Shown piece by piece: positions 1 through 64,000 of a DNA stretch of 64,000 nucleotides. How positions within the stretch are numbered: position 1 is the first letter of the stretch; each line of letters begins with the position of its first letter. The stretch covers positions 11,999 to 75,998 of the forward strand of contig NZ_JYJG01000001.1 of assembly GCF_000955955.1 (NCBI RefSeq), read 5' to 3'. Made by a program: the position numbers and the translations under genes. This stretch comes from Lentzea aerocolonigenes. Lineage in GTDB: Bacteria > Actinomycetota > Actinomycetes > Mycobacteriales > Pseudonocardiaceae. The notes under the pieces are model-generated. The model saw nothing but the letters and a program-made list of their open reading frames with translations, was not told the origin of the DNA and did not search any database.

Positions 1-2088
1 GGTCACGCCGAGCACGACGACCTGGGCTTCCTCGAGGTCGTTGCCCATCGACGAGCCCGGCACACCGGCGACGATCGCCGAGCCCACCGACGGGAGCAGC
101 GCGGCGGGCACGATCACTGCCACCTTGCCGTCGCCGACAGCGGTGACCTCGTTGGAGATCAGCGACGGGAGCTCCGAGACCAGCGAGGGAACGGAGGAGA
201 CCCAAGGCGGCACACCGGTTTCGCGCACGGACGTCGGTGGCACCAAGGACGAGTCGACGGAGGCGAGGACGTCCGCGGCCACCTCCATGATCTCGGCCGG
301 GGTGCGGTAGTTGACCGAGAGTTCCGTCAGGCGCCAGCGGTTTTGCACGTACGGGGACAGGACGGTGTCCCACGAGGTGGCACCGCCGATGTCGCCGGTC
401 TGCGCGATGTCGCCCACGACTGTCATGGATTTCGAAGGACACCGGCGCATCAGGGTGCGCCAGGCCATGGCCGAGAGTTCCTGGGCCTCGTCCACGATGA
501 TGTGGCCGAAGGTCCAGGTGCGGTCGGCGGCGGCGCGTTCCGCCGCGGTCTCGTAGCGGTCGACGCCGTGGCGTTCGGCCAGGCGGTAGGCGTCCATCAG
601 GTCCGTGGCCATCAGGATGTCCGGGTCGGCGTCGTCTTCCAGGTCGAGGATGTCGAGGACGCCCTGGGCGTACTCGATGGCCTGGCGGCGCTGGCGTTCG
701 GCGCGCGCCTTGGCCTCGGAGTCGTCCTCGCCCAGCAACTCCGCCGCTTCGTCCAGCAGCGGGACGTCGGCCGGGGTCCAGTCGTCGGTGGAACGCTGCA
801 GCAGGTCGCGTTCCTCGCGGGTGAACTTGGACATGGCGCGGTTGCGGCGCTTCGGGTTCGCGTAGAGCTCGGAGAGCAGCGAGAACGGGGTGAGGACCGG
901 CCACAGCGACGAGATGGCGGCCTGGACCTCCTCGGACTCGCGGAGCTCGCGGCGGATGTCGTCCATGTCCGCCTTGTCGAGCAGATGCCCGCCCAGCCGG
1001 CCGGCCACCATGCCCGCCAGCGTCGAGATGATCTCGCGGGCGAACGTGCGGCGGGCCTCGTTGTGCGCACGACGGGTCCGGCGGGCTCGGCCGCGGGCCT
1101 CGGCGATCGCGCGGCGGTCAAGGCGCAGCGTGTCGTTGTCGAAGCGGATCTCGACGAACGCCGGGGCCTCCTGGCGGTCGCGCACGGCCGCGGAGATCAC
1201 GTCGGCCATCTGGATGCGGCCCTTCACCGCCGCCGCCTCGGCCGACTCGCGGCCGGTCGCGGTCAGGCCGGGATACAGCTCGCCGACAGTCGACAGCAGC
1301 ACGCCGGTCTCACCCAGTGACGGCAGGACCTGACTGATGTATCGCAGGAAGGTGGTGTTCGGGCCGACCACGAGAACGCCGCGTTTTGCCAGCTGTCGAC
1401 GGTGTGTATACAGCAGGTATGCGGCGCGGTGCAGGGCCACGGCGGTCTTGCCGGTGCCGGGACCGCCCTGTACGACGACGACGCCGTTCAGCTCGGAGCG
1501 GATGATGAGGTCCTGCTCGGCCTGGATCGTCGCGACGATGTCGCTCATCTGGCCGGTGCGGGACTCGTTCAGCGCGGCGAGCAGTGTCGCCTCACCGGTC
1601 AGCGACTCGCTGCGGGACACGTCGGCCGAGTTGATGTCGAGCACCTCGTCGTCGAGGCCGATGACCTTGCGCGAGCGGGTGCGCAGGTGCCGGCGTCGCC
1701 GCACGCCGTCGGGCGAGGCGGCGGTCGCGAGGTAGAACGGCCTGGCGGCGGGCGCGCGCCAGTCCATCAGCAGCGGCTCGTATTCCTTGTCCTCGTCGAA
1801 CAGACCGATTCGGCCGATGTAGAAGCGGTCTTCGTTGTGGAAATCGAGCCTGCCGAAGGCGAGCCCGTTCTCCACAGCGCTGTACTGAGCCAATTGATCT
1901 GTGTACATCGCGACCGAGGTGTCGCGCTCTGACCGCATCTGGTGCGTGCCGCCAGTTTGTCGCAACGATTGTGCGAGTCGTTTCGACGTCTGTTCGCGGA
2001 GGTCGTCGAGCCGGCCGTACAACATGGCCACGTATTCCTGCTCCGGCTCCATTTCGGCGAGCCGGAGGTCATCGGAGGGGCTTGACAA
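1..2088 (-). CDS. HelR/HelD-type RNA polymerase-associated ATPase (partial)
   Basis: The reverse strand is open from a TTG at 2088 to the left edge, about 696 residues, so the C-terminus is missing. The N-terminus is the typical HelD helical start (around residues 12-30, EQEYVAMLYGRLDDLREQ). Next come the MDWRAP motif (about 110), the Walker A GGPGTGKTAV (about 215), the VGPNTTFLRYIS motif and the helicase II motif VDEAQE. HelD/HelR are UvrD-like motors that bind RNA polymerase and release stalled or rifamycin-bound enzyme; they are not true DNA helicases. The TTG is chosen because a stop lies just upstream, GAGG precedes it and the family N-terminus fits; the internal ATG at 2052 is the alternative. 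I saw no obvious rifamycin-associated element in the short upstream gap. Confidence 0.9.
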   Translation of the reverse strand, partial: MSSPSDDLRLAEMEPEQEYVAMLYGRLDDLREQTSKRLAQSLRQTGGTHQMRSERDTSVAMYTDQLAQYSAVENGLAFGRLDFHNEDRFYIGRIGLFDEDKEYEPLLMDWRAPAARPFYLATAASPDGVRRRRHLRTRSRKVIGLDDEVLDINSADVSRSESLTGEATLLAALNESRTGQMSDIVATIQAEQDLIIRSELNGVVVVQGGPGTGKTAVALHRAAYLLYTHRRQLAKRGVLVVGPNTTFLRYISQVLPSLGETGVLLSTVGELYPGLTATGRESAEAAAVKGRIQMADVISAAVRDRQEAPAFVEIRFDNDTLRLDRRAIAEARGRARRTRRAHNEARRTFAREIISTLAGMVAGRLGGHLLDKADMDDIRRELRESEEVQAAISSLWPVLTPFSLLSELYANPKRRNRAMSKFTREERDLLQRSTDDWTPADVPLLDEAAELLGEDDSEAKARAERQRRQAIEYAQGVLDILDLEDDADPDILMATDLMDAYRLAERHGVDRYETAAERAAADRTWTFGHIIVDEAQELSAMAWRTLMRRCPSKSMTVVGDIAQTGDIGGATSWDTVLSPYVQNRWRLTELSVNYRTPAEIMEVAADVLASVDSSLVPPTSVRETGVPPWVSSVPSLVSELPSLISNEVTAVGDGKVAVIVPAALLPSVGSAIVAGVPGSSMGNDLEEAQVVVLGVT

Positions 2089-2111
2089 CTTGCCTCATTT
2101 CTCGTTATCAT
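2082..2111 (+). promoter_or_regulatory. Promoter-like TTGACA-N18-TATCAT, antisense to helR start
   Basis: TTGACA at 2082-2087 and TATCAT at 2106-2111, separated by 18 bp, match a housekeeping promoter well. It points right, away from the helR-like gene and into the antisense strand of the marR gene. It lies in the AT-richer stretch between those genes. No plus-strand gene follows closely, so it may be chance or drive an antisense transcript. Confidence 0.3.
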
Positions 2112-2179
2112 GCGGCGTCGGGTTTTATCCCGCTTCGCATCTCCCTGCTCGCACCCCGTTTCGCGCGAGCGCAGACTGA

Positions 2180-2608
2180 CTAATCTACACGCAAATCAGC
2201 GTGATGCAGGTACGCCTTCCGCAGCAGTGTGGTGAGTTCAACCCTCTCCTGCGACGTCAACGGCGCCAGCAGCTCCTCCTCGTGTGCGCGAGCGACCTCC
2301 AGGCGTGAGTGCAAGGCCCGTCTGCCCACGTCGGTGATGGACACGGTGAACCGCCGCCTGTCCCGCTCATCCCGCTTGCGCTGGGCGAACCCGCGCGATT
2401 CAAGATCATCGAGCACCGACACCAGGTCGCTCGGGTCCATCCGCACGCCGTCGCTGATCCGCTTCTGCGCCACTGCCTCCTGTTCGGCCAGGAACGCCAG
2501 CACCGTCACGTGCGGCGGGCGCAGGTCGCCGCGCGCCAGCCGGCGGGCTTCCCTGACCAGCTGGAGCATCAGGTAGCTGGGCAGACGCAGAAGCTGATCA
2601 ATGCTCAT
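2180..2608 (-). CDS. MarR family transcriptional regulator
   Basis: A 142-residue winged-helix regulator beginning MSIDQLLRLPSYL. The recognition part is around residues 55-80 (DPSDLVSVLDDLESRGF), followed by the wing with RDERDRRRFTVSIT and a C-terminal dimer helix. The length is normal for the family. The frame stays open far upstream, but the MarR homology starts here; an ATG 12 bp upstream (2620) is the only close alternative. It reads towards the helR-like gene with about 90 bp between them and could control that gene, but its ligand cannot be read from the sequence. Confidence 0.85.
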   Translation of the reverse strand: MSIDQLLRLPSYLMLQLVREARRLARGDLRPPHVTVLAFLAEQEAVAQKRISDGVRMDPSDLVSVLDDLESRGFAQRKRDERDRRRFTVSITDVGRRALHSRLEVARAHEEELLAPLTSQERVELTTLLRKAYLHHADLRVD

Positions 2609-2744
2609 GTACCTCAGCATAGAAAAGATCTGTCCCCCGATCGTGGATTGCGCTGCGTGATCAACCCGCCTGCAGGGGGTCCAGGAGGGTGAGCGTTGGG
2701 GTGACGTTTCTCCGCAAACCACCTGGGAACGGCATGGTGGGGGT

Positions 2745-3347
2745 ATGACGCGTGCGGAGATCGTCCGGCTCGCCCGCTGCGTGGTGCGCCGGCCGGGGTG
2801 GCAACTCGTCCTCGCGGTGCTCGTGTCCGCGTGGACGCTCGCGTGGGTGCTCGGCCAGCTCGCCGACACACCCCTCACCCCGCTCGGCGTACTCGCCTGG
2901 ACCGGTATTCCCCTCGACGCGGCATCCGTCTGGGCGCAGGAACGTGCGAGCGTCCTCGCCTGGCTCGCCACCCTCGGCGGCCTGAGCTGGGCCGCGACCA
3001 CCGAGCAGGGGCAGCTGCCCGCACTCGCCGGCTGGTTCGCGGTGCTGGTCGCGGGAGAAGCAGCCGGATACGAACACGCGGTCCAGCGCGCGATGCTCAG
3101 CATGGTCGTGTTCTTGGTCATCCTCGCGGTCGTGTCACTGAGCGGGCGCCGCGCGTTCGTCGTCGACAAGATCGCCGTCATGCCCAAGGACGTGATGCGA
3201 GCAGGCATCACAGCCGCCGTGCTGACCGCCGTGGTCCCCCTCATCGCTCCTGGTCTGGCCCTGACGCGTCTCGTTAGGCCCTATGTGACGAAACCTCCGA
3301 GGCCTCTGCGCCGGGTTGAGACGCCCCTGCTGAGGGAAACCGGGTGA
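2745..3347 (+). CDS. Multi-pass membrane protein of unknown function
   Basis: A 200-residue protein starting at ATG 2745. A short basic N-terminus is followed by several hydrophobic segments (about 20-38, 68-85, 92-105, 112-130 and 152-172) and a basic Pro/Arg-rich C-terminal tail. I recognise no catalytic motif. Its stop is separated by one base from the next small membrane protein gene, so the two are probably co-transcribed and may work together in the membrane. The upstream gap 2609-2744 holds no other gene. Confidence 0.7.
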   Translation: MTRAEIVRLARCVVRRPGWQLVLAVLVSAWTLAWVLGQLADTPLTPLGVLAWTGIPLDAASVWAQERASVLAWLATLGGLSWAATTEQGQLPALAGWFAVLVAGEAAGYEHAVQRAMLSMVVFLVILAVVSLSGRRAFVVDKIAVMPKDVMRAGITAAVLTAVVPLIAPGLALTRLVRPYVTKPPRPLRRVETPLLRETG

Positions 3348-3348
3348 C

Positions 3349-3567
3349 GTGAGCGACTACCTGCCACCCCCGGCACCCCCGCGCAGTGCTCTGACGCTGC
3401 GGTTGTGGCTCGCCGGGTTTGGCCTGGTCTTCAACTCGGTCGCCGGGTGGCTGGCACTGCGAGCTGACCTCGTCCCGCTCGGGATCGTGCTTTTACTACT
3501 CGCCGTTGTCTGTCTTGTGGACTTCGGTTGGGTAGTTCATCGCAAACGACGTGGAGATCCCGGCTGA
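3349..3567 (+). CDS. Small two-helix membrane protein
   Basis: A 72-residue protein from GTG 3349, one base after the previous stop. A Pro-rich N-terminus is followed by two hydrophobic helices (about 17-36 and 40-62) and a basic tail RKRR. There is no recognisable domain. The tight spacing suggests translational coupling with the membrane protein upstream. Confidence 0.65.
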   Translation: MSDYLPPPAPPRSALTLRLWLAGFGLVFNSVAGWLALRADLVPLGIVLLLLAVVCLVDFGWVVHRKRRGDPG

Positions 3568-3605
3568 AACCTGTCAGGAACCTGTGCTTGGGCTTACCGG
3601 GTCGT

Positions 3606-4298
3606 ATGGATAAAGATGTTCGCGTGCATGAAGACCCGGCCAAAGGCAGGTTAGCCAGGGTGATGCGTCGACAGCCGGTGCAACAGCGTGGCGCGGCTAC
3701 TGTCTCCGCGATCCTGGACGCTTGTGCGAGCCTGCTGAACGAATACGACTACGACGACATCACCACGGCGCGCATCGTCGATGTGGCCGGTGTGCCCATT
3801 GGTTCCTTCTATCAGTACTTCCCGGACAAACGATCTGTTGTCCACGCTCTGGCACTTCGCGGGATGGAGACCTATCTCCGCGAGGTCGAGGAGCTGTTCG
3901 CCGCGGACCTCATCGCGGACACGTGGCGCGAGGCCATGACGCAGATCGTCAGCGTCTACATGCGGATGCTGACGGAGCTGCCCGGCTTCGGCCGGGTGCG
4001 GTTCAGCGACATGCTGGACAGCCACCGGCTCGACTCCAGCGTCGACCAGTACGAGCTCATGGCCGAACGGCTGGCGGAGATGTTCGTCAACCGGTTCGGC
4101 GCGCACGGCGACGCCCCGGTGATGCTCACCTTCCGGATCGCCGTGCAGACCGCGGACGCGCTGTTCAAGCTCGCCGAACGCGTCGACGAGGACGACCGCG
4201 CGTACGTGGTCGGCACGGCGAACGAGCTGCTCACCGGCATGCTCGGAGCAGTTCTGGAACCACCGGCGTCAGAGGCCGTAAGCCTCCAGCAGCCGTAG
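3606..4298 (+). CDS. TetR family transcriptional regulator
   Basis: A 230-residue protein. The N-terminal helix-turn-helix spans about residues 20-70, with TTARIVDVAGVPIGSFYQYF as the recognition region and F-P-D-K just after, as in most TetR proteins. The rest is an all-helical ligand domain. ATG 3606 is chosen; ATG 3663 (MRRQPVQQRG) would also give a complete HTH, and the open frame further upstream overlaps the preceding gene. Its 3' end overlaps the convergent oxidoreductase gene by 30 bp. Confidence 0.85.
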   Translation: MDKDVRVHEDPAKGRLARVMRRQPVQQRGAATVSAILDACASLLNEYDYDDITTARIVDVAGVPIGSFYQYFPDKRSVVHALALRGMETYLREVEELFAADLIADTWREAMTQIVSVYMRMLTELPGFGRVRFSDMLDSHRLDSSVDQYELMAERLAEMFVNRFGAHGDAPVMLTFRIAVQTADALFKLAERVDEDDRAYVVGTANELLTGMLGAVLEPPASEAVSLQQP

Positions 4299-5609
4299 CC
4301 ACGCCTCGCTGATCGTCGGGTACGAGGGCACCGCGTGCCACAGCCGGTCCACGGTGACTTCCCCGACGATCGCGATGGTGGCCGAGTGCAGCAGCTCGGC
4401 GACGTCCTGGCCGACGAACGTGACGCCGACCAGCGTCCGCGTGCGCTCGTCCACGACCATCCGCGTCTTGCCCTTGTACCCGTCGGCGTGCAGCGACGAA
4501 CCGGCCACCGCGATGTCGAGGTCGACCACCTTGACCTCGCGCCCTTGAGAGCGCGCCTCCTCGGCGGTGTGCCCGACGAACGCCACCTCCGGGTCGGTGA
4601 ACACGACCTGCGGCACCGCCACGTGGTCCGCCCACGCCTGTCCCGCCGACAGCGGTTGAGGCTCGAACCCGCGCGACCGCTCCAGGATCGCCGTGCCGAC
4701 CGCCCGTGCCTGGTACTTGCCCTGGTGCGTCAGCAACGCACGCCCGGTGACGTCGCCGCACGCGTACAGCCAGCGTCCGTCCACATCGGACACCAGACCG
4801 GAGTCGTCGATGGTCAGCGGCTTGCCGTCCTTGGTCGCCGGCACCCGCCCGGTCGCCACGAGGATCTCCGAGCCCTTCACGACCCTGCCGTCCTGCAACG
4901 TCAGCGCACCCGGCGCGATCGCCGACGCACGGGCGTTCAGCAGCACCTCGACGCCGTCCTCCCGCAGGCCCTCGACGACGAGCGGCCCGACGAACTCCTC
5001 CAGCCGCGGCAACGGCCGGTCGCCGGACACCACCAGCGTCACCTTCGACCCGAGCCGCGCCCACGCCTGCGCCATCTCGACGCCGACCACGCCACCACCC
5101 AGCACCACCAGCGAATCAGGCACCGAACGCGCTGACGTGGCATCCCGCGACGTCCACACTGGAGTGTCGGCGATGCCTTCCAGCGGCGGCATCTTCGGCA
5201 CGCTGCCGGTGGCCACGACGACGGCCTGGCGCGCCCGGTACACCTCGCCGCCGACCGTGACCTCGCGCTCGCCGGTCACCTCGCCGTCGCCGCGGATGAC
5301 CGTGATGTTCTCCGACTCGGCCCACTTGACCTGGCCGGAGTCGTCCCAGTTGGACGTGAAGCCGGTCCGGCGCGCGAGCACTTCCGCGGCGTCCAGCGAT
5401 CCCGCGTGCACACCCTGCACGCGCCGGGCGGCCGCGAGCGCGTGACCGGGCCGCAGCAACGCCTTCGACGGCATGCACGCCCAGTACGAGCACTCGCCGC
5501 CGACCAGCTCCCTCTCGATCATGGCGGTGGACAGGCCTCCCGCGGCCGTCCGCCACGCCACGTTCTCACCTACGGGCCCACCACCGATGACGATGACGTC
5601 GAAGTCCAT
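4269..5609 (-). CDS. Pyridine nucleotide-disulfide oxidoreductase (dihydrolipoamide dehydrogenase-like)
   Basis: A 446-residue class I flavoprotein. The FAD-binding GGGPVGENVA motif is at about residues 9-18, and the redox-active disulfide motif GGECSYWACMPSK (C-x4-C) at about 37-49. The NAD(P)-binding GGGVVGVEMA is near 170, the second FAD contact YACGDVTG near 285, and the dimer domain is C-terminal. The family transfers electrons from NAD(P)H to a disulfide, quinone or metal. The typical lipoamide dehydrogenase C-terminal HPHPT motif is not evident: the sequence reads WHAVPSYPTIS, which keeps His and Pro as in mercuric-reductase-like relatives. No lipoyl-complex genes adjoin it, so the substrate is open. 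Confidence 0.85.
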   Translation of the reverse strand: MDFDVIVIGGGPVGENVAWRTAAGGLSTAMIERELVGGECSYWACMPSKALLRPGHALAAARRVQGVHAGSLDAAEVLARRTGFTSNWDDSGQVKWAESENITVIRGDGEVTGEREVTVGGEVYRARQAVVVATGSVPKMPPLEGIADTPVWTSRDATSARSVPDSLVVLGGGVVGVEMAQAWARLGSKVTLVVSGDRPLPRLEEFVGPLVVEGLREDGVEVLLNARASAIAPGALTLQDGRVVKGSEILVATGRVPATKDGKPLTIDDSGLVSDVDGRWLYACGDVTGRALLTHQGKYQARAVGTAILERSRGFEPQPLSAGQAWADHVAVPQVVFTDPEVAFVGHTAEEARSQGREVKVVDLDIAVAGSSLHADGYKGKTRMVVDERTRTLVGVTFVGQDVAELLHSATIAIVGEVTVDRLWHAVPSYPTISEAWLRLLEAYGL

Positions 5610-5630
5610 GCCCGCAACACTAGGCCTCGA

Positions 5631-5990
5631 TCAAGAAAGCCACACGAGGCAGAAGGGATGCCCGACGGGGTCCGCGTAGACGCGGAAGTCGCCGTCGGTG
5701 TCCTTCTGCACCAACCGCGCGCCGAGCTCCAGCACGCGCGGTTCGGCCTCCTCGATGTCGTCGACCAGCACGTCGAAGTGGACCTGCTGGGAAGCGTGCG
5801 GATCCGGGAACGTCGGCGGCTGGTAGTCGGAGGAACGCTGGAACGCCACGCGCTGACCGTCCGCGACGATCACCTCCCAGGTCTCGTCACCACCGGCGAG
5901 CCGTTCGGCGCCGAGCAACTCCTCGTAGAAGGACGCAAGTTCGGCGGGGTTCGGGCAGTCGAGCACGACAGAACGAAGTTTTCCGATCAC
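5631..5990 (-). CDS. VOC superfamily (glyoxalase/bleomycin-resistance fold) protein
   Basis: A 119-residue protein with one vicinal-oxygen-chelate module pair. It opens with RSVVLDCPNPAELASFYEELLG, has QQVHFDVLVDDIEEAE in the middle and ends with DPVGHPFCLVWL, the usual terminal strand. Proteins of this size act as dimeric metalloenzymes or binding proteins; the substrate cannot be assigned. The start is GTG 5990 after a G-rich run, about 12 bp after the stop of the upstream gene, so the two are probably one transcript. Confidence 0.8.
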   Translation of the reverse strand: MIGKLRSVVLDCPNPAELASFYEELLGAERLAGGDETWEVIVADGQRVAFQRSSDYQPPTFPDPHASQQVHFDVLVDDIEEAEPRVLELGARLVQKDTDGDFRVYADPVGHPFCLVWLS

Positions 5991-6001
5991 GCCCCCACCC
6001 T

Positions 6002-7231
6002 CTACCGGGCGGTGGGCAACCGCAACGCCTGCTTGGCGATCGGATCCAGCGCCTGGTCACCCGCGCCGCCGGACCACACCACGAACGTCAGCTGCACGTG
6101 CGTGCCCTTGAGCCCGGCCGAGAACGTCGCGTTCTCCACCGGCTTTCCGTCGAGTCCGTGCACGCCGCCCGAACCGGGCGCGGTGACGACCTTGTGGAAC
6201 GCGGTCGCGCTCGGCGCGTCCAGCAGGTCGAGGTCCGCCACCAGCACCGTGGCCTGCTTGCCCTGCACGGTCGTCTCGTAGGTGGCGCGCTGCAGCTCAG
6301 CGCACTCGTTCGCGATGAGCCACGCCTTCGCGTCACCGAACGCCTGCGCCTGGCAGTCCTTGTCCTTCCTGGTGTCCTTGGGCACGAACGTCGTGCCGTC
6401 CACGACCACCGTCGTCGGCGGCGGTGCGGACGGCGTGGGAGTCGCGTCCGCCGGCTTGTCGTCGCCGGGCAACGCCACCAGCAGCCACACGAGCAGCACG
6501 AGTGCGACCAGCCCGCCCAGGCCCAGGTACACCAGTTTCTGGGGCAAGCGTTTGCGCGACATCGGGATCGGGGCGTGGACCTTGGGGATCAGCATCGTGT
6601 TCGCGGCCGCGAGATCGCGGGAGACCGCGTCGCTGAACCCCTCGGCGAGCAACGTCCGCGCGTCCGGTGGCGTGCCGGTCGTCTGCAGGATCGCGAGCAG
6701 CTTCACCGCGTGATCCGCCGTGCACAGCACCGACGACGTGGAGAGCTCACGGGCCGCGGAGAGCAAAGTGGACGGTTTGGGGTGCAGCACGCGCACGCCG
6801 CGGTTCAGGTCCGAGGTGGGCTGCACGACCTGGCTCACGAACGGGCCGACCGCCACGACCGTGCTCACCGGCAACGGTTCCGCGCGCATCGCCTGGATCC
6901 GTTGCGCCACCGCGGTCGCCGCCGCCACGGCCTCGGTCGCCGGGTTCGCCGCGCCGTCCTGGCTGACGAGCGGCCACCCGTCGATCTTCCACTGACCACC
7001 GAGCGGCGCCTCGAGCTTCACCGCCGGGTCGGGCAGGTCGACGCCGACGATCACCAGCACACCCTTGGGCAGCACGACGATCGCGTCCAGCGGCACCGGG
7101 CAGTCGGGTGGCTGGACGCCGGTCAGCGCGACGCCGCCGAGGACCTCGGTACCGGCGCCGATCGCCGTCAGGGCGGCACGGACGTCCGCCCCAATGGCCG
7201 AGGGTTCAGCGCCCAGACGGATCAACCGCAC
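6002..7231 (-). CDS. Single-pass membrane protein with NERD-like cytoplasmic and extracellular domains
   Basis: About 409 residues from GTG 7231, chosen because AGGTGGGG stands just upstream; an ATG at 7261 would add 10 residues. The first 230 residues look cytoplasmic and resemble the nuclease-related (NERD-like) region of actinobacterial membrane proteins, with D-A-I-V-V-L-P-K-G-V-L-V-I-V-G-V. A basic stretch RKRLPQK is followed by one membrane helix at about 240-262. Then come a Pro/Thr-rich linker and an outer domain with several Cys. The NERD assignment is tentative, and no catalytic residues were verified. Confidence 0.6.
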   Translation of the reverse strand: MRLIRLGAEPSAIGADVRAALTAIGAGTEVLGGVALTGVQPPDCPVPLDAIVVLPKGVLVIVGVDLPDPAVKLEAPLGGQWKIDGWPLVSQDGAANPATEAVAAATAVAQRIQAMRAEPLPVSTVVAVGPFVSQVVQPTSDLNRGVRVLHPKPSTLLSAARELSTSSVLCTADHAVKLLAILQTTGTPPDARTLLAEGFSDAVSRDLAAANTMLIPKVHAPIPMSRKRLPQKLVYLGLGGLVALVLLVWLLVALPGDDKPADATPTPSAPPPTTVVVDGTTFVPKDTRKDKDCQAQAFGDAKAWLIANECAELQRATYETTVQGKQATVLVADLDLLDAPSATAFHKVVTAPGSGGVHGLDGKPVENATFSAGLKGTHVQLTFVVWSGGAGDQALDPIAKQALRLPTAR

Positions 7232-7374
7232 GAGTCCCCACCTTTCCGCACGGGTGGACACGGTAGCGGTCCGGGGTCAGCCAAACGCAGCCAGTCGAGA
7301 CGTTGCGTGACACCCGTCACCGGTAAGTGGATCACTCGTTAGATGGATTGCCTGCCTATGTTCACGGAGGGTCC

Positions 7375-8721
7375 ATGTTCAAACGCGCCGCACTGCTCGC
7401 CGTAGTGCTCGTGGCTGCCTCTACCCCTGTCGGGGCGGCCCAGACGACTTCGACGGTTTACGTCCACGGCACTGATCTCACCTCCGCCGAACGCGCGGTG
7501 GAGGCGGCCGGTCTGACGAAGCTCACGAGCTTCCGCAAGATCGGCGTGGTCGCCGCTCGCGGCACCACGACGCAGATCTCCTCCGCACGCACGAAGCCGG
7601 GCGTCAGCAACGTCGAGGTGGCCAGGGCCGCCAAGTTCCTGGGCTCGTCCGGCACCGCGGCCACGCGCAGCCGGGAGGCCCAGCAGGCGTCCGGGCTGAC
7701 CGGCGCGGGCGTCTCGGTCGCGGTGATCGACTCCGGCGTGGACCCGACGCACCCGGCGTTCGCGGGCGGCAAGATCGTCCGCAGCCTGAAGAGCCTGTGC
7801 GTCGCCGACAACTCGACGGACACCAGCTGCATCGTGCCGGTGCCGAACATCATCGACACGGACACGACGTCGTTGGGCGGCCACGGCACCCACGTCACCG
7901 GTATCGCGATCGGCACGCCGTACCAGCTCGCCGACGGCACCGTGGTCGGCGGCTCGGCGCCGGGTGCGAAGGGCGTGGTCATCTCGACCGGCGCGGCAAT
8001 CCTCATCCTCGGTGCGGACGCGGCCCTGAACTGGGTGCTGGAGAACCACAACGCGCCGTGCGGTGCCGGGGTGCCCGCGTCGACGTGCCCGCCGATCAAG
8101 GTGATCAACAACTCCTATGGTCCGACTGGCGGCGGTGCGTTCGACCCCGAGTCCGTCACGGTCAAGCTGCAGCGCCGGCTCGTGGCCGAGGGTGTCGTCG
8201 TCGTGTGGGCGAACGGCAACGACGGCGGCGACGGCACGACGAACCTGTCGAACCCGCCCGGCCAGGACCAGACGCCCGGCGTGATCTCGGCGGCCTCGTA
8301 CAACGACCAGGGCACCGGCACCCGTGACGGCGCGCTGTCCGACTTCTCGTCGCGTGGCCTGAAGACCGATCCCTCGACGTGGCCGGACATCTCGGCTCCC
8401 GGCGAGAACATCGTCTCGGCCTGCCGCCTGTACCTGCCGATCTGCTCCACCGGCCTGGCCCCGCAGAACGGGCCAGGACTGCTCGACCTCGGCACGTACA
8501 ACACGATCAGCGGCACGTCGATGGCGGCGCCGCAGATCGCCGGCATCGTCGCGCAGCTGTTCCAGGCCAAGCCCTCCGCGACCCCCGCCGACATCGAGCG
8601 GGCGCTGAAGTCCTCGGCCCACAAGTACGGCACGGGCTACCAGCAGGTCGGCCCGTACACGACGTCGTTCGACAAGGGCACGGGCCTAGTCGACGTCGTG
8701 GCCGCGGTAAACGCTCTGTAG
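7375..8721 (+). CDS. Secreted subtilisin-like (S8) serine protease
   Basis: A 448-residue protein from ATG 7375, preceded by GGAGGG. The first 24 residues are a signal peptide (FKRAALLAVVLVAAS, cleavage near VGAAQ). A short inhibitor-like propeptide follows to about residue 105. The catalytic triad is visible: Asp in AVIDSGVDPTHPAF, His in GGHGTHVTGI and Ser in SGTSMAAPQIAGI. The oxyanion Asn lies in the WANGNDGG region. The length is that of a compact secreted actinomycete protease. The 200 bp after it (8722-8921) hold no gene that I can support. Confidence 0.93.
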   Translation: MFKRAALLAVVLVAASTPVGAAQTTSTVYVHGTDLTSAERAVEAAGLTKLTSFRKIGVVAARGTTTQISSARTKPGVSNVEVARAAKFLGSSGTAATRSREAQQASGLTGAGVSVAVIDSGVDPTHPAFAGGKIVRSLKSLCVADNSTDTSCIVPVPNIIDTDTTSLGGHGTHVTGIAIGTPYQLADGTVVGGSAPGAKGVVISTGAAILILGADAALNWVLENHNAPCGAGVPASTCPPIKVINNSYGPTGGGAFDPESVTVKLQRRLVAEGVVVVWANGNDGGDGTTNLSNPPGQDQTPGVISAASYNDQGTGTRDGALSDFSSRGLKTDPSTWPDISAPGENIVSACRLYLPICSTGLAPQNGPGLLDLGTYNTISGTSMAAPQIAGIVAQLFQAKPSATPADIERALKSSAHKYGTGYQQVGPYTTSFDKGTGLVDVVAAVNAL

Positions 8722-8921
8722 ATCACGATCACGCATCACTCGGCCGGGGAGATCGGGACTTAAGACCTGTATCTGCCCCGGTCGGGTGATGATCGAGCTG
8801 GTTCTTATGGCGGACACCGCTCAAGTCAAGGCAGAATGCAGCGAACGGGCTTTCACGGTGATCACCTCACTCGGCAAAGGCGTAGGGGAAGACGTCCCTC
8901 GTCGAGTAGCGGAGGTCAGCA

Positions 8922-9425
8922 GTGAGCACCCGTGGCAGCACCAGTGGCGTGGTCTACGTCCACTCGTCGCCGTCTGCGGTCTGTCCGCACGTCGAGTGGG
9001 CGATCTCGGGCACCCTCGGTGAACGAGTGGACCTCAGATGGGCAGCGCAGCCCGCGGCACCAGGCCAGCTGCGCGCCGAATGCGCGTGGACCGGTGACGC
9101 AGGTACCGGCGCGAAACTCGTGGCTGCGCTTCGCGCGTGGCCAATGCTTCGCTTCGAGGTGACCGAGGAACCCTCCTCCGGTCAGGACGGCGAGCGCTTC
9201 TGCTTCGCGCCCGTTTTGGGCCTGTGGCACGCGCGGACCTCGGCAAATGGCGACATAGTCGTGAACGAGGACCAGCTGCGCGCGCTCGCGGTCAGAGCCC
9301 GTGGTGGCGAGTCCTTCGCGCACGGCGTCGACGAACTGCTCGGCGCGGCGTGGGACGACGCGCTGGAGCCGTTCAGGCGTGCGGGAGACGGCGCGCCGGT
9401 GACCTGGCTACACCGTGTCGGTTGA
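8922..9425 (+). CDS. DUF3145 family protein
   Basis: A 167-residue soluble protein from GTG 8922 with GGAGG six bases upstream. The sequence VVYVHSSPSAVCPHVEWAI at the N-terminus, FEVTEEPS in the middle and NGDIVVNEDQLRA towards the end are the hallmarks of the actinobacterial DUF3145 family. That family is conserved across the phylum and has no assigned biochemical role. It ends just before a bidirectional terminator shared with the ABC transporter genes. Confidence 0.85.
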   Translation: MSTRGSTSGVVYVHSSPSAVCPHVEWAISGTLGERVDLRWAAQPAAPGQLRAECAWTGDAGTGAKLVAALRAWPMLRFEVTEEPSSGQDGERFCFAPVLGLWHARTSANGDIVVNEDQLRALAVRARGGESFAHGVDELLGAAWDDALEPFRRAGDGAPVTWLHRVG

Positions 9426-9436
9426 GTCCTGAGTGG

Positions 9437-9463
9437 ACCCCGCTACCGTCTGGGCAGCGGGGT
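9437..9463. terminator. Bidirectional hairpin terminator
   Basis: ACCCCGCT (9437-9444) pairs perfectly with AGCGGGGT (9456-9463). It lies between the convergent DUF3145 gene and the end of the lanthipeptide exporter gene, overlapping the last codons of the latter. Confidence 0.6.
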
Positions 9464-11161
9464 CTCCTCGTGTCGTGTGGGGTCCCAGGCCAGCATGAGC
9501 TGCCCGTAGAGCGGCGAGGTCTGCAACAGGTGCTCGTGGGTGCCGAGCAACGGCTTCCCGCCGTCCATGACCAGCACGCGGTTCGCCCGCAGCGCCGAGC
9601 TCAGCCGGTGCGCGATCACCACGAGAATTCCGTCCCTTCGGGCAAAAGCACGTTCGACCCTGGCTTCCGCCGCCGGGTCGAGGTGTGAGGTCGCCTCGTC
9701 GAGGATCACCACGCTCGCGGACGTGACGTAAACCCGCGCGAGTGCCAGAAGTTGTGCCTCACCAGCGGAAAGTCCTTCACCCGCGTGGCCGAGCGGCGCG
9801 TCCAGGCCGCCGAGCCGGTCCAGAAGTGGTTTGGCGCCGACCTTTTTCACCGCTTCGGTGAGATCCTCGTCCGTCGCCCACGGCGCGAGCAGCGTCAGAT
9901 TTTCCCGCACGGTGCCCGTGAACAGGTACGTCTCCTGCGGAATCAGCGCGATCGCGTGGTGCCTCACCGCCGGATCCACCAGGTCCACGGGGGCGCCGCC
10001 GAACAGGACGCAGCCGAAGTCCGGTGGCATCAGGCCGGTGAGCAGACTGGCCATTGTGGACTTGCCGATGCCGGACGGTCCGACCACGGCCAGGTGGTCG
10101 CCGGGTTTGAGGCCGAGCGACAGGCCGCGCACCACGGGTTCCGCGTCCGGGCTCCAGCCGAACGTGACGTCCTTCAGCACGAATTCGCCGTTGGACGGAG
10201 TTTCCCGGCCTGTCTCCTGGGTTTTCTCAGGCGCGGCTTCCTGAAGTCGTTTGAGGGCAACCATCAGCCGCATCACGACGGTGCTGGTGGTGCGGGCCAG
10301 GCCGTGCAGCGCGGGGTTCACGCTGTTGGTGAGGTAGACGACCGCGGCGAGCACTGCACCCTTGGTCAGCTGGCCCGATGCGACGAGCGGGGGAGCGAAC
10401 GCCACCAGCAGCACGATCGGGGCGAAGCCGCCGATCGCGATCACCGTGGCGCGCAACGAGTTCGCCCACGCGACGACGACCGACGCCCTGGCCTGCTGGT
10501 CGATCTGCGTGGCGATGTCCTCGTAGGCCTCGTCGGAGGCGGTGCAGGCGGCGACGTCGCGCAGGCCGGTGAGCACCGCGCCGGACGCTTCCGCCGTGCG
10601 TTCGTCTGCCATCACGGCGTCGCGCTGGCGTTTGGCCAGTGAGGGAAGCATGAGCCCGAACAGCACCAGCGCGGCGATGATCGGCAGCACCACCAGCCAG
10701 ATCAACGCGGCCGCGGTGGTCGCTAGACCGATCAGCGCGGCGACCGTCGTGACGAGAAGTGCGCGGGCCTGCACCAGAACACCTGCGGTGGCGTCGCGCA
10801 CGACCTCGACGTGCCGCGTGATCATGGCCACCGCGCTGGCATCCGGCGTGCGGCGGTGCGTCGGATCGTTCAGCACGCCCTTCACCACCTGCGTGACCAG
10901 GGCGTCGCGCATGGGTTCGACGACACTGCCGAGCCGCGCGAAGACCTGGCGCTGACCGAGTGCCCCGGCGACCGCGAGCGCTGCGAAGGCGAGCAGCCAC
11001 AGGACACCGGCCTGCGGATCACCCGCGCCGAAGCCCTGGTCGACGGCGGTGCCGACGAGCTTGCCGCCGAAGAACGCCGGCACGCCTTCGAGCATGGACC
11101 AGCCGAGCAGGATCAGGACGCCTCTGCGGTGTCCTGCCAGCGTGGAGAGGTAGAAACGCAT
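9443..11161 (-). CDS. ABC exporter subunit B of class III lanthipeptide locus (RamB-like)
   Basis: A 572-residue fused permease-ATPase half transporter. An N-terminal six-helix domain (about 1-300) precedes a nucleotide-binding domain with Walker A VGPSGIGKST, signature LSAGEAQ (a variant of LSGGQ) and Walker B VVILDEATSHLD, which keeps the catalytic Glu. ATG 11161 shares its A with the TGA of the upstream subunit, indicating translational coupling. With the upstream gene it should form a heterodimer exporting the modified peptide. The position matches the last gene of ramCSAB-type loci. Confidence 0.88.
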   Translation of the reverse strand: MRFYLSTLAGHRRGVLILLGWSMLEGVPAFFGGKLVGTAVDQGFGAGDPQAGVLWLLAFAALAVAGALGQRQVFARLGSVVEPMRDALVTQVVKGVLNDPTHRRTPDASAVAMITRHVEVVRDATAGVLVQARALLVTTVAALIGLATTAAALIWLVVLPIIAALVLFGLMLPSLAKRQRDAVMADERTAEASGAVLTGLRDVAACTASDEAYEDIATQIDQQARASVVVAWANSLRATVIAIGGFAPIVLLVAFAPPLVASGQLTKGAVLAAVVYLTNSVNPALHGLARTTSTVVMRLMVALKRLQEAAPEKTQETGRETPSNGEFVLKDVTFGWSPDAEPVVRGLSLGLKPGDHLAVVGPSGIGKSTMASLLTGLMPPDFGCVLFGGAPVDLVDPAVRHHAIALIPQETYLFTGTVRENLTLLAPWATDEDLTEAVKKVGAKPLLDRLGGLDAPLGHAGEGLSAGEAQLLALARVYVTSASVVILDEATSHLDPAAEARVERAFARRDGILVVIAHRLSSALRANRVLVMDGGKPLLGTHEHLLQTSPLYGQLMLAWDPTRHEETPLPRR

Positions 11162-12774
11162 CACTCGCCCCCGGTGAACACGGCGCGGTAGTCCTCGTGG
11201 TCCCACAGCTCCTGGTGCGTGCCGGTGCCTCGCAACCGGCCTTTCTCCAGCCACACCACGACGTCCGCACGCGCTGCCGTGGCCGGCCGATGTGTCACGA
11301 CGACCCGTGTCCTGCCCGGTAGAGCGGTTGTCAGCGCGGCGTCCACTTTGGCCTCGGTGACGGTGTCGAGACTGGCGGTGGCGTCGTCGAGCACCAGCAC
11401 CTCGGGATCTCGGACTATTGCGCGCGCGAGCCCGATCCGTTGGGCTTCACCGCCGGACAGAGGTGCGTCCGCCAGCGGAGTGTCGTAGCCCTGTGGCAAG
11501 CGAATCAGCACGTCGTGCACTTGGGCCGCGACGGCCGCGTCACGAACCTGGGCGTCGTCGGCGGCGGTTCCATAGCCGATGGAACGGCCGATCGTCGTGC
11601 CGAGCAGCGCCGGCCGTTCGAATGCGTAACCGACGGCGCCTTCTCTGGCGACCGTGCCGTTGTCCACTGCGGACAGTCCACCGAGCACTGCGGCGAGCGT
11701 CGACTTGCCCGCGCCGGAGCTGCCCACGACCGCGGCGAACGCGCCGCCGGGGATCGTGAGGCTCACGTCGTGCAGGGCGCCGTCGACGCTGACGTTGCGC
11801 AGCTCGATTCCGGTGCTGGGCAGGAGTTCTGGGCGCGGGGGCACCGGGGTGTCGAGGACCTCGGCGATGCGGGTGGCCGACGCGCGGGTGCGTTCCAGCA
11901 CCGTGAGCTGCGGCATCTGACCGACGATGCCCATGCCGAGCGCGGTGTAGCCGAGCGCGGCGAGCACGTCGCCCGTGGTCAGCCTGCCTTCGAGGATGCC
12001 GAAACCGGCGGCGACGAGCACGGCCAGTTCCACGGCAGGCAGCAGAAGTCCGGCCCGCCACATCATCTTCGCCTGGGTGCGCCACATGCCCGCGCCGGCC
12101 GCGGCGAGGCGGGGGAGCGGCTGCAGCACGCGTTCCGACTCGCGGTCGGCGATGCCCGCCGCGGCGATCGTGTGCCTGCCGGCCACCGCGTCGAGCAGGC
12201 GGGCCGAGATCTCACCGGAAACCTGCTGGTAGGCCAGCACGTCGTCGGCGGTGAGCTGCATGTGTGAGCGGACCAGGAACATCGCCAGCGGCACGCTCAC
12301 CGCGAACACCGCGGCGAGCCGCCAGTCCAGCAACGCCAGCGCCACGACGGCACCCACCGACGACACGGCGGTGACGGTCAGGGCCAGCAGCGTGACCACG
12401 ATGCCACCGGCGTTGCCGCAGTCGCCGGTCAACCGGCTCACGGCGTCACCGGCGGCGAACCGGGACGGATGACCGAGCGCGAGCAGGTGGCGGGACAGTC
12501 GTTTGCGCAGCCAGGCGGTGGCACGGGCGGTGATGCTCGCGGCCAGCACGATGCCGATCGCGTCGCCGACGATCTCCGTTGCCGCGAGCAGGAGCAGCCA
12601 CAACACGGTGACCAGCACGAACTTGCCGCTCAACGCCATGTCGACAGCGCCTGCGAGTGCGGTGGGGAGAAGCAGGCCACCGGTGGTCGCCACAGCGGCG
12701 TTGAGGAGCAGCAACCACGGGCGGAAGTCGCGTCTGACGGTGGAGAACAGCAGAGTGTCACCGGGTTTGGCCAT
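11161..12774 (-). CDS. ABC exporter subunit A of class III lanthipeptide locus (RamA-like)
   Basis: A 537-residue fused permease-ATPase from ATG 12774, with GGAGG nine bases upstream. Transmembrane helices occupy about residues 20-290. The ATPase domain has Walker A VGSSGAGKST, signature LSGGEAQR and Walker B VLVLDDATASLD. The Asp after the Walker B Asp replaces the usual catalytic Glu, so this half probably forms the degenerate site of a heterodimer, while its partner keeps a Glu. It lies downstream of the precursor gene, behind strong hairpins that may lower its expression relative to the precursor. Confidence 0.88.
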   Translation of the reverse strand: MAKPGDTLLFSTVRRDFRPWLLLLNAAVATTGGLLLPTALAGAVDMALSGKFVLVTVLWLLLLAATEIVGDAIGIVLAASITARATAWLRKRLSRHLLALGHPSRFAAGDAVSRLTGDCGNAGGIVVTLLALTVTAVSSVGAVVALALLDWRLAAVFAVSVPLAMFLVRSHMQLTADDVLAYQQVSGEISARLLDAVAGRHTIAAAGIADRESERVLQPLPRLAAAGAGMWRTQAKMMWRAGLLLPAVELAVLVAAGFGILEGRLTTGDVLAALGYTALGMGIVGQMPQLTVLERTRASATRIAEVLDTPVPPRPELLPSTGIELRNVSVDGALHDVSLTIPGGAFAAVVGSSGAGKSTLAAVLGGLSAVDNGTVAREGAVGYAFERPALLGTTIGRSIGYGTAADDAQVRDAAVAAQVHDVLIRLPQGYDTPLADAPLSGGEAQRIGLARAIVRDPEVLVLDDATASLDTVTEAKVDAALTTALPGRTRVVVTHRPATAARADVVVWLEKGRLRGTGTHQELWDHEDYRAVFTGGE

Positions 12775-12813
12775 CTCTGTTCCTCCGGAAGTCGTCAGGG
12801 CGCATCATGAGCG

Positions 12814-12887
12814 AGGGCCCGACAGCTGGCCGGCTGCCGGGCCCTGCAGTTGGCGGGTGAGCGGCATACTTCGCCTATGCCGCTCAC
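12814..12887 (-). terminator. Tandem hairpins between precursor and exporter genes (attenuator candidate)
   Basis: Two stems lie in the 141 bp between the precursor stop and the exporter start. One is a perfect 12-bp stem, GTGAGCGGCATA (12857-12868) with TATGCCGCTCAC (12876-12887). The other pairs AGGGCCCG (12814-12821) with CGGGCCCT (12838-12845) around an inner CAGC/GCTG stem. Neither is followed by a clear T run, so partial read-through is plausible; such hairpins commonly keep precursor mRNA in excess. Confidence 0.6.
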
Positions 12888-12915
12888 TCACCGCGGTGTT
12901 TCAGTTGAGGCGTTG

Positions 12916-13080
12916 TCAGCAGGCCAGCAGGCTGACGGTGGAGTGCGAGCAGGGGAGCAGCAGCGACGCGTTGGACGCGGTCGTGGAGCCGCCGCCACCG
13001 CCGCCGCCGTGGCCCGACGCCATCGCGTTGCTCGGCGCCTCGGGGGTCTCGAGGTCCTGCATGTCAAGGATGAAGCCCAT
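12916..13080 (-). CDS. Class III lanthipeptide precursor (RamS/AmfS-like)
   Basis: A 54-residue peptide from ATG 13080 with GGAG eight bases upstream, 38 bp after the LanKC stop. The leader has ILDMQDLETP at residues 4-13, the recognition helix typical of class III leaders (SapB and AmfS type), and ends in a run of seven Gly (25-31). The core carries two labionin/lanthionine signatures: S36-x2-S39-x4-C44 and S47-x2-S50-x3-C54. SASLLLPC-like and VSLLAC segments resemble the SLLLC and LSITTC rings of SapB. The kinase-lyase-cyclase upstream should phosphorylate and eliminate the Ser, then add the Cys thiols. Core length is about 22 residues; the true leader cut is unknown. Confidence 0.9.
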   Translation of the reverse strand: MGFILDMQDLETPEAPSNAMASGHGGGGGGGSTTASNASLLLPCSHSTVSLLAC

Positions 13081-13118
13081 GACGATCTCCTTCTTCGAGG
13101 ATCTTTCGGGGGTTACTG

Positions 13119-15686
13119 CTACCGGTCCGAGAGGACCGGGGCCTGAGCCCTTCCGAGGAAGGGAAGTGGTGGACGTCCGTCCACTGTGGAGGCGATCGCG
13201 AGCAGCACGCCCGCGCCGCCGGTGTTGAGGTCCATGGAGAGCCTGCGCAGCTGCACACCGGGGAACGCGAGCCCGTCACCGAAGCGCACGGCGTGCCAGC
13301 CCAGTGCCCGCAGGTGCTTCTGGACCGAGCGCTCGAGCCGCTCGTCCTGGCGGGTCCTGTTCGCGTGGGCGAGGGTGGCCATCAGACCGGCCCTGCCCAG
13401 CGTGAACGCCGGCTGGATGACGAACTCCCCGGTGCAGCCGCTGAGCAGTTCTGGCAGCTTCTCGACGCACGGGCGTTCCGGCGCGACCGCGGCGAACTCG
13501 GTGAGCACCAGCGCGATGCCCGCACCGCCGATGCCGACGTACGGCAGGCTCCTGAACGTGCCGTCGCGCACCTGCAGCGAACCGTCGAGCGCGATCATCG
13601 TCTCGGCCAGGTCGCGTTCGAGCGCCTGCTCCGCGAGCTTCAGCCAGCGTCGTTCGGTGGTGTGCTCGTACATCCGCAGGAAGAACAACGCCGGTCCCGA
13701 CCAGCCGTGCAGCAGACCCGCCCGTGCCTTGTCACCCGGTCCTGCCACGTCGGCCAGCTGCTTCGCGAGCCGCTCGGCGAGCTCTTCGGCCTTGACCGCG
13801 AAGCTGTCGTCGTGGCGGGTGTCCGCGAAGTGCAGCAGGTTGAGCCCGATGCCGGACAGCCCAGCGCTCAGCCCGTGGTCGTTCGTGGTGGGGACGAGCG
13901 CGGCGTAGGTCTCGACGAGCTCGGTCGCGACGTCGTGGTGGCCGAAGTTCTCCAGCACGTGCGCGATTCCGTGGGCGCCGACGAAGAAACCGGGCTGCTT
14001 CGGCGGGTCCTGCCGGACCGTCCTGATCAGCCAGTCCTCGTGCTCCGGGTAGCGGCCCTCGCCTGCTTCCGAGAGGGCGTGCAGCACACCTGCCGCGCCG
14101 TAACCGAAGCACGTGCCGCCGACCTCGAACTGCTCGATGTCGCCGGGGAACAGCCGGTCCTGGCGTTGTGGCGTCGCGCTGTGCAGGATCGCCGTGGCGA
14201 TCTCCTTGCGCACGACCGTCCAGTCCGGGTTCTCCTCGTCGAACTCGGTGAACGCCGCATCGGCCGGCGGGTCGACGCGCGGGGTGAGCACGTCGATGAT
14301 CTCCTGGCCGTACTCGTCGGTGAGCCCGAAGCGCTGCTTGATCACCTGCACGTGCTGCGGGAGTTTCGCCGGGGCGAGCTCCAGCACCGTGTTGAGCGGC
14401 AGGAAGATCCACAGCTTGAGCGCCGCGAGCGGGTGCTCGTCGATCTCGAAGCCCTCGCGGTCCGGCGGGGCCTGGAAGCCGGGCGCGCCCAGCGTGGGCC
14501 GGTGCACGTTCTCGATCGTCGACGACAGCTCGAAGTCGATCAGCGAGACCTCGTCGTCGTCATCGACCAGGATGTTGAGCGTGTGCAGGTCGCCGAACAC
14601 GACGCCGCGCTCGTGAACCCTGGTCATGAGTTCCTCGACCTTGCCGACCAGGGCGAGCGCGCGGTCCTTGTACTCGGCGAGCTTCTCGTCGGTCGCTTCC
14701 CTGTGCGTCAACGGGTAGTTGTGGCCGAGCCACTGCCCGAGCGAGCGTCCTGGCATGAACTCCATGGCGACGAAGAGGTGCTCCCACTCGGTGAAGCGGT
14801 CGTACACCTCCGGCACGCCCTTGACGCCGTTGAGCTTGGTGAGGATCTCGTGTTCCAGCTCCAGCCGTGCCACGGCGTCGCGGCCCTCGCGGTCGAGCCC
14901 GGCGTGCGGCCGCGCCTCCTTGAGGACGACCTCCTTGCCGTCGCTCTTGCGGGTGGCCAGGTAGACGCCGCCCCCGTTGGAGAAGTGCAGCGAACGCTTG
15001 ATCTGGTACGGGAACTGTTCGGGGTCGCCGGCGTTGCGCTCGGCGAGGTGCGGGGCCAGGAACTCCGGCAGCTCGATCCACTCCGGCACGCTGAAGACCG
15101 GCTTGCGCTTGTCCGCGATGAGCTTGCCGTCCGGGCCCTCGATCGCGAGCACCTGCTGGCCGTCGACCTCGAGCCACTGCTCGGAGAACCCGCCGTAGCG
15201 CACGTAGAGCGGACCCTTGCCGTACCGCAGGTCGCTCAGGATGTAGGCGCCGTGCTCACCGTGCAGGATCGCGCCGAGCTCGGCGCAGATGGTCTCGAGC
15301 TGCTCGGTGCCCGTCGGGTAGATCGTGATCAGCTTGCCGCTGCCCTCGCGGGGCGCGTACTTCGAGTTGCGGGCGAGCACGATCGAGATCGTCTGCAGGT
15401 ACTTGAACGGAATTCGCCGCTCGACGCAGTAGTCGAAGGTCTCCTTGAGAACCTTGCCCGCGTTGTCGAGACCTGCGGAGACGTGGATCTTCCAACCCTG
15501 TTTCGGCAGCTGCACTCCCTGCGGGTGCAGGTGGCGCCACACGTTGCGCTCGATCTGCACCCAGCCGGCGGGGAGTTCGGGCAGCTCACGCGAAAAGTCG
15601 TCGCCGGGGAGGTCGCTTTCGGTGCTGCTCTGCAGATCGTAGAACCGTCGATCTGCGAAGCAGAACGCCTCGTATCTGAGGTCCAC
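13119..15686 (-). CDS. Class III lanthipeptide synthetase (LanKC, RamC-like)
   Basis: An 855-residue trifunctional enzyme. The N-terminal lyase part (about 1-225) starts MDLRYEAFCFADRRFYD. A Ser/Thr-kinase-like domain (about 225-500) has the Gly-rich NGGGVYLA, the Lys of EVVLKEARP, the catalytic loop VFGDLHTLNILVD and the metal motif SLIDFEL. A LanC-like cyclase domain (about 515-855) has SAGLSGIGLNLLHF and LLHGWSGPALFF. It lacks the Cys/Cys/His zinc ligands of LanC, which places it in class III rather than class IV. It makes lanthionine or labionin from the peptide encoded just downstream. The gene order synthetase, precursor, two exporter halves is that of ramCSAB; no RamR-like regulator is adjacent. 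Confidence 0.93.
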   Translation of the reverse strand: MDLRYEAFCFADRRFYDLQSSTESDLPGDDFSRELPELPAGWVQIERNVWRHLHPQGVQLPKQGWKIHVSAGLDNAGKVLKETFDYCVERRIPFKYLQTISIVLARNSKYAPREGSGKLITIYPTGTEQLETICAELGAILHGEHGAYILSDLRYGKGPLYVRYGGFSEQWLEVDGQQVLAIEGPDGKLIADKRKPVFSVPEWIELPEFLAPHLAERNAGDPEQFPYQIKRSLHFSNGGGVYLATRKSDGKEVVLKEARPHAGLDREGRDAVARLELEHEILTKLNGVKGVPEVYDRFTEWEHLFVAMEFMPGRSLGQWLGHNYPLTHREATDEKLAEYKDRALALVGKVEELMTRVHERGVVFGDLHTLNILVDDDDEVSLIDFELSSTIENVHRPTLGAPGFQAPPDREGFEIDEHPLAALKLWIFLPLNTVLELAPAKLPQHVQVIKQRFGLTDEYGQEIIDVLTPRVDPPADAAFTEFDEENPDWTVVRKEIATAILHSATPQRQDRLFPGDIEQFEVGGTCFGYGAAGVLHALSEAGEGRYPEHEDWLIRTVRQDPPKQPGFFVGAHGIAHVLENFGHHDVATELVETYAALVPTTNDHGLSAGLSGIGLNLLHFADTRHDDSFAVKAEELAERLAKQLADVAGPGDKARAGLLHGWSGPALFFLRMYEHTTERRWLKLAEQALERDLAETMIALDGSLQVRDGTFRSLPYVGIGGAGIALVLTEFAAVAPERPCVEKLPELLSGCTGEFVIQPAFTLGRAGLMATLAHANRTRQDERLERSVQKHLRALGWHAVRFGDGLAFPGVQLRRLSMDLNTGGAGVLLAIASTVDGRPPLPFLGRAQAPVLSDR

Positions 15687-16125
15687 CGAATTCCCTCCTC
15701 GACTGTTTGCGATTTCGTTGACGCGGCATATTCGGCCACAATTCGGCGGCTATGGCCAATCCGCCATTCGAGGTATATGGGTAGCCCGTTCGTGTCCGAA
15801 TGAGACGTGGTTACCGGCGCGTATGTGACAGTTCGTGATGAGGTTTGGGTCCATCTCACCCGGCTGCGAGGTTTGCTGATTGGTGAGTCAGCGCACCCGT
15901 CTTGGGGCTATGCTAAACGGCACTGTATCGTTCCATAACGGCGCAACGCGGTGAGCTGCGGTATTCCAAGTCGATCTCGACGTATAGTTGGGGGTACACA
16001 ACCGTCGTGCACGCGCTGTGTTCTGTGCTCTTTTCGGGTGAAGCCGCGAATCGCGACGAATGCGCGTTTAGTACGGCCGATCGGCGGTATGGGCTCACCT
16101 GAAAGAACTCATTCGGAGGATGAGA

Positions 16126-16287
16126 TTGCGCATGTACTTTTATGTAGCAATCATTGTCTTGCTACATGCAACTTGCATCCGCGGGAAATGTAGTCTTTTG
16201 GGTGAAGTTTTATGTTTCGATGTAACGGAACCGTTTGTGAGTGGGCCTCTGCTGTCCGAGGGCCGCCGCGCGGGGGGTGACAGCTAG
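16126..16287 (+). CDS. Candidate 53-residue peptide with hydrophobic N-terminus (doubtful)
   Basis: From TTG 16126, six bases after GGAGG (16115-16119), the frame runs 53 codons to TAG 16285. The N-terminal MYFYVAIIVLLHATC looks like a membrane or signal segment ending in a Cys, and three Cys lie in the first 30 residues. Codon use is AT-rich and unlike the neighbouring genes. The ATG at 16132 is an alternative start. It ends nine bases before the next gene. It may be chance within an AT-rich regulatory region. Confidence 0.25.
   Translation: MRMYFYVAIIVLLHATCIRGKCSLLGEVLCFDVTEPFVSGPLLSEGRRAGGDS
16142..16178. promoter_or_regulatory. Overlapping inverted repeats upstream of LanKC operon
   Basis: ATGTAGCAA (16142-16150) and TTGCTACAT (16159-16167) form a perfect 9-bp inverted repeat around 8 bases. 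ATGCAA-C-TTGCAT (16166-16178) overlaps its right end. They are about 460 bp upstream of the LanKC start and 120 bp upstream of the 16297 gene. A regulator-binding site or an RNA hairpin are both possible. Confidence 0.4.
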
Positions 16288-16296
16288 GCTGTTTGC

Positions 16297-16875
16297 GTGG
16301 CGAGTGGGGCTAGCCGGTGGTTGGTGCCGGCCGTGGTGGTGATCACCGGAGCTGCTGTTGCGGCTGGGATGGTGGGGCGGACGCTCTACTCGCGTCCTCC
16401 CGAGGCTCAGGGTGATCCGGTGGTGGCCTCGTCCGCTGTGGTGTCCGGGGAGCCTCTGCCTGGGATCTCGCAGGTTCGGTTGAGCCCCGACTCGTTCTTC
16501 CACCCGGATCGGACTGCTGTGCAGTCGGTGCTGCAGAGGTTCTTCGACGCGATCAACCGGCGGGATTTTGCCCAGTGGCGGGGGACTGTGTCGGCTCGGA
16601 GGGTTTCGCAGACCGTTGAGTCGACTTGGGCTGCTGCCTATGAGACCACCCGGGACGGTGGGGTGGTGGTGCAGCGGGTCGAGTCCGACGTGGTGGGGCG
16701 GCGGTTGCGGGTGTTGATCTCGTTCGTGTCCACTCAGGACGTTGAGAAGGCGCCGGTTGCGTTGCCGGAGGGGTGTATCCGGTGGCGGGTTGTGTACGTG
16801 ATGGTGTGGGAGGGTGGGGAGTTGAAGGTGGATGAGGCGCCGGAGAACCGGACTCCTCAGATGGAGAAGTGCTGA
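16297..16875 (+). CDS. Membrane-anchored protein of unknown function
   Basis: A 192-residue protein from GTG 16297. A signal-anchor helix occupies about residues 8-27 (WLVPAVVVITGAAVAAG). A Pro-rich linker and a domain of about 120 residues follow. That domain begins RTAVQSVLQRFFDAINRRDFAQW and resembles the NTF2/SnoaL fold often found outside the actinobacterial membrane. There are no catalytic residues I can name. It stands alone between the lanthipeptide locus and the convergent fatty acid operon, with 144 bp to the fabF end. Confidence 0.65.
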   Translation: MASGASRWLVPAVVVITGAAVAAGMVGRTLYSRPPEAQGDPVVASSAVVSGEPLPGISQVRLSPDSFFHPDRTAVQSVLQRFFDAINRRDFAQWRGTVSARRVSQTVESTWAAAYETTRDGGVVVQRVESDVVGRRLRVLISFVSTQDVEKAPVALPEGCIRWRVVYVMVWEGGELKVDEAPENRTPQMEKC

Positions 16876-16977
16876 CGCCGCCTACGGCGTAGGTCGCCGT
16901 TCCGGCGGGCGTTGTGGCGTGTGCAAGTACCACCAACTCATGATCAAACCGTCTCTAACTACCACCAACAGCACGAA

Positions 16978-17005
16978 GCCCCGGTCTGCCGAAGCTGACC
17001 GGGGC
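16978..17005. terminator. Bidirectional hairpin terminator
   Basis: GCCCCGGTC (16978-16986) pairs with GACCGGGGC (16997-17005). It lies just after the end of fabF on the minus strand and after the convergent 16297 gene. Confidence 0.65.
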
Positions 17006-17019
17006 GTCTGTGGTGTGGC

Positions 17020-18255
17020 TCAGGCCGGGGTGAAGGCCAGGGCCACGTTGTGGCCGCCGAAGCCGAACGAGTCGTTCACTGCGGCGTCCAGCTTGACCTT
17101 GCGCGGTTCGCCTGCGACTACGTCGAGGGTCACTGCGGGGTCCAGGTTCTCCAGGTTGAGGGTCTGGGGAACCACGCCATCGCGGATCGAGAGGACCGTG
17201 ACGATGGCTTCTACTGCTCCTGCGGCTCCCAGGAGGTGGCCCAGGGCGCCCTTCGGGGCGGTCAGGACCGGGTGGTCGCCGATCGCCTTGCGGATTGCCA
17301 CGGTTTCCGCGACGTCGCCCACCGGGGTGGAGGTGGCGTGGCAGTTCACGTGGCCCACGTCGGACGGGTCGATGTTGCCGCTGCGCAGGGCGGCGGCGAT
17401 GGCGCGGGACTGGCCCACGCCCTCGGGGTCCGGGGCGGTGATGTGGTAGCCGTCGGCACTGGTGCCGATGCCTGCCAGGCGGCCGTAGATCTTGGCTCCG
17501 CGGGCCTCGGCGAACTCGCGGCGTTCCAGGACCATCACGCCCGCGCCTTCGCCCAGGACGAAGCCGTCGCGGGCCGTGTCGAACGGGCGCGAGGCCTTTT
17601 CCGGCTCGTCGTTGCGGGTGCTCATGGTGCGGGCCTGGGAGAAGCCCGCTACCGGGATGGCCGTGATGCACGCTTCGGCGCCGCCCGCCACCACCACGTC
17701 GGCTTCGCCGGACATGATCATGCGGTAGGCCCACGCGATGGCCTCTGCGCCCGAGGCACAGGCGGAGACCGGGGCGTGGACGCCTGCTTGGGCCTTCAGT
17801 TCCAGGCCCACGTGGGCGGCTGGGCCGTTCGGCATCAGCATTGGCACGGTCAGCGGCGACACCTTGCGCAGGCCCTGTGTCTCCAGGAGGTCGTCCTGGG
17901 TCAGGAGGGTGATCGCGCCGCCGATGCCGGTGCCGATGATGACGGCCAGGCGCTGCTTGTCGACGGTGTCGTCGTTGTGGCCCGCGTCGGACCACGCCTG
18001 GCGGGACGCCACGATGGCGACCTGCTCGGAGCGGTCCAGACGGCGTGCCTCGACTCGGGGGAGCACCTCGGTCGGGTCGACGACGAGCTGTGAGGCGATC
18101 TTGACCGGCAGGTCGTACTTCTCGACCCAGTCGTGGGTCATGGGGCGGACCCCGGATTTGCCGGCCAGGAGCGCGTCCCAGGTCGACGTGACGTCACCAC
18201 CGAGCGGGGTGGTGGCACCCAGCCCGGTGATGACGACCTCGATGCCCGAAGTCAC
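17020..18255 (-). CDS. fabF: Beta-ketoacyl-ACP synthase II
   Basis: A 411-residue condensing enzyme of fatty acid synthesis. The active-site Cys lies in PVSACASGAEAI (about 165), the two His in NCHATSTPVGD (about 305) and GALGHLLGAAGA (about 340). It elongates acyl-ACP with malonyl-ACP in the cytoplasm. Its GTG start overlaps the acyl carrier protein stop by four bases (GTGA). It is the last gene of the fabD-fabH-acp-fabF operon. The genes are primary metabolism: their order matches the actinobacterial FAS II locus, and no polyketide genes adjoin. Confidence 0.95.
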   Translation of the reverse strand: MTSGIEVVITGLGATTPLGGDVTSTWDALLAGKSGVRPMTHDWVEKYDLPVKIASQLVVDPTEVLPRVEARRLDRSEQVAIVASRQAWSDAGHNDDTVDKQRLAVIIGTGIGGAITLLTQDDLLETQGLRKVSPLTVPMLMPNGPAAHVGLELKAQAGVHAPVSACASGAEAIAWAYRMIMSGEADVVVAGGAEACITAIPVAGFSQARTMSTRNDEPEKASRPFDTARDGFVLGEGAGVMVLERREFAEARGAKIYGRLAGIGTSADGYHITAPDPEGVGQSRAIAAALRSGNIDPSDVGHVNCHATSTPVGDVAETVAIRKAIGDHPVLTAPKGALGHLLGAAGAVEAIVTVLSIRDGVVPQTLNLENLDPAVTLDVVAGEPRKVKLDAAVNDSFGFGGHNVALAFTPA

Positions 18256-18488
18256 TTGTTGCTGGTGATGTAGTTCACCGCGTCACCAACGGTCTTGAGG
18301 TTGGCCAGCTCGTCGTCCGGGATCTTCACGCCGAACTTGTCCTCAGCCTGGACGGCGATCTCGACCATCGACAGCGAGTCGATGTCGAGGTCGTCCACGA
18401 AGGACTTCTCAGCGGTGACGTCGTCGGCGGCAACGCCGGCGACCTCTTCGACGATCTCGGCAAGACCGGACAGGACGTTGTCGCTCAC
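18252..18488 (-). CDS. acpP: Acyl carrier protein of fatty acid synthesis
   Basis: A 78-residue acidic ACP. The phosphopantetheine site is Ser38 in DIDSLSMVEIAV, with the usual helices on each side. The short length and lack of a C-terminal extension separate it from mycobacterial AcpM. It carries acyl chains for the neighbouring FabD, FabH and FabF. There are 46 bp between the fabH stop and its ATG, and its stop overlaps the fabF start. Confidence 0.96.
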   Translation of the reverse strand: MSDNVLSGLAEIVEEVAGVAADDVTAEKSFVDDLDIDSLSMVEIAVQAEDKFGVKIPDDELANLKTVGDAVNYITSNK

Positions 18489-18534
18489 TGAAGTTCCCTT
18501 TCGGTTGAAACGATGGAAAAACTGTGGGTGGTGC

Positions 18535-19512
18535 TCACGGGCACCGGACGACCTGTCCCGCGTAGGACAGGCCCGCGCCGAAACCGACCATCAGCACCAC
18601 GTCTCCGCTGGAGATCTCGCCCGCCGCGCGCATGTGGTCCAGCGCCATGGGGATTGAAGCAGAGGAGGTGTTGCCGGACTCGACGATGTCTCGAGCGACC
18701 TTCAGGTCCTCCCGCGCACCATTGTTGCGCAGGCGCTTGGCGATCGCCTCGATGATCCGCAGGTTCGCCTGGTGCGGGGCGAACACGTCCACATCGGACA
18801 GTTCGACACCCGCGAGCTCGGCGGCGCGGATCGCGATGGGCGCGATCTGAGTGGTCGCCCAGCGGAAGACCGTCTGGCCTTCCTGGTGGATGAAGGAGTC
18901 GCGGTCGACGATGTTGATGACATCGGCCATGTCACCGGCCGAGCCCCACGCGACGGGGCCGATCTGGTTCTCGTCGCTGGCGCTGATCACGACGGCGCCG
19001 GCGCCGTCCGCGAAGATGATCGCGGTCGACCGGTCGTCCTGGTCGGTCCAGTCGGTGAGCTTCTCCGCACCGATGACGAGCACGTTCTTCAGGGTGCCCG
19101 CGCGGACGATGTCCGAAGCGGTGGCGACGGCGTAGCAGAAGCCCGCGCACGCGGCGTTGAGGTCGAACGCGGCGGCCGCCTTGATGCCGATCTTGTCCGC
19201 GACCTGGGCGGCGGCGTTCGGGATGGTGGACGGCATCGTGCACGTCGCCACGATCACGCCACCGATGTCGGCCGGGGTGAGACCGGCGTCCGCGATCGCC
19301 CTGGTGCCCGCCGTGACCGACATGTCCACGACGCCCTCGTCCTTGGCCGCGATGCGCCGGTTCACGATGCCGACGCGGTCGCGGATCCACTCGTCGGACG
19401 TGTCCATCCGCTGAGCGAGGTCGTGGTTGCTCACCACCGTCTCGGGCTGGTAGCTGCCGAGGCCGATGATGCGGCTACCCGCAGATGCTTGCGGGGCCTG
19501 GAAGGTCGTCAC
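18535..19512 (-). CDS. fabH: Beta-ketoacyl-ACP synthase III
   Basis: A 325-residue initiating condensing enzyme. The Cys of DLNAACAGFCYA (about 120), the His of APHQANLRI (about 250) and the Asn of SGNTSSASIP (about 282) form the catalytic triad. It condenses acyl-CoA starters, in these bacteria often branched ones, with malonyl-ACP. GTG 19512 overlaps the fabD stop (GTGA). Confidence 0.95.
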   Translation of the reverse strand: MTTFQAPQASAGSRIIGLGSYQPETVVSNHDLAQRMDTSDEWIRDRVGIVNRRIAAKDEGVVDMSVTAGTRAIADAGLTPADIGGVIVATCTMPSTIPNAAAQVADKIGIKAAAAFDLNAACAGFCYAVATASDIVRAGTLKNVLVIGAEKLTDWTDQDDRSTAIIFADGAGAVVISASDENQIGPVAWGSAGDMADVINIVDRDSFIHQEGQTVFRWATTQIAPIAIRAAELAGVELSDVDVFAPHQANLRIIEAIAKRLRNNGAREDLKVARDIVESGNTSSASIPMALDHMRAAGEISSGDVVLMVGFGAGLSYAGQVVRCP

Positions 19513-20438
19513 TTAGTGGCTCCAACGGTGTCGAAGAGCTCCGCGACCTTCTCGAGCTGGTCCGGGGTCTTCAGGGCGAGGGTTGCGGTGCCCTTCATCG
19601 CACGCTTGGCGAGACCCGTCAGCACGCCGGCGGGCGGCAGCTCGACCGAGCCGGTGATGCCCTTCTCGACGAGGGTGGCCTGGCAGAGGTCCCAGCGCAC
19701 GGGGCTCGTGACCTGGGAGACCAGGCGCCGCAGCACCTCGGTGCCCTCGGCGACGACCTGACCGTCCTTGTTGGACACCAGCGGCAGCAACGGGTCGTGC
19801 GTGGTGACTTCGGCGGCACGCGTGCGCACTGCGTCTTCCGCAGGCGCCATGTACTTGGTGTGGAACGCGCCCGCGACGGCCAGCTTGCGGATCTTCGCGG
19901 GGCCGGGCGGGTTCTCCACGAGCGCGTCGAGCGCGGCGTGCGGACCGGCCGCGACGATCTGGCCGGCGCCGTTGCGGTTGGCGGGCACGAGGCCGAGCTC
20001 CTCGAGGCGCGCGAGCACCTCCGGCTCGTCGCCGCCGAGCACCGCGGCCATGCCGGTCGGCTCCAGGGCGCACGCCTCGGCCATCGCGGCACCGCGCACG
20101 GCGGCCAGCGCGACGGCGTCGTCGGCGCTGATGACGCCCGCGACCGCGGCCGCGGCGAGTTCGCCGACCGAGTGACCGCCGACGATCACGGCGGAAGGCA
20201 GCTCGACGCGCTTGCGCAGCTCACCGAACGCGAGCACGGCGAGAGCCACGACGAGCGGCTGGGTGATCGCGGTGTCGACGATCTCGTCGGCCTCCGCGGT
20301 CGTGCCGAGACGCACGAGGTCCAGGCCCGTGATCTCCGACCACGTGCGGACCTGCTTCTCCGCCCCCTCCAGTTCGAGCCAGGGGGTGAGCATGCCGGGC
20401 GTCTGGGACCCTTGTCCGGGCGCGAGGAGTGCGATCAC
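19509..20438 (-). CDS. fabD: Malonyl-CoA:ACP transacylase
   Basis: About 309 residues from GTG 20438, where the conserved VIALLAPGQGSQTPGM N-terminus begins; a GTG at 20465 in the same frame is the alternative. The nucleophile is the Ser of GGHSVGE (about 95), and the catalytic His lies in the GAFHTKYM segment (about 200). It loads malonate onto the ACP encoded two genes downstream. No clear ribosome-binding site precedes GTG 20438, while TTTAGTAAT lies close upstream, so a leaderless transcript is possible. Confidence 0.93.
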   Translation of the reverse strand: MIALLAPGQGSQTPGMLTPWLELEGAEKQVRTWSEITGLDLVRLGTTAEADEIVDTAITQPLVVALAVLAFGELRKRVELPSAVIVGGHSVGELAAAAVAGVISADDAVALAAVRGAAMAEACALEPTGMAAVLGGDEPEVLARLEELGLVPANRNGAGQIVAAGPHAALDALVENPPGPAKIRKLAVAGAFHTKYMAPAEDAVRTRAAEVTTHDPLLPLVSNKDGQVVAEGTEVLRRLVSQVTSPVRWDLCQATLVEKGITGSVELPPAGVLTGLAKRAMKGTATLALKTPDQLEKVAELFDTVGATK

Positions 20439-20505
20439 GTCGATTACTAAAGCTGGTGAACCCACCGGTACCCCATGCTGTAAAGAACGAAGTACGGCGA
20501 TCGTA

Positions 20506-20524
20506 TTTGTAGAGACCCTACAAA
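20506..20524. promoter_or_regulatory. Perfect 7-bp inverted repeat in the fab operon promoter region
   Basis: TTTGTAG (20506-20512) and CTACAAA (20518-20524) are separated by five bases. The element lies 68 bp upstream of the fabD start and downstream of the fasR stop. FasR-type regulators activate fabDHPF operons, so this is a candidate FasR site. A short fasR terminator is the alternative, since the stem is AT-rich and weak. Confidence 0.45.
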
Positions 20525-20632
20525 AGTGTCATCCAGGTGAACGCTGCTCGACGTCACCGCAGGTCAGCGTGTGGCCAGGTCGTTTGGCTCTCACCCTAAC
20601 GGATGTGTGCGAAGTCGGTCACAGGCGGTTCG

Positions 20633-21835
20633 CTACCACAGCCCCCGTGAGCGAGCAAGGCGTCCTACAGACAAAGCGACGCGAAGCACAAGTGCGTCTC
20701 GAGCGTCATGTGCATTTCTTCCGGTCATTTCCTGAACGCGCCGAAGGCGATATCTGACCGTGTTCGGGTGCACGAACAGCCTTTTCGCGCACGTCTCCAG
20801 CACGCCGCCGACCTCCAGGAACGCGTCCACGGTCTCCAGCAGCGCGCCGCCGGCGTCCTCCAGCGGCCGCGCAACCCTGTCGACGAGCTGCCATTCGGCC
20901 TCCGGATCGCCCGCGAGCGCGCGTTCCGGCAGCAGGTCGAGCGAGCGGACGGGCCTGGGCGCGGCCGGCCAGCCCACCACGGCCCGCAGTCCGCTCAACG
21001 CGTCGCTGGCACTGCGATGGGCCTGCGCGAGCGAGTCGACGGTGGGCCCGGCCACGACCGGACCCTCGCCGAAGCCCTCGGCTATCCGGCCGAGCACGTC
21101 CTCGCCGGTCTCGGTCGGGCCGCCGAGCACGACGACCAGCCGCGAGCCCTGCACGGACAGCAGCACCGGCCGTCCCGCACGGGCTGCCTTGCTGCGCACG
21201 GAGTAGACGATCGCCGGCGGGTCCTCGCCTCCGGGGTTGCCGACGAGCACGGTCGCTTCGAGCGCCGGGTCCCAGCCCAGCGCGGCGGCCCTGCTGAGCA
21301 ACGACTCCTCGGGGTCGCCACGCACGATGCCGTCCACGACCAGCGCTTCCAGCCGGGCGTCCCACGCACCGCGCGCCTCGGCGGCCGTGGCGTAGGAGGT
21401 GGCCGCGGAGAAGGCGATCTCCCGCCCGTAGCGCAGCACGCCCTCCATGAGCAGCGCGCGTTCGGTCTCGTCGGCGGCCATCTCCGGCATCTGCTGCTCG
21501 AACAGCTCCAGAGCTATCCGGACGAGCTCGACGGTCTGGCGCAGGCTGACCCAGCGGGAGATGTCCTTCGGGGCGCTGCGGAACGCGTCCGCGCTGAGCC
21601 GGATCGCCTGCTGCCGGTCGTGCAGCCACTCGACGAAGCCGGCCACGCCGTTCTGGATCAGCAACAACACGCTGGCCCGTTGGTCCGCGGGCATCCGGGC
21701 GAACCACGGCAGCCGCTCCTCCATCTCGGACACGCTCGCGGTGGCGAGCGATCCGGACGCGCGCTCGATCTTGCGCATCGTGCGGGCGGAGAGGGTCGGC
21801 GGGTGCTCCTCCTTCGCCTTGGCTGCCTTGGTCAT
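20633..21835 (-). CDS. fasR: PucR-type regulator of the fatty acid operon (FasR-like)
   Basis: A 400-residue protein. The C-terminal PucR helix-turn-helix (about 345-395) reads LETCAKRLFVHPNTVRYRL, and the middle is a GGDEF-like fold without catalytic signature. It lies directly upstream of fabD in the same direction with about 195 bp between, as does fasR in Streptomyces, where it activates fabDHPF. The assignment rests on domain type and position. Confidence 0.88.
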   Translation of the reverse strand: MTKAAKAKEEHPPTLSARTMRKIERASGSLATASVSEMEERLPWFARMPADQRASVLLLIQNGVAGFVEWLHDRQQAIRLSADAFRSAPKDISRWVSLRQTVELVRIALELFEQQMPEMAADETERALLMEGVLRYGREIAFSAATSYATAAEARGAWDARLEALVVDGIVRGDPEESLLSRAAALGWDPALEATVLVGNPGGEDPPAIVYSVRSKAARAGRPVLLSVQGSRLVVVLGGPTETGEDVLGRIAEGFGEGPVVAGPTVDSLAQAHRSASDALSGLRAVVGWPAAPRPVRSLDLLPERALAGDPEAEWQLVDRVARPLEDAGGALLETVDAFLEVGGVLETCAKRLFVHPNTVRYRLRRVQEMTGRNAHDARDALVLRVALSVGRLARSRGLW

Positions 21836-21956
21836 ACCCGCAGCTTAAGGGCTTGGCGGTGACATCACCGGGACGGGTGACAGAACCCTCGCAGTCGTAT
21901 GAACGGCCATACCTTCGGGCAGCAGAGGTCTTGTCGTTCGGCACGGAGGTTTCGTC

Positions 21957-23513
21957 TTGCGCAGGTTCCTGGCTTTCGTCCTCGGCGTGGTCGCGCTCAC
22001 CACCACGGGCGTGAGCGCCGCGGCCGACCCTCCCGACCCCCTCGCCGAGTACAACGCCCAGCCGGTCAAATGGGCGCAGTGCAGCGGAAAGCTCAGCGAG
22101 CTGGAGTGCGCGACGCTCATGGCGCCGCTCGACTACACCAAACCGGCCGGTGACCGGATCAACCTGACCATCAGCCGCAAGAAGGCGGCGGCGCAGGACC
22201 GCAGGCGCGGCGTGCTGTTCACCAATCCGGGTGGACCTGGTAGCGCCGGGCTCAGCCTGCCGCTGTTCCTGGCGAAGTCCGAGCTCGCGCAGGTCTACGA
22301 CGTGATCGGCCTCGACCCGCGCGGGGTCGGCGGGTCGACGGCGCTGAACTGCCGGGCCGCGCCCGCGATCGCGGATCCGGAGTCCCGGCCCGCGGACGGC
22401 GTGTTCGGCAAGTGGGCGGCAGAGGCGCGCGAGGCCGAGGAGGCGTGCCAGAAGTCGTCCGGCGGCATCCGGCAGTTCATCAGCACCGCGAACACCGCGC
22501 GGGACATGGACGTCGTGCGGGCCGTGCTGGGTGAGCAGAAGATCAACTACCTGGGCTACTCCTACGGCACGTACCTGGGCGCGGTGTACGGGACGTTGTT
22601 CCCGAACCGGCTCGACCGCAGCGTGCTCGACTCGGCCGTGCACCCGGAGTGGCTGTGGCACGAGCAGTTCCGCCAGCAGGCCGTGGCGTACCGGCACGAC
22701 GTCGAGATGTGGGCGACGTGGGTCGGGGAGCGCAACGAGAAGTTCGGGCTGGGCAAGTCGCAGGACGAGGTGATCGCCGAGGTCGAGAAGGTCGCCGCGA
22801 AGTTGCACGGCACGCCGATCGGTGAGCACAACCGCTCTTCCTTCGACGGCGCGATGGGTGTGGGTGCCCGCTACCGTCCACTGTGGTCGGACCTGGCGTC
22901 GATCGTGATCAAGCTGCGGTCGGGGGAGAAGCCGGCGAACACCGAGGGCGCCAAGGCCGGGCAGGTGCTCGCGAAGACCGGTCTGCAGGAGCTGCGGTCC
23001 GGCGTGTTCGACACGGTCACCTGCGAGTCGGACTGGCCGACCGACCTGCACCTGTACTACGAGGACATGCGGACGTTCCGCGACCGCTACCCGTTCGGCT
23101 TCGGCATCGTCCGCGCCGCCCCGATGACGTGCACGTTCCGCTCGTTCACGCCGCCGGAGGAGCCGGTCAGGCTCGCGCGCAACGGGTACCCGGTCGGCGT
23201 CGTCGTGCAGTCCGAGGGCGACACGCAGACGCAGTACGCGAGCGGGCCCGCGATGGCGGCACGGCTCGGGCACAACCTGATCACCGTCGTCGACGAGGGC
23301 AAGCACGGGCTCTACAACGGCGGCAACAAGTGCGTCGACGACAAGGTCAACCGGTACCTGATCGACGGGGCGCTGCCGGGCAGCAGCTCCGAGTGCGCGG
23401 GGGACCCGCGGCCGGACGTTCCCAAGGACGGTCAGGGCGGGGCGGCTCCGGCGCTCTCGACGGACCGGATGCAGCTGTATCTGGACGGTCGAGGGCTGTC
23501 TGCCCGACCCTAG
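21957..23513 (+). CDS. Secreted alpha/beta hydrolase, tripeptidyl aminopeptidase (TAP) type
   Basis: A 518-residue protein from TTG 21957, with GGAGG seven bases upstream. A signal peptide covers residues 1-22 (FLAFVLGVVALTTTGVSAAA). The oxyanion motif NPGGPGSAG is at about 90, the nucleophile Ser in LGYSYGTYLG at about 205. The Asp and His follow in the C-terminal TAP-like part, QSEGDTQTQ and DEGKHGLY. Members of this S33-related family cleave peptides or esters outside the cell. A paralogue without the nucleophile is encoded at 55337-56752. A strong terminator follows. Confidence 0.9.
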   Translation: MRRFLAFVLGVVALTTTGVSAAADPPDPLAEYNAQPVKWAQCSGKLSELECATLMAPLDYTKPAGDRINLTISRKKAAAQDRRRGVLFTNPGGPGSAGLSLPLFLAKSELAQVYDVIGLDPRGVGGSTALNCRAAPAIADPESRPADGVFGKWAAEAREAEEACQKSSGGIRQFISTANTARDMDVVRAVLGEQKINYLGYSYGTYLGAVYGTLFPNRLDRSVLDSAVHPEWLWHEQFRQQAVAYRHDVEMWATWVGERNEKFGLGKSQDEVIAEVEKVAAKLHGTPIGEHNRSSFDGAMGVGARYRPLWSDLASIVIKLRSGEKPANTEGAKAGQVLAKTGLQELRSGVFDTVTCESDWPTDLHLYYEDMRTFRDRYPFGFGIVRAAPMTCTFRSFTPPEEPVRLARNGYPVGVVVQSEGDTQTQYASGPAMAARLGHNLITVVDEGKHGLYNGGNKCVDDKVNRYLIDGALPGSSSECAGDPRPDVPKDGQGGAAPALSTDRMQLYLDGRGLSARP

Positions 23514-23519
23514 AAATGT

Positions 23520-23554
23520 GGAAGCGCCCGGCACTCTCCGTGTCGGGCGCTTCC
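23520..23554 (+). terminator. Hairpin terminator
   Basis: GGAAGCGCCCG (23520-23530) pairs with CGGGCGCTTCC (23544-23554), seven bases after the stop of the alpha/beta hydrolase gene. Confidence 0.8.
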
Positions 23555-23720
23555 CTCTCCCCGGTCCCCACCGGTAGTTCCACTCTGGACTGTATTGAGA
23601 CAAAAATCCACGTCAGCCACCCTTTCGTGTCACAGTGTCGAAGTTGCCGAGCGGGGTGAACCGCGAAACGATCAACTGGTCGGATATTCACTCACCGCAA
23701 CATCGTTCTTTGGAGGGCCC

Positions 23721-24491
23721 GTGGGCTCGCAAATCACCGAGGGCCTGGGCCAGGCGTGGGCGATGGTCGCCACGTTCGTGCCGAAGCTCCTCGGCTTCCT
23801 GCTCGTCCTGGTCATCGGCTGGTTCATCGCCAAGGCTCTCGCCAAGGGCGTCCAGTTCCTGCTCAAGCGTGTCGGCTTCGAGAAGCTCGTCGACCGCTCC
23901 GGCCTGAACAACGCCATGCGGCAGTCGCCGATGGACGCGTCCGGCCTGATCGCCAAGATCGTCTACTACTTCGTGCTGCTGATCGCGCTGCAGCTGGCGT
24001 TCGGCGTGTTCGGCGCGTCGAACCCGGTCAGCACGCTGCTGAACGAGGTCATCGCGTACCTGCCGCGCATCGTCGTCGCGATGGTGCTCGTGATCGTCGC
24101 GTCGGCCATCGGCACGGCTCTCAAAGGCCTCGTCACCGGTGCGCTGGGCCAGCGCTCGTACACGAAGATCCTGGGCAACATCACGTACGGCTTCGTGATG
24201 GCGCTGGGCGTCATCGCGGCGCTCAACCAGCTGGGCATCGCGATCTCGGTGACCATGCCGGTCCTGATCGCCGTGCTCGCCACGGTCGCCGGCGTGATCA
24301 TCATCGGTGTGGGCGGCGGTCTGGTCCGCCCCATGCAGGCGCGCTGGGAGGGCTGGCTGAACCGCATGCAGGAGGAGGCCAACGTCCAGTCGCCGATGCC
24401 GCGCGCGTCGCAGGAGATGCCCGCGAACGTGGGTGGCCGCATGGGTGACGCCCCGACGCCGCCGTCGGGCATGCCGATGGGCGAGAAGTAG
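23721..24491 (+). CDS. Small-conductance mechanosensitive channel-like membrane protein
   Basis: A 256-residue protein from GTG 23721, preceded by GGAGGGCCC. Helices lie at about 15-35 (PKLLGFLLVLVIGWFIAKAL), 75-95, 110-135, 155-175 and 185-205. Two copies of the conserved TM-helix repeat of MscS/CmpX-like proteins are visible (VPKLLGFLLVL and LPRIVVAMVLVIVA). The beta domain of true MscS is absent and is replaced by a Met/Pro-rich cytoplasmic tail. It is probably an inner-membrane channel-like or scaffold protein. A 14-bp palindromic terminator follows. Confidence 0.8.
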   Translation: MGSQITEGLGQAWAMVATFVPKLLGFLLVLVIGWFIAKALAKGVQFLLKRVGFEKLVDRSGLNNAMRQSPMDASGLIAKIVYYFVLLIALQLAFGVFGASNPVSTLLNEVIAYLPRIVVAMVLVIVASAIGTALKGLVTGALGQRSYTKILGNITYGFVMALGVIAALNQLGIAISVTMPVLIAVLATVAGVIIIGVGGGLVRPMQARWEGWLNRMQEEANVQSPMPRASQEMPANVGGRMGDAPTPPSGMPMGEK

Positions 24492-24504
24492 TTCTCATTT
24501 CGTC

Positions 24505-24532
24505 GAAGGGGCCCCGCGCGCGGGGCCCCTTC
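24505..24532 (+). terminator. Strong hairpin terminator
   Basis: GAAGGGGCCCCGCG (24505-24518) is followed directly by its exact complement (24519-24532), 13 bases after the stop of the channel-like gene. Confidence 0.8.
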
Positions 24533-24621
24533 TTCGTGTTCTGACGGTTCTCCAGCTGGTGTCCAGTGGGCGGACGGACGCTCGACTCCACCCGAACTGT
24601 CCGCTGCGCGGTGGAGGACCC

Positions 24622-25671
24622 ATGAAAGCCCTTGTGCTGTCCGGAGGCGCGGGAACAAGCCCCGCGGGATGTTCACTGCCGGCGCTGCTCGTCCCCATCG
24701 CGAACAAACCGGTGCTCGAGTACGTCGTGGAGAACCTGAGGGACATCGGCATCACCGAGATCGGCGTCGTCGTCAGCGAGAGCGAGCACGAGGTCGTGGA
24801 GTTGTTCGGTGACGGGTCGGTGCTGGGCGTGTCGCTCACCTACCTCGACCAGCAATCCTCGCTCGGACTGGCCCACTCCGTGCGGCTCGCCCGGCCGTTC
24901 CTCGGTGACGACGACTTCGTGCTGTACCTGGGCGGCACGGTGTTCGCCGAGGGGATCTCGCACATCGCCGAGGACTTCGAGCGGCTGCGGCCGTCCGCAC
25001 AGGTGCTGGTGGACAAGGTGGAGGACCCGCGGCTGTACGGGATCGCGGAGGTGGACGAGAACTCGCGCGTGACGCGGTTGATCGAGCGCCCGCGGGAGCC
25101 GCGCAGCGACCTGGCGATGATCGGCGTCTACTTCTTCACCTCCGCGATCCACGCCGCCGTGGACGCGATCGAGCCGTCGTGGCGCGGCGAGTTCGAGATC
25201 ACCGACGCGTTGCAGTGGCTGGTCACGCACGAGCGCGATGTGCGGGCGTCGAGCTACTCCGGGTTCTGGAAGGACACCGGCAAGATCGAGGACGTGCTCG
25301 AGTGCAACCGCGAGCTGCTGCTGGGGCTGCGGGCGGACAACCAGGGCGTCGTCGACTCCGAGTCGCGGCTGATCGGTGACGTCGTGATCGAGGAGGGCGC
25401 GCGGGTGGTCCGGTCGTGCATCGTCGGGCCCGCGATCATCGGTCCTGGCACGCTGGTCGAGGAGTCGATCGTCGGGCCGTACACGTCGGTCGGCGCGGAC
25501 TGCCGGATCACCGAGTCCGGGGTGGCCGACTCGATCGTGCTGAACGAGGCGTCCGTGCACAACGTGTCCGGGATCGAGACGTCGTTGATCGGGCGCAAGG
25601 CCCGCGTGGGGTCCGCGCGCCAGCACCGGCTGGTCGTCGGTGACGGCGCGCACGTCGAGGTCGCTGCTTAG
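24622..25671 (+). CDS. RmlA/StrD-type nucleotidyltransferase homologue with degenerate active site
   Basis: A 349-residue protein from ATG 24622 with GGAGGACCC upstream. It has the full two-domain form of long glucose-1-phosphate thymidylyltransferases: a Rossmann-like N-terminal domain (1-240) and a left-handed beta-helix (250-349). The sugar-binding parts EDPRLYGIAEVD and FWKDTG are intact. Three catalytic positions are not. The GTRLxP motif reads GTSPAG (Arg lost), the PKQL Lys is Ala in LPALLVP, and the metal-binding GDN Asp is Gly in YLGGTV. It is therefore probably inactive as a transferase and may be a binding or regulatory protein. Its stop overlaps the convergent gene by three bases. 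Confidence 0.85.
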   Translation: MKALVLSGGAGTSPAGCSLPALLVPIANKPVLEYVVENLRDIGITEIGVVVSESEHEVVELFGDGSVLGVSLTYLDQQSSLGLAHSVRLARPFLGDDDFVLYLGGTVFAEGISHIAEDFERLRPSAQVLVDKVEDPRLYGIAEVDENSRVTRLIERPREPRSDLAMIGVYFFTSAIHAAVDAIEPSWRGEFEITDALQWLVTHERDVRASSYSGFWKDTGKIEDVLECNRELLLGLRADNQGVVDSESRLIGDVVIEEGARVVRSCIVGPAIIGPGTLVEESIVGPYTSVGADCRITESGVADSIVLNEASVHNVSGIETSLIGRKARVGSARQHRLVVGDGAHVEVAA

Positions 25672-26711
25672 GGGTTCATCCAGTCCTGAAGGCGGTCGCA
25701 CTCCTCGGCGACCGCCTTCTGCCTGCTCTTCGGCAGCTTGTCCAGGTAGTCGACGGTGATCTTCTTGTCCTTGGTCACGGACCAGGTGGCGACGACGCGG
25801 CCGTCGACGAGGACGGTGGGCTTGCCGCCGATGACCACGCCGAGCCGGTCGTCCGCGATGACCCTCCTGCGGTCGGCGTGGGCGAGCAGGATGTTGTCGA
25901 ACTCGGGCAGAAGCCTTACCGGGAGTGGGGTTTCCGGGTCGGGGCGCGGTGCGTCCTGGAGGTCGAACAGCTCCTTGCCCGCATCGTTGCGGAACGTGAC
26001 GAGCTGCGGCCTGAGCTGTTCGAAGACCTCGCCGAGCCTGGTGAGGCCGGACCACTGCTGGGCGTCCATCACGCTCGCGGGGCCGAACGCCCTGAGGTAG
26101 CGCAGCACCAGCGTCTCGAGGCTCATGGGGTGTTGCTCCTGGTCCAGCCAGGACTCCAGGGTCGTGCAGACCGCTCGGCCGCTCTTGTGCCACAGGCCTC
26201 TCGGCGGGATCTGGACCAGCGCGAGCTTGTTGCGCAGTGCGTTGCCCAGCACTGTGTGTTCGCGGTCTGGCCAGAGTTCCTTGAGCTGCTTGCCGGCTTC
26301 CGCGGTGCTCTGCGGTGCGTCGTCGAGAATCTTGCGCCCTGCCTCGGCGACGGCGTCGAGGTCGAGTCCCCGCAGGTGTTTCGCGAACGGGCCGCTCTGC
26401 AGTTCGCGGTCGAGCCTGAGCTGGGTGTGGGGCCGCAGCGAGAGGGCGTCCTGTGCGCTGACCAGGTGGATCGTGCCGCGCATCAGCAGGACGCGGACCA
26501 CGTACCTGCTGATGAGGAGGTCTTCGAGCTCCTGCGGCTGGAAGTTCTGCAGCCGCGTCCACAGGCCGACGTACGGCGACTTCGGTTCCTGCGCCTGGAT
26601 GCCGAAGAGGCGTTCGATGGTGGCGAACGCGCCGATGTCGGCACGTTCGCGCAGCATCTGTCGTTCGATCAGCGCCCGGTTGAGGGCGTCCTGGCTCAGC
26701 TGGGTCCCCAT
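25668..26711 (-). CDS. Winged-helix DNA-binding domain protein (HTH_42 family)
   Basis: A 347-residue protein from ATG 26711. It shows the N-terminal IERQMLRERAD and FGIQAQEPKSPYVGLWTRL motifs and MRGTIHLVSAQDA around residue 80. The C-terminal region contains VLVDGRVVATW, seen across this family. Relatives include the YcaQ-type DNA glycosylases that act on interstrand crosslinks, so DNA repair is a reasonable guess but unproven for this branch. The frame is open further upstream, but that would overlap the phytase gene. Confidence 0.8.
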   Translation of the reverse strand: MGTQLSQDALNRALIERQMLRERADIGAFATIERLFGIQAQEPKSPYVGLWTRLQNFQPQELEDLLISRYVVRVLLMRGTIHLVSAQDALSLRPHTQLRLDRELQSGPFAKHLRGLDLDAVAEAGRKILDDAPQSTAEAGKQLKELWPDREHTVLGNALRNKLALVQIPPRGLWHKSGRAVCTTLESWLDQEQHPMSLETLVLRYLRAFGPASVMDAQQWSGLTRLGEVFEQLRPQLVTFRNDAGKELFDLQDAPRPDPETPLPVRLLPEFDNILLAHADRRRVIADDRLGVVIGGKPTVLVDGRVVATWSVTKDKKITVDYLDKLPKSRQKAVAEECDRLQDWMNP

Positions 26712-26721
26712 GGGGGACAGG

Positions 26722-27807
26722 TTAGAACCTGATGAACGCGAAACCGGTGCCGTTCTCCCGTTCTCCATCGTGGACGACCAGCAGGTCGAGCTTGCCGAGG
26801 ACGATGTCGGCGCCGTCGGAGTGCTCGACGTCGGAGATCCGGAAGTCCTTCAGCGGCACCATGTTGGCCTTGCGGTAGGCGACGAACCGCGAGTCGCCCT
26901 GGCTCGACGCGAGCAGCACGTCGTTCGCGATCGTGAGGCCCTCGGCGTCGGCTTCGAGCCACTTGCCGCCGAAGCCGGGGTTCGGGCCGTCTGCCTCGCA
27001 CTCCTCGGTCTCCGGGTTGAACTTCTGCGGCGTGCCCCAGGTCCTGACCTCGTCGACCAGTTGCGGCTTGCCGAAGCCGTTGGAGCGCAACGGGATGCGC
27101 CAGATGCCGACGTCCTCCTGCGCCGCGTACAGGGTGCTGGTGCGCTCGTCGATCACCATGCCCTCGACCTGCGGGCCCTCGCCGGGCTCGGTGCACACCG
27201 TCCACTGCTTGCCGTTCGGCAGGGTGAAGGTGCCCGGAAGGTCCAGAGTGGACACCTTCTCGGTGTCGTTGCCGGTCGCGTGCAGAAGCGCGATGGTGGT
27301 CTCGTTGCGCCGGCTGGTGACGACGACGTCCTTGCCGTCGACGCGTCCGGCGGCGAGACCGTAGACGGTGTGCTGCTTCTCGACCTCTTGTTCGGTGCTG
27401 CTGAACACAGGCTTGGTGGCCGGGTTCGTGATGTCCTTCGCGCCGTGTTCGTCCACTTGGAACACCCGGATGCGGTCACGGCCGCGGTCGCTGACGAACG
27501 CCCGGTTGCCCAGCACGTCGACGTTGTTGTAGCGCCCCGGTTTGGCGCCGGGCGTGGGTGGCTGCGGCGCCGGGTACACGCCGATCGTGCGGCCGTTGAG
27601 GTCGAACGCCGCCAAGCCGCCTTCCTTGAGTGTGCCCAGGACCACACTGCGTTCGGTGTTGCGCGGGTTCACCCAGATGGCCGGGTCGTCCGCGTCGGCG
27701 GGCTCCTCGAACGTCTGCGTGATCGCCGTCGGTGTGATGACGGGAGTCGCAGGAACAGGTCCGGTGAGGAACAAAGGCACGAGCGCCAGCGCTAAGGGAG
27801 ATGACAT
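26722..27807 (-). CDS. Secreted beta-propeller phytase
   Basis: A 361-residue protein from ATG 27807 with a signal peptide (SSPLALALVPLFLTGPVPA). The propeller motifs are clear: EEPADADDPAIWVNP near 35, GRYNNVDVLGN near 100, VYGLAAG, EVEGMVIDE-like GPQVEGMVIDE near 200 and ADAEGLTIAND near 290. The acidic residues bind Ca2+ in BPP phytases, which release phosphate from phytate outside the cell. Expression under phosphate limitation is expected, but I did not find a clear Pho box. The upstream 55 bp separate it from the divergent pnuC-like gene. Confidence 0.88.
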   Translation of the reverse strand: MSSPLALALVPLFLTGPVPATPVITPTAITQTFEEPADADDPAIWVNPRNTERSVVLGTLKEGGLAAFDLNGRTIGVYPAPQPPTPGAKPGRYNNVDVLGNRAFVSDRGRDRIRVFQVDEHGAKDITNPATKPVFSSTEQEVEKQHTVYGLAAGRVDGKDVVVTSRRNETTIALLHATGNDTEKVSTLDLPGTFTLPNGKQWTVCTEPGEGPQVEGMVIDERTSTLYAAQEDVGIWRIPLRSNGFGKPQLVDEVRTWGTPQKFNPETEECEADGPNPGFGGKWLEADAEGLTIANDVLLASSQGDSRFVAYRKANMVPLKDFRISDVEHSDGADIVLGKLDLLVVHDGERENGTGFAFIRF

Positions 27808-27862
27808 GGTGGGAACGTAGGAAACACCGGTATACGGCGACTGAACCGCGGGAGAACAAGCC

Positions 27863-28486
27863 GTGTGGTACGAGCTGGGACTGACGATCTTCGGGCAGAA
27901 GATCGCGTACACGGAGCTGTTCGGGCAGGTCCTCGCGCTGGCGGTGGTCTTCCTGGCACAACGCCGTTCACTCTTGACCTGGCCGGTTCAGCTCGTGTCG
28001 GTCGCGCTGCTGTTCACGGTCTACGCGTCCGCACACCTGGGCGGGCTCGCCACTCGGCAGATCGTCGTTGGGCTGATCGCCGTCTACGGCTGGTACGCGT
28101 GGGTGCGTCGCCGTGATCCGGTGTTCGGCGTGGTGGTGCGCAAGGGTTCCTGGGGTGAACGCGCGGCCGTGGCCGGCGTGTTCGTGGCTGGAACCGTTGC
28201 CTTCGCGCTGGTGCTGGACTGGCTGCACGCCTCGTGGGCGCCGTGGCCGGACGCCGCGATCTTCGTCGGAACGGTTCTGGCTTTTGCCCTGCAGGGCTTG
28301 GGCTTGGTGGAGTTCTGGCTGGTGTGGCTGGTCGTCGATGCCGTCGGCGTGCCGCTGCAGATCCAGTCGGGCCTGTACTTCAGCGCGCTCGTGTACGTGG
28401 TCTTCGCGGGCCTGGTGATCCACGGTTTCGTCGACTGGAACCGCACCGCCCGCCGGTTGACACAGGCGGCAAAGTCTCCTCTATGA
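27863..28486 (+). CDS. pnuC: PnuC-type nicotinamide riboside transporter
   Basis: A 207-residue membrane protein from GTG 27863 with GGAGAA upstream and about seven hydrophobic helices. It has the family pattern of alternating Trp/Tyr-rich helices, NWxGQ-like LGLTIFGQKIAYTELFGQ at the start, VYGWYAW near 80 and WLVWLVVDAVGVPLQ near 160. PnuC proteins move nicotinamide riboside or related vitamins by facilitated diffusion. No riboswitch was seen upstream. Its TGA overlaps the next ATG (ATGA). Confidence 0.85.
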   Translation: MWYELGLTIFGQKIAYTELFGQVLALAVVFLAQRRSLLTWPVQLVSVALLFTVYASAHLGGLATRQIVVGLIAVYGWYAWVRRRDPVFGVVVRKGSWGERAAVAGVFVAGTVAFALVLDWLHASWAPWPDAAIFVGTVLAFALQGLGLVEFWLVWLVVDAVGVPLQIQSGLYFSALVYVVFAGLVIHGFVDWNRTARRLTQAAKSPL

Positions 28487-29652
28487 GGGGACTGATCGCT
28501 TTACTGGCTGCTGTCTCGTTGCTGGTGCCCGTGCCCGCTCAGGCTTCTGAACCGCCGCGGACGGGTTTCGAGAAGACCGGCAGGTGGACCACCGAGGCCG
28601 AGGAACAGGCCTACCTCGCCGCTACGGGCCTACCTGTCGCTCAGATCGGTACGACCGCTTTGGGGCGTCCGATCCAGCTCGTTCGCGTCGGCTCGCGGTC
28701 GGCTCGCACGGTGGTGCTCTTCATCTGCTCGCAGCACGGCGACGAGCCCGCGGGCCGTGAAGCCTGCCTGATCCGGATGCGCTCGCTGCCGCGCAACTCT
28801 TCTGTCGCGTATTTGTTCGTGCCGAACGCCAATCCGGACGGCCGCGTCGCCGACACCCGCGGCAACTCCTCCGGCATCGACATCAACCGGGACCACTTGC
28901 TGTTGAAGTCCGCCGAGGCTCGCGCGATGGCCGCGGTGATCCGGGACCATCGCCCTGACGTCATCCACGACCTCCACGAGTTCGGCCCGTCCGCGCCCTA
29001 CTACGTGAAGGACGTCCTCTGGCTGTGGCCGCGCAACCTCAACGTTGCTCCTGGGGTCCACTCGCTCTCCGAGTCGTTGTCGCGGTCCTACGTCCGGCCT
29101 TCCGTCGAAGCTGCCGGCCGCACTTCGGGCGTCTACGGCATCTACGTCGACCCGGTGACCGGCGAGCCCGTCCGTCAGGTGGCCGGCGACCACCAGGAAC
29201 GCATCCTCCGCAACACGGGTGGGTTGAAGCACGGCATGGGCCTGCTCGTCGAGACCAACGTCGACGGCGCTCCCGCCTATCGTGTCGATTCGCATTTGAA
29301 GGCTCTGGACGGCACCCAGTCGTTCGTCCGGGATCGGCGTGCGGAGATCGAAGCGGCCAACGCCGCCTCGCGTGCCGTCCGGTCCGGCCCGATCTACTTC
29401 GGCGGCGCCGACAACCAGCCGCCTGCGCCCGGTGAGGTTTTGACCACCCCGCCGTGCGGTTACGTGCTGACCGGCGCGCAGTACCGCGAGTTCTCCGACG
29501 AGCTCGCGTTGCACGGCATCAAGTCGCAGTACCTGCGGGGTGGCGACCGCATCGTGCCTTTGAAACAGGAAGCGCGTTCGATCATCCCGCTGCTGCTGGA
29601 CGCCCGTGCCGCCGAGCCTCTGCTGAAGGCCGCTCCTGTCGCGCAGTGCTGA
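28483..29652 (+). CDS. Secreted M14 zinc carboxypeptidase family protein
   Basis: A 389-residue protein with a signal peptide ([18 protein letters not shown]). Zinc ligands are visible: His and Glu of [11 protein letters not shown] near 85-92, then His of HDLHEFG near 168. The glutamate of LLVETNVDG near 255 fits the catalytic base. [10 protein letters not shown] and [10 protein letters not shown] are typical of M14. It probably trims peptides or cell-wall fragments outside the cell. The ATGA overlap with the transporter gene suggests co-translation, although a common pathway is not obvious. Confidence 0.87.
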
Positions 29653-29723
29653 GTCCGTTGAGCCGCCGGCCACGCGTCGAATATCGGTCGCGGGTGATCT
29701 TGGGGCCGTGGTCCGATGGCGCG

Positions 29724-30950
29724 ATGCGCGTCGAGCAGTACTCCTACTTCGCCCTCAAGAGCCTCACTGTCTCCGCTGCCGAGATGACCCGGCGGCTCGG
29801 CAGCGAGCCGGATGATGTCTGGGTGCGGGGCAGCAGGAACCCCGAGCGGGACGTGCCGCGGGTGCACATGTGGAGGATCGTCCGGCGCACGGTCGAACAC
29901 GTCGACGAGCAGGTCGAACACCTCGTCGACCGGCTGCTGCCCGTCCGCGACGAGCTGGTGCGCTTGGCCGCCGACCCCGAGATCGACGCGATCATGCAGG
30001 TGGTGCGCTACTTCAACGACGACGGCCAGGCCGACTCGGAGAGGGCACCGGTCGGCTTGCGCCTCGAGCCGCGGACCGTGGCGTTCCTCGCCGACGTCGG
30101 CGCCTGGCTCGACTTCGACGAGTACGACCACGTCTACCCGCCCGACGAACCGTTGCGTCAGATCACGGTCGGTTTGCTGGCGAGCATGGAGCAGAACCTC
30201 GCCGAGCACGCCTGCCATCTGCACCGGTATCTCGAGCGTGCGACGGTCGTCGAGACCGAGGAGCTGCTCATCGCGGACAGCGGCCTCGACGACGACACGT
30301 TCAACATCGTCGCGTTGGCACGGTTCAACTCGGAGAACGTCACGGCTCGGGTCGCGGAGACGGTGAACGCGGTGAGGGCGTCCGGGCGGCCGTTCTCGTG
30401 GTGGGTCGGGCCCGCGTCCACCCCGGCCGATCTCGGGCCGGTGCTGAAGCAGTCGGGCATCGCGGCGGCGGAGACCGAGGCGGCGATGTGGCTGGACCTC
30501 GCCGACGCCGCCCTGCCCGAGTCGAACGCCGACGGGCTGGAGATCCGGCGGGTGACCACCGAAGCAGAGTTCGCGGACTACGCGACGGTCCTGGCCGCGA
30601 ACTGGGATCCGCCCGCCGCGACGGTCCGGCGGTTCTACGCCGACACTGCCGCGCACGCGTTGGAGAGTCAGGCGCGCTACCTCGTCGGGTACGTGGACGG
30701 GCGTGCGGTGTGCACGGCGGAGGTGTTCATGCACGCGGGGGTCGCCGGGATCTACAACATCGCGACGTTGGCCGGAGATCGGCGACGTGGCTACGGCGGC
30801 GCGATCACGTTGGCCGCGTTGCGCGCCGCGCGTGCTGAGGGCTACCGCTACGCGGTTCTGCAGGCCTCCGACGACGGTGAGGCCGTCTATCGGCGTCTCG
30901 GGTTCAGCATCGCCGGTGAGTTCACCGAGTACGGCTTCAGGGTGGTGTGA
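29724..30950 (+). CDS. Fusion of DUF4279 domain and GNAT acetyltransferase
   Basis: A 408-residue protein from ATG 29724. Residues 1-150 resemble DUF4279 ([21 protein letters not shown], then [12 protein letters not shown]). From about 170 on it is a GNAT-type acetyltransferase with [21 protein letters not shown] start, the acetyl-CoA loop [15 protein letters not shown] near 352 and [15 protein letters not shown] near 385. The two parts are normally separate proteins; a continuous frame joins them here. Substrates are unknown. It ends overlapping the convergent phosphotransferase gene by 14 bases. Confidence 0.75.
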
Positions 30951-31722
30951 GCAGGTCGCGGTGTTCGAGTGTCCACAGCGCGGCCCGTGACTGCCACGCC
31001 AGGGTCCAGAGCCCGTCGGCGTCGCGGGACTCGCGGGTGAAGCCCTGAATGCGGGCGTACCAGCCGTTGTCGGTGATCACGAACCGCAGGATCCGGTCGA
31101 CGAGATCCGCGCGGGCGTTCTGCGGCAGGCCGTAGCCGTCGAGGAACGACCGGAACCACTCGGCGCGGGTCTCGGCCGCCGGGAGTCCGATGCGCTCGGC
31201 CACGTCGTCGTCGAACAGTTGCGCGCAGTACCAACCGGTGACCGCGACCTCGTCGAGCGGGTCGACCGGGCCGGCGTACTCCCAGCCGATGAGTCCAGCC
31301 GGGCGCTCGTCGCGGAACACGACGTGCCAGGGCGCGATGTTGCCGTGGCTGATGACAGCGTCGTCCGTGCGGCTGCGCAAAGACCACGGCATCCACCGCG
31401 CGTCCGGTGGCGGCGTGAACGAGCGGCTCACCGTATGCAGTCGACGAAGCAGTGCTCCGACCTCGTGCAGCGCGTATACCGGATCCGGCCACACGCATTC
31501 GGCATACAGGATCCCGGGAAGCCAAGTCAGGACCTCGTCGCCGGCGTCGTCGAACCCCGAGCCGACCACTCGCGGCGCGGCCTCGAAGCCCTCGGCCTCC
31601 AGGTGACGCAGGAACGCGTGGACCGTCGGCGTCCACGGTTGTGCCGGGTGCGTGACCGTCGACCCGTGACGCGCGGCGGGATTGGTGTGGTTCAGGTCCG
31701 CGACGCGGTCGTACGGCTGCAT
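30937..31722 (-). CDS. Aminoglycoside phosphotransferase-like protein with altered catalytic motif
   Basis: A 261-residue protein of the APH/choline kinase fold. The catalytic loop, normally HGDxxxxN, reads HGNIAPWH: the Asp is Asn and the metal-binding Asn is His. The metal motif, normally IDW[DE], reads IGWEYAGP with Gly for Asp. The overall fold, VLTWLPG hinge and C-terminal helices are kept. It is either an inactive relative or a protein with a changed reaction. Two stem-forming blocks separate it from aceE upstream. Confidence 0.75.
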
Positions 31723-31740
31723 GACGGCAACATAGGGCGA

Positions 31741-31770
31741 AGGGCCGCCCCGCGACTGCGGAACGGCCCT
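31741..31770 (-). terminator. Hairpin terminator after aceE
   Basis: AGGGCCG (31741-31747) pairs with CGGCCCT (31764-31770), with inner GC pairing. It lies 17 bases after the stop of the pyruvate dehydrogenase gene on the minus strand. Confidence 0.6.
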
Positions 31771-31787
31771 TCAGAGGGTTCTGGTGC

Positions 31788-34547
<2,760 letters not shown>

Positions 34548-34867
34548 GGTGTCTCCTCGGCTTCGTTGGCGGTACTCGCGCTGGCTCGGCAGACCGTGCC
34601 ACGCGCTCCTATCGTTGTCCTTGCGCGACGACTTCGTCACCGCTACTGATCGGTAGTTCTGGATCGTGTCGCTCACGCGCGCGCGATAAGAGGTATGTAG
34701 AGCGTGCCTCATGCCAGTCTAGGGATCTCCACAGGGGTCCCTGTTACGGCGTGTCACGTGGTCAACAGTTGCGCCGGAGGTAGCTGACAGTGTTCGCTAG
34801 CCCGAGTAACGGACTCTGGCGGCAGTCTTAGGGCTGTCGCTCTTGCGTAGTTGGAGGAGTGAAAACC
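34548..34867. promoter_or_regulatory. Divergent promoter region aceE / DUF3052
   Basis: This 320-bp gap separates the divergent aceE and DUF3052 genes and must hold both promoters and the aceE leader. I see no gene in it. The segment 34700-34860 has several TTG- and TAC-like boxes but none convincing enough to assign. Confidence 0.5.
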
Positions 34868-35299
34868 GTGGTCGCCGCGGAAGACGCCGGCAAGATCGGC
34901 GTCGCCGAGAAGCTCGGGATCGAATCAGGCATGGTCGTCCAGGAGCTCGGCTGGGACGAGGATGTCGACGACAACCTCCGTGCCGCCGTCGAAGAGCAGA
35001 TCGGCGGTGACATCCTCGACGAGGACGCCGACGAGACCGTGAGCATCGTGCTGCTCTGGTGGCGGGAGGACGACGGTGACCTGGTCGACGCTCTGCTCGA
35101 AGCAACCGGCGTGCTCGCCGAGGACGGCGTGATCTGGGTTCTCACCCCGAAGACCGGCCGCCCCGGCCACGTGGAGCCTTCGGACATCGCGGAGGCCGTG
35201 CCCACCGCGGGCCTCTCGCAGACGTCGAACATCAGCGTGGCGGACGACTGGGCCGGCACCCGTCTGGTGTGGCCGAAGTCCGCCAAGGTCAAGCGCTGA
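34868..35299 (+). CDS. DUF3052 family protein
   Basis: A 143-residue acidic protein. GTG 34868 is preferred: GGAGGA stands nine bases upstream and family members begin MVAA; GTG 34859 in the same frame directly abuts that site. Family features are SVAEKLGI-like GVAEKLGIESGMVVQE, GWDEDVDDNLR and LLWWREDDGDLVD. The family is usually encoded next to aceE, and its function is unknown. A stem-loop at 35327-35352 follows. Confidence 0.85.
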   Translation: MVAAEDAGKIGVAEKLGIESGMVVQELGWDEDVDDNLRAAVEEQIGGDILDEDADETVSIVLLWWREDDGDLVDALLEATGVLAEDGVIWVLTPKTGRPGHVEPSDIAEAVPTAGLSQTSNISVADDWAGTRLVWPKSAKVKR

Positions 35300-35326
35300 G
35301 CCTCTTTCGGCTGACATAGGGTTGAT

Positions 35327-35352
35327 CCACGGGTGGTTCGTCTCGCCCGTGG
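35327..35352 (+). terminator. Hairpin after DUF3052 gene
   Basis: CCACGGG (35327-35333) pairs with CCCGTGG (35346-35352). Flanking GGTTGA and TCAACC can extend the stem. It sits in the 86 bp between the DUF3052 and peroxiredoxin genes. Confidence 0.5.
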
Positions 35353-35385
35353 GTTCGTCCTGGTCAACCTTTCGAGGGGTCTTGC

Positions 35386-35847
35386 ATGGCGGTCGTCGGT
35401 TCCGAAGCACCGGACTTCACGCTCAACGACTACAACAAGCAGCCTGTGACGCTGTCGTCGTTCCGCGGCACGAAGAACGTGCTCCTGGTCTTCTACCCGT
35501 TCGCGTTCAGCGGCATCTGCAGTGGCGAGCTGTGCCAGCTGCGCGACGAGCTCTCGGCGTACGAGGACGAGGGCGTCCAGGTGCTGGGCGTGTCGGTGGA
35601 CACCCCGTTCGCCCTGAAGGCGTGGGCGAACCAGGAGGGCTTCGGGTTCCCGCTGCTGTCCGACTTCTGGCCGCACGGGGCTGTCGCGCAGGCGTACGGC
35701 GTGTTCAACTCGACTGCGGGGATGGCGCTGCGGGGGACGTTCCTGATCGATGTCTCCGGTGTGGTGCGGTTCGCTGAGGTGAACGCTCCGGGTGAGGCCC
35801 GGGATCAGGACGCCTGGAAGAAGGCCGTGGCGTCGCTTACGGCATGA
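35386..35847 (+). CDS. AhpE-type peroxiredoxin
   Basis: A 153-residue thioredoxin-fold peroxidase. The peroxidatic Cys lies in FYPFAFSGICSGELCQLRD (about residue 45), with Thr replaced by Ser as in some AhpE proteins. A second Cys four residues on is conserved in AhpE. DFTLNDYNKQPVTLSSFRG precedes it. It reduces peroxides in the cytoplasm using mycothiol, mycoredoxin or thioredoxin-like donors. It starts at ATG 35386 after GAGGGG. It ends 35 bp before a tRNA gene. Confidence 0.92.
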   Translation: MAVVGSEAPDFTLNDYNKQPVTLSSFRGTKNVLLVFYPFAFSGICSGELCQLRDELSAYEDEGVQVLGVSVDTPFALKAWANQEGFGFPLLSDFWPHGAVAQAYGVFNSTAGMALRGTFLIDVSGVVRFAEVNAPGEARDQDAWKKAVASLTA

Positions 35848-35882
35848 TGTAGCTGTACCCCGTGCGCTTGGCGCGCGGGTTG

Positions 35883-35954
35883 GGGCGTGTAGCTCAGCGG
35901 AAGAGCACTCGGTTTACACCCGAGCGGTCGCAGGTTCGATCCCTGTCGCGCCCA
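35883..35954 (+). tRNA. tRNA-Val (anticodon UAC)
   Basis: A 72-nt cloverleaf. Acceptor GGGCGTG pairs with CGCGCCC, with discriminator A at 35954. The D arm contains AGCTCAGCGGAAGAGC, the anticodon stem CTCGG/CCGAG encloses TTTACAC, giving anticodon TAC, and the T arm is GCAGGTTCGATCCCTGT-like. CCA is not encoded. A short CGGCC/GGCCG stem follows directly. Confidence 0.95.
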
Positions 35955-36015
35955 CGGCCTCTGGCCGACCCTGCTCAGCGGCTTCGCCACTTTCGCCGGG
36001 TCGGCCGTTGTCATG

Positions 36016-36036
36016 TTGGGGGGCCGAGCCCCCCAA
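36016..36036. terminator. GC-rich hairpin between tRNA and acetyltransferase gene
   Basis: TTGGGGGG (36016-36023) pairs with CCCCCCAA (36029-36036) around five bases. It lies between the tRNA-Val gene and the convergent acetyltransferase and can serve both. Confidence 0.55.
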
Positions 36037-36124
36037 GCCCCCCACGGTGCGGTTGGTTCCGACCCAGCGTGGCTGGTGTGAAAGGGCTTCGACTAAGCCC
36101 ACTGGCCAGCCCATGGCCCCTTGG

Positions 36125-36595
36125 TCAGCTGTCCAGGACGTGCGCGAGGAGCATGGTGGCCGGGCCGAAGCCGGCTCGTCGGTAGAACGGCACTGAGCGG
36201 TCACTCGGCGACAGGACGATCCGGGCGCAGCGCCGGTCGCGGGCGTGCGCGATGGCTGCATCGAGCAGGGTGGTTCCGATGCCGCGGTTGCGGTGAGCGG
36301 TGAGCACGAACGCGTTGCCCAAGTAGGCCCATCGGCTGGCTGGCCGTCCTGGTTTGGGCATCCGTTCGAACAGGGCGAGGTTCATCATGCCGATGGCTTC
36401 GCCGTCGAGCTCGGCCACGAACGTCGTCCGGCGTGGCGCTTCCGCGGCGTACCACTGAGCGAAGTCTTCCTCGAAGAGATCGTCCTCGATCGGATGTCCT
36501 GCCTGTTCTTCTGACCACGCTCGCCGCAAGGTCGCCAGCGCCGTGGCGTCGCGTTCGTCAGTCTGCCGAATCGACACCGTGTACGGAGATGTCAT
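36125..36595 (-). CDS. GNAT family N-acetyltransferase
   Basis: A 156-residue protein from ATG 36595 with AGGAG upstream. The acetyl-CoA loop is VLTAHRNRGIGTTLLDAA (about 104-121). FVAELDGEAIGMMNLAL is the usual strand 4 region and FYRRAGFGPA closes the fold. The substrate is unknown. The frame is open upstream, but the homology starts here. Confidence 0.85.
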   Translation of the reverse strand: MTSPYTVSIRQTDERDATALATLRRAWSEEQAGHPIEDDLFEEDFAQWYAAEAPRRTTFVAELDGEAIGMMNLALFERMPKPGRPASRWAYLGNAFVLTAHRNRGIGTTLLDAAIAHARDRRCARIVLSPSDRSVPFYRRAGFGPATMLLAHVLDS

Positions 36596-36710
36596 GGTCC
36601 GATGCTCCTGGGGTTTTCTTCGTTGCCTTGTTGCTGATCGCTGTTCCGGCGGCTGACGTCGGCCGAGTATGCGGTCCGGTCGACGGCGGAGTGGTTGCGG
36701 GATGCATGGG

Positions 36711-37153
36711 TCAGCGTGATCGTTGCCGTCGATCGGCTCCGTAGGCATCTGTGTGTTTGTGGGCCACTTCTGCGGCTGGCGGGGCTGGCCAGCTCTGGAC
36801 CAGGTAGAACTCCACCGGTTCGCTGGTTGTCAGGTCGACGGCACGTTCTCAGGACCGTCGCTGCCGAGGCCGCTGACGACCACGTGGCCCTCCGTGGTGG
36901 CTTCCAGACTGATTTCCACCACCTCCTCCCAGGCGCCGACGTCGATAGCCGGTGCCTCGCGGTGGACCTCGCCTCGGATCCAGACGTTGCCGGTGTGGAT
37001 TCCTGTTCGGATGAAAGCGACTCCCGGCGTGGTCACGACGAGTCCGTTGGTGGTCGCCCGAGGTACGGACATGAACGCGCCGGCGTCCGACACCAGGAAT
37101 GTGTGGTACTCGGCGTGCACGAGCCCCTCTCCGGCCGCGATGGGCTTGCTCAC
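36711..37153 (-). pseudogene. Small beta-rich protein gene broken by an internal deletion
   Basis: From GTG 37153 the frame codes for AEYHTFLVSDAGAF, GLVVTTPGVAFIRTGIHTG and AWEEVVEISLEATTEGHVVV, then stops at 36830. In another frame, starting just before that stop, ERAVDLTTSEPVEFYLVQSW follows and runs to a TGA at 36711-36713. My recollection of actinomycete relatives is that both parts belong to one protein joined by a strand of about 25-30 residues absent here. This suggests a deletion plus frameshift near 36840-36860. Function of the family unknown. Confidence 0.6.
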
Positions 37154-37310
37154 GCGTTGACCGTGGCACAAGGTCCCCTCGAGAGGTGGGCGATCACCGT
37201 GAGTGGCCGTGGGAACACCGGTCACGATCTGGAACGGGCCGGGGTGGTGCCGTATTTTGTACGAGTTGTCGGGGACGTTTGGGCCCGCCTCCTCCTAAGG
37301 ACGACTACCT

Positions 37311-37682
37311 GTGAAGCGCAAGGGCAAGGCCGCGAAGCCCGTTCCCACCACCGTCACGCAGGAGCAGATCAAGCTGCTCGCCCTGGCCGAGCAGGGTGGC
37401 GTGCACCGCGGGGCCACCAGCTGGTACCTGGAGCACCGGCCAGCCAAGCAGTGGGACGCCGAGGACCTGGAGATCCTGCAGCGGCGTCACTGGATCACGT
37501 GGGAGCGGCCGGATCGGGCCATGGACCACGGGATGGCCGCTCCCGTCGACATCACGCCGGAGGGGCGGGCGGCGTTGCAGCATCATCTGCCGGGGTGGGT
37601 GCACGGGCGCAAGGCGATTGCCGCGCCGCCGCCGAGGATGCCCGCGGTCGAGACGATCAAGGTGCTCGACGCGCTCCAGTGA
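37311..37682 (+). CDS. Hypothetical protein, winged-helix-like
   Basis: A 123-residue basic protein from GTG 37311. EQIKLLALAEQGGVHRG, LEILQRRHWITWERP and ITPEGRAALQ resemble the helix-turn-helix and wing of small winged-helix proteins. The match is weak. The 157 bp upstream (37154-37310) hold its promoter and that of the broken gene; no other gene is seen. Confidence 0.6.
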   Translation: MKRKGKAAKPVPTTVTQEQIKLLALAEQGGVHRGATSWYLEHRPAKQWDAEDLEILQRRHWITWERPDRAMDHGMAAPVDITPEGRAALQHHLPGWVHGRKAIAAPPPRMPAVETIKVLDALQ

Positions 37683-37756
37683 TCGGGACGGCTGGTTGAC
37701 CTCCGCCTGGATCAGGGTAGAAACGATCTGGGGGACTCTTCTGAGGGGGCAGAGCC

Positions 37757-38953
37757 ATGTCTGACGGGTTGGCCGGCGGCGAGTTGCGCGCGCGGGAGCA
37801 TCATCGGATCGAGGACGACGCACGAGCAGCAGGACCATTGCACGACGCGACACGGCCTGACGGTGTGCGCGTCAAGGTGGTCACAGTGGGGCTCGAGCTC
37901 ACACGCAAGCTCCTGGCGGACAAGCGTTTGTCGAAGGACAGCGCCGCGCTCGAACGGGAGTTCCAGCGACAGCTGGCGGAACAAGGCAGCTCGACGGAGC
38001 TCGGCGGGCTGTTCGGGCCGAGCATGCTCAACAGCGACAACCCGAAGCACGCACGGTTGCGCGGGCTCGCCGTCAAGGCGTTCAACGCCGAAGCGGTGCA
38101 GCGGCTCGCACCCCGCATCGAGGAGATCGCCGCGGACCTCCTGGACGGGCTGCCGGTCGGCGAGGAGATCGACCTCGTCGAGGCACTGGCCGTGCCGATG
38201 CCCATGCGCGTCATCGGTGAGGTTCTCGGCGTGCCCGCCAAGGACGGCGCCCAAGTGCGCACGTTGATCGAGTCGCTGATGTCGATGGATCCCGAGGTGT
38301 CGCTGCCGGCGAGCGGCGCCCTCGCCGGTTATTTCCACGGCCTGCTGACGGGCGACGAGCTCGACGAGGGCTCGCTGTTCGGCGCGATGGTCAAGGCCGA
38401 CGACAACGGCGACCACCTCACCAACGACGAGCTCATGGCGATGGCCTTCCTGCTCGTCATCGCGGGCCACGAGACCACGGCCGCGCTCATCACGAACGTC
38501 GTGCACGACGCGTTGGACAACGAACTGTGGGAGAAGGCCGCCGCCGACCCGGACCTCGTGCCGCTGCTCGTCGAGGAGACGCTGCGGCACAACTCGCCGG
38601 TCCGCAACGCCACGCACCGCATCACCACGGAGGCGCTGGAGATCGACGGCGTCGCGGTGCCGGAGAACACGCTGCTGCTGATCAACCTCGGCTCCGCGGG
38701 ACGGTGCCCGGTCGCCCACGAGGACGCCTCGCAGTACCGGATCGACCGCTCCACGACGGCGCACGTGGCGTTCGGGCACGGACCGCACTTCTGCCTCGGG
38801 TCGGTGCTCGCGCGCCTGGAGACCGAGATCGTGCTGCGCGAGCTCACCCGCCGGTTCCCGCGCACCACCTACTCCGGCGACGAGCAGCCGAAGGTCACCG
38901 ACAACGACATCATGGCCAGCTCGAAAACCCTTCCGGTCGTGCTGAGGGGCTGA
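37757..38953 (+). CDS. Cytochrome P450
   Basis: A 398-residue soluble P450. The I-helix oxygen motif is AGHETTA (about 236), the K-helix ExxR is EETLR (about 275), and the haem-ligand motif FGHGPHFCLG has its Cys near 341. The N-terminal beta region is shorter than usual and lacks the common proline-rich start. Substrate unknown; no ferredoxin gene adjoins. It is followed at 15 bp by an acetyltransferase gene, probably in one transcript. Confidence 0.92.
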   Translation: MSDGLAGGELRAREHHRIEDDARAAGPLHDATRPDGVRVKVVTVGLELTRKLLADKRLSKDSAALEREFQRQLAEQGSSTELGGLFGPSMLNSDNPKHARLRGLAVKAFNAEAVQRLAPRIEEIAADLLDGLPVGEEIDLVEALAVPMPMRVIGEVLGVPAKDGAQVRTLIESLMSMDPEVSLPASGALAGYFHGLLTGDELDEGSLFGAMVKADDNGDHLTNDELMAMAFLLVIAGHETTAALITNVVHDALDNELWEKAAADPDLVPLLVEETLRHNSPVRNATHRITTEALEIDGVAVPENTLLLINLGSAGRCPVAHEDASQYRIDRSTTAHVAFGHGPHFCLGSVLARLETEIVLRELTRRFPRTTYSGDEQPKVTDNDIMASSKTLPVVLRG

Positions 38954-38968
38954 CTTAGGCTGGTCCTC

Positions 38969-39436
38969 ATGGAGATCATCCGAGGGGGACGGGACCACGT
39001 CGACACGGCCGCGCTCATCTGGGCGCACGCGGTGACCGTCAGAGACGGTTACGACGCGGTTCCGTCTCTTGAGGAGGCACGTCCCGGCATCGAGAAGGCA
39101 CTCGCGAACGAACCTTCGCTGTTGCTGCTGGCGGTCGAAGACGGTGCGGCGGTGGGCTTTCTGGCCGGCGGTCCACAAGAGACCGGAACGGCGTACATCA
39201 ACTACGTCGGCGTGCACCCCGACGCGTGGGGCAGGCGCGTCGGCGAGGCACTGCTGCGCGCGTTGCCGGATGCGTTGAGCGAGCGCGGGTACACGGCCGC
39301 GGAGTTGTTGGTCTACGTCGACAACACGCGTGGCGTACGCCTGTACGAGCGCCTCGGATGGATCAAGGTCGGCGACCCGGCGCCGCATCCGCGCAACGGC
39401 CGAGTGGAGCAGCGCTACTCATTCCTTGTTGCATAA
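38969..39436 (+). CDS. GNAT family N-acetyltransferase
   Basis: A 155-residue protein from ATG 38969. The acetyl-CoA site is VHPDAWGRRVGEALLRAL (about 90-107), and the C-terminal YVDNTRGVRLYERLGW is typical of the family. Substrate unknown. The short distance to the P450 gene suggests co-transcription. Confidence 0.87.
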   Translation: MEIIRGGRDHVDTAALIWAHAVTVRDGYDAVPSLEEARPGIEKALANEPSLLLLAVEDGAAVGFLAGGPQETGTAYINYVGVHPDAWGRRVGEALLRALPDALSERGYTAAELLVYVDNTRGVRLYERLGWIKVGDPAPHPRNGRVEQRYSFLVA

Positions 39437-39540
39437 CGCATACAAGCGCCCCGAACCGTTCAGCGGGGGATTAGGGGATCAACCCCAATGCGGCTGACCA
39501 GGGCTATCCCCGAGTCCATTTGAGACGTAACTTTTGTTCC

Positions 39541-39834
39541 ATGTCAGTGCGCACCTTCGCCGTCGTGGTCGGTCTCGCGTTCCTGCTCGGTGGAGGTGCG
39601 ATCTTGTTGGTGATGCTGGCCGTCGAAGCGCCCAGCGGGTCGCTCGTCCCGTGCGGCAACGGTCTGGGCTTCGGATTCGACGAGCCGGCGGTCTCCGCGG
39701 TCAGTCCGGCCTATGTGGACATCTGCGCCGATTTGAGGCATCGCAGACTGCTCTGGGCGTTGCCCGTGATCGCGGTGGGTGCACTACTGCTGATCGGCTC
39801 TTTGGTCTCTTCCCGCAACGCTACTCGCCGGTAA
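39541..39834 (+). CDS. Small membrane protein with two helices
   Basis: A 97-residue protein from ATG 39541. Hydrophobic helices lie at about 6-28 and 70-88, with a loop between containing two Cys (PCGNG and DICAD) that could form an outer disulfide. No known domain. It precedes the saccharopine-dehydrogenase-like gene by nine bases. The 104 bp upstream hold no gene. Confidence 0.6.
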   Translation: MSVRTFAVVVGLAFLLGGGAILLVMLAVEAPSGSLVPCGNGLGFGFDEPAVSAVSPAYVDICADLRHRRLLWALPVIAVGALLLIGSLVSSRNATRR

Positions 39835-39843
39835 GGTCGCGGC

Positions 39844-40869
39844 ATGACGTGGATGGTCTACGGCGCCAACGGCTACACCGGACGCCTCATCGCGGAGCTC
39901 GCGGTCAAGCGCGGCGAACGGCCGATCCTCGCGGGTCGCTCGAAGGAGAAGGTCGAGCCGATCGCGGACGCTCTGGGCCTCGAGCACCGGGCGTTCGACC
40001 TCGGTGAGGCGAAGGCCCACCTGGAGGACGTCGACGCCGTCGTGCACTGCGCCGGCCCGTTCGCCCACACCTCGGCGGCGATGGTCGACGCCTGCCTCGA
40101 GACCCGCACGCACTACCTGGACATCACCGGCGAGATCGACGTCTTCGAGTCGATCGGCCAACGTGACATCGACGCGCGCAAGACCGGCATCGTGCTGTTG
40201 CCCGGCGCCGGGTTCGACGTCGTCCCGACCGACTGCCTCGCCGCGATCCTGTCCAGCGCGCTGCCCACCGCCACGCACCTCGACCTCGCGTTCGTCGTCG
40301 GGGGAGGGGCGAGCGCGGGCACCACCAAGACGTCCGTCGAGGCCGCCGCCGTCGGTGGCCGCATCCGCGAGGACGGCGAGCTGAAGAGCGTCCGCATCGG
40401 ACATCGCCGCCGCACCGCCTACTTCCGCTCCGGTCCGCGCGAGGTGGGCAGTATCCCGTGGGGCGATGTGTCGACTGCATACCGTTCGACCGGCATCCCG
40501 AACATCACGACGTTCACCACCGTTCCCGGCGTGCTCGGCCAGCTGCAGCAGGTGTTCGCGCCCGTGCTGCAGACGCCGCTCGTGCAGAACGTCGCCAAGA
40601 CCGTCGCCGGCAAGGTCAAGGGACCCGACGAGCGCAAGCGCGCCAACACCAGGGCCGAGGTGTTCGGCGAGGCCTGGGACGCCAAGACCAAGGTCGAGTG
40701 CGCGATCACCACCCCGAACGCCTACAGCCTCACCGCCGACTCCGTGCTGCGCGCCATCGGCAAGATCAACGGCGTCGCGCCCGGCTCGCACACGCCGTCG
40801 AGCGCGTTCGGCGCCGACTTCGTGCGTGAGCTCGACGGTGTGAACGCGAGCGACATCCGCTTCAGCTGA
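39844..40869 (+). CDS. Saccharopine dehydrogenase-like NAD(P)-binding protein
   Basis: A 341-residue protein. The N-terminal dinucleotide-binding motif is VYGANGYTGRLIAEL (5-19), followed by AGRSKEKVEP. CAGPFAHTSAAMVDAC and LPGAGFDVVPTDCLA are typical of the family that includes the trans-acting enoyl reductases of lipid synthesis. The length is at the short end of the family. Substrate unknown. Palindromic element A begins 26 bp after its stop. Confidence 0.85.
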   Translation: MTWMVYGANGYTGRLIAELAVKRGERPILAGRSKEKVEPIADALGLEHRAFDLGEAKAHLEDVDAVVHCAGPFAHTSAAMVDACLETRTHYLDITGEIDVFESIGQRDIDARKTGIVLLPGAGFDVVPTDCLAAILSSALPTATHLDLAFVVGGGASAGTTKTSVEAAAVGGRIREDGELKSVRIGHRRRTAYFRSGPREVGSIPWGDVSTAYRSTGIPNITTFTTVPGVLGQLQQVFAPVLQTPLVQNVAKTVAGKVKGPDERKRANTRAEVFGEAWDAKTKVECAITTPNAYSLTADSVLRAIGKINGVAPGSHTPSSAFGADFVRELDGVNASDIRFS

Positions 40870-40894
40870 TCCGCCGTTTACCCAGGTCAGCGTC

Positions 40895-40952
40895 ACCAAT
40901 ATATTAGTTGTGCAAAAGACGTTTGCGGACGACCGCAACGTCTTTTGCACAA
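40895..40952. repeat. Palindromic element A
   Basis: ACCAATATATTA (40895-40906) is followed by a long hairpin. TTGTGCAAAAGACGTT (40908-40923) pairs perfectly with AACGTCTTTTGCACAA (40937-40952), with an inner GCGG/CCGC stem around ACGA. The core TTTGCGGACGA recurs in element B. The AATATATT part recurs in element C. A has the AT palindrome left of the hairpin, opposite to B and C. Confidence 0.75.
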
Positions 40953-40981
40953 GCGGGGAGGAGGCGCTGCACAGAGAGGGC

Positions 40982-41698
40982 GTGCGGGTCGACGACACCC
41001 TGGAAGCGCTGCGGGTGCTCGCGTTCGCGGACTTCGAGTGCTTCGGCTGGATCGCCTTCAACCGCGAGGACACCCCTGCCGGTCATCGCCGCCACTGTGC
41101 CGGGCGACACCGCGTTTTCGCGCTCCGGGACAACGGCTACGTGCGGATCCAGGCCCTGCACGGCGACCCGTCCGACACGCTCGCCTCGCACCTGCCGCCG
41201 CTCCCGCTCGGCCGCGGTGCCTCGATCAACGCCCGAGCCGAGGAAGCACCGAGCTCACGGGCGCTGGTCGAGCTGATGCAACGCCCGCGCACCGGCGCCG
41301 CGAAGCTCTACGCGGCGAGGCGCGACTGGTACGGACGGCGGCGGCGTTCGGAGTCGTTCGTCAGCATCATCGACTGCCCCGACGACCGCTGGCTGGTCGT
41401 CCGGTACGCCGTCAGCCGGGGCGAGCGGTGGATCCACGCCACGCCCGCGACGCGACCCATCGTCACCGAGTGGATCCGCCGCATCGCACGCAGGACTCGC
41501 CTTAGCAATGAGTCTTTTGCGGACGAAGTCCAAAGTCTCATTGCTAAGCAGCAGGTCAGCGAGTTGCGCCAAACCGATATATCAGTTCGAGTAGCTGATA
41601 TATCGGTTCGCGCGATTGAGGATATACTACGCGTAGGTGTAGTGAATGCTGAAGAATCAGGGGACAGCTGGCCGTATGTAGTAAACATAGGCGTATGA
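40982..41698 (+). pseudogene. Truncated EspG-family (ESX secretion-associated) gene
   Basis: The coded region reads TLEALRVLAFADFECFGWIAF, FALRDNGYVRIQ, ASHLPPLPLGRGASIN, RPRTGAAKLYAARRDWYG and VRYAVSRGERWIHATPATRP, the pattern of the C-terminal two thirds of EspG chaperones. The first 40-60 residues of a normal EspG are missing; element A occupies that position. The end, from 41501, is taken over by element B, and the frame runs on to a TGA at 41698 that overlaps the ATG of the ABC gene. GTG 40982 is the most likely remaining start. EspG proteins bind PE/PPE-type substrates; no ESX genes adjoin. Confidence 0.6.
41501..41608. repeat. Palindromic element B
   Basis: A hairpin, CTTAGCAATGAG (41501-41512) with CTCATTGCTAAG (41537-41548), has a CTTT/AAAG extension and an inner GGAC-GAA-GTCC loop. 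A second palindrome, AACCGATATATCAG (41572-41585) with CTGATATATCGGTT (41595-41608), follows. The block 41523-41561 is 36 of 39 identical to 48691-48729 in element C. Confidence 0.8.
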
Positions 41699-43485
41699 CT
41701 TCTGGGGTGCGTGCTCGGCCAGTCCTCGTGGAGACCGATGCCGGGGCTGATCCAGTCGTGCCGTTGCGCAGGATCGCCGGGCTGTTCCGGCCGCACCGTG
41801 CCGCGCTCGCCGGGTTGTGCGGGCTGCTGGTGGTGCAGGCCGGGCTCGGCGTCGTCGCGCCGTTCCTGCTGCGCGCGATCCTCGACGACGCGCTTCCCCG
41901 CCGGGATCCGTTCCTGGTGAGCCTGCTGGCCGTCGGGATGATCGTGGCCTCGGTCGGCAGCGCGTCGCTCGGCGTCGTGACGACCGGGCTGTCGAACACC
42001 ATCGGTCAGCGGGTGATGAACGACCTGCGGGTGTCGGTGTACGGCAGGTTGCAGTGCATGTCGCTCGCCTTCTACACCAGGACGAAGAGCGGCGAGGTGT
42101 TGTCGCGGGTGTTCAACGACATCGGCGGGGTCGACAACGTGATCACCACGACGGCCGGGTCGGTCGTGCAGAACGCGACCACGGCGCTCGCGATCGCGAC
42201 GGCCATCCTGGTGCTCGACTGGCAGCTCGCTCTGCTGTGCCTGGTGCTCGTCCCGGTGTTCCTGCTCTTCACCCTCAGGCTGGGAAAGAAACGCCGGTCG
42301 CTCGCCCGCGGTCGCACCCACCGGATGGCGAGGCTGACGACCCTGGTCGAGGAGTCCCTGTCGGTCAGCGGCGTGCTGCTGGCGAAGACGATGGGCAACG
42401 AGAAGACGATGCGGGACAGGTTCGGGGTGGAGTCCAGGGAGATCGCCTCGCTGGAGCGCACCGCCGCGATGGCAGGACGCTGGCAGACCGCGTCACGCGC
42501 GATGAGCCTCACCGTGATCCCCGCGCTCGTGTACTGGGGCGCCGGGCTGCTGCTGGCCGGAGGAGCCACGCCGATCTCACTGGGCACGGTCGTCGCGTTC
42601 ACCAGCATGATGAACCGGCTGGTCGGACCGGCCACCGCGATGCAGTCGGTCGGCCAGAACGTGGCGACGTCGAAGGCGTTGTTCGCGCGCATCTTCGAGG
42701 TGCTGGACCTGCCGGTGGAGATCGAGGACCGGCCGGGCGCGCGGGAGCTGCGGCTGCGCGGCGGGGCGCTGGAGTTGCGCGGGGTGTCCTTCCGCTACGA
42801 AGACGGGCCGTGGACGTTGCGGGACATCGACCTCGAGGTGGCGGCGGGCACCACGACCGCGCTGGTCGGCTCGACCGGGTCGGGGAAGACGACGCTGGCC
42901 TACCTGGTGGCACGCCTGTACGAGGTGACGGAAGGCCGGGTGTGCGTCGACGGCACGGACATCAGGGACGTGACGCTGGAGTCGCTCGCCGCGGGCGTCG
43001 GCATGGTCACGCAGGAGACGTACCTCTTCCACGACACCGTGCGGGAGAACCTCCGGTTCGCGAAACCCGGCGCCACCGACGCCGAACTGGAAGCCGCGGC
43101 GCGGACCGCGCACATCCACGACACGATCGCCAAGCTGCCGGACGGCTACGACACCGTGGTGGGACAACGAGGTCATCGCTTCTCCGGTGGCGAGAAACAA
43201 CGCATCGCCATCGCCCGCGTCCTGCTGCGCAACCCGCCGGTGCTCATCCTCGACGAGGCGACAAGCGCGCTCGACACCCGCACCGAACGCGCGGTGCAGG
43301 CCGAGCTCGACCGCCTGGCGGAGGGCAGGACCACGCTGGTGATCGCGCACCGGCTGTCCACTGTGGAGCGTGCGGACCAGATCGTCGTGCTGCACGAGGG
43401 GCAGATCGTCGAGCGCGGCAAGCACGAGGAACTGCTGGCGCGCAACGGCCACTACGCGCGGCTGGTGAACGGCGACAACCTCTAA
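41695..43485 (+). CDS. ABC exporter (fused permease and ATPase)
   Basis: A 596-residue half transporter that probably works as a homodimer. Six helices occupy about 20-320. The ATPase has Walker A VGSTGSGKTT, signature FSGGEKQR and Walker B VLILDEATSALD with the catalytic Glu, then the H-loop IAHRLST. The family exports drugs, lipids or peptides. A MarR gene follows after nine bases and probably regulates it. ATG 41695 overlaps the stop of the truncated espG frame. A CTACGCGTAG palindrome at 41627-41636 lies in the promoter region. Confidence 0.92.
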   Translation: MTSGVRARPVLVETDAGADPVVPLRRIAGLFRPHRAALAGLCGLLVVQAGLGVVAPFLLRAILDDALPRRDPFLVSLLAVGMIVASVGSASLGVVTTGLSNTIGQRVMNDLRVSVYGRLQCMSLAFYTRTKSGEVLSRVFNDIGGVDNVITTTAGSVVQNATTALAIATAILVLDWQLALLCLVLVPVFLLFTLRLGKKRRSLARGRTHRMARLTTLVEESLSVSGVLLAKTMGNEKTMRDRFGVESREIASLERTAAMAGRWQTASRAMSLTVIPALVYWGAGLLLAGGATPISLGTVVAFTSMMNRLVGPATAMQSVGQNVATSKALFARIFEVLDLPVEIEDRPGARELRLRGGALELRGVSFRYEDGPWTLRDIDLEVAAGTTTALVGSTGSGKTTLAYLVARLYEVTEGRVCVDGTDIRDVTLESLAAGVGMVTQETYLFHDTVRENLRFAKPGATDAELEAAARTAHIHDTIAKLPDGYDTVVGQRGHRFSGGEKQRIAIARVLLRNPPVLILDEATSALDTRTERAVQAELDRLAEGRTTLVIAHRLSTVERADQIVVLHEGQIVERGKHEELLARNGHYARLVNGDNL

Positions 43486-43494
43486 TGTGACGCC

Positions 43495-43947
43495 ATGGCC
43501 GACGCAGCACCCATACAGTCCGACGCCGACCTGGCGCACCTCGCACGGGTGGTCCGGGAAGGCGTCGGACGGCTGAACTGGCGCATGCGGTCCGAGTCCG
43601 ACAGCGACAGTCCCGGCCCTGCGGTGCTGGCCGTGCTGAGCAGGCTGCTCCGCGCCGGCACCCACACCCCGAAGGAACTGGCCGACGCCGAGCGCATCCA
43701 GCCGCAGTCGCTGACCAGGATCCTCGCCGGCCTCACCGAACGAGGACTCGTCACCCGCACCCCGGACCCGCGGGACGGGCGGCGGCACCTGATCACCATC
43801 ACGCCCGCCGGTGTCGACGTGCTGCGCGAGTACACCGGCAGCCGGGAACGCTGGCTGTCCGGCGCACTCGAACGCGCTCTCACGCCGACCGAACGCCAGC
43901 TGCTGGGGCTGGCGGCGGAACTGCTCGTGCGGGTCGCCGACGCGTGA
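43495..43947 (+). CDS. MarR family transcriptional regulator
   Basis: A 150-residue winged-helix protein. The recognition helix is QPQSLTRILAGLTERGLVTR (about 63-82) and the wing RTPDPRDGRRHLITIT. It sits nine bases after the ABC exporter gene and probably represses that operon in answer to a transported compound. Its TGA abuts the stop of the convergent lipA gene. Confidence 0.88.
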   Translation: MADAAPIQSDADLAHLARVVREGVGRLNWRMRSESDSDSPGPAVLAVLSRLLRAGTHTPKELADAERIQPQSLTRILAGLTERGLVTRTPDPRDGRRHLITITPAGVDVLREYTGSRERWLSGALERALTPTERQLLGLAAELLVRVADA

Positions 43948-44949
43948 CTAGCGCGGGGCGAGCAGGCTGGTGATCTCCTGCGAGGCGGACACCGTGAGCA
44001 GGTGCTGGAGGTTCTCCGGCAGCTCCTCGCCGCGGGCCTGCTTCGCCTGCGCGTACAGGCGGCCGGCGCGGTAGGAGGAGCGGACCAGCGGGCCCGCCAT
44101 GACGCCGAGGAAGCCGATCTTCTCGGCCGTCTCCTTGTGCACGACGAACTCCTCGGGCTTCACCCAGCGCTCGACCGGGTGGTGCCGCGGCGAGGGGCGC
44201 AGGTACTGCGTGATCGTGATGATGTCGCAGCCCGCGTCGAAGAGGTCGGCGAGCGCCTCCGTGACCTCGTCGGGGGTCTCGCCCATGCCGAGGATCAGGT
44301 TCGACTTGGTCACCAGGCCGAACTCGCGGGCCTTGGTGATGACCTCGAGGGAGCGCTCGTAGGTGAACGCCGGGCGGATGCGCTTGAAGATCCGCGGCAC
44401 GGTCTCCAGGTTGTGCGCGAGCACCTCGGGGCGGGACTCGAAGACCTCGTTGAGCTGTTCCGGGACCGCGTTGAAGTCCGGGATCAGCAGCTCGACGCCC
44501 GTGCCGGGGTTCATCTCGTGGATCTGGCGGACGGTCTCGGCGTAGAGCCACGCGCCGCCGTCCGGAAGGTCGTCGCGCGCGACGCCGGTGACGGTGGAGT
44601 AGCGCAGGCCCATCGCCTGGACCGACTCGGCGACGCGGCGGGGCTCGTCGCGGTCGAGGTCGGCGGGCTTGCCCGTGTCGATCTGGCAGAAGTCGCAGCG
44701 CCTGGTGCACTGCTCGCCGCCGATCAGGAACGTGGCCTCGCGGTCTTCCCAGCACTCGTAGATGTTGGGGCAGCCGGCCTCTTCGCAGACCGTGTGCAGG
44801 CCCTCGCGCTTGACCAGACCCTTGAGCTCCCGGTACTCGGGGCCCATCTTCGCCCGCGTCTTGATCCACGAGGGCTTCTTCTCGATCGGCGTCTGGCTGT
44901 TGCGGACCTCGAGCCGCAGCAGCTTCCGACCCTCAGGTACCACAGTCAC
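43948..44949 (-). CDS. lipA: Lipoyl synthase
   Basis: A 333-residue radical SAM enzyme. The radical SAM cluster motif is CTRRCDFC (about 82-89), and the auxiliary cluster Cys lie in [12 protein letters not shown] (about 56-67). GNAT-like features are absent. It inserts two sulphur atoms into octanoyl groups of the pyruvate dehydrogenase and related complexes, linking it with aceE in the same window. No lipB gene adjoins, although in many actinomycetes it lies upstream. Start GTG 44949. Confidence 0.95.
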
Positions 44950-45040
44950 GACCCCACCCTACGCTGCGCCCTCGCGTGTCCGGCGTCACGCACGTCTCGC
45001 CGAGGATAAGTGCCAGAAACCGGCTTCTGGTCGAGCATTC

Positions 45041-45064
45041 GTTGTTCACGATCTGTTGTTCACG
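45041..45064. repeat. Direct repeat upstream of lipA
   Basis: GTTGTTCACG occurs at 45041-45050 and 45055-45064, a 14-bp period, 92 bp upstream of the lipA start. The 230-bp gap 44950-45180 otherwise shows no gene. The spacing is compatible with a regulator binding as a tandem. Confidence 0.4.
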
Positions 45065-45180
45065 GACGTTGCGTCGAACATGAAGAAACGTGACGAACGA
45101 AGATGGCTCCTTGCCCGGAGGTGACGACCGGGCCGGCCGGCGCCTTCCCCACTCCCCCCTCGGTGAGGGCGTCGGCCCAG

Positions 45181-46071
45181 TCAAGGCAGGTCCGGCGTGA
45201 TCCCGGTCAGCTTGATCGTGAGCTCCCACAGGCGGTTCGCGGCGAGGTCGTCACGGGCGGCGGCGGTCATCCGTGCGACGGTCGGGTAGCCGCGCATGCC
45301 GTTGAAGCTGTCCGGTCCGTAGTACTGGCCACCGCGCGCGTCGGGGGACGTCGCCGCGTAGAGCTGCGGCAGCGCGCCCATCTCGACGGACTGCGAGAAC
45401 AGGTGGCTGATCCGGCCGCCGAGCCGCAGCAGCAGGGAGTTGTGCGCGCTGGCCATGTTGTTGGTCAGGTCTGTGACCGTGACGCCGGGATGTGCGGCGA
45501 TGGACGTCACGTCCGATGCGCGCCGGTCCAGCTCGCGTGCGAACAGTATGTTGGCGAGCTTCGACATGCCGTAGGAACTGCGGTAACCGTACGAGCGGTG
45601 CTCCCAGTTCGGGTCGTCGAAGTCGATGCGGCCGTACTGGTGCGCGAGAGAGGCGACCGTGACGACACGTGCGCCTGGGCGTTGCCTCAAGGCGGGCAGC
45701 AGCAGCCACGTCAGAGCGGCGTGGCCCAGGTGGTTGGTGCCGAACTGGCGCTCGAAGCCGTCGACGGTCTTGCCGTACGGGACGGCCATGATGCCCGCGT
45801 TGTTGATCAGCACATCCAGCGACTCGATCTTCTCCGCAGCGGCACGCACGGAGCTCAGGTCGGCCAGGTCCAGTTCGAGGACCTCGGCCGACCCGACGAC
45901 CGACTGCCGTGCCGCCTGACCTCGCTGGACCGAGCGACAGCCCATGATCACGTGGGCTCCCCTGCCCGCGAGCACCTGGGTGGTGCGCAGGCCGAGACCG
46001 GAGTTGGCCCCCGTCACCAGGACGGTGCGGCCGGTCTGGTCGGGGATGTCGGCTTCGGTCCAACGGCTCAT
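45181..46071 (-). CDS. Short-chain dehydrogenase/reductase
   Basis: A 296-residue SDR of the retinol-dehydrogenase-like type. The cofactor motif is TGANSGLG (about 20-27), then NNAGIM near 92 and the catalytic YGMSK near 170. A C-terminal lid follows, longer than in classical SDRs. It starts at ATG 46071, overlapping the stop of the upstream small gene (ATGA). The pair is divergent from a TetR gene, with operator-like repeats between. Confidence 0.88.
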   Translation of the reverse strand: MSRWTEADIPDQTGRTVLVTGANSGLGLRTTQVLAGRGAHVIMGCRSVQRGQAARQSVVGSAEVLELDLADLSSVRAAAEKIESLDVLINNAGIMAVPYGKTVDGFERQFGTNHLGHAALTWLLLPALRQRPGARVVTVASLAHQYGRIDFDDPNWEHRSYGYRSSYGMSKLANILFARELDRRASDVTSIAAHPGVTVTDLTNNMASAHNSLLLRLGGRISHLFSQSVEMGALPQLYAATSPDARGGQYYGPDSFNGMRGYPTVARMTAAARDDLAANRLWELTIKLTGITPDLP

Positions 46072-46376
46072 GGGGTCATTCCTACCGCCCGGTAACTGTC
46101 GAGCGATAGATGTGCGTCCAGTACCGCGCGCAACACCGGCTCGTCCGCGGCCAGTTCTGCGGTGACGAGGTGCTCGTCGACCGGGCCGTCCAGCGCCGCG
46201 GCCTCCATGCGCGCGGTCAGCTTGTTCTGCCAGCGGTGGTCGAGCGCCAGCAGCAGTTCGTGCAGCGACGAGAAGACGTCCGGATCCACGATCAGCGGTG
46301 CGGACGGGTCGCGGCGGGCGTCGCGCAGGACGGCGTCGAGCGCGTCGCGACGGCGGTAGTGGTCTGCCCAGCCCAT
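46068..46376 (-). CDS. Small protein co-transcribed with SDR
   Basis: A 102-residue helical protein from ATG 46376 (MGWADHYRRRDALDAVL). RAVLDAHLSLDSYRAV near its end and many charged residues suggest a helical bundle. I recognise no domain with certainty. The ATGA overlap with the SDR gene shows coupling. It is divergent from the TetR gene. Confidence 0.65.
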   Translation of the reverse strand: MGWADHYRRRDALDAVLRDARRDPSAPLIVDPDVFSSLHELLLALDHRWQNKLTARMEAAALDGPVDEHLVTAELAADEPVLRAVLDAHLSLDSYRAVGMTP

Positions 46377-46380
46377 GTCT

Positions 46381-46448
46381 CGTACCCCCGGTTTCTCGCA
46401 TACCCTCGGTATGACACGACCATACCACCGGTACGTACCGTCGGTATG
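46381..46448. promoter_or_regulatory. Operator array between TetR and SDR units
   Basis: Copies of CRTACC-N3-GGTAYG occur at 46399-46413 (perfect: CATACC-CTC-GGTATG), 46421-46435 and 46434-46448 (one change each). A weaker copy lies at 46381-46395. All lie between the divergent starts, as expected for TetR autoregulation plus control of the SDR pair. Confidence 0.75.
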
Positions 46449-46465
46449 TGAGATACGTTTCGACC

Positions 46466-47056
46466 GTGCGAACACGGCGGGCCGAGTACTCGGAGTCGAC
46501 CAGGCAGGCGCTCGTCGACAGCGCCGTCGACCTGTTCACCAAGCGCGGATACGCCGGGACGTCGCTCGACGAGGTCGTCAAACGCGCCCGCGTGACGAAA
46601 GGCGCGCTCTACCACCACTTCAGCGGCAAGCAGGCGTTGTTCGAGGCGGCTTTCGCGCAGGTCGAGACCCGGTCGATCGAGTCGCTGACCGCAGTCGTCA
46701 CGGGGGAGGGCGACGCGTGGGAGACCGCGGTGGCGGGTCTGCGCGCCTACGTCCGCAAGTGCCTGGAGCCGGAGTACCAGCGGATCATCGTCCACGAAGC
46801 GCCGGTGGTGATGGGCTGGGAACGCTGGCGGGAGGCGGAGGAGCAGTTCAGCTTCGGTCTGCTGCGCACGGCCGTGCAGTTGCTCGTGGACGCGGGAGAG
46901 ATCGAGGAAGCGCCCGTGGAGATCATGGCCCGGCTGCTGTTCGGGGCACTGTCCGCGGGGGCCAGCACGATCGCCAGCTCGTCCGACCCGAAGCGCACCG
47001 GGCGTGAGGTCGAGCGCGCGATCCTGCGTGTTCTGGAGGGTTTGCGCAAGAAGTAG
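46466..47056 (+). CDS. TetR family transcriptional regulator
   Basis: About 196 residues from GTG 46466 (VRTRRAEYSESTRQAL); GTG 46448 in the same frame would add six residues but lies inside an operator copy. The HTH is TSLDEVVKRARVTKGALYHHFSGK (about 34-57). The ligand domain follows. It is likely to bind the CATACC-N3-GGTATG array just upstream and control the SDR pair. Confidence 0.88.
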   Translation: MRTRRAEYSESTRQALVDSAVDLFTKRGYAGTSLDEVVKRARVTKGALYHHFSGKQALFEAAFAQVETRSIESLTAVVTGEGDAWETAVAGLRAYVRKCLEPEYQRIIVHEAPVVMGWERWREAEEQFSFGLLRTAVQLLVDAGEIEEAPVEIMARLLFGALSAGASTIASSSDPKRTGREVERAILRVLEGLRKK

Positions 47057-47122
47057 TCGAGTTCCCCCCTAGCGACCGGGCGCAACGTCGATCACCACGC
47101 GGACAACGAGGTGGTCAGCATC

Positions 47123-47803
47123 ATGATCGAACCGGTCAACACGCGCCTGGGACTCGACGGAAAGATCGCTCTGGTCACGTCGGGAACGCACGGGCTCGGT
47201 CTCGCCATCGCGAGCAAGCTCTGCGACAGCGGCGCCCATGTCATCCTCACGACCTCCGACGACGACGTCGACATCGAGCGTGCGAAGACGGTGCTCGCGG
47301 GCAGGCCCGGCTCGATGGCCGTGACACAGTTGGACATCCACGACGAGCACTCGGTGCGGCTCCTGTTCGACCAGATCAAGGAGCAGCGCGGGCGGCTGGA
47401 CATGTTCGTGCACCACGCCGTGTCGCCGGACCTCACGCCGTTGCTCAACATCGTGGAGCCCCTCGCCAAGGCGTTCGTGGACGGCGGACGGGTGGTCATC
47501 GCCGGTTACACGGTGACACCGGTGCACGGTGTGATCCGGACGCTGGCGCTCGAGATGGCCTGGTACCGGGTGGCGGTCAACGCCGTCGTCACCACCGTCG
47601 TCGACAACGGCCCGATGAACGTCGACCCGGAACTGGTCGACCGGCTCACCGTGAAGAGCCCGTCCGGCAGGGTCACGCTGCCCCAGGACATCGGCGACGC
47701 AGTTGCACTTCTCTGCACGGATGAAGCCGGGTGGATCCAGGGACAGGTGATTACGGTCGACGGCGGTCTCGAATTGCTGGAGCGGTGGGGCGAGACCCGG
47801 TAG
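47123..47803 (+). CDS. Degenerate short-chain dehydrogenase-like protein
   Basis: A 226-residue Rossmann protein from ATG 47123. The cofactor loop is VTSGTHGLGLA, with Ser for the first Gly of TGxxxGLG. The NNAG motif reads VHHAVS. The active-site YxxxK reads YTVTP, so the Lys is Pro, and the segment between the two motifs is shortened by about 25-30 residues. The C-terminal IQGQVITVDGG is typical of SDRs. It is probably not an active reductase of the standard type. Confidence 0.75.
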   Translation: MIEPVNTRLGLDGKIALVTSGTHGLGLAIASKLCDSGAHVILTTSDDDVDIERAKTVLAGRPGSMAVTQLDIHDEHSVRLLFDQIKEQRGRLDMFVHHAVSPDLTPLLNIVEPLAKAFVDGGRVVIAGYTVTPVHGVIRTLALEMAWYRVAVNAVVTTVVDNGPMNVDPELVDRLTVKSPSGRVTLPQDIGDAVALLCTDEAGWIQGQVITVDGGLELLERWGETR

Positions 47804-47879
47804 CGCTCCCAGGTCTCCCTATGCGTAGAGGACCGGTGACGCGCCGTAAGCACTTGATTGGCGATGTTAATTGCTCATA

Positions 47880-47904
47880 GCGCATTCGGAGTAACGTAAT
47901 GCGC
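47880..47904. promoter_or_regulatory. Inverted repeat upstream of response regulator
   Basis: GCGCATT (47880-47886) and AATGCGC (47898-47904) are perfect partners around 11 bases. The element lies 80 bp upstream of the response regulator start, in a locally AT-rich gap (47804-47984) with no gene. Confidence 0.4.
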
Positions 47905-47984
47905 CCGAGGCTCAAATCCTTGTCCTGCTTGGTCGCCCAGTGTAAAACTCGAAATACTGACTGGGGGATTAGCGGGGGGCCGAG

Positions 47985-48590
47985 ATGATCAGAGTACTAC
48001 TCGCCGAGGACGTGCAAATGGTCCGGGGCGCGTTGGTGGCTTTGTTGGATCTCGAACCGGACATTGAGGTCGTCGCCTCGATCGCGAACGGTGACGAAAT
48101 CATCGCTGCGGTCGCCAAGAACAAACCGGACGTTGCGGTCCTCGACATCGACCTCCCCGGCATGGACGGACTTTCCGCGGCGACCGTGATCAACGAAACC
48201 GCTCCGGAGACCCGCACGCTCATTCTCACCAGCCTCGGCCGGCCGGGCACTCTGCGCCGCGCGCTCAACGCCCGCGTCAACGGCTTCATTCTCAAGGACG
48301 CTCCGGTCGGCGAGCTCGCGGACGCGATCCGCGGTGTCTCGGTCGGCCGCAGAGTGATCGACTCGCAGCTGGCGCTCTCGGCGTGGGACACCGACGAATG
48401 CCCGCTCACCCCTCGCGAGCTGGAGGTGCTCCGGCTGGCCTCCGACGGCGCCGACGCCATGGAGATCGCCACGACGCTGTTCCTGTCGGTCGGCACCGTC
48501 CGCAACTACCTCACCGCCGCGACGGCCAAGCTCGACGCGCGCAACCGGGTCGACGCCGTCCGCATCGCCCGCAAGTCCGGCTGGTTCTAG
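47985..48590 (+). CDS. NarL/LuxR-type response regulator
   Basis: A 201-residue protein. The receiver domain has acidic LLAEDVQ at the start, the phosphoacceptor Asp in VAVLDIDLPGMDG (about 54) and the Lys of FILKDAP. The LuxR HTH is LTPRELEVLRLASDGADAMEIATTLFLSVGTVRNYL. It resembles DesR-type partners of HisKA_3 kinases. The likely kinase gene faces it at 48836-49966. Repeats lie between the two genes. Confidence 0.92.
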   Translation: MIRVLLAEDVQMVRGALVALLDLEPDIEVVASIANGDEIIAAVAKNKPDVAVLDIDLPGMDGLSAATVINETAPETRTLILTSLGRPGTLRRALNARVNGFILKDAPVGELADAIRGVSVGRRVIDSQLALSAWDTDECPLTPRELEVLRLASDGADAMEIATTLFLSVGTVRNYLTAATAKLDARNRVDAVRIARKSGWF

Positions 48591-48591
48591 A

Positions 48592-48633
48592 CCGCCGTTT
48601 CCGGGCCGCCGTTTCCGGGCCGCCGTTTCCGGG
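48592..48633. repeat. Three tandem copies of a 14-bp unit
   Basis: CCGCCGTTTCCGGG occurs three times without gaps (48592-48605, 48606-48619, 48620-48633), starting one base after the response regulator stop. A degenerate fourth copy follows. Confidence 0.8.
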
Positions 48634-48670
48634 CCGCCGCCCCGGTCGTCGCGCCGCCCTTCGCCGGCCT

Positions 48671-48819
48671 TTGCAACAGGTCTTTTGACGACGAAGTCCA
48701 AAGAGTCATTGCTAAGCTGCAGGTCAGCGCGGTGGGGCAAGATCGGCTTGGGCTGGATACGTCGACATAGGCGATATATCGCGGCGGCGAACCAATATAT
48801 TGCGAGCTAATATATTGGT
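48671..48819. repeat. Palindromic element C
   Basis: A hairpin block (48671-48716) carries the 39-base sequence shared with element B (48691-48729). Then come the palindromes GCGATATATCGC (48771-48782) and ACCAATATATT (48791-48801) with AATATATTGGT (48809-48819). It fills the gap between two convergent genes, so it is unlikely to be a promoter. Confidence 0.8.
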
Positions 48820-48835
48820 GCTGTGGGGCGTGCGA

Positions 48836-49966
48836 TCAGGAGCGCGGGGACGGTGCCGGGATCGTGGCGTGCACGTGGAACGTGCCGTCGTCCACAAGGC
48901 GGGCGCTGAACGTGCCGCCCGCCGCCTGCACCCGCTCGGCCTGGTTGCGGACGCCGTTGCAGTCGGCCGAGGCGGGGCGGGCGCGGGCGCCGTCGTTGAT
49001 GACGTCGAGCAGGACGGTGCTGCCGCGCTGGCGCACACCGATCGTGCAACTGCTGGCGTCGCTGTGGCGCAATACGTTGGTCACGGCCTCGCACAGGACG
49101 GCGGCGAGCACCGACTCCACCGGTTCGGGCAGCGGGTCGTGGTCGAGTTCGACGCGGACGTCGATGTTCGACGCGGCCAGCATCGCCTTCGCCGAGTCGG
49201 AGGTGTCGGCGAGGGAGAGCGGACGGTAGGCGCGGGCCAGTGAGCGCACGTCGGCCAGGGCGTGGTGGGTGATGTCCAGGATTTCGCTGAGCTGCTGCTT
49301 CGCGGTCTCCGGCTGTTCGCCGACGATCCGGTGCGCGAGCTCGCTCTTGAGCTTGATGGCGCTGAGGCTGTAGCCGAGCAGGTCGTGCAGGTCGCGGGCG
49401 ACGCGCATGCGTTCGGCGGCGACGGCGGTGTGGATCTTGCTCGCGGCGACCGGAAGGTCGGGCGCGTCGGGTGTGTCGGGCGCGTCCGGAACAGGCCGAG
49501 GTGTGCCGAGGTAGGCCAGGAGCAGGCCGGTGGCTGCGGCGGCCACCGCTGCCTCGCCCGGTGACGCTCCGTTGGACAGGCCTGTGACCAGCACTGTCGC
49601 CGCGAAGGTCGGCCAGCCAGCCCACGGGGGCAGGACGAGCAGTGCGTTGCCGGCGACCAGGCCGGCCGCCGCGGCCCAGGCGTGACCCAGCACGAGCGGG
49701 GCCAGCAGGAGCAGCACCTGAGCGGCCAGGGTGACGTTCCTGGCGGTGGTGCCGAGTTCCCGGAAATATGTCAGCTGCAGTGCGAGCAGCAGTGCCAAAT
49801 CAATGGCCAGCACCACCAATTCGGCCATGTCACGTGTCTGTAACACGAGGCGGCCGAGGTCGGTCAGGCAGGCCCCGGCGAACACTGCGATGACGACCGC
49901 GCGGTATCTGGGTATTGCGTGTGCGGCATTCAACGTTCCCCCAATGGGCGTGCCTCTCCGCGACAT
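48836..49966 (-). CDS. Sensor histidine kinase (HisKA_3, DesK-like)
   Basis: About 376 residues from ATG 49966; TTG 49933, with GGGGGA upstream, and ATG 49972 are alternatives. The N-terminal half has about six hydrophobic helices and no large extracellular loop. The phosphoacceptor His lies in ERMRVARDLHDLLGYSL. The ATPase has EAVTNVLRHSDA and, towards the end, NGVRNQAERVQAAGG, a variant of the G1 box. It should pair with the facing response regulator. The signal is unknown and may be membrane-borne. Confidence 0.88.
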   Translation of the reverse strand: MSRRGTPIGGTLNAAHAIPRYRAVVIAVFAGACLTDLGRLVLQTRDMAELVVLAIDLALLLALQLTYFRELGTTARNVTLAAQVLLLLAPLVLGHAWAAAAGLVAGNALLVLPPWAGWPTFAATVLVTGLSNGASPGEAAVAAAATGLLLAYLGTPRPVPDAPDTPDAPDLPVAASKIHTAVAAERMRVARDLHDLLGYSLSAIKLKSELAHRIVGEQPETAKQQLSEILDITHHALADVRSLARAYRPLSLADTSDSAKAMLAASNIDVRVELDHDPLPEPVESVLAAVLCEAVTNVLRHSDASSCTIGVRQRGSTVLLDVINDGARARPASADCNGVRNQAERVQAAGGTFSARLVDDGTFHVHATIPAPSPRS

Positions 49967-50294
49967 CGGCATACCGGCGCGCCCATGGTCGAATGGTAGA
50001 CAGCCGAAGCATGCTCGCGTCGGCAACTGTATCGGTGCAGAAACCTGACCTGAAGACCCGGGCCGAGCCGATTTCACACAGAAGGACGAGTATTTCCCGG
50101 AACTCTTACCCAGCGTGTTCGGCCGATTACCGGACGAATTGGTTTGGGTTCGTTTGGACCTGTGAATATCTCATGCCCGCCGTAGTAGATGGCCATCTCG
50201 CACTCGTGGCGGGATACGTGGCGTTCGATAGCCCGGCTCAGGTGAACTTGATGGCACAACCAAGTAGGACCGCCGTCGATCAGGGGAGGATCCA
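49967..50294. promoter_or_regulatory. Divergent promoter region histidine kinase / SARP
   Basis: This 328-bp gap lies between the divergent kinase and SARP genes. It must hold both promoters. I see no gene. Its AT content rises from about 50050 to 50270, and GGGGAGGATCC before 50295 is the SARP ribosome-binding site. Confidence 0.5.
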
Positions 50295-51110
50295 ATGGAG
50301 ATCAAGGTTCTGGGCCCGCTGGAGGTACGGGAGAACGGTGTCTCGATCGCGCCGAGCGCGGTCAAGCCGCGTCAGGTGCTGTCACTGCTGGGGCTGCACG
50401 CCGGACACGTCGTGACCGTGCCGACGCTGATCGAGGAACTCTGGGGGATGACACCGCCGAGAAGCGCGCTCACGACGTTGCAGACATACGTGCTGCAGGT
50501 GCGCCGCCGCATCGCCACGGCCATGCCCGACGACGGTCCCGGTGTCGCGAAGAAGGTGCTCGTCACCAGGTACGGGGGATACCTGCTGGACGTGCCGCCG
50601 GAGAGCGTCGACGTGCGCAGCTTCGAGCGGCTCTCGACCGCGGGGCAGCGGGCGTACGAGGTCAACGACCTCGAGTCCGCCTCGCGCCTGCTCCGCTCGG
50701 CCGCCGAGGTGTGGCGCGGGCCGGTGCTGGTCGACGTGCAGATCGGCGTGCGGCTCAGCATGGAGGTCACCCGGTTGCAGGAGTGCCGGCTCGGCGTGCT
50801 CGAGACGCGCATCGAGGCGGACCTGCGCCTGGGCAAGCACCAGTCGTTGCTCAGCGAGCTGTCGGTGCTCACCGCGCAGCACCCGATGCACGAGAACCTG
50901 TGCGCGCAGTACATGCTCGCGCTCTACCGGGCGGGCCGGCAGTGGAAGTCGCTGGAGGCCTACCAGTCGCTGCGGGACACGCTGATCGAGGAGCTGGGGC
51001 TCGAGCCGTCCGAAAGGCTGCGTCAGCTGCAGCGGGCGATCCTGAGCTCCGAGCCGTCCCTCGACGAGCCGTTGTCCCCTCGCCAGCTGGAGCGCCAGCT
51101 CGCAGGCTGA
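50295..51110 (+). CDS. SARP family pathway activator
   Basis: A 271-residue Streptomyces antibiotic regulatory protein. The OmpR-like DNA-binding domain covers about 1-95 ([46 protein letters not shown]). The bacterial transcriptional activation domain covers about 100-250 ([23 protein letters not shown]). It has no ATPase part, as in small SARPs. Such activators usually sit inside a biosynthetic cluster; here it precedes the acetolactate synthase pair and the polyketide tailoring genes. Confidence 0.93.
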
Positions 51111-51132
51111 ACCCCTTCCGGGAGCTCACATC

Positions 51133-52842
51133 GTGGATACCACAGGCGCAGGTGCGTTGATCAAAGCGCTCGAGGACGTCGGCTGCGAGGTGATCTTCGG
51201 GATGCCCGGCGGGGCGATCCTGCCCGCCTACGACCCGTTGCTGGACTCGGTGAAGATCCGGCACGTGCTGGTGCGGCACGAGCAGGGCGCCGGGCACGCC
51301 GCGCAGGGGTACGCGTCGGCGACCGGGCGGGTGGGCGTCTGCATGGCGACGTCCGGACCGGGGGCCACCAACCTCGTCACGCCCCTCGCGGACGCCTACA
51401 TGGACTCGGTGCCGATCGTCGCGGTGACCGGACAGGTCGCCCGTTCGGTGATCGGCACCGACGCCTTCCAGGAGGCGGACATCCGCAGCATCACCCTGCC
51501 GATCACCAAGCACAGCTTCCAGGTGACCGATCCCGCGGACATCCCGGCGGCGATCACGGAGGCGTTCGCGATCGCCGCCGAGGGCCGGCCGGGCCCGGTG
51601 CTGGTGGACCTGCCCAAGGACGTGCAGTCCGCACCGGTGAGGTACGTGCCGGCGGCTCCGGGGAACCGAACCCCTCATCCCGTCGTGTCACCGGTTCAGG
51701 TCCGCAAGGCCGCCCAGCTGGTCGCGACCTCGCGCCGGCCGGTGTTCTACGTCGGCGGCGGGGTGATCCGCTCCGGCGCCGCCCACGCGTTGCTGAAACT
51801 GGCCACCCGCACCGGGATCCCGGTCGTCACCACGCTGATGGCCCGCGGCGCGTTCCCCGACTCGCACCCGCAGCACCTGGGGATGCCCGGCATGCACGGC
51901 ACCGTGCCCGCCGTCGCCGCGTTGCAGCGGGCCGACCTGCTGATCGCACTGGGGACCCGCTTCGACGACCGGGTGACGGGCTCGCTGCCCCACTTCGCGC
52001 CGGACGCCGCGGTGGTGCACGCGGACATCGACCCGGCGGAGATCTCCAAGAACCGCCTCGCCGACGTGCCGATCGTCGGCGACTGCCACGACGTGATCAC
52101 CGCACTCAACGCGGTGGTCACCACGATCCCCGACCTCACCCCGTGGTGGGACTACCTCAACGGGCTGCGGACGACCTACCCGCTCGGCTACGACTGGCCC
52201 GCGGACGGCGCGCTCGCCCCGCAGTACGTGATCGAACGGCTGAGCACCCTCGCCGGCCCGGAGGCGATCTACACCTCGGGCGTCGGCCAGCACCAGATGT
52301 GGGCCGCGCAGTACGTGAAGTACGAGCGGCCCGGCTCGTTCATCAACTCCGGCGGCCTGGGCACGATGGGGTTCGCGGTGCCGGCCGCGATGGGCGCGCA
52401 GGTCGGCGCACCGGACCGCACGGTGTGGGCGATCGACGGTGACGGCTGCTTCCAGATGACCAACCAGGAGCTCGTGACCTGTGCCATCGAGGGCATCCCG
52501 ATCAAGGTCGCGATCATCAACAACGGCAACCTCGGCATGGTCCGGCAGTGGCAGACCCTGTTCTACGAAGGGCGTTACTCCAACACGCGGCTGCACACGC
52601 ACAACCGCGTGCCGGACTTCGTGAAACTCGCGGAGGCGCTGGGCTGCGCGGGGTTCCGATGCACCGATCGGTCCGATGTGGACGGTGTGATCACCGAGGC
52701 GATGACGGTGCGCGACCGCCCGGTGGTGGTCGACTTCGTGGTCGGGCAGGACGCCCAGGTGTGGCCGATGGTGGCCGCGGGAACCGGGAACGACGAGATC
52801 ATGGCCGCACGGGGCATTCGTCCCCTCTTCGACGAGGAATGA
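51133..52842 (+). CDS. ilvB: Acetolactate synthase large subunit
   Basis: A 569-residue thiamine diphosphate enzyme from GTG 51133 with GGGAG upstream. The catalytic Glu lies in [14 protein letters not shown] (about 53), FAD-domain landmarks in the middle, and the ThDP motif [15 protein letters not shown] to NNGNLGMV at about 435-465. It makes acetolactate for valine and leucine synthesis. It lies 22 bp after a SARP gene and is followed by its small subunit. A pathway-specific copy supplying branched precursors is an inference. Confidence 0.92.
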
Positions 52843-52843
52843 G

Positions 52844-53095
52844 ATGAACAGACATTCGCTGTCGTTGTCGCTGCGCAACGATCCCGGCGCGCTCGCCAGG
52901 GTCGTCGTGCTGTTCGCCAGCCGGGGCGTCGTCGTCGAGTCGCTGAGTCTCGACCCGACCGAACGCGCCGGGGTGTCCCGGCTCGACGTCGTGCTCGCGC
53001 TCCCACCGGACCGCCCTGTCACGCAGCTGGTGAAGCAGCTGGGCCGGCTGTACGACGTGGAGCTGGCGATCGAGGTCAGGTCCCAAGCTGCCTGA
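52844..53095 (+). CDS. ACT-domain small subunit of acetolactate synthase
   Basis: An 83-residue protein, one base after the large subunit stop. It consists of one ACT domain (HSLSLSLRNDPGALARVVVLFASRGVVVESL). Normal IlvN is about 160-175 residues; this is the short IlvM-like form without the C-terminal domain. Such short subunits can activate the enzyme but may be less sensitive to valine feedback. A terminator follows. Confidence 0.88.
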   Translation: MNRHSLSLSLRNDPGALARVVVLFASRGVVVESLSLDPTERAGVSRLDVVLALPPDRPVTQLVKQLGRLYDVELAIEVRSQAA

Positions 53096-53107
53096 CCGCA
53101 ACGCATC

Positions 53108-53138
53108 AGGGCCGCCCCCTCGCTGAAGGGGCGGCCCT
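53108..53138. terminator. Hairpin terminator
   Basis: AGGGCCGCCCC (53108-53118) pairs with GGGGCGGCCCT (53128-53138), followed by GAAAGCGTTT. It lies between the acetolactate synthase operon and the convergent SRPBCC gene. Confidence 0.75.
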
Positions 53139-53149
53139 GAAAGCGTTTC

Positions 53150-53626
53150 TCAGGCAGCGTGTTCGCGCACCACGTCCGCGAACTGCTCCAGCGTCTCGCC
53201 AGGGCTGGGGCCGTCCAGAGCGGAGTGGATCTGCCCGGCGATCTCACCGTGCCGGTGCAGCTGCGCGTGTGTCAGCCGAACCTCGGTGGTGTTCTCGTCG
53301 ACGGCCACGAAGTCGACCTCGATGAAGCTCGCCTTCACGTCGTCGAAGATCGGCCGCCAGCCAGGGCCGACGCGCCACGTCATCACCAGGCGCTTCGGCG
53401 GGTTCCACTCGGTGATCGTGCCCCAGGCGATCTCCTCGCCGTCCGCGCCCGTCTCGTAGTAACGGCCGCCGACCCGAGGCTCGATGGTGATCGACTGCCG
53501 GTCCTTCACGAACACGTGCGTCGGCGGCCACCACTCGAGCGGCTTCTCCGCGAAGATCGCGAACGCCTGCTCGATCGAGGCGTGCACCGTGACCGACTTG
53601 CTGACGTCGGGAACTTCCTCGGACAT
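53150..53626 (-). CDS. SRPBCC (AHSA1-like) protein
   Basis: A 158-residue protein from ATG 53626 with AGGAGG upstream. The START-like fold shows SVTVHASIEQAFAIFAEKPLEWWP at the start, GGRYYE in the middle and EVRLTHAQLHRHGEIA near the end. Some such proteins are aromatase/cyclases in polyketide pathways, but the AHSA1 pattern here is common outside them too. It is transcribed away from the SnoaL-like gene. Confidence 0.85.
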   Translation of the reverse strand: MSEEVPDVSKSVTVHASIEQAFAIFAEKPLEWWPPTHVFVKDRQSITIEPRVGGRYYETGADGEEIAWGTITEWNPPKRLVMTWRVGPGWRPIFDDVKASFIEVDFVAVDENTTEVRLTHAQLHRHGEIAGQIHSALDGPSPGETLEQFADVVREHAA

Positions 53627-53783
53627 GAGACCTCCTTGTGCGCGTGCACGACCGGTGCCGTCGAGCGTGCCGACGCGGCCTCAACGTGAGGTCGAACCGG
53701 GGTGGAAGCGGGGATCGAGGTGTTTTCGAGAACGAACGTGCATCGTCATGTCGTTGCCCGCCAACGGAATGGGAGTCATCGCC

Positions 53784-54206
53784 GTGTCCGTCTACATCGA
53801 GGTCCTGACGTTCTACGCCCGGCAGATGCGGCTGCTCGACGCACTGGACGTCGAGGGCTACGCGAACACGTTCACCGAGGACGGCGTGACCGACCACGCG
53901 CACCGCGGCGAGAAGATCGAGGGGCGTGCGGCGATGATCGCCGGCGCCAAGCACGCGCTGCCGCGCTACGCGGGTGTCGCCGTGCGGCACTGGAACGACC
54001 ACTACCTGGTCGACGAGGTCGACGAGAACACCCTCAACGTCACGTACTGCTCGCTCGTCACCCGCACGGACGCCGAGGGCGCGGTGACGTTCGAGCCGAC
54101 GTTCTTCATCGAGGACGTGCTCGTCCGAGTGGACGGCGAGCTGCTCACCCGGTCGCGCACGATCCACCGCGACGGCCAGGCGAAGCAGGTCGCTCAAGCC
54201 TCCTGA
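53784..54206 (+). CDS. SnoaL-like (NTF2 fold) protein
   Basis: About 140 residues. GTG 53784 is chosen because GGGAG stands eight bases upstream and the usual N-terminus VYIEVLTFYARQMRLLDALD begins there; ATG 53748 and 53769 are possible. ANTFTEDGVTDHAHRGEKIEGRAAM and the C-terminal TRSRTIHRDG are typical. SnoaL-type proteins cyclise or hydrolyse aromatic polyketide intermediates, and this one stands at the start of the tailoring gene group. Confidence 0.85.
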   Translation: MSVYIEVLTFYARQMRLLDALDVEGYANTFTEDGVTDHAHRGEKIEGRAAMIAGAKHALPRYAGVAVRHWNDHYLVDEVDENTLNVTYCSLVTRTDAEGAVTFEPTFFIEDVLVRVDGELLTRSRTIHRDGQAKQVAQAS

Positions 54207-54293
54207 CCTCCGGCGACGAGCGGCTTGAGGGCGGCTCTAGCGCGGTGTCCGAGGCTGGGGCCAAACCGATTCCGAACAACGGAGGTCCTCCGC

Positions 54294-55316
54294 ATGGCTA
54301 CCGAGGCGATTCCCGCCAAGGCCCGGGAGGTGCGACTCGCCGCCCACGTGACGGATGTCGTTACCAAAGCCAATTTCGACGTCGTCAAGGCCCCCGTGCG
54401 GGAACCGGGTGACGGCGAGGTCGTGGTGCGCTACGACTACCTGCAGGTCACCGCGGTGATGCAGGACCTGATGAGGGAAGACGCGGACCTGCCGATGCCG
54501 ACGTACAAGGTCGGCGAGCCCCTGTGGGGCTTCGCGGTCGGCAAGGTCGTCAAGTCCAACAGCCCAGACCTGAAGGTCGGCGACGACGTCGAGGGCATGA
54601 ACGGCTGGAACGAGTACGCCGTTGGTCCCGCGCAGTCGTTCTGGAAGCTCGACCCGACGATGTTCCCGACGCCGCAGCACTACCTGACCCAGGGCCCCAC
54701 CGCGTACCACGGCATCGTGGACATCGCGCAGGTGAAGGAAGGCGACACGGTGTTCGTCTCCGGTGCCGCCGGTGGCGTCGGCTCGCTCGCCGGGCAGATC
54801 GCCAAGTGCATGGGCGCCAAGACCGTCATCGGTTCCGCCGGCAGCCAGAAGAAGATCGACTACCTGGTGAACGAGCTCGGCTTCGACGCCGCCTTCAACT
54901 ACAAGAAGGGCCCGATCGTCGACCAGCTGCGCAAGCTGGCACCTGAGGGCATCGACGTCTTCTTCGACGTCGTCGGCGGCGAGACGTTCGAGGCGGCCAT
55001 CCAGGCGGCGGCGCAGGACGCGCGGTTCGCGTTGTGCGGCGCGCTGTCCGGGCAGGTGGGCAACGGCGACGGCGCGTTCCCGCGGCTCGACATCATGCAC
55101 TCGATCGTGCGGCAGATCCAGATCCGCCCGTTCGCGACGTACCACACGCCGGACCAGATCTGGGCGTGGCAGTCGCACTTCAGCCAGTGGCTGAAGGAGG
55201 GGAAGTTCGTCTTCCCGCACACCGTCGTCGAAGGCGGGCTCGGCAAGGCGCCGCAGGCACTGATCGATCTGTTGCGCGGCAAGCACTCCGGCAACCTTCT
55301 TGTGAAGCTCACCTGA
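54294..55316 (+). CDS. NADP-dependent medium-chain reductase (no zinc)
   Basis: A 340-residue protein of the prostaglandin-reductase-like or curcumin-reductase-like type, from ATG 54294 with GGAGG upstream. The cofactor motif is VSGAAGGVGSLAGQIAK (about 160-176), preceded by YLTQGPTAYHGI. No zinc ligands are seen. It reduces activated double bonds or ketones. It is followed after 20 bp by an alpha/beta hydrolase homologue and is probably part of the same operon. Confidence 0.88.
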   Translation: MATEAIPAKAREVRLAAHVTDVVTKANFDVVKAPVREPGDGEVVVRYDYLQVTAVMQDLMREDADLPMPTYKVGEPLWGFAVGKVVKSNSPDLKVGDDVEGMNGWNEYAVGPAQSFWKLDPTMFPTPQHYLTQGPTAYHGIVDIAQVKEGDTVFVSGAAGGVGSLAGQIAKCMGAKTVIGSAGSQKKIDYLVNELGFDAAFNYKKGPIVDQLRKLAPEGIDVFFDVVGGETFEAAIQAAAQDARFALCGALSGQVGNGDGAFPRLDIMHSIVRQIQIRPFATYHTPDQIWAWQSHFSQWLKEGKFVFPHTVVEGGLGKAPQALIDLLRGKHSGNLLVKLT

Positions 55317-55336
55317 CCGAATCAGGGGGAAACATC

Positions 55337-56752
55337 GTGGAGACGTCGTTACCGGTGTGGTCGGCCGCTGATGCGGACGGTGTGCAGCACGCCGTCCTGT
55401 CGGTGCCACTCGACCACGCCGATCCGGACGGTGCGCGGATCAGGTTGAAGCTCAGCCGAATCCCGGCTGCCGACCCAGCTCGGCGCCGCGGAGTGCTGAT
55501 CGCGCTCAACGGCGGGCCGGGCGGGGACGACGGGTTCGGCGCGCGGATGCCGGTCGAGCTGAGGCGCGGCACCCCGTTGAACGAGGTGTACGACCTCGTC
55601 GGCTTCGACCCGCGCGGAACGGGGGACTCCACGTTCCTCGGCGCTGAGGCCAGTCCGGTGACCGCGAACTTCGACTCGCGGCCGCCGGACGAGCAGTTTC
55701 CGTTGCTGGCAGCGGACATGAAGGAACGCGAAGAGGGCTGTTCACGTGCCGGCGGCAACCTCCGCCGGCACGTGAACACCCGCAACCTCGCCCGCGACAT
55801 CGACTTCATCCGCGAGTCGCTGGGCGAGGAGAAGATCAACTACATCGGGTACGCGTACGGGACCATGGTCGGCGCGGTGTTCGGCACGCTGTTCCCGGAG
55901 CACCTGGACCGCAGTGTGCTGGACTCGTGCAAGCATCCCGACTGGGACTGGCGCACGCAGTTCAAGTCGCAGGGGCCGGCGATCCGCAGCAGCGTCGACG
56001 CCTGGGCGGCGTGGACCGGTGCGCGGAGCAACACCTACGGCCTCGGGGTCGGTGCCGAAGCCGTGGTCGCCTCGGTCGAGGACATCGCCGCGAAGCTCGC
56101 CGCGTTCACGCCCAACGCGCTGCTGCGCACGTTGCTCGACCAGCGCATCGGTGTGCTGGCACCGCATCGGGCCCAGTGGGACGACCTCGCCCGGCTCGTG
56201 GTGGACCTCGGCAAGGCCACGTCGAACGACGACCAGGCCGCGGCCGAGGCACTGCTCGCCGGGCAGAGCGTGTGGCGTCCCGGGTCCACCATGGGCGGTC
56301 TGCGGGAAGCGGTGCTGGAGGCCGTGACGCTGGAGACCGAGTGGCCGACGGATCTCGAGCTCTACTACGCGGACATGCGCGAGTATCGCGACAAGTACCC
56401 CTACGGCTTCGGCGTGATGCGCGCACAGCCGTGGGTCGGCACTTTCGCGACGTGGAAGCACGCGGAGCCGGTGGTTCCAGTGGCCCGATCCGGTTATCCG
56501 GCAGGGCTTGTCGTGCAGAACGACCACGACTCGTGGAGCTGCTACGAGGGCGGCGCCCTCATGGCGAAGCGGCTGGGGCACCGGATGATCACGGTCGCCG
56601 ACTCCGGCGGCCACGAGACGTATGCCTTCGACGACAACGAGGTCGTCGACGAGCTCGTGAACCGGTACTTGGTGGAGGGCGTGCTGCCGGAGGAGGACGT
56701 GACGTGCGCGGGTGACCCGCGTCCTGACGTTCCCGCCGATCCGGTGCGCTGA
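55337..56752 (+). CDS. TAP-type alpha/beta hydrolase homologue lacking the nucleophile
   Basis: A 471-residue protein from GTG 55337 with GGGGGA upstream and no signal peptide, so cytoplasmic. It aligns throughout with the secreted hydrolase at 21957-23513: NGGPGGDDG oxyanion loop, GFDPRGTGDS, then IGYAYGTMVG, where the nucleophilic Ser of GYSYG is Ala (codon GCG). The Asp (QNDHDSWS) and His (SGGHETYA) remain. It thus probably does not hydrolyse by the Ser mechanism. Its place in the polyketide cluster suggests binding, cyclisation or another non-hydrolytic role. Confidence 0.88.
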   Translation: METSLPVWSAADADGVQHAVLSVPLDHADPDGARIRLKLSRIPAADPARRRGVLIALNGGPGGDDGFGARMPVELRRGTPLNEVYDLVGFDPRGTGDSTFLGAEASPVTANFDSRPPDEQFPLLAADMKEREEGCSRAGGNLRRHVNTRNLARDIDFIRESLGEEKINYIGYAYGTMVGAVFGTLFPEHLDRSVLDSCKHPDWDWRTQFKSQGPAIRSSVDAWAAWTGARSNTYGLGVGAEAVVASVEDIAAKLAAFTPNALLRTLLDQRIGVLAPHRAQWDDLARLVVDLGKATSNDDQAAAEALLAGQSVWRPGSTMGGLREAVLEAVTLETEWPTDLELYYADMREYRDKYPYGFGVMRAQPWVGTFATWKHAEPVVPVARSGYPAGLVVQNDHDSWSCYEGGALMAKRLGHRMITVADSGGHETYAFDDNEVVDELVNRYLVEGVLPEEDVTCAGDPRPDVPADPVR

Positions 56753-56767
56753 AAGCCTTTCCCACGC

Positions 56768-56803
56768 CTGAGGGCGGACCGTCAGCTGACGGTCCGCCCT
56801 CAG
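56768..56803. terminator. Strong palindromic terminator
   Basis: CTGAGGGCGGACCGTCAG (56768-56785) is followed directly by its exact complement (56786-56803). It lies between convergent genes and can serve both. Confidence 0.85.
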
Positions 56804-56888
56804 TTGCTTTGTGAATCCGGTGGAGCTGAAAGAGGTTCCCGTCCCGCGAGTGTTGCCCCGCCGCCGCGGAACGGGAACCCCTGACGTC

Positions 56889-57371
56889 CTACACGCGGGT
56901 CGCGGTGATCGTCGCGTTGGCGTTGGTGATGAAGTTGCCGTTGACGTCGTAGATCTTGGACACGCCCGAGCTGTTCAGGGTGTTGCCGACGATCTTTCCG
57001 GACTGGCTCACGTCGACGAACCCCGTCGGGTTGCCGTCGTTGTCGGAGAGGTGTTCCCGGACGGTGAACGTGAACGTGGCGGCACCGGTGGACTTCCACG
57101 TGCCGGTGCCCTGGCCGGTTCCGTGGCCGTCGCCGCCGGAGTGCAGGCACAGGGAGCCGGACGAGGTGAAACCGAGCTGGATCGAGCCGCTGCCGCCCTG
57201 GTGCTGTACGGTTCCGCTCCAGGCACCGACGACCGGGTGGACCTTGATCTGCATCTGGGTGTCAGTCACCGGGTCTGCTCCGACCGCTGTGGTGCTCGCC
57301 ATGGCGACGCCACCGAGCGCGAGCGCGGTCGACGCGGCGAACACGGCTAACTTCCTGGCATTACGGGGCAT
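56889..57371 (-). CDS. Secreted beta-rich protein of unknown function
   Basis: A 160-residue protein with a signal peptide (1-33; KLAVFAASTALALGGVAMA, cleavage near VGA). The mature part is rich in Gly, Ser and Thr with regularly spaced strands: GTWKSTGAATFTFTVREH, DNDGNPTGFVDVS and ANATITATRV at the end. Similar short secreted proteins occur in many actinomycetes; a lipocalin or allene-oxide-cyclase-like barrel is possible. It is divergent from the MFS gene. Confidence 0.75.
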   Translation of the reverse strand: MPRNARKLAVFAASTALALGGVAMASTTAVGADPVTDTQMQIKVHPVVGAWSGTVQHQGGSGSIQLGFTSSGSLCLHSGGDGHGTGQGTGTWKSTGAATFTFTVREHLSDNDGNPTGFVDVSQSGKIVGNTLNSSGVSKIYDVNGNFITNANATITATRV

Positions 57372-57571
57372 TGGAATCAGTCCTTTTCAGATCGATGCGG
57401 TCGCAAGGCAGCTTTGACCACCGACCTTCAGAACCGGTGGAGAACGGCTGTTCGGGCTCGATCGCCCGCCACCTCAGGCTCAAGTGCGGGTCGACCACCT
57501 GGTGGGACGCTGCCTGTCCAGGGCCGGCGCGCACCCCCACGCGCGGCGCAGAACTGAAGGAGCCAAACCCA

Positions 57572-59017
57572 ATGTCGAATGCCAACCCCGGGAGAACAGG
57601 CCTCGTCCTGCTCGCCTGCTGCGTGGGTCAGCTTCTGGTGGTGCTCGACGGCACCATCATGAACGTGGCCCTGCCGTCCATCGAGTCCGCGCTGAAGTTC
57701 GACGCGAACAGCCTGCAGTGGGTCATCAACGCGTACCTGATCCCGACCGCCGGCCTGCTGCTCCTCGCGGGGCGCATGGCGGACCTGTTCTCCCGCCGCG
57801 GGTTCTTCCTCGCCGGCATCGCGCTGTTCACCGTCGCGAGCCTCGCCGGAGGTTTCGCCCAGGACGCGACACAGCTCATCATCGCCCGCGCGTTCCAAGG
57901 TGTTGGTGTGGCGTTGATGTCTCCCGCGACACTGACGGTGCTGGGCACCACGTTCACCGAACCCGGCCAGCGTGCCAAGGCTTTCGGCTTGTGGGGTGCC
58001 GCCGGTGGTAGTGGTGGTGCGATCGGCGTGCTGGCCGGAGGTGTCGTCACCGACTGGTTGTCGTGGCGCTGGGTGCTGCTGATCAACGTGCCGGTCGGCA
58101 TCGCGCTGTTCATCGTCGCTGCCATCTCCATCACGCCTCTGGCCAAGCACCAGGGACCGCGCAAGCTGGACATCCTCGGTGCCGTGTCGGTGACGGTCGG
58201 CATCGCCGCGCTGGTGTTCGGCATCGCGCAGGGTGAGCGCGAGGGCTGGGGCTCCCCGGTCAGCCTCATCTCGTTCGCGATCGCCGTGGTGGGCATCGGT
58301 GTGTTCCTCTTCGACCAGGCGAAGGTCGCGAGTGCGCCGCTCGTCCCGTTGAACGTGTTCCGCAACCGGACGATCGTCGCCGCGAACGTCTCGATGTTCT
58401 GCGTCGGTGCGGCGATGGCGTCCACGTTCTACTTCCTGACGCTGCTGATGCAGTTCGTGCTCGGGTACAGCCCGCTCACGACCGGCCTGTCGTACCTGCC
58501 GCTGTCGGTCGCGATCTTCCTCGGCGCCGGCATGGTCGCGCCGCAGACGAGCAAGCTGGGCGGCCGGTTCACGTTGATCAGCGGTCTCGTCACCGGAGTG
58601 GTCGGCCTCGGCTGGCTGGCCCTCGTCGTGGACAACAAGGCGACGTTCGTCGCCGACCTGCTCGGCCCGAGCCTGCTGTTCGGTGTCGGCGTCGGCATGG
58701 TGCTCGGCACCGTGGCGAACCTCGCCACCGCGGCGCTGCCGTCGCACCAGCAGGGCCTCGCGTCCGGGCTGCTCACGACCGGCCAGGCACTCGGTGGCGC
58801 GGCGGGTCTCGCCGTGCTCGTGGCGGTCGCCAACGCCACCGGTGGCGAGTCGCGCGTCCCCGAGGAGATGGCGTCGGGATACGCGAACTCGTTCCTGGGC
58901 ACCGCCATCCTGCTCGTCGTCGCGGCACTCGCCGCGGTCGCGATCCCGAAGGTCGCGCGGTCCGCGTCGAACGAGTCGGATGAGTCGGCGCCGGCACCTG
59001 TCGTCGCGCACATCTGA
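57572..59017 (+). CDS. MFS drug exporter (EmrB/QacA, 14-helix type)
   Basis: A 481-residue membrane protein from ATG 57572 with AAGGAG upstream. Motif D1 reads LDGTIMNVALPSIE (about 23-36), motif A GRMADLFSRRGFFLAG (about 67-82), and motif C-like GGAIGVLAGGVVTDW. About 14 helices. It probably exports the polyketide made by this cluster. The 200-bp gap to the divergent secreted gene must hold its promoter. A strong terminator follows. Confidence 0.92.
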   Translation: MSNANPGRTGLVLLACCVGQLLVVLDGTIMNVALPSIESALKFDANSLQWVINAYLIPTAGLLLLAGRMADLFSRRGFFLAGIALFTVASLAGGFAQDATQLIIARAFQGVGVALMSPATLTVLGTTFTEPGQRAKAFGLWGAAGGSGGAIGVLAGGVVTDWLSWRWVLLINVPVGIALFIVAAISITPLAKHQGPRKLDILGAVSVTVGIAALVFGIAQGEREGWGSPVSLISFAIAVVGIGVFLFDQAKVASAPLVPLNVFRNRTIVAANVSMFCVGAAMASTFYFLTLLMQFVLGYSPLTTGLSYLPLSVAIFLGAGMVAPQTSKLGGRFTLISGLVTGVVGLGWLALVVDNKATFVADLLGPSLLFGVGVGMVLGTVANLATAALPSHQQGLASGLLTTGQALGGAAGLAVLVAVANATGGESRVPEEMASGYANSFLGTAILLVVAALAAVAIPKVARSASNESDESAPAPVVAHI

Positions 59018-59031
59018 GGCACGGCAACGAA

Positions 59032-59066
59032 AAAAGGGGAGCTTCCGGTGTGGAAGCTCCCCTTTT
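59032..59066. terminator. Bidirectional hairpin terminator
   Basis: AAAAGGGGAGCTTCC (59032-59046) pairs with GGAAGCTCCCCTTTT (59052-59066). The A and T runs on both sides let it work for the MFS gene and the convergent epoxide hydrolase gene. Confidence 0.88.
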
Positions 59067-59093
59067 CGCAGTGGATCGATCTGGGTGGGTTTC

Positions 59094-60215
59094 TCAGTCG
59101 AGCACGCGCAGAAACGCACGCAGCTCGGCGGCGAGCTCCGCTGGACGTTCCAGGGCCGGGAAGTGACCGCCCTCGGACAGGTCCTGCCAGTACCGCAGAT
59201 CGGTGAAACGGGTGCGGGCCCACGCACGCGGCAGCCACGCGTCGTTCGGCCACACCGACGCGCCCATGGGCACGTTCGTCGGCGGCATCGGCTCGGAGTC
59301 GAAGCTCTCCCAGAACAACCGCGCCGCAGAGGTGCCGGTACCGGTGAGCCAGTACGTCGACACGATGTCGAGCAGCTTGTCCTTCGGCACGGCCTGCTCG
59401 AGGTCGTTGTCGTGCCCTGCCCACGCCCAGAAGCGGTCGACGATCCACGCCAGCAACGCGGCGGGGGAGTCGTTCAGGCCGTAGCCGAGCGTCTGCGGGC
59501 GGGTGGCCTGGATCGCGGCGTACCCGTTGCGGTTCTTGCCGAAGCTCTGCATGCGCGCCATGGCCCGCTGGTCGCGTTCGTCGAGCTCCACCTGCTCCTG
59601 CGGCGGTCGCGCGAGCGGCATCGTGAGGTGGATGCCCGCGACGTGCTCGGGATCGGCGTTGGCCACGGCCGGCGACACCCACGAACCCCAGTCGCCGCCG
59701 TGCGCGACATAGCGTTCGTAGCCCAGCCGCGACATCAGCTCGGCCCACGCCGAGGCGATGTGCGGCACGGTCCAGCCGGTTTCCGCCGGCTTGTCGCTGA
59801 AACCGTGTCCTGGCAACGAAGGACAGACGACGTCGAACGCGTCGGCCGGGTCCTCCGGGTTCGTCAGCAGGTCGATGATGTCGAGGTACTCCACCACGGA
59901 ACTGGGCCAGCCGTGGGTCATCAGCAACGGCATCGCGCCGGGATGCGGTGAACGCACGTGCAGGAAGTGGATGCCGACACCGTCGATCTCGGTGCGGAAC
60001 TGCGGTACGGCGTTCAGCTTCCGTTCCGCCGCCCGCCAGTCGTACCGGTTCGCCCAGTGGTCGCACAGTTCCTTCAGGTACGCCAGCGGCGTGCCCTGGG
60101 ACCAGTCGCCGACGGTTTCCGCGTCGGGCCAACGAGTTCTTGCCAATCGGTCGGTCAGGTCGTCCAGCGCGGACTGCGGGACTTCCACGGTGTAGGGCTC
60201 GATCTTCTGACTCAC
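59094..60215 (-). CDS. Epoxide hydrolase
   Basis: A 373-residue protein from GTG 60215 with GGAGG seven bases upstream. The N-terminal epoxide hydrolase domain covers about 1-105 (PYTVEVPQSALDDLTDRLARTRWP). The oxyanion motif HGWPSS is near 102, the nucleophile Asp in HGGDWGSWV near 178, and the His in GGHFPALE near 350. It opens epoxides with water, or cyclises them. In aromatic polyketide clusters such enzymes act on P450- or monooxygenase-made epoxides; a P450 gene is divergent to it. Confidence 0.92.
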   Translation of the reverse strand: MSQKIEPYTVEVPQSALDDLTDRLARTRWPDAETVGDWSQGTPLAYLKELCDHWANRYDWRAAERKLNAVPQFRTEIDGVGIHFLHVRSPHPGAMPLLMTHGWPSSVVEYLDIIDLLTNPEDPADAFDVVCPSLPGHGFSDKPAETGWTVPHIASAWAELMSRLGYERYVAHGGDWGSWVSPAVANADPEHVAGIHLTMPLARPPQEQVELDERDQRAMARMQSFGKNRNGYAAIQATRPQTLGYGLNDSPAALLAWIVDRFWAWAGHDNDLEQAVPKDKLLDIVSTYWLTGTGTSAARLFWESFDSEPMPPTNVPMGASVWPNDAWLPRAWARTRFTDLRYWQDLSEGGHFPALERPAELAAELRAFLRVLD

Positions 60216-60360
60216 CTGCTCACCTCCGGGGGCACGGCGGACGGGTCGCGCCCGACGCTAGAAGGAGCGGCTCGACTCGTCCTGGAGCCCACAATGGACA
60301 TTTGAGCGGGTCTCCAGGCGTCGCTGCCACGCTGGCCGCAGTCGACCAGGAGGACTCGTC

Positions 60361-61602
60361 ATGACCACAAGTGCCGTCGAACCGGGCAGCACGGAAGCCG
60401 AGGAGACGTTTCCCTACCAACGGCAGTGTCCGTTCACGCCTCCGAAGCAGTACGAACAGATGATCTCCGATGATCTCACCGAGGTGACGCTGACCGGATC
60501 GGGCCTGCGGATCTGGACGATCACCGGTTACGAGACCATCCGCCAGATCCTCACCGATCCGCGGATCAGTGCTTCTCGCAAGCACGACAACTTCCCGTTC
60601 TACTTCATCGCTCCGCCCGAGTTCCGCACCGAGACCTCGTTCATCGGCTACGACAACCCGGAGCACACGAAGACCCGCCGCAAGGCCGCGGTCACGTTCA
60701 CCTCGCGTCAGGTGAAGCGTCTCCGGCCGCGCATCGAGGAGATCGTCGACCAGTACATCGACAAGATCCTCACGATGACGCCGCCGATCGACTTCCACCG
60801 CGAGTTCTCGCTCGCCGTGCCGATGACGGTCATCTGCGAACTGCTCGGCATCCCGCAGGACGAGCACGACTTCTTCATCAACCACGGCACGTGCCTGCTC
60901 GGCGGCCACTCGACGCCCGAGCAGCGGCAGGCCGCGATCGTCGAGGTGAACGCCTACGTCGACAAGCTGATCACGTTGAAGGAGCAGGAACCCGGCGAGG
61001 ACCTCCTGTCGCGGGCGATGGCGGAGTACGCCGCGTCCGGCGAGGAGTACACCCGCCGCGACCTGTTCAACATGATCCGGTTGCTGATGAACGGCGGCCA
61101 CGAGACGACCGCCAGCATGCTGTCGCTCGGCACTGCGTGCCTGCTCGAGAACCCGGACCAGCTGCAGCTGCTGCTGGACGACCCGGAGGGCATGATCGAG
61201 CCGACCGTCGAGGAGCTCGTCCGCATCGCGACCATCGGCGACACCGCGATTCCGCGCGTTGCCCTGGAGGACATCGAGATCGCGGGCAAGACGATCAAGA
61301 AGGGCGACGGCATCCTGTGCCTGGGCCTCGCGGCGAACCGCGACCCCGAGGTGTTCCCGGAGCCCGACAAGGTCATCCTCGCCCGCGGCACGCGCAAGCA
61401 CCTCGGGTTCGGCCACGGCCTGCACCACTGCATCGGTGCCGACCTCGCCCGGCTGGAGATGCAGCTGGTGTGGTCCAGGCTCTTCCAGCGCATCCCGTCG
61501 TTGCGCCTCGCGAAGCCGTTCCTGGAGATTCCGCGCAAGGAAGGCGCCGTGATCTACGGCCTGTGGGAGCTCCCCGTCACCTGGGACCTGGAGGCCGACT
61601 GA
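60361..61602 (+). CDS. Cytochrome P450 of the polyketide cluster
   Basis: A 413-residue P450 from ATG 60361 with AGGAGG upstream. The I-helix motif is NGGHETTAS (about 240), ExxR is EELVR (about 285) and the haem motif FGHGLHHCIG has its Cys near 360. It resembles the CYP105-like group. Its TGA shares its A with the ATG of the ferredoxin gene, and a ferredoxin reductase gene lies two genes on, giving a complete electron chain. It probably hydroxylates or epoxidises the polyketide. Confidence 0.94.
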   Translation: MTTSAVEPGSTEAEETFPYQRQCPFTPPKQYEQMISDDLTEVTLTGSGLRIWTITGYETIRQILTDPRISASRKHDNFPFYFIAPPEFRTETSFIGYDNPEHTKTRRKAAVTFTSRQVKRLRPRIEEIVDQYIDKILTMTPPIDFHREFSLAVPMTVICELLGIPQDEHDFFINHGTCLLGGHSTPEQRQAAIVEVNAYVDKLITLKEQEPGEDLLSRAMAEYAASGEEYTRRDLFNMIRLLMNGGHETTASMLSLGTACLLENPDQLQLLLDDPEGMIEPTVEELVRIATIGDTAIPRVALEDIEIAGKTIKKGDGILCLGLAANRDPEVFPEPDKVILARGTRKHLGFGHGLHHCIGADLARLEMQLVWSRLFQRIPSLRLAKPFLEIPRKEGAVIYGLWELPVTWDLEAD

Positions 61603-61925
61603 TGGCGAAGATCACCTACGTCAACGCGGACGGCGACTCGACGATCATCGACGTGGCCAACGGCGACTCGGTGATGCGCGGCGCGGTTCTCAACGGTGTC
61701 AAGGGAATCGTCGCCCAGTGCGGCGGCGGGGCGTCCTGCGGCACGTGCCACGTGTACGTCGACCCGGAGAACACCAAGCCGCTCGCCGACATGCACCGGG
61801 TCGAGGACGAACTGCTGTACTTCACGGCCTGCGAGCGCAAGGAGAACAGCCGGCTGAGCTGCCAGCTGCCCGTGTCCGAGGAGCTCGACGGGCTTGTCGT
61901 GCACCTCCCCGAGAAACAGCTCTGA
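61602..61925 (+). CDS. [2Fe-2S] ferredoxin (putidaredoxin type)
   Basis: A 107-residue protein. The cluster ligands are Cys in QCGGGASCGTCHVYV (about 40-49) and in SRLSCQL (about 86). It passes electrons from the reductase at 62733 to the P450 at 60361. ATG 61602 overlaps the P450 stop (TGATG). The 2Fe-2S type is unusual next to actinomycete P450s, which more often have 3Fe-4S ferredoxins. Confidence 0.94.
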   Translation: MAKITYVNADGDSTIIDVANGDSVMRGAVLNGVKGIVAQCGGGASCGTCHVYVDPENTKPLADMHRVEDELLYFTACERKENSRLSCQLPVSEELDGLVVHLPEKQL

Positions 61926-61951
61926 GAAGCAACTCTGAGGAGAGCAGACGC

Positions 61952-62731
61952 ATGAGCAAGCGACGGGTCGCCCTGGTCACGGGCGCCACGAGCGGCATCG
62001 GCCTCGAGGTCGCCCGCAGCCTCGGCAAGGAAGGACACGCGGTGTTCGTCGTGGCCCGCACCGCCGAGAACGTGAACACCACGGTGAAGCAGCTGCGCGA
62101 AGAGGGCTACGAGGCCGACGGTGCCGCCACCGACGTGACGTCCACTGAGGACATTCGTGCCGCCGTGCAGAAGGCGGTCGACGTCTTCGGTCCCGTCGAG
62201 ATCCTCGTGAACAACGCGGGTCGCGGTGGCGGCGGCATCACGGCCGAGCTCGACGAGGACCTCTGGCTGGATGTCATCGACACCAACCTCAACGGTGTTT
62301 TCCGCTTCACCAAAGAGGTTCTGAGCACCGGCCAGATGGTGCAGCAGTCCTGGGGCCGGATCATCAACATCGCCTCCACCGGTGGCAAGCAGGGCGTCGT
62401 GTTCGCCGCGCCCTACTCGGCGTCCAAGCACGGCGTCGTCGGCTTCACCAAGGCCGTCGGGATCGAGCTCGCGAAGTCCGGCATCACCGTCAACGCGGTG
62501 TGCCCTGGTTACGTCGAGACGCCCATGGCCGGCCGCGTCCGCCAGGGCTACGCGAACCACTGGGGCGTCACTGAGGAAGAGGTCCTGGAGAAGTTCAACG
62601 CCAAGATCCCGCTGGGTCGGTACAGCACGCCGGAAGAGGTCGCCGGGCTCGTGACGTACCTGACCACGGACACCGCGTCCTCGATCACCGCGCAGGCGCT
62701 CAACGTCTGCGGCGGGCTGGGCAACTACTGA
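61952..62731 (+). CDS. Type II PKS ketoreductase (ActIII-like)
   Basis: A 259-residue SDR from ATG 61952 with GAGGAG upstream. The cofactor motif is TGATSGIG (9-16), NNAGRGGGG near 90, Ser in INIASTGGKQG and YSASK near 157. STGGKQGVV, NAVCPGYVETPMA and the C-terminal TAQALNVCGGLGNY are the specific signature of C-9 ketoreductases such as ActIII. It reduces the C-9 carbonyl of a nascent aromatic polyketide. The ketosynthase and ACP genes are not in the window. Confidence 0.94.
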   Translation: MSKRRVALVTGATSGIGLEVARSLGKEGHAVFVVARTAENVNTTVKQLREEGYEADGAATDVTSTEDIRAAVQKAVDVFGPVEILVNNAGRGGGGITAELDEDLWLDVIDTNLNGVFRFTKEVLSTGQMVQQSWGRIINIASTGGKQGVVFAAPYSASKHGVVGFTKAVGIELAKSGITVNAVCPGYVETPMAGRVRQGYANHWGVTEEEVLEKFNAKIPLGRYSTPEEVAGLVTYLTTDTASSITAQALNVCGGLGNY

Positions 62732-62732
62732 C

Positions 62733-63950
62733 ATGCGTGGCGAGTCGGTAGTCGTCGTCGGGGCCGGGCAGGCGGGCTGCCAGGTCGCGGTGTCCTTGCG
62801 CGAGCAGGGACACCGCGGCCCCCTCACCCTCATCGGTGACGAGCAGGCCGCGCCGTACCAGCGGCCACCGCTCACGAAGGCCTACCTGGCGGGGGAGACC
62901 GACCTCGCCGGGCTGGTGCTGCGGCAGGACTCCTATTACACGGACCACGGAATCGGGCTGGTGACCGGCGAACGGGTCATCGGAGTCGACCGCTCGGCAC
63001 GGGTCGTGGTGCTGGGCTGTGCGCGCACGATCAGCTACGACCACCTGGTGTTCGCGACCGGCGCGCGGCCTCGGCCGTTGCCGATCCCCGGCGCCGAGCA
63101 CGTGCTGAACCTGCGCACGGTCGCCGACGCGGACGCCATCAAGCAGAAGCTGGACGGTCGCACCGGTCTCGACGTCGTCGTCATCGGAGGCGGGTTCATC
63201 GGGCTCGAGTTCGCCGCCGTGGTGCGGAAACTGCGTCACGAGGTGACCGTCGTCGAGACCCAGCAGCGGGTCATGCAGCGCGCGGTGTCCGAGGCGACGG
63301 CGCAGCACCTCACCACCCGCCACCGCAGCGAGGGCGTGACGGTGCTGACCGGCACCGCCGTGGCCGCGGTCGGGGAGGGGTTCGTCGAGCTGACCGACGG
63401 CACCGTGCTGGTCGCGGACCTGGTGGTCGCGGGAACCGGGGTGATCCCGAACGTGGAGATCGCGCAACGGTCCGGGCTCGCGTGCGACGACGGGATCGTG
63501 GTCGACGCGCACCTGCGCACGGTCGACCAGCGGGTGCACGCGGTCGGCGACTGCGCCCGGTTCGCGAGCCCGCTGACCGGTGGCCTCGCTCGCCTGGAAT
63601 CCGTGCAGAACGCCACGGACCAGGCCACCAGCGTGGCTTCGGCCATCCTGGGCGCGGCCGAGCCGTACACCGCGCTGCCGTGGTTCTGGAGCGACCAGTA
63701 CGACGTGAAGCTGCAGATCGCCGGGCTGACGGACGGCTACGACCGCACGGTCGTGGTCGGCGACCCGGCGGAGGGCAGGTTCTCGGTGTTCTGCTTCTCG
63801 GGCGACCGGCTGCTCGGGGTCGAGGCCTACAACCGGCCGATCGACTTCCTGATGGCCCGCCGGATCCTCGAGGCGGGCACCTCGCTCACCCCGGAAACCG
63901 TCGCCCGCCCAGGCTTCGACCTCCGCACGAGCCAGCAACAGGCAGCGTGA
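62733..63950 (+). CDS. NAD(P)H-ferredoxin reductase (FAD)
   Basis: A 405-residue flavoprotein from ATG 62733, one base after the ketoreductase stop. FAD motif VVGAGQAGCQVA (6-17), APYQRPPLTK near 43, second dinucleotide motif VIGGGFIGLEFA near 150 and VHAVGDCARF near 265 are those of putidaredoxin-reductase-like enzymes. It should feed the ferredoxin at 61602 and the P450 at 60361. It ends 50 bp from the window edge. Confidence 0.94.
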   Translation: MRGESVVVVGAGQAGCQVAVSLREQGHRGPLTLIGDEQAAPYQRPPLTKAYLAGETDLAGLVLRQDSYYTDHGIGLVTGERVIGVDRSARVVVLGCARTISYDHLVFATGARPRPLPIPGAEHVLNLRTVADADAIKQKLDGRTGLDVVVIGGGFIGLEFAAVVRKLRHEVTVVETQQRVMQRAVSEATAQHLTTRHRSEGVTVLTGTAVAAVGEGFVELTDGTVLVADLVVAGTGVIPNVEIAQRSGLACDDGIVVDAHLRTVDQRVHAVGDCARFASPLTGGLARLESVQNATDQATSVASAILGAAEPYTALPWFWSDQYDVKLQIAGLTDGYDRTVVVGDPAEGRFSVFCFSGDRLLGVEAYNRPIDFLMARRILEAGTSLTPETVARPGFDLRTSQQQAA

Positions 63951-63971
63951 TCATGTCCCGCTCGGAGCTTG

Positions 63972-63988
63972 ATGAAGGGAACCTTCAT
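63972..63988. repeat. Palindrome ATGAAGG-GAA-CCTTCAT
   Basis: A perfect 7-bp inverted repeat just after the reductase gene at the window edge. Similar ATGAAGG..CCTTCAT palindromes are, as I recall, frequent in intergenic DNA of Pseudonocardiales. It may be a terminator or a dispersed repeat. Confidence 0.5.
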
Positions 63989-64000
63989 AAACCTCAGGTG

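Follow-up and report, generated by a model that had tools for sequence, protein, structure and literature searches.

A genus-wide SapB/AmfS-type class III lanthipeptide cluster in Lentzea, with a morphogen as its most likely product

The window analysed here, a stretch of 64,000 nucleotides from Lentzea aerocolonigenes, carries a four-gene class III lanthipeptide cluster which, with high confidence, represents the genus-wide and apparently vertically inherited SapB/AmfS (RamS) type and most likely yields a morphogen. Gene content, family membership, conservation and constraint were read from the sequence, while chemistry, export, leader removal and role are proposed by analogy with characterised relatives. 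The best-known SapB/AmfS members are small ring-containing peptides that assist filamentous bacteria of the soil in forming aerial hyphae. On the minus strand, the genes follow in the order LanKC, precursor and two half-size ABC exporters, corresponding to ramC-S-A-B. A complete ramCSAB-type class III locus had already been proposed in a sequence-only reading, and all of its parts were found, the exporters lying outside the interval 12916-15686 assigned to it. The features of the cluster and its surroundings are as follows:

7327-8721, plus strand: subtilisin-like S8 protease (PF00082, E=1.2e-39)
8922..9425, plus strand: DUF3145 gene, left flank outside the cluster, convergent with the exporters (PF11343, E=1.8e-73)
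9443..11161, minus strand: half-size ABC exporter in RamB-like position, 572 aa from ATG (PF00664 and PF00005)
11161..12774, minus strand: half-size ABC exporter in RamA-like position, 537 aa (PF00664 and PF00005)
12916..13080, minus strand: lanthipeptide precursor, 54 aa (translation; PF19402 and NF033212 above cut-off; synonymous-only differences to four relatives)
13119..15686, minus strand: class III lanthionine synthetase LanKC of RamC/AmfT type, 855 aa, GTG start (NF038151, Pfam domains, structure chains)
15687..16296, no strand assigned: divergent intergenic region of 610 bases, presumed lanKC promoter (alignment of the window with 11 Lentzea loci)
16297..16875, plus strand: small gene, right flank outside the cluster (weak Rv0361-family membrane-protein match, 18.8 bits, cut-off 37)

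Precursor peptide, synthetase and exporters

The 54-residue ORF that had been put forward as the precursor (minus strand, 13080-12916) translates to MGFILDMQDLETPEAPSNAMASGHGGGGGGGSTTASNASLLLPCSHSTVSLLAC. Comparison with class III precursor families, which had been recommended as a check, places this peptide well beyond chance and above the curated cut-offs of both relevant models, PF19402 RamS of Pfam (34.7 bits against a cut-off of 24.3, E=2.5e-8) and NF033212 SapB_AmfS of NCBIfam (52.7 bits against a cut-off of 25, E=3.3e-14). The assignment as precursor holds. The positions named earlier for its parts are likewise all correct in the translation. The leader comprises ILDMQDLETP at residues 4-13, a run of seven Gly occupies residues 25-31 (codons 12988-13008), and two SxxSx(2-5)C units make up the core, namely S36-x2-S39-x4-C44 with Pro43 preceding C44, and S47-x2-S50-x3-C54. 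The predicted core S36-C54 has a GRAVY value of 0.99. Six bases 5' of the precursor ATG, the sequence AAGGAG is found, which is likely to serve as ribosome-binding site.

In a codon-by-codon comparison, the precursor gene was set against the nine genes of the same length among 20 relatives. Four of these (L008-L011) encode a protein equal to the window precursor and differ from its gene by 3-11 bases, every one of them synonymous, while the remaining five display 7 to 14 non-synonymous codon differences. Since only synonymous differences occur in L008-L011, the precursor gene is read in this frame and is under selection among the closest relatives. That a different small peptide nearby would be the true substrate of the synthetase, with the 54-residue ORF left untranslated, can thus be dismissed almost with certainty. 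Several further short ORFs, compared with families in part, do overlap the region, as expected in high-GC DNA, but the 54-residue ORF exceeds the precursor-family cut-offs, and its differences to the four relatives are synonymous. Moreover, searching the organism's own genome with the precursor as query gave a single match, the next-best hit having E=0.305, so that a second precursor elsewhere in the genome was rejected as well.

The adjoining synthetase displays the complete class III architecture, consisting of an N-terminal RamC_N domain (PF25816), a protein kinase domain (PF00069) and a LanC-like cyclase domain (PF05147). It reaches 1037.5 bits with NF038151 (cut-off 575), while the class IV model gives 374.7 bits and remains under its cut-off of 650. 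The LanKC crystal-structure chains 8sao, 8sap and 8sam match residues 27-840 or 26-840, almost the entire protein, with a best E of 7e-101. Only one full-length match to this LanKC is present in the organism's own genome.

Downstream of the precursor, the two ABC half transporters take the positions of ramA and ramB. No match to a peptidase domain was found in the exporter at 11161-12774, and both half transporters are without a matched peptidase domain. For the RamB-like exporter, the longest ORF starts at GTG 11254, yet the ATG at 11161 overlaps the preceding stop codon (TGATG) and, judged by this overlap alone, appears to be the likelier start. The tblastn query for this exporter began at ATG 11161, and the choice of start codon is independent of its matches. 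Each exporter was matched at the same place in all 20 relatives among the matches listed.

Occurrence and variation of the cluster in related genera

A protein search over approximately 5.8 billion proteins returned 99 precursor homologues, the window's own included. The strict core pattern (x4 ending in Pro-Cys, x3 before the second Cys, terminal Cys) is present in 81 of them, and another eight retain the spacing with V, L or I replacing Pro. The remaining ten fail the pattern due to a C-terminal tail (7), read-through (1), truncation (1) or a frame change (1), although Pro-Cys is visible by eye in nine of these ten; overall, Pro precedes the first Cys in 90 of the 99 homologues. The seven homologues P0094-P0099 and P0101 form a side group in which the core is almost unchanged, whereas the leader differs and the peptide continues past the last Cys in a C-terminal tail such as QQRAED. 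The glycine linker is far more variable. Its longest run measures 2 to 9 residues in 98 of the 99 homologues (mostly 3 to 9; a single Gly in the frame-changed one), and exactly seven in 15. Between close relatives, its length shifts by whole codons, while leader and core change little, a pattern that would be expected from slippage in GGC repeats.

Several near-identical database entries, from Lentzea, Saccharothrix, Actinosynnema and Umezawaea, already bear the name SapB/AmfS family lanthipeptide. These public peptides belong to the same family, with up to 100% identity, and differ in the length of the Gly linker and in some leader and core residues, the kind of peptide being unchanged. A scan of named genomes gave at least 20 loci (Lentzea, Saccharothrix, Umezawaea), and the same locus is thereby contained in 20 records of these three genera among the matches listed. 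Among these matches, the identical 54 residues occur in L. flava, L. californiensis, L. fradiae and Lentzea sp. NEAU-D7. Within the genus, all 24 genomes carry the precursor with one match each. Identity of LanKC to the window's enzyme amounts to 82-89% in the 11 Lentzea loci compared to 65-68% in the nine others. Of 200 genomes sampled across the family, 107 contain a LanKC over the cut-off.

A class III, erythreapeptin-like cluster was reported for the Lentzea strains studied in PMC9120177, and three new Lentzea species were described with a class III cluster of 75% homology, probably Ery-9 (PMC11092160). The earlier suggestion of a probably new member can therefore not be upheld, given identical precursors in named Lentzea species and a cluster type in print for the genus; cluster and peptide are ordinary and already catalogued, and the peptide represents no new kind. 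This also applies to Pro43, the extra residue in ring one and the Gly run, which had been singled out as unusual. Because the published class III motif SxxSx(2-5)C already includes x4 (PMC11251773), and Pro and spacing are group-wide while the Gly run is variable, these features turn out to be traits of the group. What appeared as a new lead is hence a catalogued peptide with group traits. Its modest value lies elsewhere: with one precursor match in each of 24 genomes of the genus, an identical peptide in several species and a gene neighbourhood that lacks the cassette in related genera, it offers a stable system in which SapB-like peptides can be studied outside Streptomyces.

A further, rather tentative idea is that Lentzea, Saccharothrix and Umezawaea possess a morphogen subfamily of their own, installed once between two old neighbouring genes, retained from then on and characterised by a near-frozen Pro-containing core, an x4 ring one and a variable poly-Gly linker. 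If true, the near-invariant core would constitute a shared developmental signal, and a differently trimmed linker might tune solubility or release.

Neighbourhood, regulation and leader processing

The gene order KC-A-ABC-ABC is found in all 20 named relatives among the matches listed, and in all 20 of them DUF3145 flanks the exporter side while a gene of the 16297 type flanks lanKC. The gap between exporter and DUF3145 measures 23-97 bases in 14 and 271-1575 bases in six of these 20 listed loci. Further out, fabF-acp-fabH-fabD fatty-acid genes and a PucR-type regulator follow in 17 of 17 loci reaching that far, the fetched DNA of L008, L010 and L013 ending before the fab genes. For comparison with genomes of the wider family, DUF3145 was searched in 60 family genomes, of which 59 matched. 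The best 30 of these 59, a selection by score instead of a random one, were examined as pieces of 3.1-3.5 kb, which leaves genes farther out beyond their reach. In 23 of the 30 loci, covering 18 of the 23 genera examined, the 16297-type gene stands beside DUF3145 with no lan gene between them (gaps of up to approximately 270 bases as judged from tblastn ends). The RamB-like exporter adjoins DUF3145 in six loci, two from the window's genus and four from three other genera, and one locus (L078) carries fabF next to DUF3145 with no 16297-type gene seen. The simplest reading of this distribution is that an ancestor of the group received the four-gene cassette at the junction of DUF3145 and the 16297-type gene, and that the cassette would have been inherited since. 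The present analysis thus adds to the catalogued record that the cassette sits in a gene neighbourhood which, in related genera, exists without it.

Upstream of lanKC, the divergent intergenic region contains the blocks CTATACGT and TGGAATA, both invariant in all 12 aligned loci (the window and 11 Lentzea loci). The block CATGTRGCAAGACAA (R = A or G) is also carried by 15687-16296, among others. The conserved blocks are candidate regulator or promoter sites, and none could be matched to a known regulator in the 12-locus alignment. A ramR/amfR-like response regulator is absent beside the cluster, where the flanks are DUF3145 and the small gene without regulator domain. Among the scanned ORFs, which cover part of the window, the nearest LuxR-type response regulator is encoded at 47985-48590, about 32 kb off. 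This gene (plus strand) is followed by a HisKA_3 histidine kinase at 48836-50077 (minus strand) and a BTAD-type regulator at 50295-51110 (plus strand). An adjacent regulator is here treated as a trait of Streptomyces loci (PMC13380574) and not of the peptide family.

Two small ORFs had to be considered as cluster regulators and were rejected. The one at 16297-16875 is devoid of a regulator domain, matches the Rv0361 family below cut-off and occurs where the cluster is missing. The other, at 8786-9022, overlaps the DUF3145 start in a different frame and gave no family match; although tblastn finds it in all 20 loci among the matches listed, it is taken as a shadow of the DUF3145 gene. No Rfam element near the cluster reached the gathering scores; a tRNA at 35883-35954 was the single match within the window.

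As regards leader removal, the S8 protease at 7327-8721 would be an obvious candidate for a dedicated, clustered LanP, since only about 0.7 kb separates its end from that of the exporters and since some class III peptides are known to have an S8 protease, AmyP being an example (PMC10885120). Its distribution argues against this. Judged by the best tblastn stretch in the 20 cluster-bearing relatives among the matches listed, the protease is almost complete (432-465 residues) in no more than 12; two show a short stretch (145 and 24 residues), and the fetched DNA of six gave no match. Conversely, of the 24 family loci showing no cassette at this site, 11 have an S8 homologue next to DUF3145, and the protease hence appears to be part of the older neighbourhood. 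By eye, its N terminus resembles a signal peptide, which speaks against the role as well, while still being compatible with processing after export. Being neither co-inherited with the cluster nor restricted to lan-bearing neighbourhoods, the enzyme was rejected as dedicated LanP, a function it is very unlikely to have. Instead, the leader is most likely trimmed by an M1 metallopeptidase of the AplP type encoded elsewhere. Actinobacterial class III clusters are usually described as lacking a protease (PMC7268733), and M1 enzymes of the AplP type, encoded away from the cluster, remove the leaders of several class III peptides (PMC10885120). S9 and M16 proteases are also known as class III leader trimmers. 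The genome search for proteases covered M1 and gave six M1 peptidase matches, none of them on the window's contig; the best one is an open frame of 854 aa.

Proposed product, role and comparison with known systems

By analogy with characterised relatives, LanKC would bind the leader around ILDMQDLE and would phosphorylate and eliminate Ser36, Ser39, Ser47 and Ser50. Cyclisation of the dehydrated residues with Cys44 and Cys54 would then result in two labionin or lanthionine rings. The modified peptide would be exported by the two ABC half-transporters and its leader trimmed by a protease encoded outside the cluster, leaving a hydrophobic product whose most likely place of action is the colony surface, where it would serve aerial hyphae as a morphogen like SapB or AmfS. 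The type of ring is not readable from the sequence, since SapB and AmfS carry lanthionines (PMC13380574, discussion) and durhapeptin labionins; likewise, peptides with the Sx2Sx3C motif are described with lanthionine in some cases and with labionin in other cases (PMC7268733). A loss of four waters fits both ring types, so mass alone does not separate labionin from lanthionine. After this loss, the predicted monoisotopic mass amounts to 1842.912 Da ([M+2H]2+ 922.463) for the core beginning at S36, 2203.077 Da from S32 and 2602.227 Da from G25. Four waters are, moreover, an expectation from the motif, and S32, T33, T34, S45 and T48 near or in the core could also be dehydrated.

A SapB-like morphogenetic role is likely by kinship. 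Genus-wide conservation shows constraint, not which function is constrained. A well-developed aerial mycelium has been described in three new Lentzea species (PMC11092160). Possibly, however, though with clearly lower probability, the same cluster gives an erythreapeptin-like product with another role, antibacterial or otherwise, instead of a morphogen. The erythreapeptin cluster of Saccharopolyspora erythraea was named as the closest one for all studied Lentzea strains, the Lentzea class III cluster being assigned to erythreapeptin-9 at 75% (PMC9120177, PMC11092160), and the related erythreapeptin-9 has been called antibacterial (PMC9120177). In line with this, the precursor is also matched by the lanthi_III_b model NF038159, albeit with 23.9 bits below the cut-off of 30, whereas SapB/AmfS is the best curated model with 52.7 bits against a cut-off of 25. 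Gene order as in ramCSAB and the hydrophobic core equally favour the morphogen, and erythreapeptin and SapB have been placed in one subfamily, so the two labels are not mutually exclusive (PMC11251773). A report of an isolated Lentzea product was not found in the open-licence literature. The excerpts of PMC9415966 (Crossiella) and PMC8960859 (hidden proteases) contain nothing on SapB/AmfS-type peptides of this group, and PMC10206099 deals with noursin-like peptides.

A recent comparison is durhapeptin from Streptomyces durhamensis (2026), which, like the window peptide, belongs to the class III SapB/AmfS family and combines two labionin-type units with a hydrophobic core; changing a hydrophobic residue abolished its activity (PMC13380574). 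Durhapeptin contains two SxxSxxxC units, in contrast to x4 in unit one of the window peptide, and its cluster is described with durT, an ABC-domain protein and an adjoining response regulator, the transporter having a protease domain according to a figure legend (PMC13380574). The window, on the other hand, provides two half transporters with no matched peptidase domain and no regulator. The NCBI SapB/AmfS family as a whole comprises more than 4,000 sequences (PMC13380574).

SapB (ramCSAB, Streptomyces coelicolor) and AmfS (amfTSAB, S. griseus) offer a further parallel. The window differs in the x4 before Cys and the Pro-Cys in unit one, the long and variable Gly linker and the lack of an adjacent ramR/amfR. 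At the same time, both systems share with the window the order KC-S-A-B, the precursor families PF19402 and NF033212, an LDxQ-type leader recognition motif and two SxxS..C units.
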